Source of the DNA: a virus | Reading direction: 5' to 3' (one strand) | IMG/VR virus record: IMGVR_UViG_3300033550_000003 | Location: 1-63,604 of that record | Length of the DNA: 63,604 bases | Shown: positions 1 to 63,604 of the stretch, one piece after another | Layout of the letters: every line of letters begins with the position of its first letter | Position numbering within the stretch: the stretch's first letter is position 1 | Program-made: the position numbers and the translations under genes | Notes under the pieces: generated by a model | The model's database searches: none | What the model was told of the DNA's origin: nothing | Seen by the model: the letters and a program-made list of their open reading frames with translations, nothing else

Positions 1-1
1 A

Positions 2-226
2 TGGGGCGGTGGAACGGAGTACTTTGATTACCCTTTGCATCTTATGCTTAAATACGTCCCAAAAGATGATCGTAAAGAGGTAATTGAAAAGCTTTATCAT
101 CATGTCAGAAGCGGAGACTGGGACACAGTTAATGAGTCAGCTTTCTGGGATCTTCTGGTAGAATATGACATTGATGGATATGGAGCTTACAAAGATGAAT
201 TGGAAGAATGGAGGGAAGAGGATTAG
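2..226 (+). CDS. Hypothetical protein, 5' truncated by window edge
   Basis: The reading frame is open from base 2 and ends with TAG at 224-226, so the true start probably lies outside the window; the first in-window start is TTG at 35. The visible part (about 74 residues) is charged, rich in Asp, Glu and Tyr, with no membrane segment and no motif I recognise. It is the first visible member of a dense rightward cluster of small genes, and the next small ORF overlaps its 3' end. Function unknown. Confidence 0.6.
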   Translation, partial: WGGGTEYFDYPLHLMLKYVPKDDRKEVIEKLYHHVRSGDWDTVNESAFWDLLVEYDIDGYGAYKDELEEWREED

Positions 227-344
227 CCTCTTCCTTCTTTTCGTTTTGATGGCAACATCAGGAATGATCCTGTGGGAGTTTGTTCGCTTCCTGATGGATG
301 TACAAGAGCTACTTGACTGGATGAGCACGATTGAAGTACGATGA
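195..344 (+). CDS. Small predicted membrane protein
   Basis: A 49-residue ORF starting ATG at 195, eight bases after a GGAG motif, and overlapping the end of the previous gene. After a short basic N-terminus (MNWKNGGKR) it has one hydrophobic stretch (roughly residues 10-30), then an acidic tail. An alternative start is ATG at 249. Overlapping single-pass proteins like this are common in phage early regions. Function unknown; the start is uncertain. Confidence 0.45.
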   Translation: MNWKNGGKRISLFLLFVLMATSGMILWEFVRFLMDVQELLDWMSTIEVR

Positions 345-345
345 A

Positions 346-495
346 ATGAAGGTCGACATGAGAATCAAGGAGAGGTCCACGGGACGTCTTGCGATCATCG
401 GCCTGATGCGATATGGTAAGATAACAATCGTTGACCAACAGGGTCACGTAGAAGTTCTAAACAAAACAGACGCAGAAGATTGGATTAAAGCCTAA
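346..495 (+). CDS. Hypothetical protein
   Basis: A 49-residue ORF that begins directly after the previous stop and ends TAA at 493-495, overlapping the next start in a TAATG arrangement, which suggests translational coupling. ATG at 358 is an alternative start. It is mixed basic and hydrophobic, ending in DAEDWIKA, with no recognised domain. Confidence 0.5.
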   Translation: MKVDMRIKERSTGRLAIIGLMRYGKITIVDQQGHVEVLNKTDAEDWIKA

Positions 496-896
496 TGGGT
501 TTTTTCAGCAACGCTCGTGATCTAAAGAATATTATCGCTTTCGAAAACAGTCCGAATCGAGCAAATATTCAGGAATGGGATTGTCTTGATGACGATGCCG
601 TTGAATGGATGAATTTCTTCAAGTCTAAGGGAATTAGTCCGAAAAGCACGGATTACGATCTTAAGCGACTAGACATTGAAAATGTCTTCGAAAGTGCTAT
701 GGCCGGAAATGGTAAGACTCCAGCGGCTAAGCACAGTGGAGGCAATTGTACTCTTCGTGCAGTTGAGCTTTTCAACAAGTACGGATCTGGTAAGGGAGTT
801 CCTTACGGTGCTCCTATGCGTGAAGGTCTGCGACTGGCGATGGGCCAGAAGAGTGCTTATCCTACCAAGAGTAAGCCAAGGGGCTGCAAGCCTTGA
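495..896 (+). CDS. Hypothetical protein, 133 aa
   Basis: Starts at the ATG overlapping the previous stop. The protein is soluble-looking with three cysteines (C29, C85 and one near the C-terminus) and a glycine- and lysine-rich C-terminal third. I recognise no family. The gene is followed immediately by a TTG-start ORF overlapping its stop, so it sits in a polycistronic unit that ends at the hairpin at 1151. Confidence 0.65.
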   Translation: MGFFSNARDLKNIIAFENSPNRANIQEWDCLDDDAVEWMNFFKSKGISPKSTDYDLKRLDIENVFESAMAGNGKTPAAKHSGGNCTLRAVELFNKYGSGKGVPYGAPMREGLRLAMGQKSAYPTKSKPRGCKP

Positions 897-1129
897 TTGA
901 TTTACGTGTTCGCATTGAATACGATTATGTATGCAATGTAGTCGGATGCGAGGATCTTCATAGAAACTGGAGTCAATTCATTGGTCCTGTTGACAAGGGT
1001 CCATGGACTACTGATAGACTGATTCGAGAAGTGAGTAAGTCTATCATCGACAACTGCTTAGCAAATAAAGATCTTCGTATCCGAACAGTCGTTGATCACA
1101 AGGTAACTGACTACACAATCGTGGAGTGA
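893..1129 (+). CDS. Hypothetical protein, 78 aa
   Basis: TTG start at 893 overlaps the TGA of the upstream gene by four bases, the usual coupling arrangement here. The 78-residue product alternates strand-like and charged segments (RVRIEYDYVCN near the start, VVDHKVTDYTIVE at the end) and has no recognised motif. It is the last gene before a strong rightward terminator at 1151-1180. Confidence 0.6.
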   Translation: MIDLRVRIEYDYVCNVVGCEDLHRNWSQFIGPVDKGPWTTDRLIREVSKSIIDNCLANKDLRIRTVVDHKVTDYTIVE

Positions 1130-1150
1130 AAATGTTCAAAGGAGCACACA

Positions 1151-1180
1151 ACCGATCTCTCTAAGAGGGATCGGTCTTTC
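1151..1180 (+). terminator. Rho-independent terminator
   Basis: Arms ACCGATC and GATCGGT extend to an 11-bp stem with one wobble around a TAA loop, followed by the pyrimidine run TCTTTCCTTTC. It closes the first small-gene group and precedes the deaminase gene. Confidence 0.8.
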
Positions 1181-1192
1181 CTTTCTCAGGCC

Positions 1193-1507
1193 ATGAGTCT
1201 GAGTCTTAAGAGCAATATGAAGCAGCAGCATGGAGCTGTGCTTGTGAAGTCTGGCAGAGTCATTTCTGTTGGATGGAACACATTGAAGAACGATCCAAAC
1301 AACATCAGCGAACGACACATGAGCTACTGCTCTGTTCATGCAGAAGCAATGGCCATTGCAAGGGCTTCACAGACCGCTGGAGCAACGATTTATGTGGCCC
1401 GGAATAAGAAGGGTCAAGAACGTTTCTCAAAGCCTTGTAGGGGCTGTGAGAGGGCTATCAGCATGGCTGGAATCAGAAGGGTCGTCTATACAATAGATAG
1501 GGACTAA
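1193..1507 (+). CDS. Cytidine/dCMP deaminase-family protein
   Basis: 104 residues with the zinc-dependent deaminase signature: HAE at 49-51 (zinc His and catalytic Glu) and PCRGC at 81-85 (two zinc Cys). Such enzymes deaminate cytidine or dCMP to uridine forms, which would feed dUMP to thymidylate synthesis; this phage encodes ThyX at 25.9-26.7 kb. It is shorter than typical dCMP deaminases, so the substrate is uncertain, and a base-modification or tRNA-editing role cannot be excluded. The stop overlaps the sirtuin start (TAATG). ATG at 1217 is an alternative start. Confidence 0.8.
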   Translation: MSLSLKSNMKQQHGAVLVKSGRVISVGWNTLKNDPNNISERHMSYCSVHAEAMAIARASQTAGATIYVARNKKGQERFSKPCRGCERAISMAGIRRVVYTIDRD

Positions 1508-2190
1508 TGAACGTATTGTTTTTGACAGGTGCAGGAATCTCTGCTAATTCTGGGATTCCCACCTACAGAGGGTCTGGATCTACTTGGACAGACCCCGAGC
1601 TTGAAAAGAAATCTCATGCCTCTAGGTATGGGAATCATCTTGATGAACTGTGGGATAAGCACTGGGGCCCCATGTCAGTAAAAATGCAGAAGGCTGAACC
1701 CACTAAGAGTCATTTGGCTATAGCTGAATTTCAGAGAAATAATCTTTGCGTTATAGCCACTCAAAATATCGATGATTTGCATGAACGAGCGAACAGCACC
1801 AGTGTTGCCCATCTTCATGGAAAGATGAAGTTGCGATGCATTCGATGCAAAGCCTCTGGTTTTGAGATAAATTGGACAGAAGGACCACCCGCTTGCCCCA
1901 ATTGCAATAGAAAAAGAACTCGACCAGATGTAGTTCTTTTCGGGGAAAGGCTCAATCAAAGACTATTCTCAGGTATGGAAGCATTTGCTCAGAATGCAGA
2001 TGCTATCGTATCTATCGGAACATCTTTGAATGTGTTTCCTGCTGCCAATTTGGTGATGAACAACGCAGGAAAATCAATCATCATAAATCGAACAAAGACA
2101 CCGTTCGACAAGTTTGCTAGAGTGGTCATACAAGACGATTGTGATGATGTGATAGAAGATGTCTTGACCTCTCTGGAAACCATGATGTAG
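1507..2190 (+). CDS. Sir2-family NAD-dependent deacylase (sirtuin)
   Basis: 227 residues with the full sirtuin set: GAGIS at 8-12 followed by SGIPTYRG (NAD-binding loop), TQNID at 85-89, HLHG at 102-105 with the catalytic His, a zinc ribbon formed by C111, C114, C130 and C133, then VVLFGE and GTSL. All key residues are present, so it should bind NAD and remove acyl groups from lysine. It is translationally coupled to the deaminase. In phages such a protein could modify host proteins or act on NAD-based defence; that role is inference. Confidence 0.9.
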   Translation: MNVLFLTGAGISANSGIPTYRGSGSTWTDPELEKKSHASRYGNHLDELWDKHWGPMSVKMQKAEPTKSHLAIAEFQRNNLCVIATQNIDDLHERANSTSVAHLHGKMKLRCIRCKASGFEINWTEGPPACPNCNRKRTRPDVVLFGERLNQRLFSGMEAFAQNADAIVSIGTSLNVFPAANLVMNNAGKSIIINRTKTPFDKFARVVIQDDCDDVIEDVLTSLETMM

Positions 2191-2199
2191 GCTGAGGTC

Positions 2200-2412
2200 A
2201 TGTTCAAGCAACTAGAGCTTTTTCATTTTGATAAAGTTCCTTACGGACACTGTCCAGAATGTTATCAAAAGTATTCAATTGACAGGATGCATGATTGGAC
2301 TCTCTTGTGCACCTATTGCAAAAAGAGAGTGGATAAAAGCAAGTGGGAAACAGTCGTCCGACAAGATTTTCCCTACACTGTCTCTGTTGACAGCGCCAGC
2401 GTGAGCTGGTAG
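2200..2412 (+). CDS. Small zinc-ribbon protein
   Basis: 70 residues with two CxxC pairs (CPEC near residue 23 and CTYC near residue 42), a classic zinc-ribbon arrangement, followed by a basic stretch (KKRVDKSK). ATG at 2200 follows a GAGGTC sequence. Likely a nucleic-acid or protein binding adaptor; no specific family recognised. It lies between the sirtuin and the rIIA-like gene. Confidence 0.6.
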   Translation: MFKQLELFHFDKVPYGHCPECYQKYSIDRMHDWTLLCTYCKKRVDKSKWETVVRQDFPYTVSVDSASVSW

Positions 2413-2450
2413 ATTTTACATCGTACCGGCTCAACTAACCAAGGAGAATC

Positions 2451-4364
2451 ATGGAGCCTAACGCAACTTATGCAGCTATTCAGGGAAATCTGAATGGCGA
2501 AAGAATCGAAATGAGCGTTGACACCGCAAGCATGGCTCACGTGATGACGATTCTTACTGACCTATACTCTGATCCGACCATGGCTGTCATTCGTGAGTAT
2601 TCGACGAATGCTCGTGACGCCATGATTGAGGCTGGCAATGGGGATCACCCTATTGAGGTTACTCTTCCCAACGGTATGTCTCCGTATTTTAAGGTTCGAG
2701 ACTACGGTGTTGGTCTGTCCGTCGAGGACATTCGAAACATTTACTCCAAGTATGGAGCATCTACCAAGCGCTCTACAAATGAGCAGGTTGGTATGCTTGG
2801 TCTTGGCTGTAAGTCTGCACTGACTTACACTCAGCAGTTCACTGTTCGTTCTGTCAAGGACGGGATGGTTGCGCTGGTTGCTATTTCTCGTACTGAGAAC
2901 GGCTCCGGTGTGATGGAGGTCGTCAATGTTTCTCAGACTGATGAGCCTAATGGTGTAGAGATCTCTGTGCCTGTTGGTCGCAGTAATGATTTCTCTTGGA
3001 AGGCTGAGGAGTTCTTCCGTTATTGGGAGCCTGGAACGGTCCTTGTTAATGGTGCTCCTCCGAAGTCTTTCGTAGAGGATTGCGTTAAGATCTCTGAGAA
3101 TCTGTACATTAAGCACGGCACCAACAATGATTATGTTGTTATGGGTAACGTGGCATACCGAGTTAACTCTGAGAATCCTCTCTACAGGCGCTCAAACGGC
3201 TATGGTTACTACAGTCGCAACTTTGGTGTGATTGCTATTGTTCCAATTGGCTCCATCAATTTCACGCCTTCGCGTGAGGATCTTCACTACACTAAGCACA
3301 CTCTCGACACAATCAAGCAGATCCAGGAGGATGTGGAGAAGAATCTTCTGATTTCTATTCAGAAGGAGGTTGATTCTCAGAAGACTCCTCGCGATGCTCG
3401 CATTGTTGCTGAGCGATGGAATGGAATGATTCGTGGAGTGGGTAAGTTCACATTCCAGGGTAAGAGCATTCCTTCTGCGGTGGAAGTTGGTCATCTTCGC
3501 TACCATTACAACTATGGTCGAGGATCGGTTGACTTCTACAGCTCAATCGGCTTCAATCAGGCAGAGCAGTGTATCTTTGTGACTGGTTACGAAAAGGACG
3601 AGATTTCTACGGCTCATCGCCTTAAGTTCCGACTTTGGGCGAACGAGAATAATCACAACGGAAGTATTACGTTCGTTGTGACTAAGAGCGAAGTTGACTC
3701 TACGTGGTTTAAGCCTGTAGACTCCACTACGTGGGAAGAGATCTTCAAGTGTCGTCCGCCTAAGAAGAACAATGGAAAGAACGCTGCTACATACAGCATT
3801 CGAACCAGCGACGAGACGCGTTATGATCGAAACGTCACAGAGCTTCCCAAGAAGAAGTACACTGTTCTTTGGACCAGTGGTGACAATGAGATCAGGGAAG
3901 TAATCGACAAGGTTGCGCAGCTTTCCAAGGATGCTGTGTTCGTGAATCTTGCCAAGAATCGCTGGGACAAGTTCACTCGTGAGAATCCTGGCACCATGAC
4001 TCTTGCAACGTACATTGGAATCATGGTTGACAACTCTGTTGCCAATCTTTCCAAGGCGGATGCGCTGTACATCACGATGCACTATGATGAGCGTGCGGTT
4101 CTTGCTCATCTTGATGAGAACAAGGTCGATGACCCTGATCTTGCAAGTAAGATCAATGCCGCTAAGATTAAGCCTACGGATGCTGCTACGCAGTATGTTG
4201 AGGTTTATAACATGTGCCGTCGAGCGAGTTTCACGATGAATGCACTGGAAAAGGGCACGAACGTTCTTGAAACGTATCCTCTGCTTCGAGCGGTGAATGG
4301 CCTTGAGCTTTCGGTCGAACACTGCTACACTTATGCTAACGCTGTTTACAATTCCAACAAGTAA
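2451..4364 (+). CDS. rIIA-like: rIIA-like protein with GHKL ATPase fold
   Basis: 637 residues. The N-terminus carries Bergerat-fold ATPase motifs: EYSTNARDA at 49-57 (Mg-binding Asn), DYGVGLS at 84-90 and the glycine lid GMLGLG near 115-120. This is the pattern of T4 rIIA-like proteins of large phages; the remainder is unassigned. The gene follows an AAGGAG site (2440s), and the rIIB-like gene begins 7 bases downstream, the classic rIIA-rIIB pairing. T4 rII proteins counter prophage exclusion and affect lysis; the role here is inferred from family and context. Confidence 0.85.
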   Translation: MEPNATYAAIQGNLNGERIEMSVDTASMAHVMTILTDLYSDPTMAVIREYSTNARDAMIEAGNGDHPIEVTLPNGMSPYFKVRDYGVGLSVEDIRNIYSKYGASTKRSTNEQVGMLGLGCKSALTYTQQFTVRSVKDGMVALVAISRTENGSGVMEVVNVSQTDEPNGVEISVPVGRSNDFSWKAEEFFRYWEPGTVLVNGAPPKSFVEDCVKISENLYIKHGTNNDYVVMGNVAYRVNSENPLYRRSNGYGYYSRNFGVIAIVPIGSINFTPSREDLHYTKHTLDTIKQIQEDVEKNLLISIQKEVDSQKTPRDARIVAERWNGMIRGVGKFTFQGKSIPSAVEVGHLRYHYNYGRGSVDFYSSIGFNQAEQCIFVTGYEKDEISTAHRLKFRLWANENNHNGSITFVVTKSEVDSTWFKPVDSTTWEEIFKCRPPKKNNGKNAATYSIRTSDETRYDRNVTELPKKKYTVLWTSGDNEIREVIDKVAQLSKDAVFVNLAKNRWDKFTRENPGTMTLATYIGIMVDNSVANLSKADALYITMHYDERAVLAHLDENKVDDPDLASKINAAKIKPTDAATQYVEVYNMCRRASFTMNALEKGTNVLETYPLLRAVNGLELSVEHCYTYANAVYNSNK

Positions 4365-4371
4365 GGAAAAC

Positions 4372-5301
4372 ATGCTTAACTACAGCCTTATCAGCAACGA
4401 CGGTGGCTCTAACATTACCGTCTTTTCAAATGGCCACATGTTCGCTGCGACGGACCAGCATCCTAACTGGGATGCGATCGTTCGTGGAGCGATGGCAAAT
4501 GATCCTGAGGTCATTGATCTCTTCGACGTAAGTCAGACGGCTGCGGCTCGATTCGAGCGACTTTCTGACCGTGTCACTGTGAAGAATGGTATTGTCTTCT
4601 ATGACAATGACCCTGTTCACAATGCTCTTACTGAGCAGGTTGTTCGATTCATTCGCGAGGGTGTTGAGGACTTCAATCCTCTGATCAACTTCTTCGAGAA
4701 GATTCAGAGTAACCCGAATGAGCACAGCCGCGAGCAGCTTTTCGAATGGCTGAACGTTCACGACTTCACCATCCTTCCTAACGGAAACTTCGTTGGTTAC
4801 AAGGGTGTCCGAGATGTTGACGGAAAGTATTTCAGCATTTCTCACGGTACGGCCATCTCTGATGGCGTAGAGTACACTGGTGCCATTCCTAACCCGATTG
4901 GCGCTGTTGTTGAAATGCCTCGAAGCAAGGTTCAGCACGATCCTGCGGTGGGTTGTCACACTGGCCTCCATGTTGGTACGTGGAACTACGCCCATGACTT
5001 TGCCCAGGGTGCGGTTCTAAAGATCGAGGTTGATCCTCGTGACGTCGTATCTGTTCCTACGGATTGTGGTTTCCAGAAGCTTCGTACGTGTCGCTACACT
5101 GTTCTTGAGGTTATTGATGCCCCTGTCAGTGACGCTCTTGACTACGATTACGTGGACGACGAGGATGAGGGTGATGACGAGGAGTTCTACTCCTACAAGG
5201 TCGATTACTCTCAGTTCGAGGCTAAGCCTCTGGACACTCGTACGAATCACCTTCGTCAGAAGCGTGATGCATTCGGTCGATTTATTCCGAAGCGCAAGTG
5301 A
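4372..5301 (+). CDS. rIIB-like: rIIB-like protein
   Basis: 309 residues from ATG at 4372, after GTAAGGAAAAC. The frame is open further upstream inside rIIA, but this start has the ribosome site. The central part, with FTILPNGNFVGYKGV and a CHTGLHVGTW segment, matches the rIIB-like family of large phages as I know it. The C-terminal quarter is very acidic (DYDYVDDEDEGDDEE), then basic. Pairing with the rIIA-like gene supports the call. The gene ends just before a strong terminator. Confidence 0.8.
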   Translation: MLNYSLISNDGGSNITVFSNGHMFAATDQHPNWDAIVRGAMANDPEVIDLFDVSQTAAARFERLSDRVTVKNGIVFYDNDPVHNALTEQVVRFIREGVEDFNPLINFFEKIQSNPNEHSREQLFEWLNVHDFTILPNGNFVGYKGVRDVDGKYFSISHGTAISDGVEYTGAIPNPIGAVVEMPRSKVQHDPAVGCHTGLHVGTWNYAHDFAQGAVLKIEVDPRDVVSVPTDCGFQKLRTCRYTVLEVIDAPVSDALDYDYVDDEDEGDDEEFYSYKVDYSQFEAKPLDTRTNHLRQKRDAFGRFIPKRK

Positions 5302-5305
5302 CATT

Positions 5306-5333
5306 GGCCCCCGAAAGGGGGCCTTCGTCGTTT
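5306..5333 (+). terminator. Rho-independent terminator after rIIB-like gene
   Basis: GGCCCCC-GAAA-GGGGGCC hairpin followed by TTCGTCGTTT, directly after the rIIB-like stop. Nearly the same hairpin recurs after the major tail gene at 48.28 kb. Confidence 0.85.
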
Positions 5334-5349
5334 ATGGGACCACTTGTGA

Positions 5350-5364
5350 TACAATAAAATTATG
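5350..5364 (+). promoter_or_regulatory. -10 element with leaderless start of HNH gene
   Basis: TACAAT at 5350-5355 is followed by exactly six bases and then ATG at 5362, with no Shine-Dalgarno sequence. The transcript would start at the A of the start codon. The -35 is weak (GTCGTT region). Confidence 0.5.
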
Positions 5365-5913
5365 AAAACATGCACTAAATGCAAAGAAGAGAAAGATCTT
5401 TCTGAGTTTGGCAAGAGATCTGGTGCACAATCTCACCTTTACAACTCGTGGTGTAAGGCTTGTAGATCAGCAGGGAATGCTGCTAGACTCAATGACAGAT
5501 ACCACAACGAGCCAGGATTCAAAGATAGAATGCAAGAGTGGAGAGATGCTAACCCTGAAAAAATCAAAGTCTCTCGGGATAAAGAGTATCAAAAACATCG
5601 GCAGGCTTACATTGATCGAGCTAATCAGTGGACAAAAGCAAATCCCGCTCTAGTTTCTCAAATTAAAAGACGATACAAGGCTAAGCGCAAGGTCTGGGAA
5701 ATGAATGGGAGCTTCACTCAGGATGAGTGGGATGCTATGTGTGAGTTCTGTGGAAACAGGTGCTTGTCATGCAGTCGTACAGATGCTAAGCTAACAGTAG
5801 ATCACGTGGTTCCGCTCTCTGTGGGAGGAACCAACGGAATTGAAAATATCCAGCCTTTGTGTGGTTCCTGTAACTCCTCAAAGGGAACAAAAACTATTGA
5901 CTATAGGAGTTAG
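5362..5913 (+). CDS. HNH homing-type endonuclease
   Basis: 183 residues. The N-terminus has two CxxC pairs (CTKC and CKAC) forming a zinc finger. The C-terminus holds the HNH core, CEFC then CLSC, VDHVVPLS with the catalytic His, GGTNGIENIQPLC and a final CxxC. The middle is basic and helical. A free-standing HNH enzyme between two terminated units suggests a mobile gene. It has its own promoter-like element and a leaderless start, unlike its neighbours, and ends three bases before the phosphoesterase start. Confidence 0.88.
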   Translation: MKTCTKCKEEKDLSEFGKRSGAQSHLYNSWCKACRSAGNAARLNDRYHNEPGFKDRMQEWRDANPEKIKVSRDKEYQKHRQAYIDRANQWTKANPALVSQIKRRYKAKRKVWEMNGSFTQDEWDAMCEFCGNRCLSCSRTDAKLTVDHVVPLSVGGTNGIENIQPLCGSCNSSKGTKTIDYRS

Positions 5914-5915
5914 TC

Positions 5916-6695
5916 ATGGCTAAGATCATGATCTGTGGAGACTTTCACGGAGACACTGGCCACGTAAAGAAGGTAATTCGTCGAGCCCATCAGATGGGCA
6001 TCAAGACAATTCTCCAAGTTGGAGACTTTGGCTATTGGTTGCATGAGGCGGAAGGCTTCAATTACATTGACACGATCAATGAGGAGCTTCGTAAGCATGG
6101 AATCAAGATGGCATTCGTTGCTGGTAATCATGAGCAGTGGGATGGTCTAGACTGGATTGAGAAGAACAATCCCAAGACGTACTCAGGTCTGACGATCGTT
6201 CGTACACACCTGCGTTACACAGGCCGTGTAAAGCGTTGGAGCATTGATGGAAAGGTCTTCCAGGCAGTTGGAGGTGCCGTTTCTATCGATAAGGCACACA
6301 GGACTGTAGGCAAGTCTTGGTGGCCTCAGGAGCAGGTTCCAGAGCGAGTAGTATATGGTCTAGAGAATGCTGGTCGACGTGCTGACTATTTGCTCACTCA
6401 TGACTCTCCGACTTGTGCACCTTTTGGTTTCCGGCTCAAGGATGATCCTGAGTCTGAGGCTCATCGTCAGCTCATGAATCGAATTGGGCGAGTTGTTCAG
6501 CCCAAGCTTTGGTTCCATGGCCACTATCACACGTGGATGGAAGCCTATCCTTTCATGCATCAGACCGGATACACTCAGTGCTACGGTCTTGAGATGAATG
6601 GTGACTTCTACAACTACGTTGTGCTTGACACTGAGACCAATGCAGTGCAGACTGCAACTGGAAAGATTAACGAGTTTGAGGAGCAGGATGACTGA
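5916..6695 (+). CDS. Calcineurin-like metallophosphoesterase
   Basis: 259 residues with the metal-binding motifs of the family: GDFHGD at 8-13, VGDFGYW at 35-41, GNHE at 70-73 and a C-terminal HGHYH. This should be a two-metal phosphodiesterase or phosphatase; the substrate (nucleotide, cyclic nucleotide or nucleic acid end) cannot be read from sequence. In phages such enzymes may degrade signalling nucleotides or process DNA. The next gene overlaps its last eight bases. Confidence 0.88.
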   Translation: MAKIMICGDFHGDTGHVKKVIRRAHQMGIKTILQVGDFGYWLHEAEGFNYIDTINEELRKHGIKMAFVAGNHEQWDGLDWIEKNNPKTYSGLTIVRTHLRYTGRVKRWSIDGKVFQAVGGAVSIDKAHRTVGKSWWPQEQVPERVVYGLENAGRRADYLLTHDSPTCAPFGFRLKDDPESEAHRQLMNRIGRVVQPKLWFHGHYHTWMEAYPFMHQTGYTQCYGLEMNGDFYNYVVLDTETNAVQTATGKINEFEEQDD

Positions 6696-6837
6696 GAAGT
6701 TCATGGGAGTTCCGCTTCCTAAGAATTTTGAATACTGGGATCACATCGAGCAGTTCTACTGGAAGTTTGGAGTTCGGGCAGCCCTAACTGCGAACGGAAT
6801 TACTCCAGAGCCGGAAACCGAAACGCCTGATAACTGA
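6688..6837 (+). CDS. Hypothetical protein, 49 aa
   Basis: ATG at 6688 lies inside the end of the phosphoesterase gene, preceded by GAGGAGCAGG, a good ribosome site. The product (starting MTEKFMGVPLPKNFEYWDH) is small and soluble with a Pro- and Glu-rich tail. No family recognised. Confidence 0.6.
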   Translation: MTEKFMGVPLPKNFEYWDHIEQFYWKFGVRAALTANGITPEPETETPDN

Positions 6838-6879
6838 TCATTGCTATAATTTGAATAAACCTGTAAGGAGGTTCAAATT

Positions 6880-7056
6880 ATGGCAGATGAGACAGCAGCT
6901 CAGAGATTCGATAGAGACTACGCTCAGGCAGCACTGCTTGACGAGGATCGTAGAGAACGTGAGCTTGACAATCAGTCACTCGCTCGACTTGTACGTCTTT
7001 ATGTTGCACCCGATGGATCTACTCCAGCGGATGACAACCACGTTGGTCCTGCGTGA
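6880..7056 (+). CDS. Hypothetical protein, 58 aa
   Basis: ATG at 6880 follows AAGGAGG, a near-perfect Shine-Dalgarno, and TATAAT at 6845-6850 may be its -10. The product is acidic and helical (ETAAQRFDRDYAQAALLDED) with no known motif. It ends just before a GC hairpin at 7059. Confidence 0.65.
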   Translation: MADETAAQRFDRDYAQAALLDEDRRERELDNQSLARLVRLYVAPDGSTPADDNHVGPA

Positions 7057-7058
7057 TA

Positions 7059-7105
7059 AAAGGGGAGGGAAAACTATTGACACCCTCCCCTTTCGTATGT
7101 AATAA
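7059..7105 (+). promoter_or_regulatory. Terminator hairpin with an embedded near-consensus promoter
   Basis: AAAGGGGAGGG (7059-7069) pairs with CCCTCCCCTTT (7083-7093). TTGACA at 7077-7082 sits in the loop, and 17 bases on is TAATAA at 7100-7105, a near-consensus sigma-70 promoter. Termination of the upstream unit and initiation of the next are thus compressed into 47 bases. Confidence 0.7.
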
Positions 7106-7158
7106 TTAAGTGTCATCGCCGATGACAATGAAACGTTTAGTAAGTAGATAGGAAAACA

Positions 7159-7398
7159 ATGTCTGTTGTTCTAGATTTCGATTCTGTTGACGCGTTCGTC
7201 ACCGAGCAGAAGGCCAAGGGGAATGATGTTCGATGGGATGGATGGGATCTTGTGTTCTTCCGTAAGAACCGAGATCAGCGAGGTTTTACCAGTAAGTATG
7301 GGGCTTACCGTCACAACAACTGGGGTTTTGAAACCCGAGTGACTGTGGATTCATTCGGTAAGTGGAAGGTTCCGGCTCGCAGTGTCAAGAATCCTTGA
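7159..7398 (+). CDS. Hypothetical protein, 79 aa
   Basis: ATG at 7159 follows a TAGGAAAACA leader under the promoter at 7077. The product is rich in aromatic and basic residues (DVRWDGWDLVFFRKN) and strand-like; no family recognised. The WhiB-like gene begins inside its last codons. Confidence 0.65.
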   Translation: MSVVLDFDSVDAFVTEQKAKGNDVRWDGWDLVFFRKNRDQRGFTSKYGAYRHNNWGFETRVTVDSFGKWKVPARSVKNP

Positions 7399-7693
7399 GC
7401 AAAAGGGCATAAGTCCTGATGAAGTTAAGTGGGAAGACTTTGCTCTATGTCAAGGTCTTCCCACTTCTTTTTTCTTTGAGACATATGAGCAAGACAAGAT
7501 CGCAGCGAAGTACGTTGACGAAATGTGTTTGCGATGCCCAGTGATGAAGAAGTGTGCAATGTCCGCAGTTAAAAACAATGGCTTCGGAGTTTGGGGTGGC
7601 ATTTATTGGAATGCTGCCAAGAAAGACGATTATCGAAACGCTCACAAGACGCCAGAAGTTTGGGAAAAGATTAGGAATAAGCTCAGTGAGTGA
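7382..7693 (+). CDS. whiB-like: WhiB-family transcription regulator
   Basis: 103 residues from a GTG start. Four cysteines sit in the WhiB pattern: C23, then C49, C52 and C58, followed by the turn motif GVWGG at about 69-73 and a basic tail. WhiB proteins carry a 4Fe-4S cluster and act with sigma factors; they are found only in actinobacteria and their phages, which identifies the host group. Phage WhiB proteins can interfere with host WhiB function, which is a plausible role here. Confidence 0.92.
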   Translation: MSRILEQKGISPDEVKWEDFALCQGLPTSFFFETYEQDKIAAKYVDEMCLRCPVMKKCAMSAVKNNGFGVWGGIYWNAAKKDDYRNAHKTPEVWEKIRNKLSE

Positions 7694-7967
7694 TTTCGAA
7701 TCAGCCAGAGAAGTATTCAAGAATTCAAAGTTTGAGCCCGGCACAGGATTTGTTGTTGACTTAGTCCACTATCCTGATACAGCCGCAGGGGTTACTAACG
7801 TAGCACTCAGAACTTATAGGAACGTGTTCAATCCGTTGTCAGAAAAGCAGCGATTGATCATAACAGAGCAAATAAGCTCTGCAATTCAAAACATTCGCGC
7901 AACGGGCGTGAATTGTATTCTGGAGGTATGGGATGCACCGGGAAATCCAGGTGGTGTTTGTAACTAG
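7686..7967 (+). CDS. Hypothetical protein, 93 aa
   Basis: GTG at 7686 overlaps the WhiB-like stop. The protein contains FEPGTGFVVDLVHYPDTAAG and ends ILEVWDAPGNPGGVCN; it looks like a small soluble alpha/beta protein. The frame is open upstream inside whiB, but this start gives coupling. No family recognised. Confidence 0.55.
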   Translation: MSDFESAREVFKNSKFEPGTGFVVDLVHYPDTAAGVTNVALRTYRNVFNPLSEKQRLIITEQISSAIQNIRATGVNCILEVWDAPGNPGGVCN

Positions 7968-8109
7968 CATCAGAGTCTACGGAATCTTGGAGGAAGAGCT
8001 TGCCTTTGCCTCCAGAGTGAAGTACTCATTGGGAGGAATAGAGTATAATGAGTATTTCGACAATGATGATATTGAGCCTGTCGGTCAAATAGGATACGAG
8101 GAAACATGA
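7933..8109 (+). CDS. Hypothetical protein, 58 aa
   Basis: ATG at 7933 lies inside the previous gene, four bases after a GGAGGTATG sequence. The 58-residue product is acidic with a likely beta N-terminus (MHREIQVVFVTS). Its TGA overlaps the next ATG (ATGA), which is typical of coupled phage genes. Confidence 0.5.
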   Translation: MHREIQVVFVTSIRVYGILEEELAFASRVKYSLGGIEYNEYFDNDDIEPVGQIGYEET

Positions 8110-8336
8110 ACGAAATGGTTTGTGATAGTTGTGGATCGCAGCGAAATGCTCTGACAACAAAGAGGTCAGACATTTACAAACTAATGGTATTTAGCTTTTG
8201 CAATCCATGTTCCGAAAGTAACATGGAGCCACGTTGGCTGATTATTCTGGCAGCGAGGGCGGGGAAAGACGTTACTCTTTGGCTTGAAGAGAAGCGTTAC
8301 ATTGGGGAGGATATTCTAGAAAAGGATCTGGAGTAA
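8106..8336 (+). CDS. Small putative zinc-finger protein, 76 aa
   Basis: Starts with ATG overlapping the previous stop after GAGGAAAC. CDSC at residues 6-9 and CNPC at 32-35 suggest a zinc knuckle in the N-terminal half, and the remainder is helical and acidic at the end. Function unknown. Confidence 0.6.
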   Translation: MNEMVCDSCGSQRNALTTKRSDIYKLMVFSFCNPCSESNMEPRWLIILAARAGKDVTLWLEEKRYIGEDILEKDLE

Positions 8337-8355
8337 TCCTCCCTTTTCTCATAAA

Positions 8356-8384
8356 TTGACTTTTAACTCTGGCATGATTACAAT
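8356..8384 (+). promoter_or_regulatory. Sigma-70-like promoter TTGACT-N17-TACAAT
   Basis: TTGACT at 8356-8361 and TACAAT at 8379-8384 are separated by exactly 17 bases. Six bases after the -10 is ATG at 8391, so the first codon could be the transcript start. Confidence 0.75.
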
Positions 8385-8390
8385 TCTGGT

Positions 8391-8453
8391 ATGTCCAGGA
8401 GAAAGTTTTCTTTAAGTGAGCTTTACATCCTAACTACAAGGGGTGTGATGTAA
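8391..8453 (+). CDS. Possible leaderless 20-aa leader peptide
   Basis: An ORF beginning MSRRKFSLSELY starts six bases after a strong -10 and ends TAA at 8451-8453, overlapping the ATG of the membrane protein gene. This suggests a leader peptide whose translation is coupled to the next gene. Small size makes it uncertain. Confidence 0.4.
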   Translation: MSRRKFSLSELYILTTRGVM

Positions 8454-8752
8454 TGCCAGAATTAACACCAACCTGGATTGCCTTGTTTGGAACATTAATG
8501 GGGGGTGTTGGACTTAAAATTGTCGAACACTGGCTCAGTAGGAGCAAGGTTAGAGATGATGCCGCAATGCAGATTCGATCGGAACTGCGCACCGAAATCC
8601 AGAGTTTGAAGCAGGAATTAAATGAAGCAGAGGCCGACCTCGATAAATGGCGGGGGAAGTACTATGAATTGATGGATCAATTTATCAGGGTCAAGGGAGA
8701 GCTGGAAACAGCTCTCAGGCAATTGCAGAATAACCAGTCCCCCAACAGCTAG
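8453..8752 (+). CDS. Membrane-anchored coiled-coil protein, holin-like
   Basis: 99 residues. An N-terminal hydrophobic segment (about 7-27, WIALFGTLMGGVGLKIV) is followed by a long charged heptad-like region up to residue 90. This layout occurs in small phage holin or spanin-like proteins and in unrelated anchors, so the role is open. It is translated after an AAGGGGTG site, and its stop lies within a terminator hairpin. Confidence 0.6.
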   Translation: MPELTPTWIALFGTLMGGVGLKIVEHWLSRSKVRDDAAMQIRSELRTEIQSLKQELNEAEADLDKWRGKYYELMDQFIRVKGELETALRQLQNNQSPNS

Positions 8753-8770
8753 TTGGGGGATTGTTCTTTT
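8738..8770 (+). terminator. Rho-independent terminator overlapping stop codon
   Basis: TCCCCCAAC-AGCTA-GTTGGGGGA followed by TTGTTCTTTT. The TAG stop of the upstream gene is in the loop. Confidence 0.85.
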
Positions 8771-8791
8771 ACTAGAAAGGCAGTGAGACGC

Positions 8792-8986
8792 ATGGAAACA
8801 GCACAGAGGGCCAATCCTCTACGCAAGCAGGAAGATCGATGTGACAAGTGTGGGGCAGAAGCTTATATGATTGCAGAGAAAGGACTGATGAATCTCCTTT
8901 TCTGTGGACATCATGGTAAGAAGTTCTCACTAGCTCTTGAACTACAGGGTTGGACAGTCCTTGACTTCACCGATGAGATCCGATAG
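8792..8986 (+). CDS. DUF7455-like small protein
   Basis: 64 residues from ATG at 8792 (GTG at 8783 is an alternative). The pattern DRCDKCGAEAY followed by LLFCGHHGKKF and a C-terminal acidic helix matches the small family widespread in actinobacteria and their phages that I know as DUF7455. The CxxC plus CxHH would bind zinc. Function unknown. Confidence 0.7.
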   Translation: METAQRANPLRKQEDRCDKCGAEAYMIAEKGLMNLLFCGHHGKKFSLALELQGWTVLDFTDEIR

Positions 8987-8995
8987 GGTTAAGAC

Positions 8996-9211
8996 ATGAA
9001 GAAGAAGTTGAAGCAGGGCGACAAGGTAATTCTTTCCAACCACCCGGATGTTGACTGGGCCAATTTTGACGGTCTTCGTGGTACTGTGAAGATCGATCAG
9101 GAAGAGAATTCTGAGCTGGTTTGTATCCAGCCTACTGATCTTCGTCCAGACGGCCACATGCACGACTGGTTTTTCTGGGCTGCTGATTTTATGAGGCTCG
9201 ATGAGTCCTGA
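8996..9211 (+). CDS. Small SH3/KOW-like protein (paralogue 1)
   Basis: 71 residues starting MKKKLKQGDKVILSNH. The GDKVIL opening, a GLRGTVKI turn and a closing FFWAADFMRL resemble a small beta-barrel of SH3 or KOW type. It shares the pattern of hydrophobic opening, RPDG turn, W and a terminal L/R pair with the gene at 9444, which suggests duplication. Function unknown. Confidence 0.6.
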   Translation: MKKKLKQGDKVILSNHPDVDWANFDGLRGTVKIDQEENSELVCIQPTDLRPDGHMHDWFFWAADFMRLDES

Positions 9212-9434
9212 GCCTTATTACCCAAGAGAGGCTGAGCCCTCTAATTTGGAGGAAGCTGTTCAGTATGCAGCTTATTACTTCTGGCACTCTGGTTTCCGTG
9301 CGTTTGTCGCAGGATGGTGCTACGGCAATGGCATGACTGGAGTAGAGATTGCTGAGCTTCTTTCAATTGGCAAGGATAAGCTGAACCGACTGGCAACACA
9401 GGGACAGCTTGACACGGTCTTCGATTACCGATAG
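9201..9434 (+). CDS. Small helix-turn-helix-like protein, 77 aa
   Basis: ATG at 9201 overlaps the previous gene. The second half, GMTGVEIAELLSIGKDKLNRLATQ-like, reads as a helix-turn-helix with TGVEIAELL and KDKLNRL helices, suggesting a small DNA-binding protein. The first half is aromatic (YYFWHSGFRAFVAGW). Regulatory role inferred only. Confidence 0.55.
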   Translation: MSPEPYYPREAEPSNLEEAVQYAAYYFWHSGFRAFVAGWCYGNGMTGVEIAELLSIGKDKLNRLATQGQLDTVFDYR

Positions 9435-9443
9435 GGTGTGAGT

Positions 9444-9644
9444 ATGACATTTCGAACTGGCGACATTGTGGAAATCACGAGCAATCCCGACAGCTATGCA
9501 TGGAAGGGTTTCCGATGCGAAGTTCTTCCTGCCTGGGATAACGATCTTTCGATTTACACTCGATTGCTTCCGTTGTCTGATCGACCTGATGGTTTCAAGA
9601 GGATTCAGTTTCTCTGGACGACAAAAAATCTTAGGAAGGTGTAA
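9444..9644 (+). CDS. Small SH3/KOW-like protein (paralogue 2)
   Basis: 66 residues starting MTFRTGDIVEITSN; GTG at 9438 is an alternative start. The TGDIVEI opening, a RPDG turn and a final FLWTTKNLRKV mirror paralogue 1, so it is probably the same small beta-barrel fold. Its stop overlaps the next ATG. Function unknown. Confidence 0.6.
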   Translation: MTFRTGDIVEITSNPDSYAWKGFRCEVLPAWDNDLSIYTRLLPLSDRPDGFKRIQFLWTTKNLRKV

Positions 9645-9859
9645 TGGGAAACGCTAAGATTTTCCGAGAAGATCAAGAAGTTTGCATTGCGCGAGGATTC
9701 GCCCTTGATCGAGGATGGGGTGGATACAAGTTTAAGGTAGTACAACGTAAACCTTATGATCCTGCTCATCAAACTCGAATTAAGCTCGTAACTCCTCGTG
9801 AAGGATACTCTCAAGAAGAATTCCTCATCAACACTGAGAACCTTGAAAGGTTCAGCTAG
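9644..9859 (+). CDS. Small SH3/KOW-like protein (paralogue 3)
   Basis: 71 residues starting MGNAKIFREDQEVCIARG. It has the same overall design as the two genes before it: a DQEVCI opening strand, a central GGYKFKVV strand, and an ending FLINTENLERFS analogous to FLWTTKNL. It is the last gene before the tRNA. A hairpin GCTAGG-TTCG-CCTAGC lies at its 3' end. Confidence 0.55.
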   Translation: MGNAKIFREDQEVCIARGFALDRGWGGYKFKVVQRKPYDPAHQTRIKLVTPREGYSQEEFLINTENLERFS

Positions 9860-9873
9860 GTTCGCCTAGCCAT

Positions 9874-9948
9874 TCTCCCATGGTCTGCTGGCATGGCCAC
9901 CCGGACTTTGAATCCGTGGTTTCGTAGGTTCGATTCCTGCTGGGAGAG
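9874..9948 (+). tRNA. tRNA-Gln (anticodon TTG)
   Basis: The acceptor stem TCTCCCA / TGGGAGA is perfect. The T-arm is GTAGG-TTCGATT-CCTGC. The anticodon loop CTTTGAA (9906-9912) carries TTG, with a stem of four clear pairs. The D-arm is irregular and has a weak first anticodon pair. CCA is not encoded. It reads CAA codons, which are rare in GC-rich hosts but more used by this phage. Confidence 0.85.
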
Positions 9949-9975
9949 CTTCAAAACAACAAACAAAGGAAGACC

Positions 9976-10212
9976 ATGCAGTTCCCTTTTAAGTTCAACA
10001 TCGTTGAGACTTTTGCAGAAGACTGCCGAGTTTCAGTCAAGTATGTTGACGAGAAGACTAACGAATTCATTCGAATCAACCACGATCTGGATGAGTTCGG
10101 AACGATTCTCAAGAACATTAAGGCTGCTCAGCGAGAGGCTAAGCGTCAGCTTCGTTTCAAGAAGAAGTTTGAGCGTTGGGAGAAGCGTCACACCGAAAAG
10201 AACCAGGACTAA
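9976..10212 (+). CDS. Hypothetical protein, 78 aa, basic C-terminus
   Basis: ATG at 9976 follows an AAAGGAAGACC ribosome site just after the tRNA. The N-terminal half is mixed. The C-terminal half is strongly basic and helical (REAKRQLRFKKKFERWEKR), consistent with nucleic-acid binding. The gene ends inside a terminator hairpin. Confidence 0.6.
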   Translation: MQFPFKFNIVETFAEDCRVSVKYVDEKTNEFIRINHDLDEFGTILKNIKAAQREAKRQLRFKKKFERWEKRHTEKNQD

Positions 10213-10231
10213 GTCCTGGTTTGTTTGTTTT
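10202..10231 (+). terminator. Rho-independent terminator
   Basis: ACCAGGAC-TAA-GTCCTGGT followed by TTGTTTGTTTT; the loop is the stop codon. TTGTTT of the U-tract could be a -35 for TAATTA 17 bases on. Confidence 0.85.
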
Positions 10232-10290
10232 AACTCTAGACATCATTTAATTAACGGTGTACGATTGAAGTACACAAGAGAGGATTATAG

Positions 10291-10470
10291 ATGCCAAGGC
10301 CGAATGAAAATCTATTCACGAAGGATGATTTGAAACTGGAGGCAAGGCTGGTCCAGATTATCAAAAAGGCAAGGAGTAATCCAGGGCCCGGCACAGGAGA
10401 GATTGTTGATCGCGCACTTGATGACCTTTCAAATCTACACAATCTCATCAACAAACGATCAGGAAATTAA
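10291..10470 (+). CDS. Hypothetical protein, 59 aa
   Basis: ATG at 10291 follows AGAGAGGATTATAG. The product (beginning MPRPNENLFTKDDLKLEARL) looks helical and charged. Upstream at 10256-10275 is a hairpin GTGTAC-N7-GTACAC in the leader. The stop overlaps the next start (TAATG). No family recognised. Confidence 0.55.
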   Translation: MPRPNENLFTKDDLKLEARLVQIIKKARSNPGPGTGEIVDRALDDLSNLHNLINKRSGN

Positions 10471-10703
10471 TGGAAAGTAATTACAACATCACTACCAAAG
10501 CAGCAATCGTTGATAGCAACGAAGAAGCCCTAAGAAACATTTACGTAGCAGTAATGCTTGCTACCACTGTGCTTAAGAGCCAAACTGCTGCCTTGGGTTT
10601 GATTACAGAAGAAATCGTAGACGTTTTCAATATTCTTGATCAGACTCTTGAGTCTGTGAATATGTATCTTGAAAGGGTTGGCGTGTGGAACTTGAAGGAC
10701 TAG
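10470..10703 (+). CDS. Hypothetical protein, 77 aa
   Basis: An all-helical small protein with two likely amphipathic helices (EEALRNIYVAVMLATTVLKS and EEIVDVFNILDQTLESVNMY). The first is hydrophobic enough to be membrane-associated. It is coupled to the preceding gene, and its end overlaps the GTG of the next. No family recognised. Confidence 0.55.
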   Translation: MESNYNITTKAAIVDSNEEALRNIYVAVMLATTVLKSQTAALGLITEEIVDVFNILDQTLESVNMYLERVGVWNLKD

Positions 10704-10984
10704 CAAAAAATATCCATGATGTCTTTCTTCTAAAGCAGTACAAATGGAAGATCGATGGAGAACTCGTCGTGCCAACCTATGAAGACGTCTTTGACACAAT
10801 CGAAGAAGTTCTCAAAACCATGAGATTCAGTCCTGATGGTGCCAGGTTTGAAGTAGGTCGCTTGATCTTTCAAAAGACAAGTGATATGGTAGACATCTAT
10901 GTTTTGCAAGGCACTATTCAGTACAACTCAGAAGACGAAATGGATTCTGAGGAAAGCAATAATCAAGGAGATGCGAAGGAATGA
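10685..10984 (+). CDS. Hypothetical protein, 99 aa
   Basis: GTG start at 10685 after GAAAGGTTGGC. The protein is alpha/beta-like with a low-complexity acidic tail (SEDEMDSEESNN). The stop overlaps the next ATG. No family recognised. Confidence 0.55.
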   Translation: MELEGLAKNIHDVFLLKQYKWKIDGELVVPTYEDVFDTIEEVLKTMRFSPDGARFEVGRLIFQKTSDMVDIYVLQGTIQYNSEDEMDSEESNNQGDAKE

Positions 10985-11424
10985 TGGGCGAAACCGTAGT
11001 AACGTATGATGAGCAGCTTGATGTTGATTCAAGTGCATTTGAGACTGCTTTCTGGAATCGTCATGAGCGAATTCTTTACATGAAGTTCTGGAATGGCTCT
11101 GTAGTTTCTTACACCAGCTTTGGCAATCAGGATTGGGATCGATTCCAAAATGCCATGAGTAAGGGTGCTTACTACAACAGTCAGATTAAGACGAATTGGG
11201 CATTCAAGGGGAATCAGGTGACTACGCCTGTTTCTTTCCGAGGCCGTCCACCGATTACGGCCAACGATCTTAATAGCAATTCTGTTGAATTGAATCATTC
11301 AGCAGAGTCTCCAGTGAATATCACTGTGAATATCTTCTTCTCTGGAGATCCCGAGGCTATTGCAAAGGCTGTCGAGCGTCTTGCTCCCAGCATTAAGGCA
11401 ATCAACAAGTTCGGGAGGATCTAA
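10981..11424 (+). CDS. KTSC-domain protein
   Basis: 147 residues. Residues about 16-70 match the KTSC pattern as I know it: VDSSAF, a strand LYMKFWNGSVVSYT, then WDRFQNAMSKGAYYNSQIK. KTSC domains are small and found in phages and bacteria beside nucleic-acid enzymes. The C-terminal half adds a separate segment (NITVNIFFSGDPEAIAKAVERLAP). Biochemical role unknown. The thioredoxin-like gene begins just after its stop. Confidence 0.75.
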   Translation: MMGETVVTYDEQLDVDSSAFETAFWNRHERILYMKFWNGSVVSYTSFGNQDWDRFQNAMSKGAYYNSQIKTNWAFKGNQVTTPVSFRGRPPITANDLNSNSVELNHSAESPVNITVNIFFSGDPEAIAKAVERLAPSIKAINKFGRI

Positions 11425-11425
11425 A

Positions 11426-11734
11426 ATTCTAGTAGAAGTAACCAATCAAAAAGATTTTGAGTCATACGTCAGTCGTAAGGCTCTGGTCGTATTCTCAGCT
11501 CCAAGCTGGTGTGCCCCCTGTAGGGCTCTAGGAAGGCAGCTAGACGTATTGAAGAATCGTCTGGCAGACAATCTCCCTATCGTCTATGTCGATATTGACA
11601 AGGCGCCAGAGATTCAGTCTGAGCACGCGATCATGTCAGTGCCTAAGGTCTACCTCTTTGAAGAAGGTAAGCCAGTTAAGGAAGTACTTAGTCGAACGGT
11701 ACTTCAAATCGAAACGGAACTAGCCAGCGAGTAA
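11426..11734 (+). CDS. Thioredoxin-like protein, probable ATT start
   Basis: 102 residues from ATT at 11426, which lies seven bases after GGGAGG. No ATG, GTG or TTG fits that ribosome site; the next upstream candidate is TTG at 11360, deep in the KTSC gene. The active-site WCAPC is at residues 28-32, followed by thioredoxin-fold landmarks (VYVDIDKAPE and a cis-Pro region VPKVYLF). It should be a dithiol reductant, possibly for the class II ribonucleotide reductase at 34.4 kb. Confidence 0.82.
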   Translation: MLVEVTNQKDFESYVSRKALVVFSAPSWCAPCRALGRQLDVLKNRLADNLPIVYVDIDKAPEIQSEHAIMSVPKVYLFEEGKPVKEVLSRTVLQIETELASE

Positions 11735-11747
11735 TCGCTGGCTTTTG
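11723..11747 (+). terminator. Rho-independent terminator
   Basis: GCCAGCGA-GTAA-TCGCTGGC then TTTT; overlaps the thioredoxin stop codon. Confidence 0.8.
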
Positions 11748-11762
11748 CCATATAGGAGATAA

Positions 11763-12254
11763 ATGAACATTACACCTACGAAGCCAATTACAAGCTTCAC
11801 TGGACCTCACTTCTATCTTAGTAACTTCTACGAGGCTCCTGTAAGGATTGGCAAATTCACATTCAAAAGCAATGAGGCTGCTTTTCAGGCGGCTAAATAT
11901 CAAGCAATGACTGGTGGAGAAAGAGACAAGTCTGATTATGTAGCAACAATTCTCATGGCGAATACTCCAAATGACACTAAGCAACTGGGCAAGAGGGTTG
12001 CCATCGATACCGTTGTGTGGGAGGCTATGAGGGTAAGACACATGAAGGAAATCGTCAGGGCAAAGTTTGATCAAAATCATGATCTTCGTGCCAAACTAAT
12101 GCAGACAGGCTCAGGAATCCTAGTCGAAGGTAATGATTGGGGAGATGTTTTCTGGGGCCGGTGCAATGGAAGAGGCATGAACATCCTTGGTGTAATCCTC
12201 ATGGAACTAAGAGGCTACTATTACTGGAAAGATATGGATTCGGTGGGATTCTGA
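11763..12254 (+). CDS. NADAR (YbiA-like, DUF1768) family protein
   Basis: 163 residues. Family landmarks: YLSNFYEAPV near 18-27, FKSNEAAFQAAKY near 38-50 and NDWGDVFWGRCNGRGMNILG near 125-145. NADAR proteins act on ADP-ribose-type or N-glycosidic substrates; some members remove ADP-ribose from nucleic-acid bases. Here it could reverse a host ADP-ribosylating defence or salvage NAD derivatives; that is inference. The ribosome site TAGGAGATAA precedes ATG. Confidence 0.85.
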   Translation: MNITPTKPITSFTGPHFYLSNFYEAPVRIGKFTFKSNEAAFQAAKYQAMTGGERDKSDYVATILMANTPNDTKQLGKRVAIDTVVWEAMRVRHMKEIVRAKFDQNHDLRAKLMQTGSGILVEGNDWGDVFWGRCNGRGMNILGVILMELRGYYYWKDMDSVGF

Positions 12255-12436
12255 TGAAACCTTACAAACTTCACGTTGAATGGGTCAACGGAGTTATTGA
12301 TGAGTTCAATAACGTGAAAGAGTACAGAGTGATGGACGGCACTTTGCACATCTGGCACTTCACAGATGGACATCAAGGTGCTACTGTTATTCCACACCAC
12401 GCATACAAGATGGCTTGGCCAGAATTTATGGAGTAA
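12254..12436 (+). CDS. Hypothetical protein, 60 aa (paired with next)
   Basis: ATG at 12254 overlaps the NADAR stop. The beta-rich product (MKPYKLHVEWVNGVIDEFNN) resembles the next gene in order of elements: a first strand with xNG, then a YxxxK strand, then a W- or N-containing strand. They may be duplicates of one small beta fold. Function unknown. Confidence 0.55.
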   Translation: MKPYKLHVEWVNGVIDEFNNVKEYRVMDGTLHIWHFTDGHQGATVIPHHAYKMAWPEFME

Positions 12437-12438
12437 TA

Positions 12439-12597
12439 ATGAATAAGGCAAGGATTCACTTTATAAATGGTGAATCTGTTGAAGTCGTATACAGCGAAAT
12501 TAAGCATAATCCAGAGAATGGTGCAATGTGCTTCTGTATGAGAGACGGAAGAACAATGAACATCAACTGGAACAACGTTCTTTATATCGAGAGGTGA
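12439..12597 (+). CDS. Hypothetical protein, 52 aa
   Basis: ATG at 12439 overlaps the previous stop region (TAATAATG). The product begins MNKARIHFINGESVEVVYSE and ends NWNNVLYIER, a small beta-strand protein similar in design to its upstream neighbour. No family recognised. Confidence 0.55.
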   Translation: MNKARIHFINGESVEVVYSEIKHNPENGAMCFCMRDGRTMNINWNNVLYIER

Positions 12598-12598
12598 C

Positions 12599-13090
12599 AT
12601 GAGTACACTAACCGACCTTGTAAACATGAGCAATGAGCGAGTTTCTGTCGAGTTTGCCAAGATTGTTGATGGCTATGTAAAGAGTCTCGTCTCTGAGCAT
12701 AACAACAAAGGAGTTCCCAAGAGGGGTTTCGTACCCTCTGTAAGGGTCGAAACAATTAAGCGAAAGAAGGGGCAGCTCATCCCTTCCGAAGCATTGATGG
12801 CAATTAGAGAGGCTATCTGGAAGCGCGGATGGGCACAAGGAGAGCTAATCACTCCTGAGGGCAAGATGTGCCTTCGAGGTGGCTTCGTTTACCTCTATCA
12901 GAAGGGATACTTTACTCTCGCTGATGGTTTGATTGCCATGCAGTATCTTCGAGACGAGATTCAAATCAAGAATGGTGACAGTCGAGACTGGAACTTTATC
13001 TACTGGAATAACGAGTCTCGCAGAACTCTTGCCGATGTTCTTCGTGCCCTTGAGAATTGTGCAAATCGAGCACGGCTGGCAGGTGAATGA
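12599..13090 (+). CDS. DUF6197-like protein
   Basis: 163 residues from ATG at 12599 after GAGAGGTGAC. The region EAIWKRGWAQGELITPEG, then a Cys-containing strand and the C-terminal RTLADVLRALENCANRAR, resembles the DUF6197 family of actinobacteria and phages. The N-terminal half is basic. Role unknown. Moderately confident in the family. Confidence 0.6.
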   Translation: MSTLTDLVNMSNERVSVEFAKIVDGYVKSLVSEHNNKGVPKRGFVPSVRVETIKRKKGQLIPSEALMAIREAIWKRGWAQGELITPEGKMCLRGGFVYLYQKGYFTLADGLIAMQYLRDEIQIKNGDSRDWNFIYWNNESRRTLADVLRALENCANRARLAGE

Positions 13091-13317
13091 TGGCAGAAGA
13101 ATTCAATTATCCTTTCAGAGATGAAAGGGGAACATACTGGTATGACATGAGTGGATTTGCTGGTGAAGTTGGTCCATGCTTCATCTGCAATCGACTCGTA
13201 GACCGTATCGATATCGACTACGAGGGAAATTTCTGCAATTCAAAAGAATGTAATCAGTTCATTGAAGACGACCTCAATAGAATAAATGCAGCTATGGATA
13301 TTGACAAATCACAGTAA
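13087..13317 (+). CDS. Small zinc-binding protein, 76 aa
   Basis: ATG at 13087 overlaps the previous stop (ATGA). CFIC near residue 31 and CNSKEC near residue 50 form a CxxC / CxxxxC pair, so zinc binding is likely. Aromatic N-terminus. A hairpin ATGGATATT / AATATCCAT spans its stop codon. Confidence 0.55.
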   Translation: MMAEEFNYPFRDERGTYWYDMSGFAGEVGPCFICNRLVDRIDIDYEGNFCNSKECNQFIEDDLNRINAAMDIDKSQ

Positions 13318-13335
13318 TATCCATAGCATGTGTAC

Positions 13336-13554
13336 ATGAGGTACGTAATACAAAAGGAATCCCTCAAACGAGGTCGTACCGTTGAAGCCGTAAATTATGC
13401 GATCAAGGACAATGTCACAGGAAAGATCGTCGCTAGATTCGGAGAAGACTTCAAGGCGCAGTTCATTGTGGATTCCTTGAACGACAGCAATGCCAGCAAT
13501 CGATATGAATTCGAAGAGCCCGGCACAGAGGGGATCACTGTTGACTCTCCTTGA
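13336..13554 (+). CDS. Hypothetical protein, 72 aa
   Basis: ATG at 13336 (GTG at 13330 is possible); no clear ribosome site. Beta-rich sequence with VNYAIKDNVTGKIVARFGED, which looks like a small strand-turn-strand protein. Its end overlaps the next gene. No family recognised. Confidence 0.5.
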   Translation: MRYVIQKESLKRGRTVEAVNYAIKDNVTGKIVARFGEDFKAQFIVDSLNDSNASNRYEFEEPGTEGITVDSP

Positions 13555-13804
13555 GAAACTAGCCTGGCACATTTTGGCCCGGCAAGAAAAGAAGTACCGT
13601 AAACAAAGTAAGTATCACCTAGCAGATCATATCCATGCAAGCATCTCAGTAAAGAATCAAAAGGGATGCCAGATGTGCTGTGTATTAGAAAACACAGACT
13701 GGGTAGCATGGGCAGTAAGATTTGACCCGGTGACAGCAGAGAGAGTCCGAACATTTGATCACGTTCATGAAGACAAAGAAGATGTAGTCTCTCTTTACCT
13801 ATAG
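13541..13804 (+). CDS. Hypothetical protein, 87 aa
   Basis: TTG start at 13541 preceded by GAGGGG; the frame extends further upstream without a better start. The product is basic with HLADHIHASISV and a CQMCC cluster that might bind metal. It is the last gene of the rightward block and ends before the hairpin at 13805. Confidence 0.55.
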   Translation: MTLLEKLAWHILARQEKKYRKQSKYHLADHIHASISVKNQKGCQMCCVLENTDWVAWAVRFDPVTAERVRTFDHVHEDKEDVVSLYL

Positions 13805-13840
13805 GAGGTAGGTCAGAAATGGCCTACCTCTTTACTTTTG
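13805..13840 (+). terminator. Strong terminator closing the rightward block
   Basis: GAGGTAGG (13805-13812) pairs with CCTACCTC (13823-13830), followed by TTTACTTTT. No rightward gene follows for over 10 kb. Confidence 0.85.
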
Positions 13841-14507
13841 GTCGAGTTTTTAGTTTCAAATGGATTTTTAGTCCGAATGCTTAGTCTGGAAGCTTAGTCA
13901 GACTGCGCACATTCGGCCCGGTGAGAAAAGTCCCCTCATCATCTATATATATAATCCCTATAGCATCTACTATACATACCTCTCTGGACCAAAAGAAGAA
14001 GAGAAAAGAGACAATCAATCATAGCCTTGAAGGTAGACAGAAGAGAAAAGCATGGGTGAATACGAAGAATCGTGTTAAAAGTTTCGGAAATGATTGTATT
14101 AGTACAAACATAGGTTGATACAAAGTGCTGAGTGTGTAATAATCAGACAATAAAAGCGCGCAAAAACTGTGCATTTCCTACAAAAAATAGCCAAAACGAG
14201 CCAAAACAGCCCGATTTTGCCCCGAAATCTACAAAAACTGCCAAGAATCTGTAGAGACCATACAGTCTGATAGTTCAAGGATGGTTTAGAGCCCACAATT
14301 CAAGCCCAGAATCTCAGCCCACACTCCCAGATTCAACAGTCATATCCTCAATTCAGCCCCAAACTGCCCAGAATCCTGCAAAATCTAGCATCCTTTCGTA
14401 AAGAGCCAAATTATAAAACCGCAGGTCAGATAAGGTTTCAACCCATGTTTGTATAAGCCCTACAACACAGAACTCTGTCCTTGAATTCGAATCAAGAGTG
14501 TCTTCTA

Positions 14508-14634
14508 GTATATATAGGGAGATGTCTTACTCTATATATAGGGGATTATGGATACTTCTTCTGCCGGGCAAAATAGCACATCGTAAAGCCTCCTTGAATA
14601 ATCAGGGAGGCTTCTTTGTTGTCTATATATAGGA
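14508..14634 (+). repeat. Direct repeats TATATATAGGRGA
   Basis: Three copies near 14510, 14535 and 14625, each reading TATATATAGG followed by GGA, GGA or AGA. A related TATATATA element lies at 13.94 kb. They could be strong -10-like or melting sites. Confidence 0.5.
14586..14620 (+). terminator. Isolated rightward terminator in noncoding DNA
   Basis: AAGCCTCC (14586-14593) pairs with GGAGGCTT (14606-14613), followed by CTTTGTT. No gene ends here, so it may terminate a short noncoding transcript from the TATATA elements just upstream. Confidence 0.65.
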
Positions 14635-14977
14635 GAAGAACCTAACAACAATCTCCCTCTATCATGCACACACCTAACTCAGTAGGCAGAATCACCCCTA
14701 GAAGCCACAGAATGGCCCCTCAGAGCTTTGAACTATATGATGTGGTGGAATTATGCAATGACATTCTTAAAAGGGCGTACAGGGCTTTGAAGATAGATTG
14801 ACAAGGATGATTGTGAGATTAAATATTCCCCGCAGTTTTCAAACCCTTTCGTAAAGGGGCCAAATTCAGACATTCAAAAGATGTCCGGAAATTTTAGGAA
14901 GCTTTCGTAAAGGGGGTTTTCTGTCCTGGTATGAGTGACTATATACGACATGTCCGATTTGTCGCGCGCCGGGCGCA

Positions 14978-15001
14978 AAAAGGGCCCCGAAGGGCCCTTT
15001 T
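14978..15001 (-). terminator. Terminator of the leftward module
   Basis: GGGCCC-TTCG-GGGCCC hairpin followed on the minus strand by TTTTT, just after the last leftward gene. The palindrome CGCGCCGGGCGCA lies next to it. Confidence 0.8.
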
Positions 15002-15002
15002 C

Positions 15003-15098
15003 TTACTCGCTGAGATCGAACAGAGTAAGAATGATCAGGATCACTCCCACCAATCCGAAAATTTCACTGACTTCGCTGATAGTCTTCCAAATTTCCAC
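15003..15098 (-). CDS. Tiny single-pass membrane protein, 31 aa
   Basis: GTG start at 15098, preceded on the minus strand by AAGGAG five to six bases away, beginning only nine bases after the DUF932 stop. The peptide starts MEIWKTISEVSEIFG, and its middle (LVGVILIILTLF) is a clear membrane segment. The strong ribosome site and its place before the terminator support a real gene; function unknown. Confidence 0.65.
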   Translation of the reverse strand: MEIWKTISEVSEIFGLVGVILIILTLFDLSE

Positions 15099-15106
15099 GA
15101 TGCTCC

Positions 15107-16108
15107 TTAGGCAGCGAGGGCGAAGCCCTTGACGATCTGGAGAATGCGGTTCTTCTCCTTGTTGATCACGTCGTTGAAGCCGGACGCGGCTTCGAACAGG
15201 TTGTCGACGTTACCGCTACGCGGCATCCGGTACCAGTCAATGCGCTCCGTGAACGCGTTGAGAGCACCGTACATCGTGCCCGTGGTGGACAGAGTGGTCT
15301 TCGGACCGTCACCCGTGTCCGTGAAGATCCCCATCAGGAGATCCCGCTTGTCGTCCCACTTCTTGAACGAACCCTTCACGTCCTTTTCGGGACGCTCACC
15401 CTCGATCATCGAGATCATCTTGTCGAAGGTGTCCTTCGTGCACACCGTCTGGTAAAGGTCGTTCATCTCCTTTTCCCAGACCTTCGAGTAGGCGAAGGAG
15501 AGGTTCAGCGCCTCACGCGCAGCCGCCATGCGACCCTCGATGGTCTGAGTGTGGCGCATCTTGAACTGCTGCTTCACACCGTTACGGAGTGCGAAGTTCA
15601 GCGTGTTCTGACACACGACACGGACCGGAGTGGTGGACGCCATGACAGCGGTAGAGCCGTCGTGAGAGGTGTTGACAAGAAGATAAAGCTTCGTCACATC
15701 CTCGTCACCGATGATGATGTCCTCACCGATGGAGAGGGAACCGAACACGACAGCTCCATCCCTGATAGAACCAGCGGTCTCCCAGGTTCCACCACCGGCC
15801 AGCACACCGTCACCGAACGAGAAAAGCTCCTCGTTCTGAACGACCTTGTAGCGCTCAGCCACGATGCCGAGGGCATCGAGTTCCCCATCGAAGGGGTTGG
15901 TACGAAGCACATCGAACTTCGGCTTCGTCGTGCGACCACCACGCTTGATCTCCTGGAGGTGGACGTTCCACCCCGAAAGGTAGGACAGTTCCAGCATCTC
16001 AGCGGTGGTCAGGTTGCCGTCAAAGACGGTACCGAGGTTGTGCCACGCGGGCTCCTTACGGGAAGCGAACGCGACCTGGCCACGGGTACCGATCTCAAGA
16101 CCGTGCAT
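15107..16108 (-). CDS. DUF932 (phage/plasmid-like) protein
   Basis: 333 residues after an AGAGGAG ribosome site. The start region (TRGQVAFASRKEPAWHNLG), the central TTPVRVVCQNTLNFALR and the following RHTQTIEGRM are typical of the DUF932 / TIGR03299 family seen on phages and plasmids, whose role is unclear though some links to DNA metabolism are proposed. Length fits the family. It is transcribed from its own cassette promoter at 16196-16224 and is the most promoter-distal large gene of the leftward module. Confidence 0.85.
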   Translation of the reverse strand: MHGLEIGTRGQVAFASRKEPAWHNLGTVFDGNLTTAEMLELSYLSGWNVHLQEIKRGGRTTKPKFDVLRTNPFDGELDALGIVAERYKVVQNEELFSFGDGVLAGGGTWETAGSIRDGAVVFGSLSIGEDIIIGDEDVTKLYLLVNTSHDGSTAVMASTTPVRVVCQNTLNFALRNGVKQQFKMRHTQTIEGRMAAAREALNLSFAYSKVWEKEMNDLYQTVCTKDTFDKMISMIEGERPEKDVKGSFKKWDDKRDLLMGIFTDTGDGPKTTLSTTGTMYGALNAFTERIDWYRMPRSGNVDNLFEAASGFNDVINKEKNRILQIVKGFALAA

Positions 16109-16195
16109 GACATACTCCTCTTGTGTTTGGGTGCTGATTTACACTGTGGAATTAGCAAGGTACGAGAGCCGGTTTCCCTGCCCTTCGATAACCTA

Positions 16196-16261
16196 AGTCT
16201 ACACGAGTCTGTCAGAGTTCTCAACAGATAGGTGTAGGGTGCACTTTGTGCGCCGGGCGCA
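16196..16261 (-). promoter_or_regulatory. Leftward cassette promoter with palindrome (DUF932)
   Basis: Minus strand TTGAGA (16224-16219), 17-base spacer, TAGACT (16201-16196). The palindrome TGCGCCGGGCGCA is at 16249-16261, centred near -65 from the predicted start. Confidence 0.8.
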
Positions 16262-16285
16262 TTGGGCCCCGAAGGGCCCAACTTG

Positions 16286-16738
16286 CTAGTTCTGGATGTC
16301 TCGGTAAGCCTGGTCCATCAGGGTCTTCGCCTGCGAAAGGGACAGACCGGACTTCGTGCGGAGAAGCTTGATTGCCGTGATCTTGTGCTGCGGGTGGTCC
16401 TTGGCGATCTTGACGGCGGCGATAGCCGCAATGGTCATCATCTTCCGCTCGATCTCCTCCAGACGCTCGATGGTGTAACCGTCCTCCTCGGAACGAGTCG
16501 CCTTGCCGTCGTTGTAGCCACGGCTGTACTCTTCGCTGTCGATCTTTCCGGCCGCGTAACCCTTGTCGTATCCGGCCAGCTTACCGGCGTCGAAGGAACG
16601 AGCCTCGACCTCACAGACACGGGCCGAGTGTGCCTCGAAGATGATCGTCGCGACACGGAAGGCGTTGCTGAGGGTCATCTTGACGTTGTTGGCGTTGAAG
16701 ATGCGGAGGATGCGCTCGATGGAGAACTCGTTCAGCAT
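16286..16738 (-). CDS. Phage protein with ribosomal L7/L12-like C-terminus (paralogue A)
   Basis: 150 residues after AAGGAG. Three parts: a helical N-terminus (1-50), a Gly/Tyr-rich repeat (GYDKGYAAGK... SRGYNDGKA, about 55-80) and a C-terminal segment KITAIKLLRTKSGLSLSQAK (about 119-138) that closely follows the L7/L12 C-terminal pattern K-I-x-V-I-K-x-V-R-x-x-T-G-L-x-L-x-x-A-K. The next gene has the same architecture. It might contact translation factors or compete with host L7/L12; that is inference. Confidence 0.72.
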   Translation of the reverse strand: MLNEFSIERILRIFNANNVKMTLSNAFRVATIIFEAHSARVCEVEARSFDAGKLAGYDKGYAAGKIDSEEYSRGYNDGKATRSEEDGYTIERLEEIERKMMTIAAIAAVKIAKDHPQHKITAIKLLRTKSGLSLSQAKTLMDQAYRDIQN

Positions 16739-16783
16739 GACCGACTCCTTTTCTAGGGGAAGTTTTCCCCTTTCGATAGCTCC

Positions 16784-16848
16784 ACTCTACAGGAAGCAAG
16801 AGACAAGTACAAGACTACGTGTACTGAGCATCTTGTGCGCCGGGCGCA
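16784..16848 (-). promoter_or_regulatory. Leftward cassette promoter with palindrome
   Basis: TTGTAC-N17-TAGAGT on the minus strand (16812 to 16784) with the palindrome at 16836-16848. Drives the L7/L12-like paralogue A. The 5' leader has a hairpin GGGGAA / TTCCCC. Confidence 0.75.
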
Positions 16849-16873
16849 TGCGCCCCCGAAGGGGCGCACTGTG

Positions 16874-17371
16874 TTACTCGGTCTCCGTGAATCCCTCACG
16901 CGACATCTTCTCGATGTATGCGTCCTCCTCGTCGATGATCTTGGACACCTTCTCCACCAGATTCTTGCTGTCGCGCAGACCCAGACCGGACAGGTCACGC
17001 ACCTCCCGGATGCACTGGATCTTCCTCTTCGCTCCGACGCGACGGACGATGTCCAGGGCCATCGGCTCGATGAACTCGATCATCTTCTGCTCGATGGTTC
17101 GGAGCCGAAGGATCTCGTACTTGTTTTCGGCGTTCGCCTGACGGATGCCCTTGTCCTTACCCTCCAGGAAGCCCCGGTTGTAGGAGTTCTCCTGAGCGGC
17201 GTAGTCAACGATCTTCTTTCCGTCATCGAATCCCGTGTTGTAGGACTCGGCCAACGCTTCCTCGATCTGGTACATGATGTCCCTGCCCAGGGCGAAAGCG
17301 AGCGACAGGCTGATCTCCACGCAGTGGTCCGCGAGGGAGGTGACGATGCTCTGGACCGTGATCTTCGACAT
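16874..17371 (-). CDS. Phage protein with ribosomal L7/L12-like C-terminus (paralogue B)
   Basis: 165 residues from ATG at 17371 after GGAG. Same order as paralogue A: a helical N-terminus, a glycine-containing repeat (YNTGFDDGKK, YNRGFLEGKDKG), then KIQCIREVRDLSGLGLRDSK, which matches the L7/L12 C-terminal consensus including GLGL. An acidic tail follows. Two copies side by side indicate duplication within the module. Function unknown beyond the resemblance. Confidence 0.72.
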   Translation of the reverse strand: MSKITVQSIVTSLADHCVEISLSLAFALGRDIMYQIEEALAESYNTGFDDGKKIVDYAAQENSYNRGFLEGKDKGIRQANAENKYEILRLRTIEQKMIEFIEPMALDIVRRVGAKRKIQCIREVRDLSGLGLRDSKNLVEKVSKIIDEEDAYIEKMSREGFTETE

Positions 17372-17415
17372 GATGACTCCAGTCTTAGAGAGAATTTCTC
17401 TCTTTCGATGTTCTA

Positions 17416-17481
17416 AGTCTACAGGCCACATGAGACAGTGACAAGAATAGATGCAGTGTGCACTTTGTGCGCCGGGCGCAC
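17416..17481 (-). promoter_or_regulatory. Leftward cassette promoter with palindrome
   Basis: TTGTCA (17444-17439), 17 bases, TAGACT (17421-17416); palindrome GTGCGCC-G-GGCGCAC at 17467-17481. The leader has a GAGAG-AAA-TTCTCTC-type hairpin. Confidence 0.82.
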
Positions 17482-17511
17482 GTCCTAAATGTCCGATTTG
17501 CCCGGAACATG

Positions 17512-17532
17512 AAAAAAGCCCCTTACGGGGCC
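17512..17532 (-). terminator. Leftward terminator
   Basis: GCCCC-GTAA-GGGGC followed by TTTTTTC on the minus strand, just after the 17523 gene. The stop lies within the stem. Confidence 0.75.
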
Positions 17533-17861
17533 CTTCCCATCATCATGATGATTTGATCTATTGTGAATCGACTTGCTGCACTGAGATTGTATTCCTCGTC
17601 ATTCCTAGTAGAACACGCTGCATTCTTGTCTGCGAGAGCATTGAGAATCGCAATCGCAAGATCGAACATCGGCTTTGCATACACCACATTCTCAGAAAGC
17701 ATGAGATATGCGGCAGCGTCAGCATTGAATGAACGCTGGTCAAGAATGCTGAGAATCTTTGCAGCATCCTTTTCCAGGGGAGAACGTCGTGTAGAGGTTG
17801 TACGAGTTCCCTCATACATTCCAGGCGGGTGTACGTTGAAACTACGGAAGACGTCAGACAT
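17523..17861 (-). CDS. Hypothetical protein, 112 aa
   Basis: Start ATG at 17861 directly after GGAGGATC; the frame extends upstream but this has the ribosome site. The product (MSDVFRSFNVHPPGMYEGTR at the start) is helical after residue 30 with an alanine-rich segment and a final MMMGRAP. No family recognised. No own promoter is visible, so it probably depends on read-through from the Lsr2-like gene promoter. Confidence 0.65.
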   Translation of the reverse strand: MSDVFRSFNVHPPGMYEGTRTTSTRRSPLEKDAAKILSILDQRSFNADAAAYLMLSENVVYAKPMFDLAIAILNALADKNAACSTRNDEEYNLSAASRFTIDQIIMMMGRAP

Positions 17862-17875
17862 GATCCTCCAATGAA

Positions 17876-17897
17876 AAGGGGGCCTTTCGGCCCCCAA
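17876..17897 (-). terminator. GC hairpin between leftward genes
   Basis: GGGGGCC-GAAA-GGCCCCC on the minus strand followed by CCTTTT. It should be only partly effective because the next gene has no visible promoter. Confidence 0.6.
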
Positions 17898-17902
17898 TCC
17901 AT

Positions 17903-18067
17903 CTACGCTTCGGGCTTGTAATCCGTGGAGCCGCTGTAACCGTCATCAACGATCACATGCATGCCCAGAATCTTGGATAGGAATTCCCCAGTGGCCTCAG
18001 CCATGGGAAGTGCCTGATCATGGTTCTCATCCGTGCCAGGAAGGATGACAATGCTGATCGGGTTCAT
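17903..18067 (-). CDS. Hypothetical protein, 54 aa
   Basis: ATG at 18067, three bases after the Lsr2-like stop. The product starts MNPISIVILPGTDENHDQA and ends DDGYSGSTDYKPEA, a small acidic protein with one likely strand and one helix. Too short for family assignment, but codon use and spacing match its neighbours. Confidence 0.55.
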   Translation of the reverse strand: MNPISIVILPGTDENHDQALPMAEATGEFLSKILGMHVIVDDGYSGSTDYKPEA

Positions 18068-18070
18068 AGA

Positions 18071-18595
18071 TCAGCCGCGCGTCCGAACCGTCACGTCCAT
18101 GCCGAGAACGTGAGGGGAGCCGCAAGAGCAGTGCGACAGCGAGTAACCGCACTTGCACGCCTCGTTCTCACCGAGCATGATCCGCTTGTCACCGAAGTAA
18201 GCGATGTACTCCGTACGCTTCGAACGCGTCCGGGGGGCGGTCGGACGGATGTCCTTACCGATGACACGGATGTGCTCGCGCGTCTCGGAGGGCTTGACCT
18301 CCGGGTTCGCCTTACGGTACGCCTCCAGAATCTCACCCGAGAGACGGCCACGCTCGTTCACCGGCATGCCGACCGACTTGGCCCAGTTACGAACCGTACG
18401 GGCGTCGAACGCACCGGCCTTGACCGTGACAGTCTTGGCCTTGACGGAACGCTCCTTTGCGGCAGCCGAATCCGTGAACACCATGCCCATGGACTCCATC
18501 TCGGCGATCTTCTCCAGAGCGGCAGCGGAGAGACGACCCCGACCGTCCGCCTTGGCCAGACCGAGGGAAGCGGCGTACTCACGGCGAGTGGTCAT
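18071..18595 (-). CDS. Lsr2-like DNA-binding protein with Cys-rich tail
   Basis: 174 residues. Residues about 66-95 (TVRNWAKSVGMPVNERGRLS then EILEAYRKANPE) match the Lsr2 C-terminal domain, in which an RGR AT-hook-like loop inserts in the minor groove of AT-rich DNA. A second, weaker copy (REYAASLGLAK, GRGRLS) lies at 5-25. The C-terminus adds CKCGYSLSHCSCG, a probable zinc site absent from host Lsr2. Host Lsr2 silences foreign DNA; a phage version may counter or copy that silencing. Confidence 0.78.
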   Translation of the reverse strand: MTTRREYAASLGLAKADGRGRLSAAALEKIAEMESMGMVFTDSAAAKERSVKAKTVTVKAGAFDARTVRNWAKSVGMPVNERGRLSGEILEAYRKANPEVKPSETREHIRVIGKDIRPTAPRTRSKRTEYIAYFGDKRIMLGENEACKCGYSLSHCSCGSPHVLGMDVTVRTRG

Positions 18596-18624
18596 TTTGA
18601 AGCCTTTCGTTTGGGTGTGAGTTC

Positions 18625-18653
18625 AGTCTACTCTAGCCAGTAGGCAGAGTCAA
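18625..18653 (-). promoter_or_regulatory. Proximal promoter of the Lsr2-like gene (no palindrome)
   Basis: TTGACT (18653-18648), 17 bases, TAGACT (18630-18625). It lacks the palindrome, unlike the second promoter 65 bases upstream. Confidence 0.75.
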
Positions 18654-18693
18654 GGTGGTGATCGGGGGCTTTTCCTCCCCCGTTCATGTTCTA

Positions 18694-18758
18694 AGTCTAC
18701 GCGTCTCAGAGGGGAATGTCGAAAATACGTGTAGCCTACATCTTGTGCGCCGGGCGCA
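18694..18758 (-). promoter_or_regulatory. Distal promoter of the Lsr2-like gene with palindrome
   Basis: TCGACA (18722-18717), 17 bases, TAGACT (18699-18694), palindrome at 18746-18758. The leader between the two promoters has a GGGGG / CCCCC hairpin and an 18-codon ORF. Confidence 0.75.
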
Positions 18759-18779
18759 CGCGCCCCGAAGGGCGCTGCG

Positions 18780-19517
18780 TTAGGACCTCCTACGCTTAGA
18801 AACCTTTGAAGAGAATCGGATGTCAGCCTTACCGAAAACACAAAGGCCGCAGGAAAGGCAGGCACCCCCATTCTCAGTGATCAGCGGAATGCGCTTGGCA
18901 TTCTCAGGGCAGATAGCGCCAGGCTTGCCAGTCTCAGCAAGCATGAACTCCTTTCCCTTATCGAACGAATCCGAAAGGTAAGCCATGCGAACAGACGGAT
19001 ATTCCTTAGCCGTCTCGATTGCAGCTTCCTTGTTCTCATCGTCTACACTCAAATAGACTGAGAGATTGGGAATTCCGTAGATGAATCCCACGTATTCGAA
19101 AGATCGAGTGTAAATCCAGAATTGCACATCAGGAAAATCCTGACAGGTCAGTTCGATTGCCTCGGCGTAAGTCGCAGAGAAAATGTCACCGTCAGCGTGC
19201 CAACGGAACACCTTCGGAGCGTTCTTCTTTTCGCAGTCAGAGACAAAGTCTCCGATCATGTTGGAAAGAAGTTCGATCATCTCTGCGAGAGTGGCATTAC
19301 GCAGCAATTCCCAGTTGTGCAACACAAGGTTACGAACTCCGGGATACTGCCTTTCCAGCTTACCGGCATAGCAGACGGTCTCACAGACCGAAGTGGCACC
19401 AGGGCAGGAAAACGCCTTTCCACTCGGAAGGGAGAAAGCGTTTTTGATCAGGGGAGCATTCCCCTTGACGTTAGCCAGATTTGCAGTCTTGCGATCGGCA
19501 GTGCGCTTAAGCTGCAT
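18780..19517 (-). CDS. Gp88-like cysteine-rich protein
   Basis: 245 residues from ATG at 19517 after CGGAGGAACGTA. The N-terminal part has SLPSGKAFSCPGATSVC then CYAGKLERQ, and the C-terminus has CPENAKRI and CLSCGLC. This matches phage proteins I know as gene product 88 family, with Cys clusters that could hold an iron-sulfur centre. The middle (WHADGDIF and YLSVDDEN) is alpha/beta. Its start overlaps the end of the ParB-like gene, so the two are co-translated. Enzymatic role unknown. Confidence 0.62.
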   Translation of the reverse strand: MQLKRTADRKTANLANVKGNAPLIKNAFSLPSGKAFSCPGATSVCETVCYAGKLERQYPGVRNLVLHNWELLRNATLAEMIELLSNMIGDFVSDCEKKNAPKVFRWHADGDIFSATYAEAIELTCQDFPDVQFWIYTRSFEYVGFIYGIPNLSVYLSVDDENKEAAIETAKEYPSVRMAYLSDSFDKGKEFMLAETGKPGAICPENAKRIPLITENGGACLSCGLCVFGKADIRFSSKVSKRRRS

Positions 19518-19815
19518 TACGTTCCTCCGAACGACTGTAGGGCAGTTCCTTGTTTCGAACAATGGTGGCAAGGGGGACGGCATTGATCGTTTTGTGTCCC
19601 AGAATCCAAGCCATGACGACACGGTGCTGTCCGTTGTAGACACAGCCATTCTGGAAATTGATCGGCTCCCGAATACCATCACGCTCACAGGAAATGATGA
19701 ACTCGTCGCTCATTTCCTCGAAAAGCCGAGTGAAGAGATCCATAGTCGATTCACCGTCCTCGCGGTCGGCAAAGTCAGCCATGGCAACGATCTTCGCAAC
19801 ACTCAGCTTCTTCAT
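19507..19815 (-). CDS. ParB-like nuclease-domain protein (paralogue 1)
   Basis: 102 residues. The ParB/sulfiredoxin-like signature is visible: IREPINFQNG, then VYNGQHRVVMAWILG near 58-72, where the GxHR-type motif usually contacts nucleotide. Only the N-terminal domain of ParB is present. It overlaps the gp88-like gene by 11 bases. A second ParB-like gene lies 400 bases upstream. Such domains can act as CTPases, nucleases or partner-binding modules; the role here is open. Confidence 0.75.
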   Translation of the reverse strand: MKKLSVAKIVAMADFADREDGESTMDLFTRLFEEMSDEFIISCERDGIREPINFQNGCVYNGQHRVVMAWILGHKTINAVPLATIVRNKELPYSRSEERNAA

Positions 19816-19821
19816 GGGTTC

Positions 19822-19886
19822 AGTCTACAGGGTTGGGGAGACATGTACAAGAATAGATGTACGTTGAATCTTTTGCGCCGGGCGCA
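19822..19886 (-). promoter_or_regulatory. Leftward cassette promoter with palindrome
   Basis: TTGTAC (19850-19845), 17 bases, TAGACT (19827-19822), palindrome at 19874-19886. Drives the ParB-like and gp88-like genes. Confidence 0.8.
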
Positions 19887-19897
19887 CCCGAAGGTGC

Positions 19898-19987
19898 TCA
19901 CCGCCTCAGCATAGAAATGTAAGAGAGAACGAGGACGGCAAGAAGGAGGATGCCGCAAACGATGTCCCAGAAAGTTTCAGAAGTCAT
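19898..19987 (-). CDS. Tiny membrane protein, 29 aa
   Basis: ATG at 19987 follows the previous small ORF stop by one base (TGAAATG). Hydrophobic core GILLLAVLVLSYI with an N-terminal acidic cap and a basic end (MLRR) predicts a single pass with the C-terminus inside. Third of three consecutive tiny genes. Function unknown. Confidence 0.55.
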   Translation of the reverse strand: MTSETFWDIVCGILLLAVLVLSYISMLRR

Positions 19988-19988
19988 T

Positions 19989-20069
19989 TCACTCCAGCCA
20001 GAGAAGGAAAAAAAGAAAGACGACGATACCCGAAAGAGATTTGATCAGAAACCATTGGAATCTAACCAT
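19989..20069 (-). CDS. Tiny membrane protein, 26 aa
   Basis: ATG at 20069 overlaps the end of the basic-protein gene. The peptide begins MVRFQWFLIK and continues into a hydrophobic stretch (GIVVFLFFLLWL). Together with the neighbour at 19898 it could form a two-component membrane peptide pair. Function unknown. Confidence 0.5.
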   Translation of the reverse strand: MVRFQWFLIKSLSGIVVFLFFLLWLE

Positions 20070-20226
20070 CTTCACCTCTGTACTTGTTTCGTCGCCTATA
20101 AGCCTTTTTGCTTCGATGCTTAGCAGAAGCATTAGACCTTCGAAGACCCATAATGTGTTCCATCTGCTCAGCAGACCAAACAATAGGTCTCTTCTTGTTT
20201 CGATTACCTTTCTTCTTTTTACCCAT
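20062..20226 (-). CDS. Small highly basic protein, 54 aa
   Basis: ATG at 20226, overlapping the last codons of the ParB-like gene at 20219. Very rich in Lys and Arg (MGKKKKGNRNKKRP at the start and KAYRRRNKYRG at the end), with a central WSAEQMEHIMGLRRSNASA helix. Probably binds nucleic acid or ribosomes. No family recognised. Confidence 0.6.
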   Translation of the reverse strand: MGKKKKGNRNKKRPIVWSAEQMEHIMGLRRSNASAKHRSKKAYRRRNKYRGEDG

Positions 20227-20539
20227 ACATTTGCCTCTTTCGGCTTTCCGGCCAACCCTGATTCACCAAGTATTCCTCAGGGCTGTCATTGAAGTTTTCC
20301 ACGAATTCCAAGTATTCGATTCCCAGAAGCCATGCTACCAGAATGCGGTGGTGACCGTTGTAAACAGTGTTTTCATCAGGAGAATAAACAATGGCCCCCT
20401 TCACACCATTCTCTTCTACGGATTCGATGAATTCGTCAGAAAGCTCTTCGAATTTCTTTTCCCACATTCCTTCAATCGTGTCACGAAACTGATCGTTGAA
20501 GGTAGCGTTCTCCATCAGGTACGAAACGGAAATGCGCAT
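20219..20539 (-). CDS. ParB-like nuclease-domain protein (paralogue 2)
   Basis: 106 residues from ATG at 20539 after AAGGAGGACCC. Contains VYNGHHRILVAWLLG near 68-82, the same motif and spacing as paralogue 1, preceded by a matching KFEELSDEFIESVEENG segment (paralogue 1: EMSDEFIISCERDG). The two clearly come from one duplication. C-terminus is basic. Function unknown. Confidence 0.75.
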   Translation of the reverse strand: MRISVSYLMENATFNDQFRDTIEGMWEKKFEELSDEFIESVEENGVKGAIVYSPDENTVYNGHHRILVAWLLGIEYLEFVENFNDSPEEYLVNQGWPESRKRQMYG

Positions 20540-20559
20540 GGGTCCTCCTTGTTTCTCTG

Positions 20560-20625
20560 AGTCTACACCAGATGGGATAGATATTTCAAGGATAGATGTA
20601 TGTGACATCTTGTGCGCCGGGCGCA
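20560..20625 (-). promoter_or_regulatory. Leftward cassette promoter with palindrome
   Basis: -10 TAGACT at 20565-20560; -35 is degenerate (TTGAAA with an 18-base spacer); palindrome at 20613-20625. Drives the ParB paralogue 2 gene and the tiny genes after it. Confidence 0.7.
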
Positions 20626-20652
20626 CGAAAGCCCCTCCGAAGAGGGGCTTGT
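20626..20652 (-). terminator. Leftward terminator
   Basis: GCCCCTC-TTCG-GAGGGGC on the minus strand, followed by TTTCG, after the 20664 gene. Confidence 0.75.
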
Positions 20653-20663
20653 GCCTGATGTGA

Positions 20664-20930
20664 TCAGTCGGTGGCCTTGGAGCTTTCGAGCTTCGGACGC
20701 CGGAGCATCTGAGCGTCAGCCTCCTGGTACTCCTTACCGACGATCACACCGCCCACGATCACCTTGTACCGCCGAAGGATGTCACGAGCGCCGAACTCGT
20801 CCGACAGAACGTCGATCCGCTGGAACTTGTTCCGCGAGTCAGTCTTGCCGAACTCGATGTCGACACCGAGGATGCACGCGGCCGTGCGAAGGGCGAGGGA
20901 GTAGCGAACGGGAACCATGCCAGAGATCAT
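20664..20930 (-). CDS. Hypothetical protein, 88 aa
   Basis: ATG at 20930 after GAGGACACAGC. The product begins MISGMVPVRYSLALRTAACI, has an alpha/beta look and a basic segment (RDILRRYKVIVGG), and ends charged. No family recognised. Promoter at 21043-21072 lies inside the end of the upstream gene. Confidence 0.65.
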   Translation of the reverse strand: MISGMVPVRYSLALRTAACILGVDIEFGKTDSRNKFQRIDVLSDEFGARDILRRYKVIVGGVIVGKEYQEADAQMLRRPKLESSKATD

Positions 20931-20963
20931 GCTGTGTCCTCACGTAGATGTGTACAGATGTAT

Positions 20964-21038
20964 TCAGTTATCAGAGACTTTGGCAGGAAGGGAAAAATCT
21001 CGTAGAGCGAGACCCCAGTGGCCTGTCCCCTTGTGCAT
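20964..21038 (-). CDS. Possible 24-aa mini-ORF in a leader
   Basis: An ORF beginning MHKGTGHWGLALRDFSLP starts four bases after the TAGACT -10 and ends before the 20664 gene. No ribosome site is visible, and the distance is too short for a normal leader. It may be a coincidental frame or a leaderless leader peptide. Confidence 0.25.
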   Translation of the reverse strand: MHKGTGHWGLALRDFSLPAKVSDN

Positions 21039-21042
21039 GTTC

Positions 21043-21072
21043 AGTCTACAGGGTTGACTTACTCGCAGTCAA
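21043..21072 (-). promoter_or_regulatory. Leftward promoter without palindrome
   Basis: TTGACT with 18-base spacer to TAGACT (21048-21043). The -35 lies in the coding end of the 21059 gene. Confidence 0.6.
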
Positions 21073-21238
21073 CCAGGATCTCCGGCTCGTCCGTCGTCCA
21101 GTCGTCCACGACGATTCCGCGCCGGATCACACCAGCGGTGGAGAACCGAACGACCTGCTTGGCCAGCGCCTCAGCCTGGAGAGCGTCGAACTCGTCCTCG
21201 GAGATGACCTTGTAACCCTTGGGGATGTTCACGTTCAT
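21059..21238 (-). CDS. Hypothetical protein, 59 aa
   Basis: ATG at 21238 after GAGGAGATCAAC. The product (MNVNIPKGYKVISEDEFDAL) has an N-terminal strand, a helix and a strongly acidic C-terminus (DDWTTDEPEILVDCE). No family recognised. The leader has a GGGAGG-GAAA-CCTCCC hairpin. Confidence 0.65.
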   Translation of the reverse strand: MNVNIPKGYKVISEDEFDALQAEALAKQVVRFSTAGVIRRGIVVDDWTTDEPEILVDCE

Positions 21239-21284
21239 GTTGATCTCCTCTCTTGGGGAGGTTTCCCTCCCTTTCGATATCCTA

Positions 21285-21350
21285 AGTCTACAGGTTGGAT
21301 GAGACAGTTGCAAGTTATCGATGCACACTACATCTAGTGCGCCGGGCGCA
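21285..21350 (-). promoter_or_regulatory. Leftward cassette promoter with palindrome
   Basis: TTGCAA reverse-read at 21313-21308, 17 bases, TAGACT at 21290-21285; palindrome at 21338-21350. Confidence 0.78.
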
Positions 21351-21371
21351 AGGCCCCGAAGGGCCAAGGCT

Positions 21372-21617
21372 CTAGAACAGATCCATGATGCTATTCTCAC
21401 AGACCTTACGGATGGGCTCATCGTTCGAGTGGTCCACCAGCTTGATTCCCGATTCGACCAGGAATCGCTTCCTGTCGAAACGAGGGTTCTGCTCGGTGAA
21501 GATGTTGGCGAACTGCGTAGTGATCAGCTCGTGAGCCGTACCCTCGGCAAACATGCCGAGAATCTTGGACTCGTTGAGCGTCTTCGCGATGGCCTCGACC
21601 ATTTCACGGTGGTTCAT
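21372..21617 (-). CDS. Hypothetical protein, 81 aa
   Basis: ATG at 21617 after AGAGAGGAACA. All-helical and soluble (MNHREMVEAIAKTLNES at the start, ENSIMDLF at the end). No family recognised. It follows the standard cassette: own promoter at 21644 and a GC hairpin after the stop. Confidence 0.65.
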   Translation of the reverse strand: MNHREMVEAIAKTLNESKILGMFAEGTAHELITTQFANIFTEQNPRFDRKRFLVESGIKLVDHSNDEPIRKVCENSIMDLF

Positions 21618-21643
21618 TATTGTTCCTCTCTCTCGATGGTCTA

Positions 21644-21708
21644 ACTCTACAGGAGTGTTGTAGAGGATGCAAGACTAGATGTATCCTGCACTTTGTGCGC
21701 CAGGCGCA
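21644..21708 (-). promoter_or_regulatory. Leftward cassette promoter with variant palindrome
   Basis: TTGCAT (21672-21667), 17 bases, TAGAGT (21649-21644). The palindrome at 21696-21708 has A instead of G at the central position, so both arms are intact. Confidence 0.78.
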
Positions 21709-21709
21709 C

Positions 21710-21733
21710 GAAAGGGCCCCGAAGGGCCCTTTG
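21710..21733 (-). terminator. Leftward cassette terminator
   Basis: AAAGGGCCC-TTCG-GGGCCCTTT, the common hairpin of this module, after the 21742 gene. Confidence 0.8.
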
Positions 21734-21741
21734 TGGGAAGA

Positions 21742-28352: not shown

Positions 28353-28754
28353 TTACCGTGAGGATGTAAACATCCATAGCCACTTGTCGATGCCTCGTTG
28401 AATTTCAACAAGTACATCTTGAGTAGCGGGATCACTTTCATCCACAATAGCAGTTTTGAGATCCATGGTCAAGTCATTCAGATCGATCATCACATTATGA
28501 ACAACATCGGACTGATTGAATCGCATCGAACGAATCTGAACTGCCACATCGACTTCAACGAAGTTAATTGAATTGGCCGCTCGAATTCTCTCGGCCAGAA
28601 GATCTGCGTATGAATTCAGATCTGAGTGAAGCTCATCAAGCTTCTCGTGCATGAAGAAGAAAGATGGACCCTGAATGTTCCAGTGGTAATACTTTGCTTC
28701 AACAGCCATGGCAAGCAGTCGGTTAACGAACGGATTAAGCTCGCTTCGTGACAT
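28353..28754 (-). CDS. Dps-like ferritin-fold protein
   Basis: 133 residues. AKYYHWNIQGPSFFFMHEKL at about 19-38 and DELHSDLNSYADLLAERIRA at about 39-58 match the Dps ferroxidase helices (HWNxxG, FxxxHE, D and AERIR). Dps proteins oxidise iron and protect or compact DNA. It is shorter than cellular Dps (about 160 or more). Phage copies are uncommon; it may protect phage DNA or store iron. Confidence 0.83.
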   Translation of the reverse strand: MSRSELNPFVNRLLAMAVEAKYYHWNIQGPSFFFMHEKLDELHSDLNSYADLLAERIRAANSINFVEVDVAVQIRSMRFNQSDVVHNVMIDLNDLTMDLKTAIVDESDPATQDVLVEIQRGIDKWLWMFTSSR

Positions 28755-28953
28755 TTATCAAATCCTTAATTCTATCTCTAAGATCAAGACCAGGACGAAT
28801 GTACCGGTCCTCCGTAGAACACCATAGCACAGGTTCTTCGTCTTTCTCCCTGACTGCAAGAATGTAATCACAGTCGGGGCACTTCAACGGGTCAACCGTA
28901 CCATCTTTCACTGCTCTTGTATAGCTATGGAAAATAGGCCACATGTCACTCAT
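28735..28953 (-). CDS. Hypothetical protein, 72 aa, CxxC
   Basis: Overlaps the Dps-like start. CPDC near residue 25 plus C45 could bind metal; the remainder is charged with an acidic middle. Its own start overlaps the end of the nucleotidyltransferase gene. No family recognised. Confidence 0.6.
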   Translation of the reverse strand: MSDMWPIFHSYTRAVKDGTVDPLKCPDCDYILAVREKDEEPVLWCSTEDRYIRPGLDLRDRIKDLINVTKRA

Positions 28954-29395
28954 TACGAAGCTTTTCCTTGATCTTCGTTGTTGACATTCCTGTGCGTCGA
29001 TCTATGTATATCAGGATAAGATCACGTTCGTCAAGCCATTCCTTAGTGAATCCCATTTGGCCATAGTAATCTCTACCAGCCCAGTCTGAACCAATAGCAA
29101 TGACATCAATGGGTCCCATTCCATCTTGAGAGGAAACAGATTCAATAGTCTTTCTTGAGTCTTCCTCTCCAATGTTTGGAACGACAAGGTCTACATACTT
29201 ACATGATTCAAGGACAGTTTTACGTTCGCGATATGTCTGTACCGGGCCGGATGCTTTGAAACGTTCAATGAATTCATCGGTGTTCAAAGCAACGATCACC
29301 AGTCCATCGCCTGCCAAACGCTTACATGATCTAAGAAGCTCAACATGCCCTTCGTGAAACAGATCAAATGTTCCTCCAGTGTAGATGTTAGGCAT
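28946..29395 (-). CDS. Cytidylyltransferase-like (TagD-type) protein
   Basis: 149 residues with the nucleotidyltransferase landmarks GGTFDLFHEGHVELL at 7-21 (HxGH) and a C-terminal RRTGMSTTKIKEKL (the STTxI motif). TagD-type enzymes make CDP-glycerol or similar activated alcohols. Next to two glycosyltransferase genes this suggests building or attaching a sugar-like group, perhaps to DNA or virion proteins; inferred. Confidence 0.83.
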   Translation of the reverse strand: MPNIYTGGTFDLFHEGHVELLRSCKRLAGDGLVIVALNTDEFIERFKASGPVQTYRERKTVLESCKYVDLVVPNIGEEDSRKTIESVSSQDGMGPIDVIAIGSDWAGRDYYGQMGFTKEWLDERDLILIYIDRRTGMSTTKIKEKLRNE

Positions 29396-30035
29396 TTAGC
29401 TTGTCCACATCTGCCTGGAGAGAATCCCTGACATAGTTATTGAAAGCACGTTCGTCGTTATCCCACACCGGGCCACAATTTGCTTCTTCGTACGTTTTAT
29501 CACTCACAGCTTTGCCAGCGTAAGGATGAAGATGCTCAATATTGACGTGATCCAGGTACGTAAGCGTTCCCAGAGCCTCGCCCAGAGTCTTCCAGTAGTT
29601 GTCTGCAAATAGATGAATAAACGTTGGTGGAACCATGTACCCAAGTATTTCTACAATGCGAGAGTCCATGAATACGCCCGTTGGGAGCCCTGCCCTCTGA
29701 TGTCCATCGTTAGCATAGGCCACCATATTCCGTTTGAAGTTGTTTTGTATTTCCACATCCCAACGGTAAGTCTGAGGAAGCGTATCATCACCGAGAAATC
29801 CAATGATGTCGTAATCCGCTGCAAACTGCTTGGAAACTTCATTAAGAGTTCCGACGAGCCTCTTTCGAGGACCAACAAGCAAGGGGAGATTCGTAGCCTG
29901 ATACTCAACCAGCTTTGAATCGTCGTTGTCCACACAGAAGATCACATTTACATCTGCTGTCGTCTGAATGGCATGATAAAGGCGTTCTGCCTTATCTGGT
30001 CGCCCGCGCGTGGGGACGATAATTAAAGTTCTCAT
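29388..30035 (-). CDS. GT2-like glycosyltransferase
   Basis: 215 residues. IIVPTRGRPDKAERLYHAI at 5-23, CVDNDD at 34-39 and FLGDDT near 79-84 (DxD-like) match the GT-A fold of family 2. Overlaps the preceding glycosyltransferase and the cytidylyltransferase start by a few bases, so the three are co-translated. Donor and acceptor unknown. Confidence 0.78.
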   Translation of the reverse strand: MRTLIIVPTRGRPDKAERLYHAIQTTADVNVIFCVDNDDSKLVEYQATNLPLLVGPRKRLVGTLNEVSKQFAADYDIIGFLGDDTLPQTYRWDVEIQNNFKRNMVAYANDGHQRAGLPTGVFMDSRIVEILGYMVPPTFIHLFADNYWKTLGEALGTLTYLDHVNIEHLHPYAGKAVSDKTYEEANCGPVWDNDERAFNNYVRDSLQADVDKLNA

Positions 30036-30658
30036 GCATAGTCCGTTTCTTGTACGATGCTCTTTTCAAGACCAGAGATGTAAACAAGATCTGACCATGA
30101 CGGCTTTGAGCAATATCCATTTAGCTCACCGGCCTTTGAATACGCATAAAGCGTGTCGTCGTATTGGCCGGTAAGTCCGTCTCTTTCTAGAAGAGCCTTG
30201 ATCTTCTTTGCACCCTTTTCGGAGTAATACATACTTACTCCACCATATCTTTGATAGGTTCTACAGATTGAATGCCCTCGTCCATGCACTCGATCATCAA
30301 ATAGATGAGTGCTGTCTCTTGGAAGAAACAGAGAGAAGAAATCCCAATCTTCTGGAAGCTCGCGAACTCTGAAATTGAAGTTAGACTGGAAATCACTTCC
30401 CAAAATCGCATCATCTTCAAACGTTACAATAGGGGCATGCTCCAAAGCATTCAAAACAGAATGCCAAATTCCTAGATGACCTAGCTGTGCTGGCCAATTA
30501 ACAGGATAAGGATGATCTTTTTGAGCATGTTCAAGCTGCTCTTTGATTCGTCCATCTACTGATGAAACGCCAATATGCTCCCAGCCTTCAAGCTGTGGGA
30601 GCATATTATTGATGTAATGCTGACGCGAATCGTCAACACTAAAGATTGTGTAGCGCAC
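30032..30658 (-). CDS. GT25-like glycosyltransferase
   Basis: 208 residues from GTG at 30658 (the frame runs further upstream inside the membrane-protein gene). YTIFSVDDSRQHYINNML at the start, QLGHLGIWHSVLNALEH near 60-76 and TFEDDAIL near 80-87 match the GT25 (LPS beta-1,4-galactosyltransferase-like) pattern with ED and a Gly-His-rich lead. Part of the sugar cluster. Acceptor unknown. Confidence 0.75.
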   Translation of the reverse strand: MRYTIFSVDDSRQHYINNMLPQLEGWEHIGVSSVDGRIKEQLEHAQKDHPYPVNWPAQLGHLGIWHSVLNALEHAPIVTFEDDAILGSDFQSNFNFRVRELPEDWDFFSLFLPRDSTHLFDDRVHGRGHSICRTYQRYGGVSMYYSEKGAKKIKALLERDGLTGQYDDTLYAYSKAGELNGYCSKPSWSDLVYISGLEKSIVQETDYA

Positions 30659-30818
30659 GCTTTGCCTTCTTCTCTTCTCGCCTTTCGGCAATATGTGCTG
30701 CCAGGCCAATACCGGTAACGGCTGCCCATGACCAGCCAAACCATCCATGATCAAAAGGTAGATTAATCATGGCCAGAATAAAGCTTAAGCTTAGGATAAA
30801 CGTGATGGCTTTTTTCAT
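30639..30818 (-). CDS. Small membrane protein, 59 aa
   Basis: ATG at 30818 overlapping the previous stop (TAATG). Two hydrophobic segments (AITFILSLSFILAMI and WFGWSWAAVTGIGLAAH) and a basic C-terminus (RREEKKAKRA). Its end overlaps the GT25 start. Function unknown. Confidence 0.65.
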   Translation of the reverse strand: MKKAITFILSLSFILAMINLPFDHGWFGWSWAAVTGIGLAAHIAERREEKKAKRALHNL

Positions 30819-30991
30819 TAGTCCAACTCTCTGTATCTCCATGCCTCTTCGGCAATGCTTTCATACTGCGGGGAATCAAGAACTGCGTCGATGCCTTTGC
30901 GCCACCATGTTGCAGCATGATTTCCCCACCATCGATGAAGGACTGGAGGAATATCGAATCCTCTATACCTTTTGTCTTCTGGTAGTTTCAC
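30818..30991 (-). CDS. Hypothetical protein, 57 aa, starting at tRNA edge
   Basis: GTG at 30991 lies two bases after the tRNA-Thr 3' end; the longer frame would run through the tRNA and is rejected. The product begins MKLPEDKRYRGFDIPPVLH and is Trp-rich (RWWGNHAATWW). Translation would require the tRNA-containing transcript to be cut or the start exposed. No family recognised. Confidence 0.55.
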   Translation of the reverse strand: MKLPEDKRYRGFDIPPVLHRWWGNHAATWWRKGIDAVLDSPQYESIAEEAWRYRELD

Positions 30992-30992
30992 G

Positions 30993-31063
30993 AGCCCCAC
31001 AAGGGAATTGAACCCTCGATACTTCATTACGAAAGAAGCGTGTTACCTCTACACCAATGGGGC
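30993..31063 (-). tRNA. tRNA-Thr (anticodon CGT)
   Basis: Acceptor GCCCCAT / GTGGGGC, D-stem GTGT / ACAC, anticodon loop TTCGTAA giving CGT, T-arm GAGGG-TTCAATT-CCCTT. The fifth anticodon pair is mismatched (T-T). Reads ACG. CCA not encoded. Confidence 0.85.
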
Positions 31064-31084
31064 AGTGATGGAATATAGCCTCCA

Positions 31085-31531
31085 TCAGGCTCTACGACGA
31101 CGAGGTCTTCTTGTTATGCTCAGTATACACAAAGCAGAGCCAGTAATCAATATCTCTGGCGGACACTGCCAATAAAAAGCAAGGGCAGTGACTGAGAAGA
31201 TCGTCAGTCTAAACAAATTGATTGTTGAAAGAGAATACTTTTTTGGAATCCGTCGTTTGCTTCCTGCAAATCGTGCACCTTTTCTCTGATTGCACACAAG
31301 ATGAGCAAGAGCTACATTTCCCCAAACGTGTCCAGGAGACTTCTTTCTCCATGACAAAGGAATCACATGATCAAGAGATGCAGACTTCGGATGTGGATAC
31401 TTTCTTCTGCGATATACGCGTTTGCCACAGATGTGACACTTCCACCGAGATTTGTCGTACACTTCTTGTCTAGTGATCTGAGGATCGTATGGAACTCCGT
31501 ATTCCCTGCAACGATCTTCATCTGACTTCAT
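31085..31531 (-). CDS. HNH endonuclease with hydrophobic C-terminus
   Basis: 148 residues. CHICGKRV near 32-39, LDHVIPLS near 53-60 and HLVCNQRKGARF near 76-87 form the HNH core. The last 45 residues add a hydrophobic segment (IFSVTALAFYW and ILITGSALCILSI) and a poly-Arg end. That tail is unusual for HNH enzymes and may be a membrane anchor or a read-through remnant. Confidence 0.78.
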   Translation of the reverse strand: MKSDEDRCREYGVPYDPQITRQEVYDKSRWKCHICGKRVYRRRKYPHPKSASLDHVIPLSWRKKSPGHVWGNVALAHLVCNQRKGARFAGSKRRIPKKYSLSTINLFRLTIFSVTALAFYWQCPPEILITGSALCILSITRRPRRRRA

Positions 31532-31543
31532 GTCATGATTATA

Positions 31544-31759
31544 TCACTCTTGAAGCTCTACACGAGTCTCAGGAAGAGTTACCCAGAACTCAGTATCGAA
31601 GTCGAAAACACCTCGATATCCATTTTCGACCTTGTTCAAAATGATGAAGTTATACCCACCGAAAATTGCCCGGCGACCAGTAAACTCATCTACACAACAC
31701 TTCTTTGTTCCACAAAACTCTTCAAGCTGTGATTCAGCCCAAAAGCGTTCATGAGTCAT
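31544..31759 (-). CDS. Hypothetical protein, 71 aa
   Basis: ATG at 31759 overlaps the transglycosylase stop (TAATGA). Beta-rich with a CCVDEF motif and an aromatic middle (IFGGYNFIILNK). No family recognised. Confidence 0.6.
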   Translation of the reverse strand: MTHERFWAESQLEEFCGTKKCCVDEFTGRRAIFGGYNFIILNKVENGYRGVFDFDTEFWVTLPETRVELQE

Positions 31760-32376
31760 TAGTACCATCCTACTGATTGTGAATGAGCCCAAGCACCACA
31801 AGGAGAGCCATAACGATTAGCTATGTAGTTCAATCCCCAGCGTACTTGGGTAAAAGGATTTGTTTTCCAGTCTGCACCGGCCGAAGCCATCTTGCTTGCT
31901 GGTAGAGCTTGTGGGATTCCATAAGCACCAGAACTAGGGTTCGTGGCGTATGTGTTCCATCCTGACTCACGAGTGAAGAGTTTGTCAAGACAGGTGAACT
32001 GACGATCTCCAACCTGCTGCCTTGCCCATTCCTTTACACCAGAATATGTCTTCCTAGGCGTATATGGCCTTTGAGTAGGCTTTGGTGCCTTTGGACGCTT
32101 TGATGAAGTATTTGCTTTCGGCTGTTTCTTCAAGGAAACAGGCTTACGAACCTTCTTGACAACAGACTTCAAGGTAGGTTTTACAGGCTTAGGCTTCTTC
32201 GCGAATGAAGGGTCGAAAAACTCACTCTTATTCGGTTTAGTTTCTGGTGACAAAGAAGGCTGAGCTGCCATCTCCATCTCGGGACCATCCTGTGTAGCTG
32301 CTCCAATAGCAACAGCAGAAGTAGCACCGATGCATAGAATCGCGGTGGCAATTCGACCTGCGATATTGTTATCCAT
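31759..32376 (-). CDS. Secreted lysozyme-like transglycosylase
   Basis: 205 residues. An N-terminal signal-like segment (IATAILCIGATSAVAIGAA) and a long Lys- and Pro-rich linker (about 45-110) precede an SLT-like domain: RESGWNTYATNPSSGAYGIP with the catalytic Glu, and GLNYIANRYGSPCGAW. It resembles the actinobacterial lysozyme-like domain of resuscitation factors and phage lysins. Its distance from the endolysin suggests a separate role, such as infection timing or superinfection control. Confidence 0.82.
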   Translation of the reverse strand: MDNNIAGRIATAILCIGATSAVAIGAATQDGPEMEMAAQPSLSPETKPNKSEFFDPSFAKKPKPVKPTLKSVVKKVRKPVSLKKQPKANTSSKRPKAPKPTQRPYTPRKTYSGVKEWARQQVGDRQFTCLDKLFTRESGWNTYATNPSSGAYGIPQALPASKMASAGADWKTNPFTQVRWGLNYIANRYGSPCGAWAHSQSVGWY

Positions 32377-32424
32377 AGTTTATTCCTCCAAGAGGGAGCT
32401 TTCGTTGCTCCCAGATGGTTATCA

Positions 32425-32453
32425 AGGCTATATGGGTAACGGTTCTGTGTCAA
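32425..32453 (-). promoter_or_regulatory. Leftward promoter TTGACA-N17-TAGCCT
   Basis: TTGACA (32453-32448), 17 bases, TAGCCT (32430-32425), followed by a GGGAGC-AACGAAA-GCTCCC hairpin and GGAGGAATAAACT ribosome site for the transglycosylase. Same design as the leftward cassettes, without the palindrome. Confidence 0.75.
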
Positions 32454-32458
32454 ATCTG

Positions 32459-32629
32459 TTACAAGACAGACTGATACTTAACTAGTCTGACGTTCTTTGC
32501 GCCTTCTTCTTCCAGAATTCTCTTTTCAAGATTAGCTTGATCTCTTGGGAAAAGTTCTCTGGTTTCCTTTTTCACTCCATCGATCTCATAGCTGAGATAA
32601 AAGAAGTAATTAGTTTCTTCGAACATCAT
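32459..32629 (-). CDS. Hypothetical protein, 56 aa
   Basis: ATG at 32629 overlaps the upstream stop (ATGA). The product begins MMFEETNYFFYLSYEIDG and has a charged helical middle. No family recognised. Confidence 0.55.
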   Translation of the reverse strand: MMFEETNYFFYLSYEIDGVKKETRELFPRDQANLEKRILEEEGAKNVRLVKYQSVL

Positions 32630-32859
32630 CTTTCCTTTCCGTCGTAAATTCCAAAATGACCGAATAGTCTTTCGATGTATCTTTGAGGATTCTCACAAGA
32701 TTCATGAGTAACCTTCTTCATGCTTTGATAGTAACGAACTCTTTCGCCCTTTTCAAGCATTACTTCACAATCTGCACATTTAATTAGATGAGTATTGGAT
32801 TCTAGAATTCTGTATGAATTTCCATGTGAATCCTTGTAGAACTTTCTTGTTCTTTTCAT
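32626..32859 (-). CDS. Small zinc-binding protein, 77 aa
   Basis: ATG at 32859 with AAGG six bases upstream (ATG at 32865 also possible). CADCEVML near residue 33 plus H and C further on (THESCENPQRY) suggest a CxxC...HxxxC zinc site. Basic N-terminus (MKRTRKFYKD). First gene of the unit after the structured leader. Confidence 0.55.
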   Translation of the reverse strand: MKRTRKFYKDSHGNSYRILESNTHLIKCADCEVMLEKGERVRYYQSMKKVTHESCENPQRYIERLFGHFGIYDGKER

Positions 32860-33204
32860 TTTCATCCTTTTCAAATAATTTAATCCCCCCCCAGCGTGCC
32901 TAGAGTGAGGGCGTATGCCTAAAATCACTCGCTGTTGAGTCTACTTCACTGCCACGACAAGGGCCTCACAGTCACACGCGCCTTGTCCTCTGGTGCTAGT
33001 CCTTACTAGCTTCTTCTTTGATTTCCTGGCTTATGTGAGAGTTTGGAAGAAGAACGGGTCAAGAAAACCATTCGACTAAACGGACAGTGACACGCCTAGA
33101 AGTTACTCTCACCACAGCCCTTAGTGAAGCGGATGGCCCCCGCGCTTTCCTCTTGTCGTCCATGTGGCTAGGGTCCTATTATTTCAAGGAAGAAGAACTC
33201 TGGG

Positions 33205-33324
33205 CAAAGAAAAAGACCCAGGAGGCTAGGCCCCTCCTGGGTCGTGATAGTTAAACTATCGCCACGCTGGGCCTAGCAGCATGTTGTACAACAACAACAT
33301 ACCACACGGTGCAGCGTGAGTCAA
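33205..33324 (-). ncRNA. Possible 85-nt leftward sRNA or attenuated leader
   Basis: Minus-strand TTGACT (33324-33319), 17 bases, TATGTT (33301-33296), then an 11-bp terminator hairpin GACCCAGGAGG / CCTCCTGGGTC followed by TTTTTCTTTG (33214-33205). The early part of the RNA (CTAGGCCC) is complementary to the terminator loop. Confidence 0.55.
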
Positions 33325-33335
33325 AATTACGTCAG

Positions 33336-33365
33336 TTGAACCATAGCTCAACCAACTGATACAAT
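33336..33365 (+). promoter_or_regulatory. Rightward promoter of the GT4 gene
   Basis: TTGAAC (33336-33341), 18 bases, TACAAT (33360-33365), then a short CACGG / CCGTG hairpin and AAAAGGAG before ATG at 33411. Confidence 0.7.
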
Positions 33366-33410
33366 AGTATCACGGACAAGAAGCCGTGTCAAACATTGAA
33401 AAGGAGTCCT

Positions 33411-34382
33411 ATGGACATCTCTTTTGGAACCGTTCCGGGCAACCTTAACACAACCATTGGCTATGGTGTTGCCGGATTCAATATGGTTCGTAGTCTACAG
33501 AAACTTGGGCATCGAGTGCCCTTCCAGGACAAGAATTGTCCTATTGAAATCTTCTTCTCTCAGCCAAATTTCTGGGAGTGGTCTAACCAACTTGGCTACC
33601 ATATCGGATATACACCATGGGAGTCAACCCAATTGCCACCGGGCTGGCTAGAGAACATGAATGCTGTGGATGAAGTATGGACAACCAGTGAAATTATTCG
33701 TAGATGGTACACAGCGGCTGGTGTCAAGAATGTAAAGGTCTATGCTCATGGAATTGATCCAGAGTGGACACCTCATAAGCGTATCGTACACAACGATAAG
33801 ATCAAATTCCTTCACATGGGTGAGCCTGCTCCTCGAAAGGGTGGACAAATGACTGTCAATGCTTTCAGAGCAGCATTTGGTGGACGTAAGGATGTTCATC
33901 TAACGATCAAGGCTCATGGATACAACACTACTCGTATTTATCAGGGTCAACACATTATTGGTGCGGTGGACGATATGCCCAACATCTCCCTTGTAACAAC
34001 TGAGCTACCTCAAGATCGTCTTGTTGGTTTCGTTAAGCAGCATCACGTAATGGTATATCCATCATGGGGAGAAGGATTCGGTCTCATCCCTTTCCAGGCA
34101 ATAGCCACAGGAATGCCTACGATCTGCACAGAAAAATGGGCACATTACGCTGACTATCTGGGACCTCTGGGCCTTGATTCAAAGCTAGCGGACTCACCAT
34201 GGCCCGGCATGCATCCAGGAAAGATGCTCGAACCAAGCTTTGACGATCTTGTTGATAAGTTCCGATATGCAGCAGATAATTTTTCTGATTTGAGTGATCA
34301 ATTCTACGCTCAGGCACCGAAACTTCACGTTGAGTACAACTGGGAGAAGCTTACCGAAGAGGCTTTCGCACACTTGATTTAG
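33411..34382 (+). CDS. GT4-like glycosyltransferase
   Basis: 323 residues from ATG at 33411 after AAAAGGAGTCCT. NLNTTIGYGVAGFNMVRSLQ at the start, FLHMGEPAPRKGGQMTV near 140-156 and PSWGEGFGLIPFQAIATGMP near 221-240 (the E-x7-E region of GT-B enzymes) identify family 4. It probably uses a nucleotide sugar. Together with the leftward GT2, GT25 and cytidylyltransferase genes it suggests a glycosylation system; target unknown. Confidence 0.83.
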   Translation: MDISFGTVPGNLNTTIGYGVAGFNMVRSLQKLGHRVPFQDKNCPIEIFFSQPNFWEWSNQLGYHIGYTPWESTQLPPGWLENMNAVDEVWTTSEIIRRWYTAAGVKNVKVYAHGIDPEWTPHKRIVHNDKIKFLHMGEPAPRKGGQMTVNAFRAAFGGRKDVHLTIKAHGYNTTRIYQGQHIIGAVDDMPNISLVTTELPQDRLVGFVKQHHVMVYPSWGEGFGLIPFQAIATGMPTICTEKWAHYADYLGPLGLDSKLADSPWPGMHPGKMLEPSFDDLVDKFRYAADNFSDLSDQFYAQAPKLHVEYNWEKLTEEAFAHLI

Positions 34383-34402
34383 ACAGTGATTTCAGGTACT
34401 AT
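34374..34402 (+). promoter_or_regulatory. Promoter upstream of ribonucleotide reductase
   Basis: TTGATT (34374-34379), 17 bases, TACTAT (34397-34402), partly inside the GT4 stop region. Confidence 0.6.
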
Positions 34403-34438
34403 GAATGAACTACGCGATGAAATAGGAGTTTTCTTTTT

Positions 34439-36385
34439 ATGACTTTGGTCGATGATAAGGGCTTCCTCAAGGACCCTTACCGAAACTTTATCCACACGTC
34501 TCGATACGCAAGATACCGAGATGATCTTAATAGGCGAGAGACGTATGTGGAAACCGTCGATCGATACCTCAACTACATTCGCAACAGTCTGATTATGAAT
34601 CATGGATATGGTCCCGAAGAAGAAGATTACAATCTTGTTCGGGATTTCATTCTTGAGCAGGCAGCAATGCCTTCTATGCGTGCCATGATGACAGCGGGCC
34701 CGGCGCTCGATAGAGACAATGTTGCAGCATACAACTGTAGTTATGTTACGATTGACGATGTCCGTGCATTCGATGAGGTTCTTTACATCCTCATGAATGG
34801 CACAGGAGTAGGCTTCTCTGTAGAAGAGAAGTATGTACGTAAGCTTCCAGTGATTGCTGAGGAATTTGAAGCAACTGAAACAGTTGTCAAGGTTGCCGAC
34901 AGCAAGGAAGGATGGGCACGAGCCTATCGAGAGATTCTAAGTCTTCTTTGGGGTGGAAGGATTCCTCGTTGGGACACCTCTAAGGTACGTCCAGCAGGCG
35001 CACGCCTAAAGACTTTTGGTGGTAGGGCATCTGGTCCCGGTCCACTTGAGCAGCTTTTCCAGTTCACGATTGACGTATTCCGTCGCGCGGCGGGAAGACA
35101 GCTCACCTCTCTTGAAGCACATGACCTTGTTTGTAAGATTGCAGAAGTAGTTGTTGTAGGTGGAGTAAGGCGTTCAGCTCTTATTTCTCTTTCCGACCTT
35201 TCTGATCTTCGACTGGCAACAGCGAAGGCAGGTAATTGGTGGGAGAACAACTCACAACGCGCTCTTGCCAATAACTCAGTAGCTTACACATGCAAGCCAG
35301 ATATGACAGCCTTTATGGCAGAGTGGAAGAATCTATACGATTCGAAGTCTGGTGAGCGAGGAATCTTCAATCGTCAGGCAGCAATCAAGCAGGCCGGTAA
35401 GAATGGACGTCGAGACACTGGATATGACTTTGGTACGAATCCTTGCTCAGAGATCATTCTTCGACCTAATCAGTTCTGTAACTTGACTGAGGTTGTTGTT
35501 CGACCAGAAGATACTGAGGAAAGTCTTTCAAGAAAGGTTCGAGCAGCTACAATTCTTGGAACGTGGCAGTCTACTCTTACTGATTTCAAGTATCTTCGAA
35601 AGATTTGGAAGAAGAATACAGAAGAAGAGCGTCTATTGGGCGTTTCTCTGACTGGTCAGTTTGGAAACAGGCTGATGTCTGGCCAGGAAGGTCTGGATAA
35701 GCTTTCAGACGCCCTTGATACGCTTAAGAACGTTGCTATTGAAGCAAATGCAATCATGGCAGATGCCATTGGTATTCCTCGTTCAACTGCGATTACCTGT
35801 GTCAAGCCTTCTGGAACTGTCAGTCAGCTTGTTGGTGTTCCTTCTGGAATGCACGCAGAGCATGATGAATTCTACATTCGAACGGTGCGAGGAGACGTTA
35901 AGGACCCTCTTACTCAGTTCCTTAAGGATTCAGGTGTTCCAAATGAGCCTGACGTAATGAAGCCTAATGACACTGTCGTATTCAGCTTTCCTAAGCGAGC
36001 AGCCGAAGGCGCACTGACCAGAAATGATCTCACCGCCATTCAGCACCTTGATATTTGGCTAACTTACCAGCGAGCCTGGTGTGAGCATAAGCCTTCTATC
36101 ACTGTCTCTGTAAAGGAACACGAATGGATGGAAGTTGGTGCTTGGGTTTACAAGCACTTCGATGAGGTTTCAGGAATTTCATTCCTTCCTTTCTCTGAGC
36201 ACACTTACAAGCAGGCTCCTTACCAGTCCATTACTGAGGCTGAGTACAAGGAATGGCTTGAGAAGATGCCTGAGAAGATCGAGTGGGATTTGCTTCCTAC
36301 TTATGAATTCGAGGACAACACATCTGGATCTCAGGAACTAGCTTGTTCCGCAGATGGTGGCTGTGAAGTGGTGGATATCGGCTAA
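34439..36385 (+). CDS. Class II (B12-dependent) ribonucleotide reductase
   Basis: 648 residues after TAGGAG. NCSYV near 101-105 (first catalytic Cys), GTGVGFSVE, NPCSEI with FCNL around 350-360, CVKPSGTVSQLVGVPSGMH near 460-478 and a C-terminal CSADGGC redox pair fit the monomeric adenosylcobalamin-dependent NTP reductase family. It makes dNTPs without oxygen or a second subunit. No B12 riboswitch is visible upstream. The thioredoxin-like protein at 11.4 kb could recycle it, and the Cys-rich gene after it is coupled (TAATG). Confidence 0.88.
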   Translation: MTLVDDKGFLKDPYRNFIHTSRYARYRDDLNRRETYVETVDRYLNYIRNSLIMNHGYGPEEEDYNLVRDFILEQAAMPSMRAMMTAGPALDRDNVAAYNCSYVTIDDVRAFDEVLYILMNGTGVGFSVEEKYVRKLPVIAEEFEATETVVKVADSKEGWARAYREILSLLWGGRIPRWDTSKVRPAGARLKTFGGRASGPGPLEQLFQFTIDVFRRAAGRQLTSLEAHDLVCKIAEVVVVGGVRRSALISLSDLSDLRLATAKAGNWWENNSQRALANNSVAYTCKPDMTAFMAEWKNLYDSKSGERGIFNRQAAIKQAGKNGRRDTGYDFGTNPCSEIILRPNQFCNLTEVVVRPEDTEESLSRKVRAATILGTWQSTLTDFKYLRKIWKKNTEEERLLGVSLTGQFGNRLMSGQEGLDKLSDALDTLKNVAIEANAIMADAIGIPRSTAITCVKPSGTVSQLVGVPSGMHAEHDEFYIRTVRGDVKDPLTQFLKDSGVPNEPDVMKPNDTVVFSFPKRAAEGALTRNDLTAIQHLDIWLTYQRAWCEHKPSITVSVKEHEWMEVGAWVYKHFDEVSGISFLPFSEHTYKQAPYQSITEAEYKEWLEKMPEKIEWDLLPTYEFEDNTSGSQELACSADGGCEVVDIG

Positions 36386-36621
36386 TGTGTGTTTCATGCG
36401 AAACCTATGATCATTCAAAGAATTGTGGCCCTTCATGCAAGGATCACGACTACCAAATAAATGAGGCATGGTCAGATGAAGATATGACTATGTGGACCTG
36501 CACGAGGTGCGGTTCCTGTACAACTCAGGATGCTGGATATTGTCCAGGAAGTATTTCTCACATGCATCATGGAGATTACTACATGGGTTACGCATGTGAA
36601 TACTGCCATTGTGCAGATTAG
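36385..36621 (+). CDS. Cysteine-rich small protein, 78 aa
   Basis: ATG at 36385 overlaps the reductase stop. Eleven cysteines: CVSC, CGPSC, CTRCGSC and CEYCHC groups, plus several His. It probably binds two or more zinc ions or an iron-sulfur cluster. Coupling to the reductase suggests a redox or regulatory partner, but no family is recognised. Ends at a strong terminator. Confidence 0.65.
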   Translation: MCVSCETYDHSKNCGPSCKDHDYQINEAWSDEDMTMWTCTRCGSCTTQDAGYCPGSISHMHHGDYYMGYACEYCHCAD

Positions 36622-36627
36622 TGAATT

Positions 36628-36679
36628 GGCTGAGCGAAAGCTCAGCCTTTTTGCTTTTTCAGAAGAAAAGCAATACACT
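36628..36679 (+). promoter_or_regulatory. Terminator whose U-tract forms the next -35
   Basis: GGCTGAGC-GAAA-GCTCAGCC then TTTTTGCTTTTT; TTGCTT at 36651-36656 is followed after 17 bases by TACACT at 36674-36679, driving the 36699 and endolysin genes. Confidence 0.75.
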
Positions 36680-36698
36680 ACGAGGGAGGTGAAAATAT

Positions 36699-36815
36699 AT
36701 GAGTGATGAACTATATGTTCCTTTCGACGCAGACGAGGACTTCGATCCTGGTTATGACGCCGATGAAGATATTGAAGTCACCGAAGCACATGCAAAGGAG
36801 GTAAATAATGCCTAA
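36699..36815 (+). CDS. Small acidic protein, 38 aa
   Basis: ATG at 36699 after GGGAGGTGAAAATAT. Almost half Asp and Glu (MSDELYVPFDADEDFDPGYD). It overlaps the endolysin start by eight bases, so translation is linked. An acidic leader-like gene before a lysin might tune its expression. Function unknown. Confidence 0.55.
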   Translation: MSDELYVPFDADEDFDPGYDADEDIEVTEAHAKEVNNA

Positions 36816-37815
36816 TGCATGGATGCCCGGTGCAAGAGTAATGGCCGCATCAGTTGATGGCGGTGCAATGGAAGGTGGACCTAAGAAGGTCGTCTGGCAC
36901 ACAGTAGAAGCTTCTTATAGCGTAAGTGCTGCAAGCATGGCCAACTACTTGAACGGTGCTAGAAACTCCGTACACCTTTGTTGGAATCCAGTTACGGGTG
37001 AGATTGTCCAGATGATTCCTGCAAATCGTGCAGGACGAGGTCTAGAGAATCGTTCCGGCGGAGTTCAGACAAATAGGGGTGGATCTGTAGTTATTCAGAT
37101 TGAGGTTGTTGCTCAGGCAAAGAATCCTTTTACGGACACTGTCTGCAAGAATCTTGATAAGATTATGGATTGGCTGCGATCATGGGGAATTCCAGATGTT
37201 TGGCCAGCAGGTAATCCTGGTGGATCAGAAATGTATGGTCCTAATCCACAGAGAACTACTTCTAATTGGTCAAAGAGTGGACACTTCACTCACAGCCAGG
37301 TTCCAGAAAATAGCCACTGGGATGCAGGAAGAATCAATACTCAGAAGATTCTCGCGGCTGGTACAAAGAATACTACAACGCCTAGACCTCCAGCGTCCAC
37401 TGTTTATACAGTAAAGCGAGGAGACACCCTTTGGGAGCTTTCACAGAATTGGAAGACGACTGTTTCAGCGATCAAGTCATTGAACGGTCTAAAGTCCGAT
37501 ATGCTTGACATTGGTCAGAAGCTAAAGATTCCTGGAAAGACGAGCACTCCTGTCCCTCCAAAGCCGCTTGTTCCATTCTCAGGTATTCCTAAGAATACAA
37601 ATGTTGGCAGTAAGTCAGCCATTTGGACTGAAATGGGTAAGCGACTTGTTGCAGAGGGATGCGGACTTTATCAGCAGAGTCCAGGCCCAACACTTAGTGA
37701 GACCGATATTCGTTCCTACGAAAAGTGGCAGCGAAAGTTGGGATACTCTGGTGACGCTGCAAAGTGGCCGCCTGGCAAGGATAGCTGGACAAAGTTGCGA
37801 GTACCAAAGCCATAA
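36808..37815 (+). CDS. Endolysin: amidase, LysM and peptidoglycan-binding domains
   Basis: 335 residues after AAAGGAGGTAAATA. The N-terminal part has VWHTVE near 29-34 and a later SGHFTHSQVPENSHWDAG, the zinc-amidase pattern (type 2 / PGRP-like). A LysM domain, YTVKRGDTLWELSQNWKTT, starts near 200, followed by a Pro-rich hinge and a C-terminal actinophage cell-wall-binding segment (SYEKWQRKLGYSGDAAKWP). It cleaves the amide bond between muramic acid and the peptide, releasing progeny. Confidence 0.88.
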   Translation: MPNAWMPGARVMAASVDGGAMEGGPKKVVWHTVEASYSVSAASMANYLNGARNSVHLCWNPVTGEIVQMIPANRAGRGLENRSGGVQTNRGGSVVIQIEVVAQAKNPFTDTVCKNLDKIMDWLRSWGIPDVWPAGNPGGSEMYGPNPQRTTSNWSKSGHFTHSQVPENSHWDAGRINTQKILAAGTKNTTTPRPPASTVYTVKRGDTLWELSQNWKTTVSAIKSLNGLKSDMLDIGQKLKIPGKTSTPVPPKPLVPFSGIPKNTNVGSKSAIWTEMGKRLVAEGCGLYQQSPGPTLSETDIRSYEKWQRKLGYSGDAAKWPPGKDSWTKLRVPKP

Positions 37816-37927
37816 GCTATACTAAGGATACGACCTATGGAAATGAGTCCGGGTCGTCTGTGCGTCTTCGTGCAGCTTCCTTAGGAATGGTTATATATTA
37901 CTGTCAGTGCCCCTCTTCGGAGGGGCA
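37795..37927 (+). ncRNA. Candidate small RNA with promoter and terminator
   Basis: TTGCGA (37795-37800), 17 bases, TATACT (37818-37823), predicted start near 37830. The RNA would form ACGACC/GGTCGT (37830/37852) and CTGTGCG-TCTT-CGTGCAG (37858-37875) hairpins and end at TGCCCCTC-TTCG-GAGGGGCA followed by TTTGG (37908-37928). About 95 bases. No ORF inside. An outer pair CTAAGGA/TCCTTAG would exist only in read-through transcripts. Confidence 0.55.
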
Positions 37928-37943
37928 TTTGGCATTTCCATGG

Positions 37944-37958
37944 TAAAATGCCAGTATG
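37944..37958 (+). promoter_or_regulatory. -10 with leaderless start of LamG gene
   Basis: TAAAAT at 37944-37949, six bases, ATG at 37956; no ribosome site. A TGGCATTT / AAATGCCA inverted repeat (37930-37953) spans the -10. Confidence 0.5.
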
Positions 37959-39698
37959 TCTTATCAACTACAAGTACAAGCAGACGCTCCGTTTTCCTTT
38001 TGGAAGCTGGATGGATCTGGTCCAACCTACGATGATTCGGCCGGTAGCCTAAGACAGGCTGATTTGGTCGGTTCTGCTGTCCTGTCGTCTGCCCTTGTAG
38101 CAGGCTCAGGCAACGCTCTCGTATTGTCTAATACGAACCGTATCGAAATGGACGATCCTGTTTTTAACAAAGGCTACGAGCAGCGTGCGTTCACTCTAGA
38201 GGCATGGGTCAAGCCTATTGACGTAACTGGCCCGGTGAGTGTAATGAGTCATTCATCTACATATGATGGTCTAGTAATTACAGACGATGAAATCATTTTC
38301 ACAACAAAATACGTAACGGTGGGAGAATGCAAGACTTCTTACAGATATTCTGTCAATAAGTCTTACCATGTTGTAGGAGTTCACAATAATGGAAGGAATT
38401 CTCTCTATGTCGACGGAGTTCTTGTTGCTGAAACAGATCTTTCAGAAGATCAGCAGACAGGTGTTTATGATTTCCTGACATCTGATCTTATTGCTGGACA
38501 GTCGGGAACTGCTTCGAAGATTTCATTTGATGCTCCGGCTATTTACGTCGGAACTCTTTCATCAGAAATCATTGCAAAGCATTACGCATCAGGAATTAAT
38601 GTTCCAGAGAGTGAAACTATTGCGTCATATAACCAAGGAACATTTTGGAACTTCTCTGACGAAGCAAGAACAATTGCCATCACAAAAACTTGGGATCTTG
38701 ATGTAGAGTGGCAAGAGGGTGTCATCACTGATACTGTCGTAGCCAACAATACAATTGTTCCATTCTATTCGACCTCAGAATCAGAGGTAATCGTCGACGG
38801 GTTGCCAACAACAGTATTCACAAACACTTCTTTGGCTGGCACCTGGCAAAGCTCACTAGAATTGAGTGGAGTCCCAGAAGCCACCCTTGCAGAAGGAAGA
38901 CTTGACTGGTATGGAGAAGGTGGATTCACAATTGAATACTCTCTTGACGGAATTACCTGGAAGGTCCCTTCGGATATGGCATCAGAGTCTTTTGTCAACA
39001 CAGACTCTATCGATGTAAGGGTTTCTTTCACCGGAGGAGTCGTTGATGACCCTAGTTTCGTTGACTATATAAATCTTGTTGTATACACAGACAAAGAGTT
39101 TGCTGGGTCTCTAAACAATAGATTCGCCAGCTTTACTGGTGTTGGAGTAACCAGCAAGAATTACTATGAACCTATTGAGTACGCTGATTTTAATGGAATC
39201 GATATCGCAACTGGAGAAATCACCATTACTATGGATGCCTCTTTTAACGGAGAGGAAGAAACTCCAGATCAGTTGTACATTACAGGATTTGATTTGTGGA
39301 CAAAGGCTGCGGCAGGAAATATTGTAACGGCCGGTGCAAATACAATCACAAGATCCGGAAACACAATTGTATTCTCTGGATTCAGCGCGGTAACTGTAAA
39401 TGGTGAACTTGTGACAACAGGAGCAACTGTCTTTGGAAATGACGACTGGATGCATATTGGTGCGGTTCTAACTACTCCACTCAATCCAACAATCATTGTT
39501 GGAGATGATGGATCATCTGTTGCTCAATTTTCTGCACTCTATGGAGACATTGATGGAACAGGAATGCAGCAAATTTATGATGCATATCTTGGTCTTCCAG
39601 GAGTCGTCGTTGATGACAGCTCTCCAATAACAATTTCTCAACCAGCTAATCCAACCAAGCTATATTCCAATATCTGGGGAATCACTCCAGCGGGATAA
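37956..39698 (+). CDS. LamG/concanavalin-like virion protein
   Basis: 580 residues. The first 210 read as a laminin-G-like beta-sandwich: FSFWKLDGSGPTYDDSAG, RAFTLEAWVKP, YHVVGVHNNGRNSLYVDG. The remainder is beta-rich and Thr/Ser/Gly-rich without close match. It lies just before the portal, away from the tail fibres, and is probably a virion decoration or host-adhesion protein. Starts leaderless; ends at a terminator. Confidence 0.72.
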   Translation: MSYQLQVQADAPFSFWKLDGSGPTYDDSAGSLRQADLVGSAVLSSALVAGSGNALVLSNTNRIEMDDPVFNKGYEQRAFTLEAWVKPIDVTGPVSVMSHSSTYDGLVITDDEIIFTTKYVTVGECKTSYRYSVNKSYHVVGVHNNGRNSLYVDGVLVAETDLSEDQQTGVYDFLTSDLIAGQSGTASKISFDAPAIYVGTLSSEIIAKHYASGINVPESETIASYNQGTFWNFSDEARTIAITKTWDLDVEWQEGVITDTVVANNTIVPFYSTSESEVIVDGLPTTVFTNTSLAGTWQSSLELSGVPEATLAEGRLDWYGEGGFTIEYSLDGITWKVPSDMASESFVNTDSIDVRVSFTGGVVDDPSFVDYINLVVYTDKEFAGSLNNRFASFTGVGVTSKNYYEPIEYADFNGIDIATGEITITMDASFNGEEETPDQLYITGFDLWTKAAAGNIVTAGANTITRSGNTIVFSGFSAVTVNGELVTTGATVFGNDDWMHIGAVLTTPLNPTIIVGDDGSSVAQFSALYGDIDGTGMQQIYDAYLGLPGVVVDDSSPITISQPANPTKLYSNIWGITPAG

Positions 39699-39701
39699 CA
39701 C

Positions 39702-39764
39702 AATGGCCCTCATGTCGAGGGCCATTTTGCTTTTTAACGTCAATGTCTTTATGATATTCCCATG
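39702..39764 (+). promoter_or_regulatory. Terminator / promoter / leaderless start in 60 bases
   Basis: AATGGCCCTC-ATGTC-GAGGGCCATT, then TTGCTT (39727-39732), 17 bases, TATGAT (39750-39755), six bases, ATG at 39762. The terminator U-tract is the -35. Confidence 0.8.
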
Positions 39765-40097
39765 TCAGAACAGAAATATAGGGTAATCGAGGAAGCCAAG
39801 TATGGCGTCTACGTATGGGAAATGCCTGACGGCCGATGGGTCGGAGACGAAGAAGGCAATTTCCTTTGTGTGGCAGCCATGAAGGGCAGCGAAGTAAAGC
39901 TGAAAATGCTTCGTGACGCTGTCAAGCACTATGGCATTCTCGTCGGAAAACCAGTTTTCCTGTCTGGCCATCGAAAGGTGACAGATGAGGAATTTGAGCA
40001 TCAAAAGCAGCGAGCGGCATGGGGTCTAATCCCAGACGACCATGATATTCCTGCCCTCGTGAGTGAAGAAATTTACAAGGAGAGACATGGCACATAA
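39762..40097 (+). CDS. Hypothetical protein upstream of portal, 111 aa
   Basis: Leaderless ATG. Aromatic strands at the start (YRVIEEAKYGVYVWEMPDG), then a charged helix, with a His-rich end (SGHRKVTDEEFEHQKQR). It may be a small terminase-associated or head gene, but no family is recognised. Overlaps the portal start. Confidence 0.65.
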   Translation: MSEQKYRVIEEAKYGVYVWEMPDGRWVGDEEGNFLCVAAMKGSEVKLKMLRDAVKHYGILVGKPVFLSGHRKVTDEEFEHQKQRAAWGLIPDDHDIPALVSEEIYKERHGT

Positions 40098-41664
40098 TCG
40101 AGTTGTAGAGGCCGAGCCAGAAGAAGAGAGAGTAATCGAAGTATCTCTTGGCTCAGAATACAATCGTGGAATTGAACACGATCCTGATCCATTTGCTAAG
40201 AAGGCTTCTGAACTCAATGAAATGGAAGGACTCTCTCGGTCCTTCAAAATCAGCACCACAAAGCAACTTCAAAAGTTCTATCGTGGTGTCGATGGTGCTG
40301 CCTCAAAGAAGGAGGAAACAGAGGACGTTACTGGCTACAATGCCTTTAAGGTCATGCTTCCCCCTTACAATCTCGATTATTTGGCAAAGCTCTACGAGGT
40401 GTCACCACCTCACTACTCAGCTGTAAAAGCTAAGGTAGCCAACATTGTTGGTCTAGGCTACGACTTCATTCTGAGTCCAAACGCAAAAATGGCGGTGGAC
40501 AAGATTGAGACCGAAGAAAAGACCAAGAAAATGCGAGCAAGACTTGAAAGAGAAAAGCAGAAGCTATTTGATTGGATTGCTAGCTGCAATGAGGAAGACG
40601 ATTTCATTGAAACCCTGATCAAGGTATGGACGGATTACGAAGTCACCGGAAACGGATACCTTGAAATCGGCAGAACCACTAGTGGATCAATTGGTTATAT
40701 TGGTCACGTACCATCAACCACAATGAGAATTCGCCAGCGAAGAGATGGATTCGTCCAGATCATTTCGAACAAGGCGGTATTTTTCCGTAACTTTGGAGAT
40801 CAGAAAACTCCTAATCCTGTGGGATCGGATACTCGTCCAAACGAGGTTATCCACATCAAGAAGTATTCACCAACCAATGGATTCTATGGAGTTCCTGACG
40901 TCGTTGCTGCAAAGGCAGCGGTAGCAGGTAATGAATTCGCCACACGATTCAACCTTGATTACTTTGAGAACAAGGCAGTGCCTCGTTACGTTATCGTAAT
41001 TAAGGGTGGACGACTAAGCCCGGCAGCGGAAAGAAGAATCACAGAGTTCTTCCAGACATCGCTAAAGGGTAAGAATCACAGAACTCTATACGTTCCACTA
41101 CCACCTGACGAGCAGGAAAGAAAGACTTCTTTCGAAATGAAGCCGGTGGAAGCGGGAACCCAGGATTCATCATTCAATAACTATCGTAAGGGAAACCTGT
41201 CAGACATTCTTATGGCTCACAGAGTTCCACTTTCAAAGGTAGGTCTTGCAGAGGGTGTCAGCCTAGCAGTTGCACGTGACGCAGACAAGACTTTCAAGGA
41301 GCAGGTGTGCCGTCCTGAGCAAACCATCTTTGAAAACAAGCTGAATAAGATCATTAAGGAAGTCACAGACGTATTCCTTATCCATCTAAATGAGCTTTCA
41401 CTTACCGACGAAGACACTCAGTCTAAGATCGATGAGCGCTACATTAGAAATCAGGTTGTTGTTCCTAACGAGATTCGTGCTCGAAAGGGTCTTCCTGGTC
41501 TTGATGGTGGAGACAAGGTTGTTCAGCAAGGAGCCCAGGCAAACGCTGAGGCGAGGGCTCAAACAAATCAAACAAGAAGCCGTGATGCAGAACGCTCAGC
41601 TAATTCTCCAGATAGATCTGGGGAGGCTAGGCAGCCTCAGGGCGAAGGACGTGCTACAGGATGA
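40087..41664 (+). CDS. Portal protein
   Basis: 525 residues after AAGGAGAGAC. Central blocks follow the PBSX-type phage portal family: WTDYEVTGNGYLEIGR near 188-203, VIHIKKYSPTNGFYGVPD near 256-273, FNLDYFENKAVPRYVI near 292-307. The C-terminus (last 50) is Gln-, Arg- and Ala-rich and disordered. The dodecameric portal would seat the packaging motor and the tail. Position before protease and capsid supports the call. Confidence 0.9.
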   Translation: MAHNRVVEAEPEEERVIEVSLGSEYNRGIEHDPDPFAKKASELNEMEGLSRSFKISTTKQLQKFYRGVDGAASKKEETEDVTGYNAFKVMLPPYNLDYLAKLYEVSPPHYSAVKAKVANIVGLGYDFILSPNAKMAVDKIETEEKTKKMRARLEREKQKLFDWIASCNEEDDFIETLIKVWTDYEVTGNGYLEIGRTTSGSIGYIGHVPSTTMRIRQRRDGFVQIISNKAVFFRNFGDQKTPNPVGSDTRPNEVIHIKKYSPTNGFYGVPDVVAAKAAVAGNEFATRFNLDYFENKAVPRYVIVIKGGRLSPAAERRITEFFQTSLKGKNHRTLYVPLPPDEQERKTSFEMKPVEAGTQDSSFNNYRKGNLSDILMAHRVPLSKVGLAEGVSLAVARDADKTFKEQVCRPEQTIFENKLNKIIKEVTDVFLIHLNELSLTDEDTQSKIDERYIRNQVVVPNEIRARKGLPGLDGGDKVVQQGAQANAEARAQTNQTRSRDAERSANSPDRSGEARQPQGEGRATG

Positions 41665-42086
41665 CAGTTGATGAAATGGCCCGGAACCTAAGACGGCCGA
41701 TCAATATTTCGGCCATTTCAATTATGGGAGCATACACCTCTCTATGGGGTGTATGGCTTCTTCTTCCATGGGACTCACTTAAAATGAATATGAGTTACAA
41801 TACCATTAATAACGTTGAGCCTTTAATTGGAGGCGTGGCTATTGTTATTGGTTTGCTCATGTTCTATGGAGCATGGAAAACAAGTTACAAAGCTCTAAGA
41901 CGCGGTGCAGCAGCAGGTCACTATTTCTGGTTCGTAATGACACTCATCAGTTTGACCACTTGTTGGCAATGTGCATCTTGGATTACTTCGTTGATGGTAA
42001 CAATTTACTGCGTTTTTATTGCAGCAAATCTGAAAGTCAACAAGAATTTGCTTGATAACAAAAACACTAATAACATAAAGCCATGA
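41661..42086 (+). CDS. Four-helix membrane protein in head module
   Basis: 141 residues, ATG overlapping the portal stop. Four hydrophobic segments: ISIMGAYTSLWGVWLLLPW, PLIGGVAIVIGLLMFYGAW, FVMTLISLTTCWQCASW and SLMVTIYCVFIAA. A membrane gene between portal and protease is unusual; it may be a holin-like or exclusion protein. Next gene overlaps by four bases. Confidence 0.75.
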   Translation: MTVDEMARNLRRPINISAISIMGAYTSLWGVWLLLPWDSLKMNMSYNTINNVEPLIGGVAIVIGLLMFYGAWKTSYKALRRGAAAGHYFWFVMTLISLTTCWQCASWITSLMVTIYCVFIAANLKVNKNLLDNKNTNNIKP

Positions 42087-43312
42087 AGATTGAGAAGGCA
42101 TCCTGGCAGGCCGATGAACATACCGTTCGTCTTTCTATGCCAATTGCAAAGTACGATGCTGAAACTCGTCAGGTAAGTGGTTTCGCCACTCTTGATAATT
42201 TCGATTCTCATGGAGACGTTGTTCTCTCCGAAGCGAGCCAGAAGGCTTTCTCTCGATTTAGAGGCAATATCCGCGAGATGCATCAACCTATTGCAGTGGG
42301 AAAGCTCGTTGATTTCAGGGAAGAAGAATTCTACGACCCAGGAACTCAGAAGTTTTACCGAGGCATTTATGCGACTGCATATGTTTCAAAGGGTGCTCAG
42401 GACACATGGGAAAAGGTACTAGATGGTACCCTTACCGGTTTCAGCATTGGTGGAAACATCATTGATTCCGACACCGAATGGAACAAGGATGCTGGCCAGT
42501 CTGTACGATTCATCAAGGACTACGAGCTGATTGAGCTTTCCCTTGTGGATAATCCAGCCAACCAGCTTGCCAATATTTTCAGCATTCAAAAGACTGCTGA
42601 TGGCTCTGTTATGAAGGGCATGGTTGTAGAAACCTCAGTAGAAAACGTCTTTTGGTGTCCATCAGATGAAATCGCTAAGACTTCTACCGATGAGTCTACC
42701 AATTGTTCGGCGTGTGGAAAAGACATGAAGAACATTGGATGGTTTGAAACTGGTACAGAAAAAACCGAAAAGGTTAAAATGATCATTGATCAGTTTATGG
42801 ACACTGCTGAAAAAGGAGGTGCAGACCAAGTGACAAAGAATGATGAGGTAGTCGAGGAGACTCCAGTCGAAGAGGCTACAGCGGAAGTTGTAGAGGATGA
42901 GGCTGTTGAGGCTACCGACGAAACGGCAGTAGATGCAGAAGAAGACGGCGTAGAAGAGCCTTCTTTCGAAAAGATGCTTGAAATGGTTCAGGACACTATT
43001 ACAAAGAGCCTGGAGCAGAATAGAGAAGCTACTGCGGAGGAAATTAGCACTATTAAGAGCAAGGTTGAGGAAATCAACAAGGCTTTTGATTCAAAGTTTT
43101 CTGAGCTAGTCGAAAAGCACGGCGAGCTTAGCAAGAAGTTTGACAGTCTAAACGAGCAGCACGAAGAAGTCTCAAAGAGGCTTGACAGTGTTGAAAGTGA
43201 GACTGCAATCAAGAAGTCCGGCGACGTTGGCGCGTCAAAGGAGACGATCACCAAGAAGAGTGATTCAAAGTGGGGCGGACACTTCCTCATGAACACGTCC
43301 GACATTAGATAA
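42083..43312 (+). CDS. Prohead protease (XkdF-like) fused to a scaffold-like region
   Basis: 409 residues. Residues 1-170 follow the XkdF-type prohead protease: SGFATLDNFDSHGDVV near 32-47, FRGNIREMHQPIAVGK near 58-73 (catalytic His), GFSIGGNI near 118-125 and ELIELSLVDNPAN near 148-160 (catalytic Ser). A CxxC pair lies near 210. From 250 on it is Glu-rich and coiled (about 300-380), as expected of a scaffold that is cleaved during maturation. Confidence 0.83.
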   Translation: MKIEKASWQADEHTVRLSMPIAKYDAETRQVSGFATLDNFDSHGDVVLSEASQKAFSRFRGNIREMHQPIAVGKLVDFREEEFYDPGTQKFYRGIYATAYVSKGAQDTWEKVLDGTLTGFSIGGNIIDSDTEWNKDAGQSVRFIKDYELIELSLVDNPANQLANIFSIQKTADGSVMKGMVVETSVENVFWCPSDEIAKTSTDESTNCSACGKDMKNIGWFETGTEKTEKVKMIIDQFMDTAEKGGADQVTKNDEVVEETPVEEATAEVVEDEAVEATDETAVDAEEDGVEEPSFEKMLEMVQDTITKSLEQNREATAEEISTIKSKVEEINKAFDSKFSELVEKHGELSKKFDSLNEQHEEVSKRLDSVESETAIKKSGDVGASKETITKKSDSKWGGHFLMNTSDIR

Positions 43313-43339
43313 GAAAAGGAAAGAGGTGAATAACAACAA

Positions 43340-44332
43340 ATGAGCGATGAACTAATTGAGAAGGTTATCCGTACTACCGAAGTTGCGGCCGGTGGCGGTG
43401 GTCTTCTAAATCCAGAACAGGCGAACCGTTTTATTGACTACATGTGGGATGCCACTGTACTTGGTAGGCAGGTTCGTACCATCCGAATGAAGTCCGACAC
43501 TGTTGACATTGACAAGGTTGGAATTGGTGAGCGTCTTCTAAGAGTAGCTACTGAGGCAGTTGACACTGGTGTAAATGCCGGTGCGACATTCAGCAAGATT
43601 TCTCTTACGACAAAGAAGCTACGTCTAGACTGGGAAATCTCAACCGAGTCACTTGAGGACAACATCGAGGGCGAAGCCCTTGAGGACCACATTGCACGCC
43701 TAATGGCTACTCAGGCCGGTAACGACCTTGAAGATGTTGCAATTAATGGTGACACGGCTTCTGCTGACCCACTTCTAAAGGCATTCGACGGATGGCGTAA
43801 GCGTGCTCTCGCTGCCGGTCACGTAATTGACCACGGTGGTGCCACTGTTGACCGTACGGTCTTCAACAAGGCGCTAAAGGCTATGCCTCGTAACTACATG
43901 CAGCGTAGAAACCAGCTTAAGTTCTTCACTGGTTCTAACATCATCCAGGACTACCTATTCACGCTACAGCAGCTTGAGAGCACCTTTGTTAACCCAGAGT
44001 CTCTTGCAGCAGCGGGAATTAATCAGGCAGTTCGTACCGAGGGTCCAGCAGGATTCACGATGGGTAATGCATTCGGTCTTCCTGTACAGGAAGTTCCTCT
44101 ATTCGAGGAGACCAAGGCCGGTGACTACTCCGGTGCAACTGGTAACCACGGTGACGTATGGCTCACCTTCCCACAGAACCTTCTATGGGGTGTAAAGCGT
44201 GAGATCCAGATCTACCGTGAGTTCAAGAACAAGAAGGACACCACGGAGTACACCATGTACTGCCGTGTAGGTACTCAGATCGAGAACGCAGACGCATTCG
44301 TAGTTGTCAAGAACGTCAAGATCAGTGCTTGA
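43340..44332 (+). CDS. Major capsid protein
   Basis: 330 residues after AAAGAGGTGAATAAC. A helical N-arm is followed by VDTGVNAGATFSKISLTTKKL and WEISTESLEDNIEGEALEDH, a HK97-like pattern, then AINGDTAS and a C-terminal strand set (DVWLTFPQNLLWGVKREIQIYREF). It follows the protease and is terminated by a strong hairpin. High-expression codon pattern. Confidence 0.87.
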   Translation: MSDELIEKVIRTTEVAAGGGGLLNPEQANRFIDYMWDATVLGRQVRTIRMKSDTVDIDKVGIGERLLRVATEAVDTGVNAGATFSKISLTTKKLRLDWEISTESLEDNIEGEALEDHIARLMATQAGNDLEDVAINGDTASADPLLKAFDGWRKRALAAGHVIDHGGATVDRTVFNKALKAMPRNYMQRRNQLKFFTGSNIIQDYLFTLQQLESTFVNPESLAAAGINQAVRTEGPAGFTMGNAFGLPVQEVPLFEETKAGDYSGATGNHGDVWLTFPQNLLWGVKREIQIYREFKNKKDTTEYTMYCRVGTQIENADAFVVVKNVKISA

Positions 44333-44344
44333 TAAAAACTCTTA

Positions 44345-44376
44345 GAGGGAGGGCTTCGGCCCTCCCTCTTGTTTTG
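44345..44376 (+). terminator. Terminator after major capsid gene
   Basis: GAG-GGAGGGC-TTCG-GCCCTCCCTC, 10-bp stem, then TTGTTTTG. The next -10, TACAAT (44380-44385), is six bases from ATG at 44392. Confidence 0.85.
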
Positions 44377-44391
44377 TGCTACAATCGACTT

Positions 44392-44796
44392 ATGAGTTTC
44401 GAAACACTAAAAGTAGCTGAGCTTAGACAGCTAGCAGATGACTACGCAGTCGATTATGACGCGAAGGATAACAAGACGGTTCTCATTGCTAAGCTGAATG
44501 AGAATGGTGTAACGTGGGAATACCACAAGGCCCAGATTGGTGAGATAGAAGAAATCGTAGAAACGAGCCCGGTGCAGGAAGTTGCCTCATTTGATTCTCC
44601 AACAGAATCATTTGTAGAGCAGGATGTCCTACTCCGAATGACTAGAGCTAATTCAACCTTCCAGGTTCGAGGAGCGACATTTACTCAGGCTAATCCATAT
44701 GCGGTAGTTAAGGAGTCTGACGCAGACTTTATCCTAGACACGTATGAGGGATTCAGAATTGCTTCTCCAAAGGAAGTTCGAGAATTTTATAAGTGA
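44392..44796 (+). CDS. Head protein with SAP/HeH-like N-terminus
   Basis: 134 residues, leaderless ATG. SFETLKVAELRQLADDYAVD with KTVLIAKLNENGV resembles the SAP or HeH helix-extension-helix fold often seen in capsid-linked proteins. The C-terminal half is beta-rich. Probably a head-completion or capsid-decoration protein. Ends in a terminator. Confidence 0.65.
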   Translation: MSFETLKVAELRQLADDYAVDYDAKDNKTVLIAKLNENGVTWEYHKAQIGEIEEIVETSPVQEVASFDSPTESFVEQDVLLRMTRANSTFQVRGATFTQANPYAVVKESDADFILDTYEGFRIASPKEVREFYK

Positions 44797-44799
44797 TTA

Positions 44800-44856
44800 G
44801 ACCGCCTTCGGGCGGTCTTTTGCTTTTGCGCCATTTGAAGATATAATTCAGTCATG
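44800..44856 (+). promoter_or_regulatory. Terminator / promoter / leaderless start
   Basis: GACCGCC-TTCG-GGCGGTC then TTTTGCTTTT; TTGCTT (44820-44825), 16 bases, TATAAT (44842-44847), six bases, ATG at 44854. Confidence 0.8.
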
Positions 44857-45735
44857 GAAATCTACAGAGATACAGATGGTGTTGCTACATTACAACATCC
44901 AACGACAGATTTGCTTACCGCAGATGTTTATCGCGGCAGCACAGTGATTTCCGCAGATCAAGTTGTGACGACCACAGGAGACATTCACACCACTCCAATT
45001 ACATGGCCTCACACATCCTACGACGACACCTTGAAGATTATTTGGAAGAATGCAGACGAATCGTTCTCCAGGGTGACTTATGTTGAAATCGTCACACCCA
45101 TTGTTCCTCTTTACGAGCTAGACACTATCTTCGACAATACAACTCCAGACGAGGATAAATACGATGCCGAACGCCTCGTAAGAAGAATTATTGAGGTTTA
45201 TACAGGACAAGATTTCGGAAAGTACACTGGTGTAAAGAAGGTTCAGGGTAACGACACAACCGAATTGGCCATGCCAACCCCACTACTTTCTTTCACAGCA
45301 ATGAACGACTATAACTTCGAATACGAGCCAACCGCTTTTGTGATTCGCGGTGAAGGATGGTTCCTTGCTCAACGTCCGGGAGGATATTACACAATTAAGG
45401 ACGCTCCACCTGACGACGTACTAGATATGTTCAATGATGGAATCATCATTGCACCAACAGCTATTAAGAAGCCAGATTTCTGCTTTAGAAGTGATTACAC
45501 AATTACTGGAGATTGGGGATATGAGTATGTACCCGTCCCGGTGGTAGAAGCAGCAAAGATTCTTCTCAATGATTATGCATGTCAAGATGCAGCATATAGA
45601 GACAAGTACCTGCACTCTATGAAGTCTGCCGACTGGAGATTCGAATTCAATCAGGGAGCATTCGACGGAACTGGAAATGTAAAGGCCGATCAGCTTCTTG
45701 AACCATACAGATTGGACAATATCGCAGTAATATGA
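44854..45735 (+). CDS. Head-tail connector (adaptor) protein
   Basis: 293 residues, leaderless ATG. An N-terminal beta domain (about 1-85) is followed by a gp6-like helical region (EDKYDAERLVRRIIEVYTGQ) and a C-terminal EAAKILLNDYACQDAAYRDKY helix pair. Between capsid and tail genes, this order is typical of the adaptor. Overlaps the next start. Confidence 0.75.
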   Translation: MEIYRDTDGVATLQHPTTDLLTADVYRGSTVISADQVVTTTGDIHTTPITWPHTSYDDTLKIIWKNADESFSRVTYVEIVTPIVPLYELDTIFDNTTPDEDKYDAERLVRRIIEVYTGQDFGKYTGVKKVQGNDTTELAMPTPLLSFTAMNDYNFEYEPTAFVIRGEGWFLAQRPGGYYTIKDAPPDDVLDMFNDGIIIAPTAIKKPDFCFRSDYTITGDWGYEYVPVPVVEAAKILLNDYACQDAAYRDKYLHSMKSADWRFEFNQGAFDGTGNVKADQLLEPYRLDNIAVI

Positions 45736-46223
45736 GTTGTCTTCTGGGAGCAAGATTTAATATGCGTGCGACAATTCTTCGGCAGGTAGGAGCAGATGTC
45801 GACGGCAGTCAGGGTAGCTGGCAAACGATAACAGACCCAATTTCAGGCGCCATTGAGCGCGTGTGGATTGAGGATATTGATCCTGGTACTCCAGGTGTCC
45901 AGAAGATTGTTATCAATTGTATGGCCCGAGGAATCACGAATGGTGGTATCCGAGTTGCTGGTACAACGCAAAGATATTCAAATATTTATGAGAACATCGA
46001 CTGGGTAGTCATGACTATTCCAAAGTCGGTGATTCTCACAAAGAGAGACAGAGTGACAGATATTTCCAATGCTAACGGAGACATCATCTGGAAGGAAGAA
46101 GAACTAGAAGGTCAGCCTTCGACGATCTTCCTTGCTATGGGTTCTACTCCAGTTGTTGACCCATTTGGAAATCACATCGAAAGCACTTGTCTACTACAAA
46201 GAGCAGAGGTGCAAAAGCCGTAA
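45732..46223 (+). CDS. Head-closure-like protein
   Basis: 163 residues, ATG overlapping the previous stop. Small beta-barrel look (RATILRQVGADVDGSQGSW, RYSNIYENIDWVVMTIPKS, RDRVTDISNANGDIIW), as in SPP1 gp16-like closure proteins. Position after the adaptor supports it. Overlaps the next gene. Confidence 0.68.
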   Translation: MSCLLGARFNMRATILRQVGADVDGSQGSWQTITDPISGAIERVWIEDIDPGTPGVQKIVINCMARGITNGGIRVAGTTQRYSNIYENIDWVVMTIPKSVILTKRDRVTDISNANGDIIWKEEELEGQPSTIFLAMGSTPVVDPFGNHIESTCLLQRAEVQKP

Positions 46224-47017
46224 TGGCAAAAGGAAAGGCATTTGTTGGTGTCACAATGGACACCGTTGAAGCAGCGTCTCTTACCGGGTTTCTGACGACA
46301 TTGTCAGCTCAGATTGAAACTGATGCAAATATGGGCCCGGTGCTCAACTATGCCCATAGCGAATTGAGCAGAAAGTTTGATGCTTATATGGCCGCAGTGG
46401 CACCAGCCTCTCCTAAGCAATTCCATCACGTATATGATTGGGGAAACATCGGAAATCCTCAGTATCAATTGTGGACCAATGTTTTGAGAGGAAGAGGAAA
46501 TAATAGATATGCCTCATTTGAATTCAGAGCTTCCACAATTCCTGTTCCAGTGCACCAGGGAGAGAAGAAGGATTTTAGAAAAGTCCATAGGTTCGTTTAC
46601 AAGGCTATGATCATGGAATACAACATCGCTGTCACTGTAAAAAGAAAGAGGGCGAAAATGTTGGCCTTTCCTGGCAACAATGGAAGAATTGTTTTCACTA
46701 AGGGCCCTATTGTTGTAGAAAATCCCGGTGGTCAAGCAACCACAGGATCATTTACTGCCGCTTGGACTGATTGGTGGTCTGGAGCCGGTGCGAGACAAGT
46801 CTTTTCAGATAGTATTAATGAGACTCTAGAAAATGATCTAAGTGAACGAGCAATGATGAAATTCATGAGAAGATTCAGAAAGGCTAAGGCTCGATCAGGA
46901 TCTATCAATGTCGCAGACAATAAAACTGCTTTTAATCAAGGAGCCAAGCTAGCAGAGGATTTCCTTGCAGAAAGAGCAAAGAAGAACGAAGGAAGGAGAA
47001 AGAGTTATGGCATATGA
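46223..47017 (+). CDS. Neck or tail-completion protein
   Basis: 264 residues from ATG at 46223 (overlap TAATG; TTG at 46187 would extend it). Mixed fold with a basic middle (VTVKRKRAKMLAFPG) and a basic helical C-terminus (MRRFRKAKARSG). Order portal-capsid-adaptor-closure-this-terminator suggests the neck/tail completion role. No direct family match recognised. Confidence 0.6.
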   Translation: MAKGKAFVGVTMDTVEAASLTGFLTTLSAQIETDANMGPVLNYAHSELSRKFDAYMAAVAPASPKQFHHVYDWGNIGNPQYQLWTNVLRGRGNNRYASFEFRASTIPVPVHQGEKKDFRKVHRFVYKAMIMEYNIAVTVKRKRAKMLAFPGNNGRIVFTKGPIVVENPGGQATTGSFTAAWTDWWSGAGARQVFSDSINETLENDLSERAMMKFMRRFRKAKARSGSINVADNKTAFNQGAKLAEDFLAERAKKNEGRRKSYGI

Positions 47018-47519
47018 TGCAGCAGCTACACATGCAATAAACAAGTTTGTACAAGCTAAGCTTGTTGGTGAAGGAATTATTTCAGCATCCAACTATACAC
47101 AGGTTCCATTCTTTATTCCAGCACAGCAGCAGCCAGAGTTGACTAATTTGCCGACAGAAATTCCTTTCATTGTTTACAATTACGTTTCAACGGCTGAATA
47201 TGTTGATTGGTTCAAGGAGCATGAACAGGTGGCTTACACTGTGTATTCAGATAGCGAGAAGCAATTGAGAAATATTGTTCTCTATCTGTTGCAGCTTCTT
47301 AGAAGATATGAGTGGACGGCCGAAGATGTGAATGATTATGTCGATTCGTTGGCAAGTCCAGCATTCGATTGGGCGAAGAAATTCAATATCAAATACACCA
47401 GAGTTACAAATGCAACAAGTCCAGAACCGGCAACGGAAGAAGGAGGAAGACAGGCTGCCATGGTCGTCTTTTCCTTGTGTTTTACGCATGAATTGGATCA
47501 ACGAGGAATGAGAATCTAA
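47007..47519 (+). CDS. Tail terminator-like protein
   Basis: 170 residues after GAAGGAGAAAGAGTT. EIPFIVYNYVSTAEYVDWF and LRNIVLYLLQLLRRYEW give the alpha/beta mix of tail terminators (gpU-like). Directly precedes the major tail gene. Its start overlaps the previous gene. Confidence 0.7.
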   Translation: MAYDAAATHAINKFVQAKLVGEGIISASNYTQVPFFIPAQQQPELTNLPTEIPFIVYNYVSTAEYVDWFKEHEQVAYTVYSDSEKQLRNIVLYLLQLLRRYEWTAEDVNDYVDSLASPAFDWAKKFNIKYTRVTNATSPEPATEEGGRQAAMVVFSLCFTHELDQRGMRI

Positions 47520-47525
47520 ACTCGT

Positions 47526-47554
47526 TTGCTTGATAACAAATTGCAAGATAATAT
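47526..47554 (+). promoter_or_regulatory. Promoter upstream of major tail gene
   Basis: TTGCTT (47526-47531), 17 bases, TAATAT (47549-47554). Confidence 0.65.
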
Positions 47555-47624
47555 TGCCTCATTGAGGAAGTTATGTGCGCCAACACAAACAAGCATACTT
47601 TTTCAGAAAAGAGGTGAATAACGT

Positions 47625-48260
47625 ATGGCATATAGCGTAAAGAACATTATTATTGGTGCAGCAGCAGTTTACCTAACTGCAATTGACAGCACTGACCCAC
47701 TGTGGGGTGCTTCTGGCCCAGCTCTTCCAGCGGAAGTTCCAGGTACTCCATTTTCTCAGACCCTAGAGGCTTCTGCTGATTGGAACCACACTGGTTTTAC
47801 ATCTGAGGGTGTTGAGGTTTCATACGAGCCTGACTACGGTGAGGTTGAGGTTGACCAGCTTCTAGACTCTGCGAAGCTATTCAAGCAGTCTATGAGAGTT
47901 ATGGTAAACACGACCTTCTCAGAGGCGACTCTGGAGAATCTTCTAATTGTATGGGGTCAGCAGACTGACTCTCTAACCACGACCGCCACGAGCAAGACTC
48001 TTGGTATTGAAGGTGGTGAGCTTGGAGATGAGCCAACGGAGCGAGGAATCGCGTTTGTAGGAAATGCCCCTCGTGTGGCAGACAACGAAAAGCGTGAGCG
48101 TATTTACCACGTACGACGTGCTCTTTCAGTTGAAAGTACTTCACACGCCCTTAGGAGAAACGAAGCGACTCTGTTCCCTGTTTCATTCCGTCTACTTCCA
48201 GACCCAGCATTCTCAGGTCAGGAGTACGGTGTAATCAAGGACCGTCAGATCGCAGCCTAA
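47625..48260 (+). CDS. Major tail protein
   Basis: 211 residues after AAAGAGGTGAATAAC, the same ribosome site as the capsid gene. Beta-rich, beginning MAYSVKNIIIGAAAVYLTAI, with GVEVSYEPDYGEVEVDQLLD in the middle and an ending typical of tail tubes (RLLPDPAFSGQEYGVIKDR). Followed by terminator, chaperones and tape measure, which makes the call secure. Confidence 0.85.
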   Translation: MAYSVKNIIIGAAAVYLTAIDSTDPLWGASGPALPAEVPGTPFSQTLEASADWNHTGFTSEGVEVSYEPDYGEVEVDQLLDSAKLFKQSMRVMVNTTFSEATLENLLIVWGQQTDSLTTTATSKTLGIEGGELGDEPTERGIAFVGNAPRVADNEKRERIYHVRRALSVESTSHALRRNEATLFPVSFRLLPDPAFSGQEYGVIKDRQIAA

Positions 48261-48273
48261 GTCAAAGGTTTTG

Positions 48274-48332
48274 CATTGGCCCCCGAAAGGGGGCCTTTGC
48301 GTTTTGGATTGTAAGAATCGGTTGCTATAATG
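48274..48332 (+). promoter_or_regulatory. Terminator then promoter for tail chaperones
   Basis: GGCCCCC-GAAA-GGGGGCC then TTTGCGTTTT; TATAAT near 48326-48331 with TTTGGA 17 bases upstream. AAAAGGAG precedes the GTG start. Confidence 0.7.
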
Positions 48333-48354
48333 AGATCAAACAAAAGGAGATAAA

Positions 48355-48699
48355 GTGGCAACAAGCGTTTACACCGTTGAGGAAATTGTCCTCCAGGACG
48401 GTACTGAGGTTTCTCTAAAGCCTCTAAACATCAAGAATCTTCGTAGGTTCATGGTCAAGTTCAAGGAGCTTGAGAATCTTAAGACGGACGACGAAGTAGT
48501 AGATTTTCTAATTGAGGCAGCTCAGCTATGTCTCTCTTCAATTCATCCAGAATACTCTGACAGCGAGAAGTTCGAGGATGCAGTAGACATGCCTACCGTG
48601 CATAAGATTATCGAAATCTGTGGTGGGGTTAAGCTGAATGACCCGGAATTGATGGCCGCAGCAGCGGCGGCAGTGACAGAACAAGCTGGGAAGAACTAG
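48355..48699 (+). CDS. Tail assembly chaperone (short form)
   Basis: 114 residues from GTG at 48355. EEIVLQDGTEVSLKPLNIK at the start and helices to the end (MAAAAAAVTEQAGKN) match the gpG-type chaperone. The second frame continues without a stop through its last codons, which indicates a frameshift product. Confidence 0.8.
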   Translation: MATSVYTVEEIVLQDGTEVSLKPLNIKNLRRFMVKFKELENLKTDDEVVDFLIEAAQLCLSSIHPEYSDSEKFEDAVDMPTVHKIIEICGGVKLNDPELMAAAAAAVTEQAGKN

Positions 48700-48998
48700 A
48701 CCTAGCAAAACTAGAGGCTGAGCTATTCATGCTTGGCATCTGGAAAAACTTTGAAGAAATGGAAACGAACCTCACACTAGCCGAACTCGAATCTTTGCTC
48801 GAAGCAAAAAGAGAAAAAGAATACGACGAGAAGAAATTTATGGCTGCACTAAAGGGCGTAGACCTAGAAAGCCCGAAGGACGATAGCGCACCTTCATTTG
48901 AAGACATTAAAAATCGCGCGGCAGCAAAGGCTAGAGGAGTTTCGCAAGAAGCATTGGAGTTTTCACAAATTGGAATAGCTTTTGAAGGAGATGACTGA
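48355..48998 (+). CDS. Tail assembly chaperone, probable -1 frameshift product
   Basis: The downstream frame is shifted by -1 and is open from about 48.64 kb to 48998 (joining at ...SWEELDLAKLEAELF...). A gpG-gpGT type fusion of about 214 residues is expected, required for tape-measure folding. No textbook slippery heptamer is present; the best candidate is GCTGGGAAG near 48688. The extension is charged and helical. Confidence 0.72.
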
Positions 48999-49000
48999 TA

Positions 49001-52000
49001 ATGGAGAATATTAATATCCGCTTTAATGCCTCGGCCAATTTCGGTCAGGTATCACAGCAGATTACCGCTTTGAATAATCAGCTTGCAGCAATGCAGGCTA
49101 ATCTAGCCGCAAATGCCAGCGCGGTTGCTTCTAGTGCGACAGCATTCAGAAACAATGTCCGTGGTCTTGGCAATATGTCCGTTGAGACAATGCGGGTGGC
49201 TTCTGCTGCCGAAAATTACACCAAGGCGTTGCAGAAGCAGGATATTACTCTCCGACAGGCGATTAAGAATCGCCAGACTTTCAATCAGGTCCTTCGAGAG
49301 CAGTATGCATTGAGCAGAGCGTCAGCAATGCAGTGGACCCAGGGTAACCGAGGAAGGTCAACCCTGGATCTCATCGTTCCTACAGACGCCCCAGCCCGTC
49401 TTGGTAATTTCAGACAAACTCTGAGCCAAGTGCGGGCTGGAACCATTTCTACAAATGTTGCACTGGGAGAAATGGCCATCAAGATGGGTCTTGTCTCTCA
49501 GGTTGCTGCCTCTGGTGCAGCCAACATGATTAAGTGGGGTAAGAACACTCAGTGGGCTGGTCGTCAGCTAATGGTTGGTTTCACTATGCCTGTAATTGCG
49601 GCCGGTGCTGCAATGGGTGTCCTTGCCTACAAGGTAGAATCAGAACTTACAAGAATCAATAAGGTTTATGACTTCACTGTAAACAAGGATCAGAATGCAG
49701 CCAAGTTTGCACAGGAATCAGCGACTCTTAGAGTAAACTCTCTTAACGCAGCAAAGGTTGCGGCTCAGCAGTATGGTGCAGCCATTCAGGACACCCTAAA
49801 GGTTGAAGCAAATCTAGCTGCGACCGGTGAAAAGGGTGCTGAGCTTATTGGTAAGACAACTGAGGTTATGCGTCTTGCAACCCTTGGTGAAATGGAATAT
49901 CAGCAGGCTCTAGAAACCACGATTACTTTGCAGTCTGTTTATGGACAGAACACAGAGGATCTTGCTAAGTCATTCAACTACATGAACGCAGTAGAGAATG
50001 CGACTTCACTTTCTATTGAAGACTTCTCAAAGGCTATTCCAAAGGTGGCAGCACCTCTTAAGAGCCTCGGTGGAGATATTCAGGAAGTCGGTACTTTGCT
50101 CGTTGCCATGCGTTCACGAGGAATTAACGCTGTTGAAGGTGCAAACGCAATCAAGGCGTCTTTCAACCGAGTTCTCAATCCTACTCGTGCAGCCAAGAAT
50201 ATGTTCAAGGAGTTGACTGGAGAAGGACTCGTTGAGCTGGTAGAGGAAACCGAAGGAAAGGTAATCCCTACGTTCCAGCGTTTGCAGAAGGCTACGGAAA
50301 ACCTATCTGGTCTCGAAAAGCAGCAGCTATTTGGTAAGCTATTCGGTACTCAGCAGACGACTCGTCTACAGGCTATCGTTGAAGAAATGGCTAACCTTGA
50401 GGATGAAACTACTCAGGTTGGTAAGGCATTCCAGATTGCTCAGCAGGATTCGGGAGCTTGGGCAAGAAATGCTGAGCGAGAGATGAAGGCTCTACAGGAA
50501 TCTGCATCTGGTCGATTCAAGATTGTTGTTGAATCTCTTAAGGCCCAGCTTGCAGAGGCAGGAGAGCCATTCCTAAGAGTCGGTGCAATGATTGTTGGAG
50601 TAATTGGCTCCATTGTAAAGGCATTCAATGAGCTTCCAGAAGGAGTAAAGACTCTTCTATCTGTCGGTGTCATTGGTGCAGCAATCGCTGGTCCAATTGT
50701 TATGCTCATCGGTCTATTTGCTAACTTGATGGGTCAAGCTGCAAAGCTTGGAGCCAGCCTTCTTGGTGTAGTATTTAGATTTAGAGCTTTGCTACCAGAG
50801 CAAGTGGCGAGCCGACTTGCAGCAATGCATAATGCTCAGGCAATGAGTGCAGAGGCAGTAGCAGCGGAAACTCTTACGACTACGTTGACGCATTTGACTG
50901 CTGCCCTGGTTAGAGCTACAGGGGCTCAGGCGACATTTATTCAAACGTCTCAGGGACTCCGACTTGCTCCGCAAATGCCAGCTTATCCGGCAGGTCTTTC
51001 TGGCCCTCTAACGCCAACAGTCGCTGGATACAGAGATGCTAATGGCCGAACAATTACTCGTCAAGAGGGTATGGCTTGGCAACGTGCTCAGCAGGCTTCT
51101 GCTCAAATTAATCAGAATTCAGCGGCAACTCGTAGAAACTTCCAGATGATGGGTGGATCTTTCCAGACCATCGCATTGACTGGTGGAATCATGGGAAGCA
51201 TGGCTACTGATTCTGGCACACTCGCAAACAATATTTCTAATGCAGCGGTTGCAGCAGGTCTTATCGCAACTGTCCTCGCTGGACCTCTTACCCGATTCTT
51301 CTCATCTCTGGGCACTCTTGTAGCCCCAGCATTTGCAGCAATTGGTAGAGCTGGTGCAGCAACATTTGGTCGAATTGGTGCTGCTGGTGCTGGAGCATTT
51401 TCCAGAATTACAGCTTCAATTGGAAGTACCACAGCGGCTCTAGGTGGATTGGGCGCGGTGGCAGGAACTCTTCTTGCTACAGCTATTGCAATTGGAGCAG
51501 CCTGGTACATCATTAATAAGAACATTGAAGCTTCTCGTCAGGAGCAGGAAGCTGTAGCCACATCTGCAAAGGCTTGGGCAGATACTCTTGGATTTGCTTA
51601 TCAAGAAACTCAGGCAATTGTTGCAGAGGGTGGTAAGGCTGCCGATTCAATGCAGGACAGAATCAATAAGTTCAGAGCTTCAAATGAAGAGGCATTCAAG
51701 GATATCTCTAGTTACTTCGATGCATCAGATGCTGAAAAGTGGGCTCGTGCAATTGAAGAAGGAACAAAGGTTCGTCTTCGTGGTGGAACGGCTACAGCAG
51801 CCGAAGAGGCCACAAGAACTGCTCTAAAGATCATGGGTAAGGAATTCAGTGATGCTGAATTCGAAGTAGCCATCAATGCAAAGATGAATTTCAGTCTTGT
51901 CGATTCTGTTATGCAGAAGAGGCTTGAGGCTGCTGCATCCGATATGACAGAAGCTGTTAACAGGCAGTTTGATCAGTCTAAGTCAGAAAGTTTTGCAAGA

Positions 52001-55000
52001 TTCTTCTCAACGGAAAGCGTTATCCAGCAAAAGGCCGGTGAGCAAATTAAGCAGAACGCTCGTGACCTATGGGATATCTATGACAATACTCAGGAAGAGA
52101 AGAAGCAGGAAGTCTTCAATAAGATTGCAGCAGCAGTCAACACTGAGAATGTCAAGATTTTCGAAATGTACAAGAACAAGTACAAGTCTGAATTCGAAAA
52201 GATGGGAATCGAAACCTTTGCTGACTGGACCAAGTATCTAAAGGAAGAAACCGGTGGAGGCCAAGAGGGAACTACTCTTGGAGTAAAGCTAGGTCTTTCT
52301 GATGATGAGATTGAAAATGTTGAGCGTGCAATTGACGCGACCAAGGGATTCAATCAGGAGTTCGGAAAGATGCAGGGTCTTCCTGACGACAAGGTTCGAA
52401 ACCTTCTCGATACAGATGAACTTCGTCAGTACATTCCTGAATTGAACAAGGTTGCTCCTGCTCTTAATCAGGTTGAAACGGCTCAGCGTAAGTGGAGCGA
52501 GGCTCTTGAGCAGCGCACAATGAAGGACAAGAATTTCAGTGAACAGGATCAGTTGAATCTTCTTAATCTTTACAGAAGAGAAGCTGGCCTTCTAGACGCC
52601 ACAAGTGCGGAACAGGGATTCGGTGAAGCAATTGATGCTAACAAGCAAAAGGTTTCTGATTACACTGATGAACTAGAAATGAATGCTGAAAATGTTCAGG
52701 ACTTCGTTAATGCACAGAAGCAGGTCTTTTCCGGAACAATGGATGAGGTTTACTCTCGTGCAGAAGAAATCATGAATGAAAACCAGCAGGCTGAAATTGA
52801 TGGAATTCAGAAGAGGGCAGAAGCTCGCGCGGACGCCCTTGACAGGGCTCAGGAAAGAGCTGACAAGAAGTTCGATGAACGTCAGGAAAAGACTGAGAAG
52901 AGATTCGAAGATAAGCAGGATGCTCTCGATAAGAGATTCGAGAATAAGCAGCGTGCTTTTGACACCCGCTGGGACAATCTCATGGAGAGCCACGAAAAGA
53001 AGTGGGAAACTCGAATTGAGAAGGAAAAGGCAGGATACGACAACAAGATCAAGAAGATTCAGGATGCAATTAAGGCGGAGCAAGATGCCGAACAGAAGCG
53101 TCAGGAAATCTTTGAGAGAGAAAAGACTCGTATTCAGCGTGCAGCGGAACTGGCAAATCAGAATATTGATTTCCAGATGGCAATCAATTCAGGAAACCTT
53201 GACGAGGCAGCGAAGATCGGAAACGATATTCAGTCTCAGATTGGTCAATGGAACACTGAGGATACGGCTGGCTCAAGTCAGACGGCTTCTGAACAGAAGA
53301 TTGCTGGATTCGAAAAGCAAATCTCAACAGTTGAAGCTGAAAGAGATCGTCGTCTAAACATTCTTAACCAGCTTGAAGAAGCTGAAAAGAAGCAGCTCGA
53401 TGCTAGAAAGCAGAGAGAACAGGACGCTCTAAAGGCTCAGCGAGAAGCAGCAGAAAAGTCTTTGCAGATTTCTCGTGAGAAGGCTCTTAAGCAGATTCAG
53501 ATCGAAAGAGAAGAATACAATAAGGGTGTTCAGGCGCAGAGAGAGGCTTTGAATCGTGAAACTCAGGACAAGATTAACGCCACGCAGAAGAAGTATACTG
53601 CGGCTAAGCGTGCTCTTGAAAATGAATTGGCAGCACTTAGAGCTTTTGTTCCGAAGAATCAGGCAGAACTAAACGCTCATGTCAAGAAGGTTGAAGAGGC
53701 TTACGCAAGACACGGTGTAAATCTCAAGGCTAGAGGAAATGAGTGGGGCAAGTATGTAGGAAATGCCCTTTCTGCAAATGTAAAGGCAGCAGCAGAAGGT
53801 CTCAAGAGCGACATTGCATGGGCCCAAATTGGTAAGAAGATTACTGAGCAAATGGTCGATGGTGCGTTCTCAATGTCCACTGCTGAATTCATGAAGTGGG
53901 TTACAACAGGTAAGCTACCGAAGAATTATGCTGGACCTGGAACAAGTCGTTCTAGTGCGAATGCACAAGAATGGGGAGGCATTCCATATGCTCCTGGTCA
54001 AAATGCATACTCTAGCACTCCATCCTATCTATTGCGTCACGAGGGTGGGCCTGTTGGAGGAGCAAAGAAGTACAACAGTCGAGGCGGACGTCCTGTAAGT
54101 TCAGGAATGTACTCCGACGAGACATGGGGTCTCCTTAAGAAGAATGAGTACGTCATTAATGGCGACGCTCACAAGACTTATGGAACCGACTTCTTTGACA
54201 ACATGAATTCCGGAAAGTTTGGAACTGGTGGTCCAGGACTAGGAATGGTCGGAATGTTTGGCGCCGCTCTTGCAGGAGCATATAGCCAAATGGTTGCAGG
54301 AGCCATCAACTCAATGGGTCAAAATGCCATGTCAATGAACATGGGTCTTGACGTAATGGGTATTCCTGGTCAGGCTGGAGCTTATGGAAACACGAAGCTA
54401 AATTCTGAACAGCTAGCAAATGCGGCAGCAATTATTGGTGTCGGTAAGTCAATGGGTGCAACTACCACAGACCTTATCGTTTCCATTATGACTGCTATGC
54501 AGGAGTCTACTCTAAGAAACATCAACTATGGTGACCGTGACTCTGTTGGTCTATTCCAGCAGCGTCCAAGCCAGGGTTGGGGAACCGTAGAGCAGATTAT
54601 GAATCCTACATACGCTGCACGAAAGTTCTTCGAAGGTCTTTTGGCTATGAAGAACAGAGCCAAGCTTCCTCTATGGGAACAGGCTCAGAGAGTTCAGCGT
54701 TCTGCATTCCCGATGGCTTATGCAAAGTGGGAGCAAATGGCTCGTGCGGTTGTTGGTGGAACTGGATTCTCTATCCAGGGAACCGGAACCGGATGGAGAA
54801 AGCCTGTTAATGGACCTGTCACTCAAAACTGGAGTGCTCGTCATGGAGGAATGGACTTTGGAATTCCTGTGGGAACTCCTGTCCAGGCTGCAAATGCAGG
54901 AACGGTCGTTGCTTCTGAGGACCTTAGAGGAAATCAGAATGGCGGATACCGCTCATATGGTCGATACGTTGTTGTTGACCATGGTGGGGTTTCAACCCTT

Positions 55001-55420
55001 TATGCTCACCTTAGCAATAGAAATGCAAGGGTCGGCCAGAGAGTTGGTTCAGGATCTGTAATTGGTCTATCAGGTAACACTGGTAATTCAACTGGTCCTC
55101 ACCTTCACTTTGAAACAAGAGGGCCTGCTGGATTCCCTGGTTTTGATCCTAGAGGATTGATTCCTGGCCTTAAGGTCGGTGGAAAGGTTCTTTACGACAA
55201 CACCATTGCCAACCTTCACAAGAATGAGACTGTTCTTACAGCTCCTCTTAGCGCAAAGCTAGAAAGAGGAATTGACAGAATTGACTCAGGAGCAGGTAAC
55301 ACATACAATTTCAATATCAATGCTGAGGCAATCAACACTGAAATTGATTTTGAAAAGGTTATCGCCAAGGCTCTAGACAAGATGGAAAGCAATAAGGGAA
55401 GGAGCAGGTACGTCAGGTAA
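49001..55420 (+). CDS. Tape measure protein with SLT and M23 domains
   Basis: 2139 residues, the largest gene. Membrane-like stretches lie near 195-215, 550-577 and 826-838. A long coiled coil is near 1287-1380 (KRFEDKQDALDKRFENK). A lysozyme-like domain near 1820-1890 (MQESTLRNINYGDRDSVGLF) follows a Gly-rich stretch. An M23 peptidase near 1940-2050 has HGGMDFG, YAHLS and HLHF motifs. It sets tail length and would cut the cell wall twice over during DNA entry. Confidence 0.93.
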   Translation: MENINIRFNASANFGQVSQQITALNNQLAAMQANLAANASAVASSATAFRNNVRGLGNMSVETMRVASAAENYTKALQKQDITLRQAIKNRQTFNQVLREQYALSRASAMQWTQGNRGRSTLDLIVPTDAPARLGNFRQTLSQVRAGTISTNVALGEMAIKMGLVSQVAASGAANMIKWGKNTQWAGRQLMVGFTMPVIAAGAAMGVLAYKVESELTRINKVYDFTVNKDQNAAKFAQESATLRVNSLNAAKVAAQQYGAAIQDTLKVEANLAATGEKGAELIGKTTEVMRLATLGEMEYQQALETTITLQSVYGQNTEDLAKSFNYMNAVENATSLSIEDFSKAIPKVAAPLKSLGGDIQEVGTLLVAMRSRGINAVEGANAIKASFNRVLNPTRAAKNMFKELTGEGLVELVEETEGKVIPTFQRLQKATENLSGLEKQQLFGKLFGTQQTTRLQAIVEEMANLEDETTQVGKAFQIAQQDSGAWARNAEREMKALQESASGRFKIVVESLKAQLAEAGEPFLRVGAMIVGVIGSIVKAFNELPEGVKTLLSVGVIGAAIAGPIVMLIGLFANLMGQAAKLGASLLGVVFRFRALLPEQVASRLAAMHNAQAMSAEAVAAETLTTTLTHLTAALVRATGAQATFIQTSQGLRLAPQMPAYPAGLSGPLTPTVAGYRDANGRTITRQEGMAWQRAQQASAQINQNSAATRRNFQMMGGSFQTIALTGGIMGSMATDSGTLANNISNAAVAAGLIATVLAGPLTRFFSSLGTLVAPAFAAIGRAGAATFGRIGAAGAGAFSRITASIGSTTAALGGLGAVAGTLLATAIAIGAAWYIINKNIEASRQEQEAVATSAKAWADTLGFAYQETQAIVAEGGKAADSMQDRINKFRASNEEAFKDISSYFDASDAEKWARAIEEGTKVRLRGGTATAAEEATRTALKIMGKEFSDAEFEVAINAKMNFSLVDSVMQKRLEAAASDMTEAVNRQFDQSKSESFARFFSTESVIQQKAGEQIKQNARDLWDIYDNTQEEKKQEVFNKIAAAVNTENVKIFEMYKNKYKSEFEKMGIETFADWTKYLKEETGGGQEGTTLGVKLGLSDDEIENVERAIDATKGFNQEFGKMQGLPDDKVRNLLDTDELRQYIPELNKVAPALNQVETAQRKWSEALEQRTMKDKNFSEQDQLNLLNLYRREAGLLDATSAEQGFGEAIDANKQKVSDYTDELEMNAENVQDFVNAQKQVFSGTMDEVYSRAEEIMNENQQAEIDGIQKRAEARADALDRAQERADKKFDERQEKTEKRFEDKQDALDKRFENKQRAFDTRWDNLMESHEKKWETRIEKEKAGYDNKIKKIQDAIKAEQDAEQKRQEIFEREKTRIQRAAELANQNIDFQMAINSGNLDEAAKIGNDIQSQIGQWNTEDTAGSSQTASEQKIAGFEKQISTVEAERDRRLNILNQLEEAEKKQLDARKQREQDALKAQREAAEKSLQISREKALKQIQIEREEYNKGVQAQREALNRETQDKINATQKKYTAAKRALENELAALRAFVPKNQAELNAHVKKVEEAYARHGVNLKARGNEWGKYVGNALSANVKAAAEGLKSDIAWAQIGKKITEQMVDGAFSMSTAEFMKWVTTGKLPKNYAGPGTSRSSANAQEWGGIPYAPGQNAYSSTPSYLLRHEGGPVGGAKKYNSRGGRPVSSGMYSDETWGLLKKNEYVINGDAHKTYGTDFFDNMNSGKFGTGGPGLGMVGMFGAALAGAYSQMVAGAINSMGQNAMSMNMGLDVMGIPGQAGAYGNTKLNSEQLANAAAIIGVGKSMGATTTDLIVSIMTAMQESTLRNINYGDRDSVGLFQQRPSQGWGTVEQIMNPTYAARKFFEGLLAMKNRAKLPLWEQAQRVQRSAFPMAYAKWEQMARAVVGGTGFSIQGTGTGWRKPVNGPVTQNWSARHGGMDFGIPVGTPVQAANAGTVVASEDLRGNQNGGYRSYGRYVVVDHGGVSTLYAHLSNRNARVGQRVGSGSVIGLSGNTGNSTGPHLHFETRGPAGFPGFDPRGLIPGLKVGGKVLYDNTIANLHKNETVLTAPLSAKLERGIDRIDSGAGNTYNFNINAEAINTEIDFEKVIAKALDKMESNKGRSRYVR

Positions 55421-55821
55421 TGCCAATAATTCTTGCAAAGCCACGGTTGATGAGATGGTCAGGGAACGCAATCTCTGACCACAACCGTAGTGAACTACAA
55501 ATTTCTCCAGAGAGAATCGAAAAGAAGCAAAGAATGGCGGACGGCACAATGAGGAAGTATGTAGTCGCAGACAAAAGAACATTTACGGTCTCGTGGCGAG
55601 AACTTCCTCATTCTGCCAGTTTTACAGTCGATGGCTTTTGGGGTGCTGATGAAATGACAGCATTCTACGAATCAACTTTCGGAGAATTCGATCTAGAAAT
55701 AACATATGGTAATGGAACCACTGAAACATTTTCAGTGATGTTCAGTGACTTTAGCTCAGGAATCAGTAAGCGTGGACTTTATGATTTCTGGGAGGTCAGC
55801 GCAACAATGGAACAGGTATAA
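55420..55821 (+). CDS. Minor tail protein, 133 aa
   Basis: ATG overlaps the tape-measure stop (TAATG). Beta-rich, beginning MPIILAKPRLMRWSGNAIS, with RTFTVSWRELPHSASFTVDG. In this position (distal tail type) it may link the tape measure tip to the baseplate. No specific family recognised. Confidence 0.65.
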   Translation: MPIILAKPRLMRWSGNAISDHNRSELQISPERIEKKQRMADGTMRKYVVADKRTFTVSWRELPHSASFTVDGFWGADEMTAFYESTFGEFDLEITYGNGTTETFSVMFSDFSSGISKRGLYDFWEVSATMEQV

Positions 55822-55822
55822 A

Positions 55823-58800
55823 ATGCAGACTACAACACCTCAGGTAACTCAACTTCTACAGCAGGGGCTCGCAATCAAGGCGCAACCTCTGCTTATTGCT
55901 GAGTGGAATCAGAACAGATATGCAGGTATTCAGTCTGTTGATAACGATCCACCAGAAGAGGAAATTAGTTCTGATGTTGAGCTATATCCCGTCTCTTCAA
56001 TTGTTGAACCTCTTCGACCTTCAAAGAAGGGTATTGCGAAGGCGCGAGCTGAACTTATGGGATTCACCGATTTGACTCCTGATGGTGTTCAGCCAACTAG
56101 ATGGTATGCGTCAGATGTTGATGATCCATATAAGTACTGGTCTAGCCCAGAGCCTTCTCGATTCTTTGCCGGATCAAACATTTTTGATGTTGATGTTTCA
56201 CCAAGATTCGTTTATCAGAATTTGGCCTGGTGTAATAAGATTCACGTTTTGTTTGAAACATCTGCGGCCTCCCCTCAGGGATGGTCTGTTTCAATTACAA
56301 CAAATGGAACGACATGGACACAAATCTGGACTTCTGATGGCCCTGATATTGATTACGATGGGATTACTCTTTATCGTCAGGCAGACGGCTCTTGGGATGA
56401 AGCAGTATACAGAGACAACCCAGTACAACTCAAGGGTTTGAGAGTGGATGTGAACACTCTTTCTGTTGAAAACAGATATCTTGATTTGATTGAGATGTCC
56501 CTTCGACTTGAGAGAGACTTGACGAGCACTCTCATTTCTTCAAATTCTAACTTCACAATGTCATCAACTAGTTTTGTAACTCCATTGGGTGGAGCCAGTT
56601 CAAATACAGCTTCATTGGAATTGTCGAACACAGATGGACTTTACAATAATACAAATCCAGACTCTATCTATAAGGGTTTGATTGATAAGAATGTGAAGTT
56701 CACCTATTCGATGGGATATGACACGACCCCGGTGGGAGGAAGTGGTTACACATACGTCAGAGAATACACAATGTTTTCAGACGAATGGAATGGACAGGGA
56801 ACAGAGATTGCCCGAGTTGGCCTTAAGGATGCTTCAAAGTTTTTGCAGGAAATGAAGCCTCCAAAGATGTTCTTCGAGAATCTGACAATCGGTAGAATCG
56901 TTTGGCAGCTATGTGACATCATGGGATTCAATGATTATGTTTATGATCGCGCAGACGATGATAAGGACACGATCATTCCTTATTTCTGGACCGATGGAGA
57001 GAAGACTCTTTGGGAAATCTTTAGTCATTTGGCTACGACAGTTCAGGCAGCAATCTACTTTGATGAATTCGGACAGCTTCAAATTCAAACGAGAGACGTT
57101 GCCTATAATCTTGGTAAGCCAATTTCATGGCAGCTTGATGGTGTAAAAGTTGGACTAAAGCAGCCAGATATTATTGAGCTTAGCCAGGAATATGATTACG
57201 AGGCAAACCACGTAACCGTTAGATACAACAAAACATCAATTTCTGATCAAGTTGGTCGAACTCCAAAAATGGATGTCGTCTGGCAACCAGAAGACACTCT
57301 TGTTCTTCGATCAAGTCAGCTTAGAGAAACCATGAATGATAATCAAACATTTGTGAGAATGACAGCATCGGAGGCCGCATCTTGGCCTTACAAGGGAATT
57401 ATCAACATCGAGGGCGAGTTGATGAGATATGACGGAAAGGGTTATTGGTACTACAACCTTTCAGGAGTCAATACTTTTGCTCTAGTTAAGTCTTCTGATC
57501 AAAAGAAAAATATTGATGAAAAGCTGACAAAGCCGGAGCTAAGGTTTAAGAGTGCATTCTCTGGATATCTTGGAAATGTTGAGCGCGGAATCTGGAATAC
57601 AACTCCAGCCCCACATCTAGATCAAGTATCAGGATACTCTGTTGGCTCAAGTAAAAAGGCTGTCGGAAATCCTTATCCTTGGACGGGAGGATTTGTTCAC
57701 AACAAGACTGAGAGCACTGTTAGCCTTAAAGCCAATAAGACTTTCAGAGCTGACACATTCTATGTTGCGAAAAGGCAATTCTTCTCCGACAAGGATGTCT
57801 GGTACTACGGAACAAGAATGCGTTTCCGTGGATCTGGATACACCAATGGGATGGGAGGAATCGCTTTCAATCTTGGAACAGACAACAGAGGTTATTATGT
57901 TGAGCTATGCAGAACAGATAGATTGCCCGGTGGAAGAAAATACCAGCATGAAATCAATTTCTATGCTAGAAGAAACAATGGCACTCTAAAGAGATATGGC
58001 CCAGATGGAGGTAAGGGAGTTCCTTTCGCAGTCTCAGCGAACACTTGGTATGACATTGATGTGTCACTGAGAAAGGCTGATGGATCTTCAAATCCTTCAA
58101 GCACATCTGCTGACGTCATTTCGATCGCTGTAAACGGATCGGTGAAGATGACCGTGACAGTGCCTTCTGGCGAGCGAGAGCCATACACAAGAAATGTTGG
58201 AATGTTCACGCGCGGAGATACCCACGCTGATTACGAATATTTCTGGGCAAACGGTACAAAGGAAGATCTCAAGCTAGACTCTGGAAATCTTTTCGATAGA
58301 ATCAGAGGAGAATTCACAAGTCCACAGGACGACAGAAAGTGGATTTGGGGATGGGACCAAAACAGTAGAATCTATAAGAAGAAATACTTTGCCCATTCTG
58401 TTCGATTCAATCAAAGAGGATTCGATGAGTTCGGGCCCCTTTGTCAAGAAGTTAGAGAATTTGAAGTTAAGTTTGAGAAGTATCCTGCTGTACATTCGAA
58501 CATCTATTTCTCAAATACCACTCAAATTGTGTGTCCAGAATACAGTGCCGATCCATTTGGCGCTCGCTTCGTTCTAACAAACGTCTATCGAAGCAACGCA
58601 ATTCTAAATGGTCAAGATACCCTTACCTTTGGTCCTGATAATCCAGTAGAGCAGAAGCTGATGATCTACGGAAGAACAGTAAACAAGGAGGATGAGAAGA
58701 CTGTTGTCGTGAAAAACGAGAATGGAATTCGCAGACGAGGAGTCGTTGAGACTGAAATTCAGTCTGAATGGCTACAGTCTGAGCAGTCCGCCAAGGATCT

Positions 58801-59020
58801 TGCAGATTGGATTGATCATCACTGGTCTCAGGGTTCTGATGAAGTAGAGGCAGAAATCTATGGAAATCCTCTTCTACAGATCGGTGACCTAGTCAGTATC
58901 AATTATCCTCAAAAGGACTTTGATCCTGTAACTCACAGATACTTTATTGTGGGTCAGGTCAGAGATTTCAGCGGAGGATATGGAACAACGAGATTGACTC
59001 TGAGAAGGTTCAAATCTTAA
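55823..59020 (+). CDS. Large minor tail / baseplate protein, 1065 aa
   Basis: ATG at 55823 one base after the previous stop. The first 350 residues are beta-rich (SRFFAGSNIFDVDVSPRFVY); a gp27-like hub segment may follow (RIVWQLCDIMGFNDYV, TTVQAAIYFDEFGQLQI) near 380-440; residues about 615-800 look LamG-like (YVAKRQFFSDKDVWYYGTRM). The end (SEQSAKDLADWIDHHWSQGS) resembles tail-associated hub proteins. Host contact or baseplate role. Confidence 0.7.
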   Translation: MQTTTPQVTQLLQQGLAIKAQPLLIAEWNQNRYAGIQSVDNDPPEEEISSDVELYPVSSIVEPLRPSKKGIAKARAELMGFTDLTPDGVQPTRWYASDVDDPYKYWSSPEPSRFFAGSNIFDVDVSPRFVYQNLAWCNKIHVLFETSAASPQGWSVSITTNGTTWTQIWTSDGPDIDYDGITLYRQADGSWDEAVYRDNPVQLKGLRVDVNTLSVENRYLDLIEMSLRLERDLTSTLISSNSNFTMSSTSFVTPLGGASSNTASLELSNTDGLYNNTNPDSIYKGLIDKNVKFTYSMGYDTTPVGGSGYTYVREYTMFSDEWNGQGTEIARVGLKDASKFLQEMKPPKMFFENLTIGRIVWQLCDIMGFNDYVYDRADDDKDTIIPYFWTDGEKTLWEIFSHLATTVQAAIYFDEFGQLQIQTRDVAYNLGKPISWQLDGVKVGLKQPDIIELSQEYDYEANHVTVRYNKTSISDQVGRTPKMDVVWQPEDTLVLRSSQLRETMNDNQTFVRMTASEAASWPYKGIINIEGELMRYDGKGYWYYNLSGVNTFALVKSSDQKKNIDEKLTKPELRFKSAFSGYLGNVERGIWNTTPAPHLDQVSGYSVGSSKKAVGNPYPWTGGFVHNKTESTVSLKANKTFRADTFYVAKRQFFSDKDVWYYGTRMRFRGSGYTNGMGGIAFNLGTDNRGYYVELCRTDRLPGGRKYQHEINFYARRNNGTLKRYGPDGGKGVPFAVSANTWYDIDVSLRKADGSSNPSSTSADVISIAVNGSVKMTVTVPSGEREPYTRNVGMFTRGDTHADYEYFWANGTKEDLKLDSGNLFDRIRGEFTSPQDDRKWIWGWDQNSRIYKKKYFAHSVRFNQRGFDEFGPLCQEVREFEVKFEKYPAVHSNIYFSNTTQIVCPEYSADPFGARFVLTNVYRSNAILNGQDTLTFGPDNPVEQKLMIYGRTVNKEDEKTVVVKNENGIRRRGVVETEIQSEWLQSEQSAKDLADWIDHHWSQGSDEVEAEIYGNPLLQIGDLVSINYPQKDFDPVTHRYFIVGQVRDFSGGYGTTRLTLRRFKS

Positions 59021-59022
59021 TT

Positions 59023-59060
59023 TTGCTTTGTATGCCCCCAATTGTATAATTGGGGGCATG
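59023..59060 (+). promoter_or_regulatory. Hairpin containing promoter -10 and start codon
   Basis: TGCCCCCAATT (59033-59043) and AATTGGGGGCA (59048-59058) pair around GTAT. TTGCTT (59023-59028), 16 bases, TATAAT (59045-59050), seven bases, ATG at 59058, whose A ends the stem. Confidence 0.75.
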
Positions 59061-59420
59061 AGCATTAATAGCAACGAAATCATCAAGAAGCCGGATTTGA
59101 TCATTGATCCGAACTTCCCTCTTCCTCCGGGAGTTGTAGATGCTCGTTACCCGAACGAAGAAGAAATCGATCAGGGGGACGTAGATGAAACAACGTTCGA
59201 CGGAGATGCCTCGATAGAAGCCAACATTGAATTTGTTGAGCCAAACGAGAATCAAGAAGACAATGATCCGACTACTCTCTATCCACCAGACTCTTTGGCG
59301 GTAGTTAGTCAGACTGTAAGAATGGGCGAAAACGGGCAGCAAGTCGTGGATGTTGTTTTGGAAATCCTAGACGTTGATGCTTCAATTCAAATTGACGTTA
59401 GGATGAGTAAGGCCACATGA
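59058..59420 (+). CDS. Small acidic tail-region protein, 120 aa
   Basis: Leaderless ATG. N-terminal Ile/Pro-rich part (IIKKPDLIIDPNFPLPPG), a long Asp/Glu-rich middle, then a beta end (VVDVVLEILDVDASIQID). Probably a small linker in the fibre cluster; overlaps the next gene by four bases. No family recognised. Confidence 0.6.
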   Translation: MSINSNEIIKKPDLIIDPNFPLPPGVVDARYPNEEEIDQGDVDETTFDGDASIEANIEFVEPNENQEDNDPTTLYPPDSLAVVSQTVRMGENGQQVVDVVLEILDVDASIQIDVRMSKAT

Positions 59421-60214
59421 TTACTACACAGGGAAAATCAATTATTTTCAGATATCTGGCTGGTTATGTCCCAAGAATTGCTGAGTCAATTGCCATCGGA
59501 GTAGGAAGCACTGCGGAAAATGTCAACGACACAGTACTTAACTTTGAATCTAATAGAATCCCTGTTGCTCTCACATCCATTGATATTGTCAACGACAAAT
59601 TGATTTTCAAGGGTGTTATTCCTCAGGAATTCGTTGGAGAGATTTATGAAGTGGGATTGTGGTATGGAGCGCCATCTCAATCAATTGGAGCTTCTAGTCT
59701 AATCGTCACATTTGATTCTGCAACAGAGGAGTGGACTCCTGCCACGTGGGAAACCACAATTGCAAGAATTGGCGAGGATGCTCTACAAGTTGCCGGAGGC
59801 ACCACGAGTACGCTTGAAAATATCATTCTCGATCTTTCAAGCTTCTCTGACGCAGACTTCATTTCTTTGGCATATAGCGCAGATGCAGCAATCACAGATA
59901 TCACTGTTCAGTTCAGAACAGATGTATCAAATTATTACTCGTACACATTTACGGCAGCGACAGGTTACGAGGTTAAGTCTTTTGGAAAGACTCTATTTAC
60001 TGCCACAGGAACACCCGACTGGGCCAATATCACTTCAATTGTGGTTGGCGCGGCCGGTACAGGAAATGCTGTATTCGATGGAATCAGAGTAGAAGACGCA
60101 GACACCTTGAGTAATGACTATGCACTAGTTGCAAGATCTGTACTAATGACTCCGAAGACAAAGACGGACGACAGCGAAATGGATATCGAGTACGCATTGG
60201 AAATTAACATATGA
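59417..60214 (+). CDS. Tail fibre-like protein, 265 aa
   Basis: ATG overlaps the previous stop (ATGA). Beta-rich throughout: FRYLAGYVPRIAESIAIGVG, an IYEVGLWYG motif frequent in phage fibres, and a LamG/carbohydrate-binding-like C-terminal region (SSFSDADFISLAYSADAAI). Overlaps the FN3 gene start. Host recognition role likely. Confidence 0.68.
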   Translation: MITTQGKSIIFRYLAGYVPRIAESIAIGVGSTAENVNDTVLNFESNRIPVALTSIDIVNDKLIFKGVIPQEFVGEIYEVGLWYGAPSQSIGASSLIVTFDSATEEWTPATWETTIARIGEDALQVAGGTTSTLENIILDLSSFSDADFISLAYSADAAITDITVQFRTDVSNYYSYTFTAATGYEVKSFGKTLFTATGTPDWANITSIVVGAAGTGNAVFDGIRVEDADTLSNDYALVARSVLMTPKTKTDDSEMDIEYALEINI

Positions 60215-63200
60215 GAATTCTTCTAAGAGACCTGACACCAGGAACAAACTATACGCTACAGCTACGACAGAATGATGGAACAAATGTTTCTGACTGGAGT
60301 CGTATCTTTGAGCTACTAACAACTACAGACACTCTTGCCCCTGCTCAGGTGACAGGAGTTACTTGGGTTGTCAATAGAGCAGGATTTGTTGCGAAATGGA
60401 ATGCAACGACTCTAAATGCAGACAGCACTCCATGTAATGATCTTTCTCATTACATTGTAAGAATTGCTTCTCCTTCATCTGGAACCTTCGACGTAAATAC
60501 GACAAACAATTTCTTCGATCTTTCATTCGAAGAAAACAAGTCTCTGTTTACAGTCGCACAGCCAGATTTGACAATTACTGTGTTTGCCGTTGACGTGGCT
60601 GGAAATATGTCTGTTGCTTCATCGTCTGTTAATGCAGTGAATGGTGCTCCAGCAGATCCAACAAACTTTTCGGCAGCAGGAATTGTTGCAAGTGTTTCCC
60701 TTCTTTGGGATGTTCAAACAACAGATGACCTGGCTGCTTACGACATTTTCTTCTCCACATCTGGTCCTGGATTCACACCAGACTCTAGTAATCATGTATG
60801 GAGCGGAACGAGTAATAGCTACGTACACGAATCGGAGAATATCGGAGTGATTCATTACTTCAAGATCCGGGCGCGGGATCTTTTTAACAACATAAGTAAT
60901 TATGTTTCAGCGTCAGCGACACCGGTAAGTCCAACGGCAGTAGATACAGATCCTCCAGGAGTTCCTGCGGATCTCAGTGTATCAATGATCACAGATCCAG
61001 ATGATTCTGCTTTTGCTATCGCCTCTGCAACATGGACAGCGGTAAGTGATCCTGACCTCGGAGGATACGTTGTACGCTACAAGCCAACCAGTGGCACCGC
61101 ATACAATTACGTAAACGTTCCAGCAGGAAACACTTCTGTAACCATTGAAGCATTGGTCGTTGGAATTCAGTATGATTTCAGCATTCAAGCATTCGATCAG
61201 TTGTCGAACCGATCAGCCTGGTCTTCAACAGTAAATGCAACTGCTGCAAATACCGCTCCTTCAACACCAGCAGCAGCGACAGCAGTCGCAAATACTCAAA
61301 GTATTCAGGTATCTCACAACCTTCAAAAGGCTACAAGTGGGCGTCTAGAATCAGATGTAAGTTATCTACAAGTCCATCTTGGAACGTCTTCTGGCTTTAC
61401 AGCAGATGCGTCAAATCTTATTGGATCAATGCAGGTGGAACCAGGAAGCACATTTGTTTCCGCAGTCTTCACGACTCCCGTTGTAGATTCTTCTGTAAAC
61501 AGATGGGTAAGAGTGATTGCAGTTGATAGAGGAGGACTAATGTCTTCTCAGTCTGCAACATCTGCTGTAACCGTTGGATTGATTCTCAATGCGAACATTG
61601 CAAATGCCACAATCACGTCTGCCAAGATCAACGATCTAGAGGCAAACAAGATTACGGCCGGTACAGGAATTATCAACAACTTGCTCATTAAGTCTTCTCT
61701 AACAGTAGACACAGCAGGTATCGTTCAGTCAAGTAACTATTCAGCCGGAACGGCTGGCTGGAGACTGACCAATAACACTCTTGAAATTAATCAGGGTGTC
61801 ATCAAGGCAGCGGCATTGGAGTTGCAGGATTCAGCAAACATCATCATTCCAGAATATGCTGATTACGAATTCTTCAATACGTTCTATTCAACGAACCTAA
61901 CAACGTTCAATAATGGTGGAACAACTACTGCCGCAATTGCTACTTCTCCTGAGGTAACTCCGAGAATTGGAACTCAGGTCCTTAAGCACACCTGGACTGG
62001 TGGAGGAGTAACGTCAAGAATCTATAACGGTGCTAATACAACAACGTATAACGTACCAGTCGAACCAAACACAGACTACATCTATTCAGGTTACTTCCTC
62101 GTCCTTGCGGGCGCGGGAACAAAGAATGTGTCTCTTGGAGTAAAGACTGCTGATGCAGCAACAATCATTGTTGCAAACACTATTCCTGTAACCGATACAG
62201 GTCAGTGGCAGAGAGTATCTGGAACCTTTAACACAGGTGCCAACAGTAGCCTTGAGACATTTACGTCTTTGACTACTGCGGGAACTGTCTACGTAGACTC
62301 TCTGCAAATTGAGAGGAAGCTTACAGGCTCTTCTACACCGTCTCCATGGAGGGCTCCAAGCTACACAAGAATCGATGGAGGAATCATCAGAACTGGATCT
62401 ATCCAGTCTACTGCTTCTGCAAACGGTCTTGGTGGACAGCCAGCTTGGTCAATTAATACCACTGGTGGAGCGCAGTTTGGTGATGCGACTGTTCGAGGAA
62501 GATTGGTTGTTGGAGATCCTTCTAATCCAAGTGCGGACGGTACGAACTCAAGAATTCTTTCTGCAAACTATGCAGCCGATACGGCTGGATGGATCATTAG
62601 AAATGATGGATCAGCAGAGTTCACCAATGCCAAGTTCAACTTCGGAACAACTGGTGGAAAAATCGTTATTCAGAATGGACAGCTTGCTGTTTATCAGGAC
62701 CCAGGTGCAGAACTACTTGCTACGCTTGGTCCTAATGGAGGCTTCGGAGGAGGCTATGGATCAGGAGGTTTGATTGTCAACACAGTTTCAACGAGTCCTC
62801 TTCCTGGAACTAGTCCATTGACTCAGGTTACTAATGGATTGATTAATTTCTATGATGCAGGAGATCTTCCAGTAGATCCAGCCTACATCGGTGGTGGAAA
62901 GTACTATGACGCGACAAGCTCATTTATTCACATCGACGGAGGAACCCAGGAGAATACTCACTTTGCATCATCAATGGATATTGTTTCCGGAGATCCTGAT
63001 GCTTATTCATATGGAACTGGTAGATTCATTTCTTTGAATACCAAGTCTGTTTCAATTAATCCTCAAGGAGTCAGAAACTTCGATCTTGGTAGAGGAAGTC
63101 AGGGTTATGTTATTCGTACGACCAACACAGGAACAACGGTCGCTGAGATTGTGGTTGTAACTACTCCAACAATTGATTTTGAGCCAGGAAGAGTATACAG

Positions 63201-63528
63201 ACTAACTTATCACTTCCAGGGACAAAGCAGTGTTGCAGATGATCAGATTGGATTTAGAATCAGAGTTGCAAGTACAGCCGGTAACAGCCTGTACGACAGT
63301 CTAAGAACAATCAAGACCCCAGCAGCCACTGCAATTGTTAATGGAGAAGCTTCTCAGATTGTTACCAATACTGGAGGTTCAACAGTAAGCACTACCATTG
63401 TTGGAACGATTTACAGATCTTCTGGAACTGGAAATGTCAACGGATTTGCTAATGCTGCAAACCCTGTTTGGCTTCTTGTAGAAGACATCGGTCTTGTTGA
63501 TGACTTCCCATCTGTAAAGGCTCTATAA
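60211..63528 (+). CDS. FN3-repeat tail fibre / receptor-binding protein, 1105 aa
   Basis: ATG overlaps the previous stop. Four fibronectin-III-like units in the first 450 residues (for example GTNYTLQLRQNDGTNVSDWS; YDIFFSTSGPGF; YVVRYKPTSG with VGIQYDFSIQAFD). The middle has ANATITSAKINDLEANKITA, the typical prophage tail-fibre module; a carbohydrate-binding-like jelly roll lies near 560-710; the distal part is Gly-rich. Likely the main host-contact protein. Ends at a strong terminator. Confidence 0.8.
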   Translation: MRILLRDLTPGTNYTLQLRQNDGTNVSDWSRIFELLTTTDTLAPAQVTGVTWVVNRAGFVAKWNATTLNADSTPCNDLSHYIVRIASPSSGTFDVNTTNNFFDLSFEENKSLFTVAQPDLTITVFAVDVAGNMSVASSSVNAVNGAPADPTNFSAAGIVASVSLLWDVQTTDDLAAYDIFFSTSGPGFTPDSSNHVWSGTSNSYVHESENIGVIHYFKIRARDLFNNISNYVSASATPVSPTAVDTDPPGVPADLSVSMITDPDDSAFAIASATWTAVSDPDLGGYVVRYKPTSGTAYNYVNVPAGNTSVTIEALVVGIQYDFSIQAFDQLSNRSAWSSTVNATAANTAPSTPAAATAVANTQSIQVSHNLQKATSGRLESDVSYLQVHLGTSSGFTADASNLIGSMQVEPGSTFVSAVFTTPVVDSSVNRWVRVIAVDRGGLMSSQSATSAVTVGLILNANIANATITSAKINDLEANKITAGTGIINNLLIKSSLTVDTAGIVQSSNYSAGTAGWRLTNNTLEINQGVIKAAALELQDSANIIIPEYADYEFFNTFYSTNLTTFNNGGTTTAAIATSPEVTPRIGTQVLKHTWTGGGVTSRIYNGANTTTYNVPVEPNTDYIYSGYFLVLAGAGTKNVSLGVKTADAATIIVANTIPVTDTGQWQRVSGTFNTGANSSLETFTSLTTAGTVYVDSLQIERKLTGSSTPSPWRAPSYTRIDGGIIRTGSIQSTASANGLGGQPAWSINTTGGAQFGDATVRGRLVVGDPSNPSADGTNSRILSANYAADTAGWIIRNDGSAEFTNAKFNFGTTGGKIVIQNGQLAVYQDPGAELLATLGPNGGFGGGYGSGGLIVNTVSTSPLPGTSPLTQVTNGLINFYDAGDLPVDPAYIGGGKYYDATSSFIHIDGGTQENTHFASSMDIVSGDPDAYSYGTGRFISLNTKSVSINPQGVRNFDLGRGSQGYVIRTTNTGTTVAEIVVVTTPTIDFEPGRVYRLTYHFQGQSSVADDQIGFRIRVASTAGNSLYDSLRTIKTPAATAIVNGEASQIVTNTGGSTVSTTIVGTIYRSSGTGNVNGFANAANPVWLLVEDIGLVDDFPSVKAL

Positions 63529-63532
63529 GACA

Positions 63533-63565
63533 TAACGCTCCCTCTTCGGAGGGAGCGTTATCCGT
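63533..63565 (+). terminator. Terminator closing the structural block
   Basis: AACGCTCCCTC-TTCG-GAGGGAGCGTT followed by ATCCGTTT. Confidence 0.85.
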
Positions 63566-63594
63566 TTGACAAGACCAGACATTGCAGGTAGTCT
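63566..63594 (+). promoter_or_regulatory. Rightward promoter at window end
   Basis: TTGACA (63566-63571), 17 bases, TAGTCT (63589-63594). The -10 is the same as that of the leftward promoter at 23698. The gene it serves lies beyond the window. Confidence 0.7.
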
Positions 63595-63604
63595 ACTATT
63601 ACAC

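Follow-up and report, generated by a model that had tools for sequence, protein, structure and literature searches.

The noncoding interval at 32860-33410 of a Streptomyces phage genome carries a two-part RNA element on its minus strand: a short unit with predicted promoters and a kissing terminator (module B), followed by a separate structured RNA of about 310 nt (module A). Comparison of relatives shows on which strand the element lies, how both modules fold, that the two loops are complementary and in what order the parts follow. The order promoter, kissing terminator, structured RNA and operon is common to phages and to Mulchroom-like satellites. Module A represents a new structured RNA family outside Rfam, is present in four of five such satellites, and has been exchanged between satellites and phages by recombination.

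The window analysed is the whole record IMGVR_UViG_3300033550_000003 (63,604 nt), a Streptomyces phage with 99.4% identity to phage Mandalore over 20 kb and about 90% identity to Coruscant (Coruscantvirus, Stanwilliamsviridae). The interval lies between divergent operons (Table 1), the rightward one holding glycosyltransferase and ribonucleotide reductase genes, and the leftward one, after its small first ORF, a transglycosylase, an HNH endonuclease, tRNA-Thr and others. A distant DNA search matched 51 Streptomyces phage records to the interval, whole or in part. Its identity to Mandalore is 85.6% vs 99.4% for the surrounding 20 kb; by this comparison it has diverged faster than its surroundings. 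The loop pairs differ (CTAGGCC in the window at 33225-33276, CTGCACC in Mandalore, each self-complementary), as do the P4 helices, and either fast compensated change or allele replacement would account for these differences.

A first-pass annotation, made from the window, had noted perfect stems in the interval and a loop CTAGGCC (33225-33231) with a complement GGGCCTAG (33269-33276) about 40 nt away. All are present, and each of the two sites falls in a 7-nt hairpin loop on the minus strand. Its proposal of a large structured noncoding RNA agrees with the strong covariation reported below, but must be divided into two units, the terminator with its kissing module and the separate large RNA, both on the minus strand. 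It had also pointed to a nearby tRNA; a tRNA-Thr gene exists, but it belongs to the downstream operon at a distance of 1.9 kb and carries little weight. ARAGORN and Rfam place tRNAs in the window at 9874 and 30992 only and none in the element, which by this test is neither tRNA nor tmRNA. The most telling feature, sharing with satellites, is not visible from the window alone.

Table 1. Features of the interval and its borders, numbered on the window
Feature	Position	Strand	Details
Flanking start codons	32859; 33411		Leftward ORF ATG at 32859; rightward glycosyltransferase ATG at 33411; the interval sits between
Small ORF, first of leftward operon	32626-32859	-	Protein without family
Module A, type-1 structured RNA	32885-33197	-	About 310 nt; from comparison of relatives
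P1 closing P2 hairpin	33147-33197	-	P1 33192-33197 with 33147-33152; P2 33174-33190, loop UGAAAUAA
P3 hairpin and pseudoknot PK1	33115-33143	-	Loop GGCC 33135-33138 with GGCU 33116-33119
P4 domain	33035-33112	-	P4 33105-33112 with 33035-33042; P5 hairpin 33076-33099; P4b hairpin
P6 hairpin	32995-33010	-	Two-sided change in 5/6 pairs
P7 hairpin	32956-32987	-	Nearly invariant 18-nt loop (YGCGUGUGACUGYGAGGC); two-sided change in 7/7 pairs
P8 hairpin and P9	32893-32934	-	P8 32903-32930; P9 32931-32934 with 32893-32896
G8 tract	32885-32892	-	3′ end of module A, then AT-rich DNA
Module B	33206-33392	-	Predicted promoters, hairpin(s), intrinsic terminator hairpin
Distal leftward promoter (predicted)	33364-33392	-	TTGACA-N17-TACTAT, TG-extended
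Candidate rightward promoter	33336-33365	+	TTGAAC-N18-TACAAT, glycosyltransferase operon; overlaps distal leftward promoter
Proximal leftward promoter (predicted)	33296-33324	-	TTGACT-N17-TATGTT, TG-extended
Module B 5′ hairpin	33266-33280	-	Core of 7-bp stem; 7-nt loop CUAGGCC (33270-33276)
Module B middle hairpin	33246-33260	-	Variable; absent in Mandalore
Module B intrinsic terminator	33206-33243	-	11-bp stem, 7-nt loop GGCCUAG, U-run

Module B has the layout of an intrinsic terminator or attenuator: a GC-rich hairpin and U-run with a promoter upstream and an operon beyond. The position and spacing of the distal promoter (TTGACA-N17-TACGAT or TACTAT) are constant in all phages compared. The proximal promoter has a satellite counterpart, TTGACA-N18-TATACT, with homologous sites in relatives recognised by eye, and the candidate rightward promoter reads TTGAGC-N18-TATAAT in relatives. 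The terminator loop GGCCUAG is complementary to the 5′ hairpin loop CUAGGCC. Of 27 homologous regions, 25 have a terminator loop able to pair with RNA upstream over 7-11 nt, while a match of at least 7 nt was found for 3% of shuffled upstream sequences. The two exceptions are L021, where the match is 6 nt, and L025, missed by the script but seen by eye (GGGCTAG/CTAGCCC). At least 19 different loop pairs occur among the 27 relatives, so the pairing is conserved and the sequence free; compensatory change thus preserves the kissing complementarity that had been proposed. The hairpins abut in the window, and Mandalore has a linker of about 6 nt. On this geometry an intramolecular coaxial kiss of 7 bp seems strained, and pairing between module B molecules is possible. 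We had considered cross-pairing of helper and satellite loops and rejected it because the loops differ by inspection (Mulchroom GACCCAA; the MulchMansion-type Angela GTGGCACC). The annotated tRNA-Arg of EGole (NC_055791 19296-19390, minus; L027:597-691), which ARAGORN reports too, occupies the position of the module B small RNA; the call is probably a mis-annotation or spurious match.

Module A was aligned in 15 type-1 elements from phages and satellites, and L032 and L017 were added afterwards. The covariance model R1 matches the window at 32955-33112 with an E value of 3.8e-47, the window sequence itself being in the model. In the core (P4, P5, P4b, P6 and P7; 14 distinct sequences), 99.3% of cells are standard pairs and two-sided compensatory change is seen in 24 of 31 base pairs; each measure is reached by at most 1 of 500 shuffles, and no slid register comes near. 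Two-sided change affects 6/8 pairs in P4, 4/6 in P5 and 2/4 in P4b, whose hairpin has a conserved loop, CUUCUUGACCCGUUCUUC. P7 reads GACAAGG/CCUUGUC in the window, UUCAAGG/CCUUGAA in StarPlatinum, GCAAAGG/CCUUUGC in Mulchroom and GGAUGCA/UGCAUCC in L032. Across P1, P2, P3 and PK1, which form the 5′ domain, pairing holds in 97.2% of cells, and two-sided change affects 10 of the 18 pairs (5/6 in P1 and 3/4 in P2, both 100% paired). On four of five measures for this domain no shuffle out of 500 equals the observed value; on the fifth, further pair types, that value is unexceptional. P8 covaries in all, and P9 is nearly invariant and unformed in the three satellites compared. All type-1 elements have a tract of G7-12 and an AT-rich flank. 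A lack of compensatory changes in relatives, which the first-pass annotation would have counted against an RNA, is thus the opposite of what we find.

Folding energy carries a different signal. On either strand the whole interval (z -4.46 and -4.08) folds better than each of 100 shuffles that preserve dinucleotides, but the effect stems from the right-hand part, 33206-33290 (z -4.4). The left part alone (about 310-316 nt) is no better than shuffles at z +0.43, so its structure is shown by comparison of relatives only, and minimum free energy was dropped as support for module A. A search with Rfam 15 families (GOLLD, ROOL, HEARO, OLE and others), which had been suggested at first pass, gave no match to the element at gathering score, and the hits below it, with E up to 5, score low and look like chance; the likeness to GOLLD or ROOL that had been raised finds no similarity behind it, and for HOLDH, named with them, the absence of a match counts as far as Rfam 15 includes a model of it. 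A second conserved motif, TTCTTGACCCGTTCTTCY, was rejected as a search probe, its new matches falling only in unrelated contigs. The records of Jay2Jay, Warpy and Targaryen annotate a 54-aa 'hypothetical protein' inside module A (L005:1470-1634, L014:270-434 and L017:270-434) that is probably spurious.

The strand follows from the wobble pairs. Read on the minus strand, P1, PK1 and P5 contain 12, 16 and 7 G-U cells (35) and 1, 1 and 0 A-C cells (2). The five core helices contain 8 G-U cells, which the plus strand would make A-C mismatches. A plus-strand RNA, first assumed from the alignment, is ruled out by these counts; the RNA is therefore the minus strand, and its G-tract lies at the 3′ end, towards the leftward gene. 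The gap from the terminator U-run to P1 is about 10 nt, and no conserved promoter lies between modules B and A in the phages compared; a weak candidate, TTGCCC-AATAAT at 33207-33178, was rejected because its spacing is not kept. Module A would therefore arise most simply from read-through of the module B terminator.

The element is also found in satellites. Mulchroom (OQ784832) is a satellite of the helper MulchMansion (deCarvalho et al. 2023, PMC10690885), and the passages of that paper on Mulchroom-type satellites describe them as lacking primase or replicase genes. In Mulchroom the element sits between Lsr2-like and endonuclease VII genes, and four of five Mulchroom-like satellites have module A in this position, namely Mulchroom and the IMG/VR satellite genomes L021, L025 and L032, all four of which have an integrase. 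The fifth, L033, has the module B promoter and kissing terminator and then different sequence. The segment concerned (L033:2050-2400) is a third kind, without Rfam match. These four relatives of Mulchroom from IMG/VR (L021, L025, L032 and L033) are 12-15 kb long and are not mentioned in the passages of PMC10690885 consulted, among which a keyword search found none on a shared RNA, origin or other element. A search with the whole Mulchroom genome found no nucleotide similarity to helper-type phages besides the element; when Mildred21 was compared at higher sensitivity, the one addition was a DUF2637 membrane gene (phrog_10376). In L025 the 5′ domain of the element shares 90% identity with phage L019 and about 42-52% with other satellites; for the remainder the figures are 96% with Mulchroom and 64% with L019; these mosaic identities indicate satellite/phage recombination inside the element. 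Neither RNA type was found in MiniFlayer, which has no annotated integrase. In GTDB genomes, searches for the satellite MCP and for the loop pattern found none.

Close relatives replace module A. In 62 records of the same genera (Coruscant, Sushi23, Daubenski, TomSawyer, Bordeaux, MindFlayer and others), module B is followed by a different RNA (type 2) of about 130-190 nt, which lacks the G-tract. Compensatory changes on its minus strand were seen by eye only (for example GGGUCCUAC/GUAGGACCC and GGGUCUUGC/GUAAGACCC). Model R1 gives one significant match per type-1 genome searched (Jay2Jay has a weak second candidate, E 0.014) and no significant match in the type-2 genomes searched. No ORF of at least 45 aa co-segregates with RNA type in 12 phage genomes (6 per type, three genera), the nearest to it being a spurious ORF inside the element; this suits an RNA acting on the host or on shared machinery. 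That close relatives have an unrelated structured RNA in this position, while no protein changes along with it, points to modular RNA control under diversifying pressure.

We tentatively favour, at a little under an even chance, a reading in which module B is an attenuator and module A a structured leader that together control the leftward operon in cis and were captured by satellites. Transcription of the minus strand would start at one or both HrdB/sigma70-like promoters and yield a small RNA of about 100-170 nt ending at the module B terminator. Read-through, at a level that module B may set, would add the structured RNA of about 310 nt, with its pseudoknot and 3′ G-tract, and then the operon. 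With loops of exactly 7 nt and hairpins too closely spaced to kiss readily in the same molecule, pairing between copies, and with it sensing of the element's own copy number, is plausible. Module A would act in cis on the transcribing polymerase or on the operon mRNA, and satellites that captured the element would have put their own lytic operon under the same control.

The model for such an action is the put RNA of phage HK022, a leader downstream of early promoters that acts on RNA polymerase and needs no phage protein (PMC9378689). The resemblance lies in a phage leader RNA with which, here, no protein co-segregates. Put RNA is about 70 nt with two stem-loops and occurs in two copies (putL and putR), whereas our element is about 310 nt with a pseudoknot, occurs once per genome and has a terminator upstream; neither its length nor its copy number is that of put RNA, though by analogy it may work like put RNA or like ColE1 RNA II. 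Against the attenuator and leader, few convincing same-strand terminators lie downstream in the window (one weak, 28332-28309) or in Mulchroom, so antitermination is not clearly needed; the first gene downstream is not the same in phages and satellites; and the leader gives the G-tract and AT-rich flank no obvious role.

Those two features are accommodated by the main rival, which we judge rather unlikely: that the locus is a phage replication origin of the RNA-primed (R-loop) type and the leftward transcript a structured pre-primer. A lasting RNA-DNA hybrid would form at the G8-12 tract and the AT-rich DNA after it; cleavage and extension would follow, tuned by the kissing small RNA. In ColE1, host RNA polymerase transcribes a structured primer from a host promoter, an R-loop forms without any replication protein, and RNA pairing exerts control (PMC5043065). 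Our element resembles RNA II/RNA I in its G-tract, its flank, present in all type-1 elements, and its complementary 7-nt loops; unlike ColE1, it has no antisense gene, both loops are on one RNA, and a replication start here is hypothetical. An origin would explain why satellites without primase or replicase genes (as the passages of PMC10690885 have it) carry the element, to be copied by the helper's replisome, and why Mulchroom and helper-type phages resemble each other in nucleotide sequence mainly here. No co-segregating initiator was seen among ORFs of at least 45 aa, which would fit a ColE1-like origin, though one common to both types may exist. However, MiniFlayer also lacks replication genes and yet has no element, and type-2 phages have no G-tract. 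The cumulative GC-skew minimum falls at the element in Mildred21 (L038, about 17 kb) and MindFlayer (L045, about 17.5 kb), which suits an origin but coincides with the switch in gene direction; being so confounded, skew was rejected as proof.

A doubtful reading gives the kissing loops the leading part. Module B would be a self-recognising copy-number sensor, whose terminated small RNA kisses its own copies or the nascent leader and so sets read-through into module A, which in turn primes replication or drives the operon. Divergence of the loops between helper and satellite would let either genome keep count of its own copies alone, in the manner of plasmid incompatibility groups, and satellites would retain module A so that the helper's machinery runs them.

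It is similarly improbable that module A or the terminated small RNA is a free trans-acting RNA, of which satellites carry their own copy, perhaps with kissing loops linking it into an oligomer as in phi29 pRNA or in the RNA-only ROOL and GOLLD assemblies. Large loops that barely vary (18 nt in P7, and that of P4b) suggest that module A has a binding partner, the two complementary 7-nt loops speak for intermolecular pairing, and ROOL and GOLLD assemblies are held by kissing loops (PMC12286853). But no separate promoter or terminator was found for module A, which sits in an operon leader, and there is no similarity to ROOL/GOLLD-type families. The element is like GOLLD, ROOL and OLE in being a large structured phage RNA with kissing loops; it differs in having no Rfam match, in being much shorter, in its place as an operon leader and in its range, here one phage subfamily and satellites.

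That the repeats act as DNA (a cruciform, protein-binding or recombination site), the RNA being incidental, we regard as very unlikely: divergent promoters meet inverted repeats here and phages and satellites exchange DNA inside the element, but DNA pairing does not predict the one-strand bias of 35 G-U against 2 A-C cells in P1, PK1 and P5, and the pseudoknot and long single-stranded loops are conserved. An ordinary intergenic region with promoters, one terminator and otherwise chance repeats, as the z of module A alone might suggest, is scarcely credible, having been refuted by covariation (reached by 0 or 1 of 500 shuffles for all pairing measures but one) and by conservation of the element in satellites.

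Helpers and satellites share replication or packaging sites in P2/P4, PICIs and PLE/ICP1. As in those systems, a satellite here carries a noncoding element of its helper. Two things set it apart: the element in common is a structured RNA, and, according to passages of PMC10690885, packaging genes are present in the satellite itself. That parasites share this RNA suggests a way in which satellites exploit or sense the helper, and a testable element common to helper-type phages and Mulchroom-type satellites bears on how satellites use a helper.

Phages and satellites have other small stretches in common. Genes of the DUF2637 family (phrog_10376) lie downstream of the element in both the phage (window 27404-28279, minus) and the satellite (L026:11331-12287), and by eye the C-terminal part of the protein may be a DNA-binding domain. 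MiniFlayer (L030:13818-14072) and MindFlayer (L050:12077-12330) share DNA under a small membrane-protein gene of MiniFlayer. Beyond the RNA, an identical 18-nt hairpin, CAATCTCGTTAGAGATTG, occurs in type-2 phages (L012:1720-1737) and in Mulchroom (L026:9842-9859).
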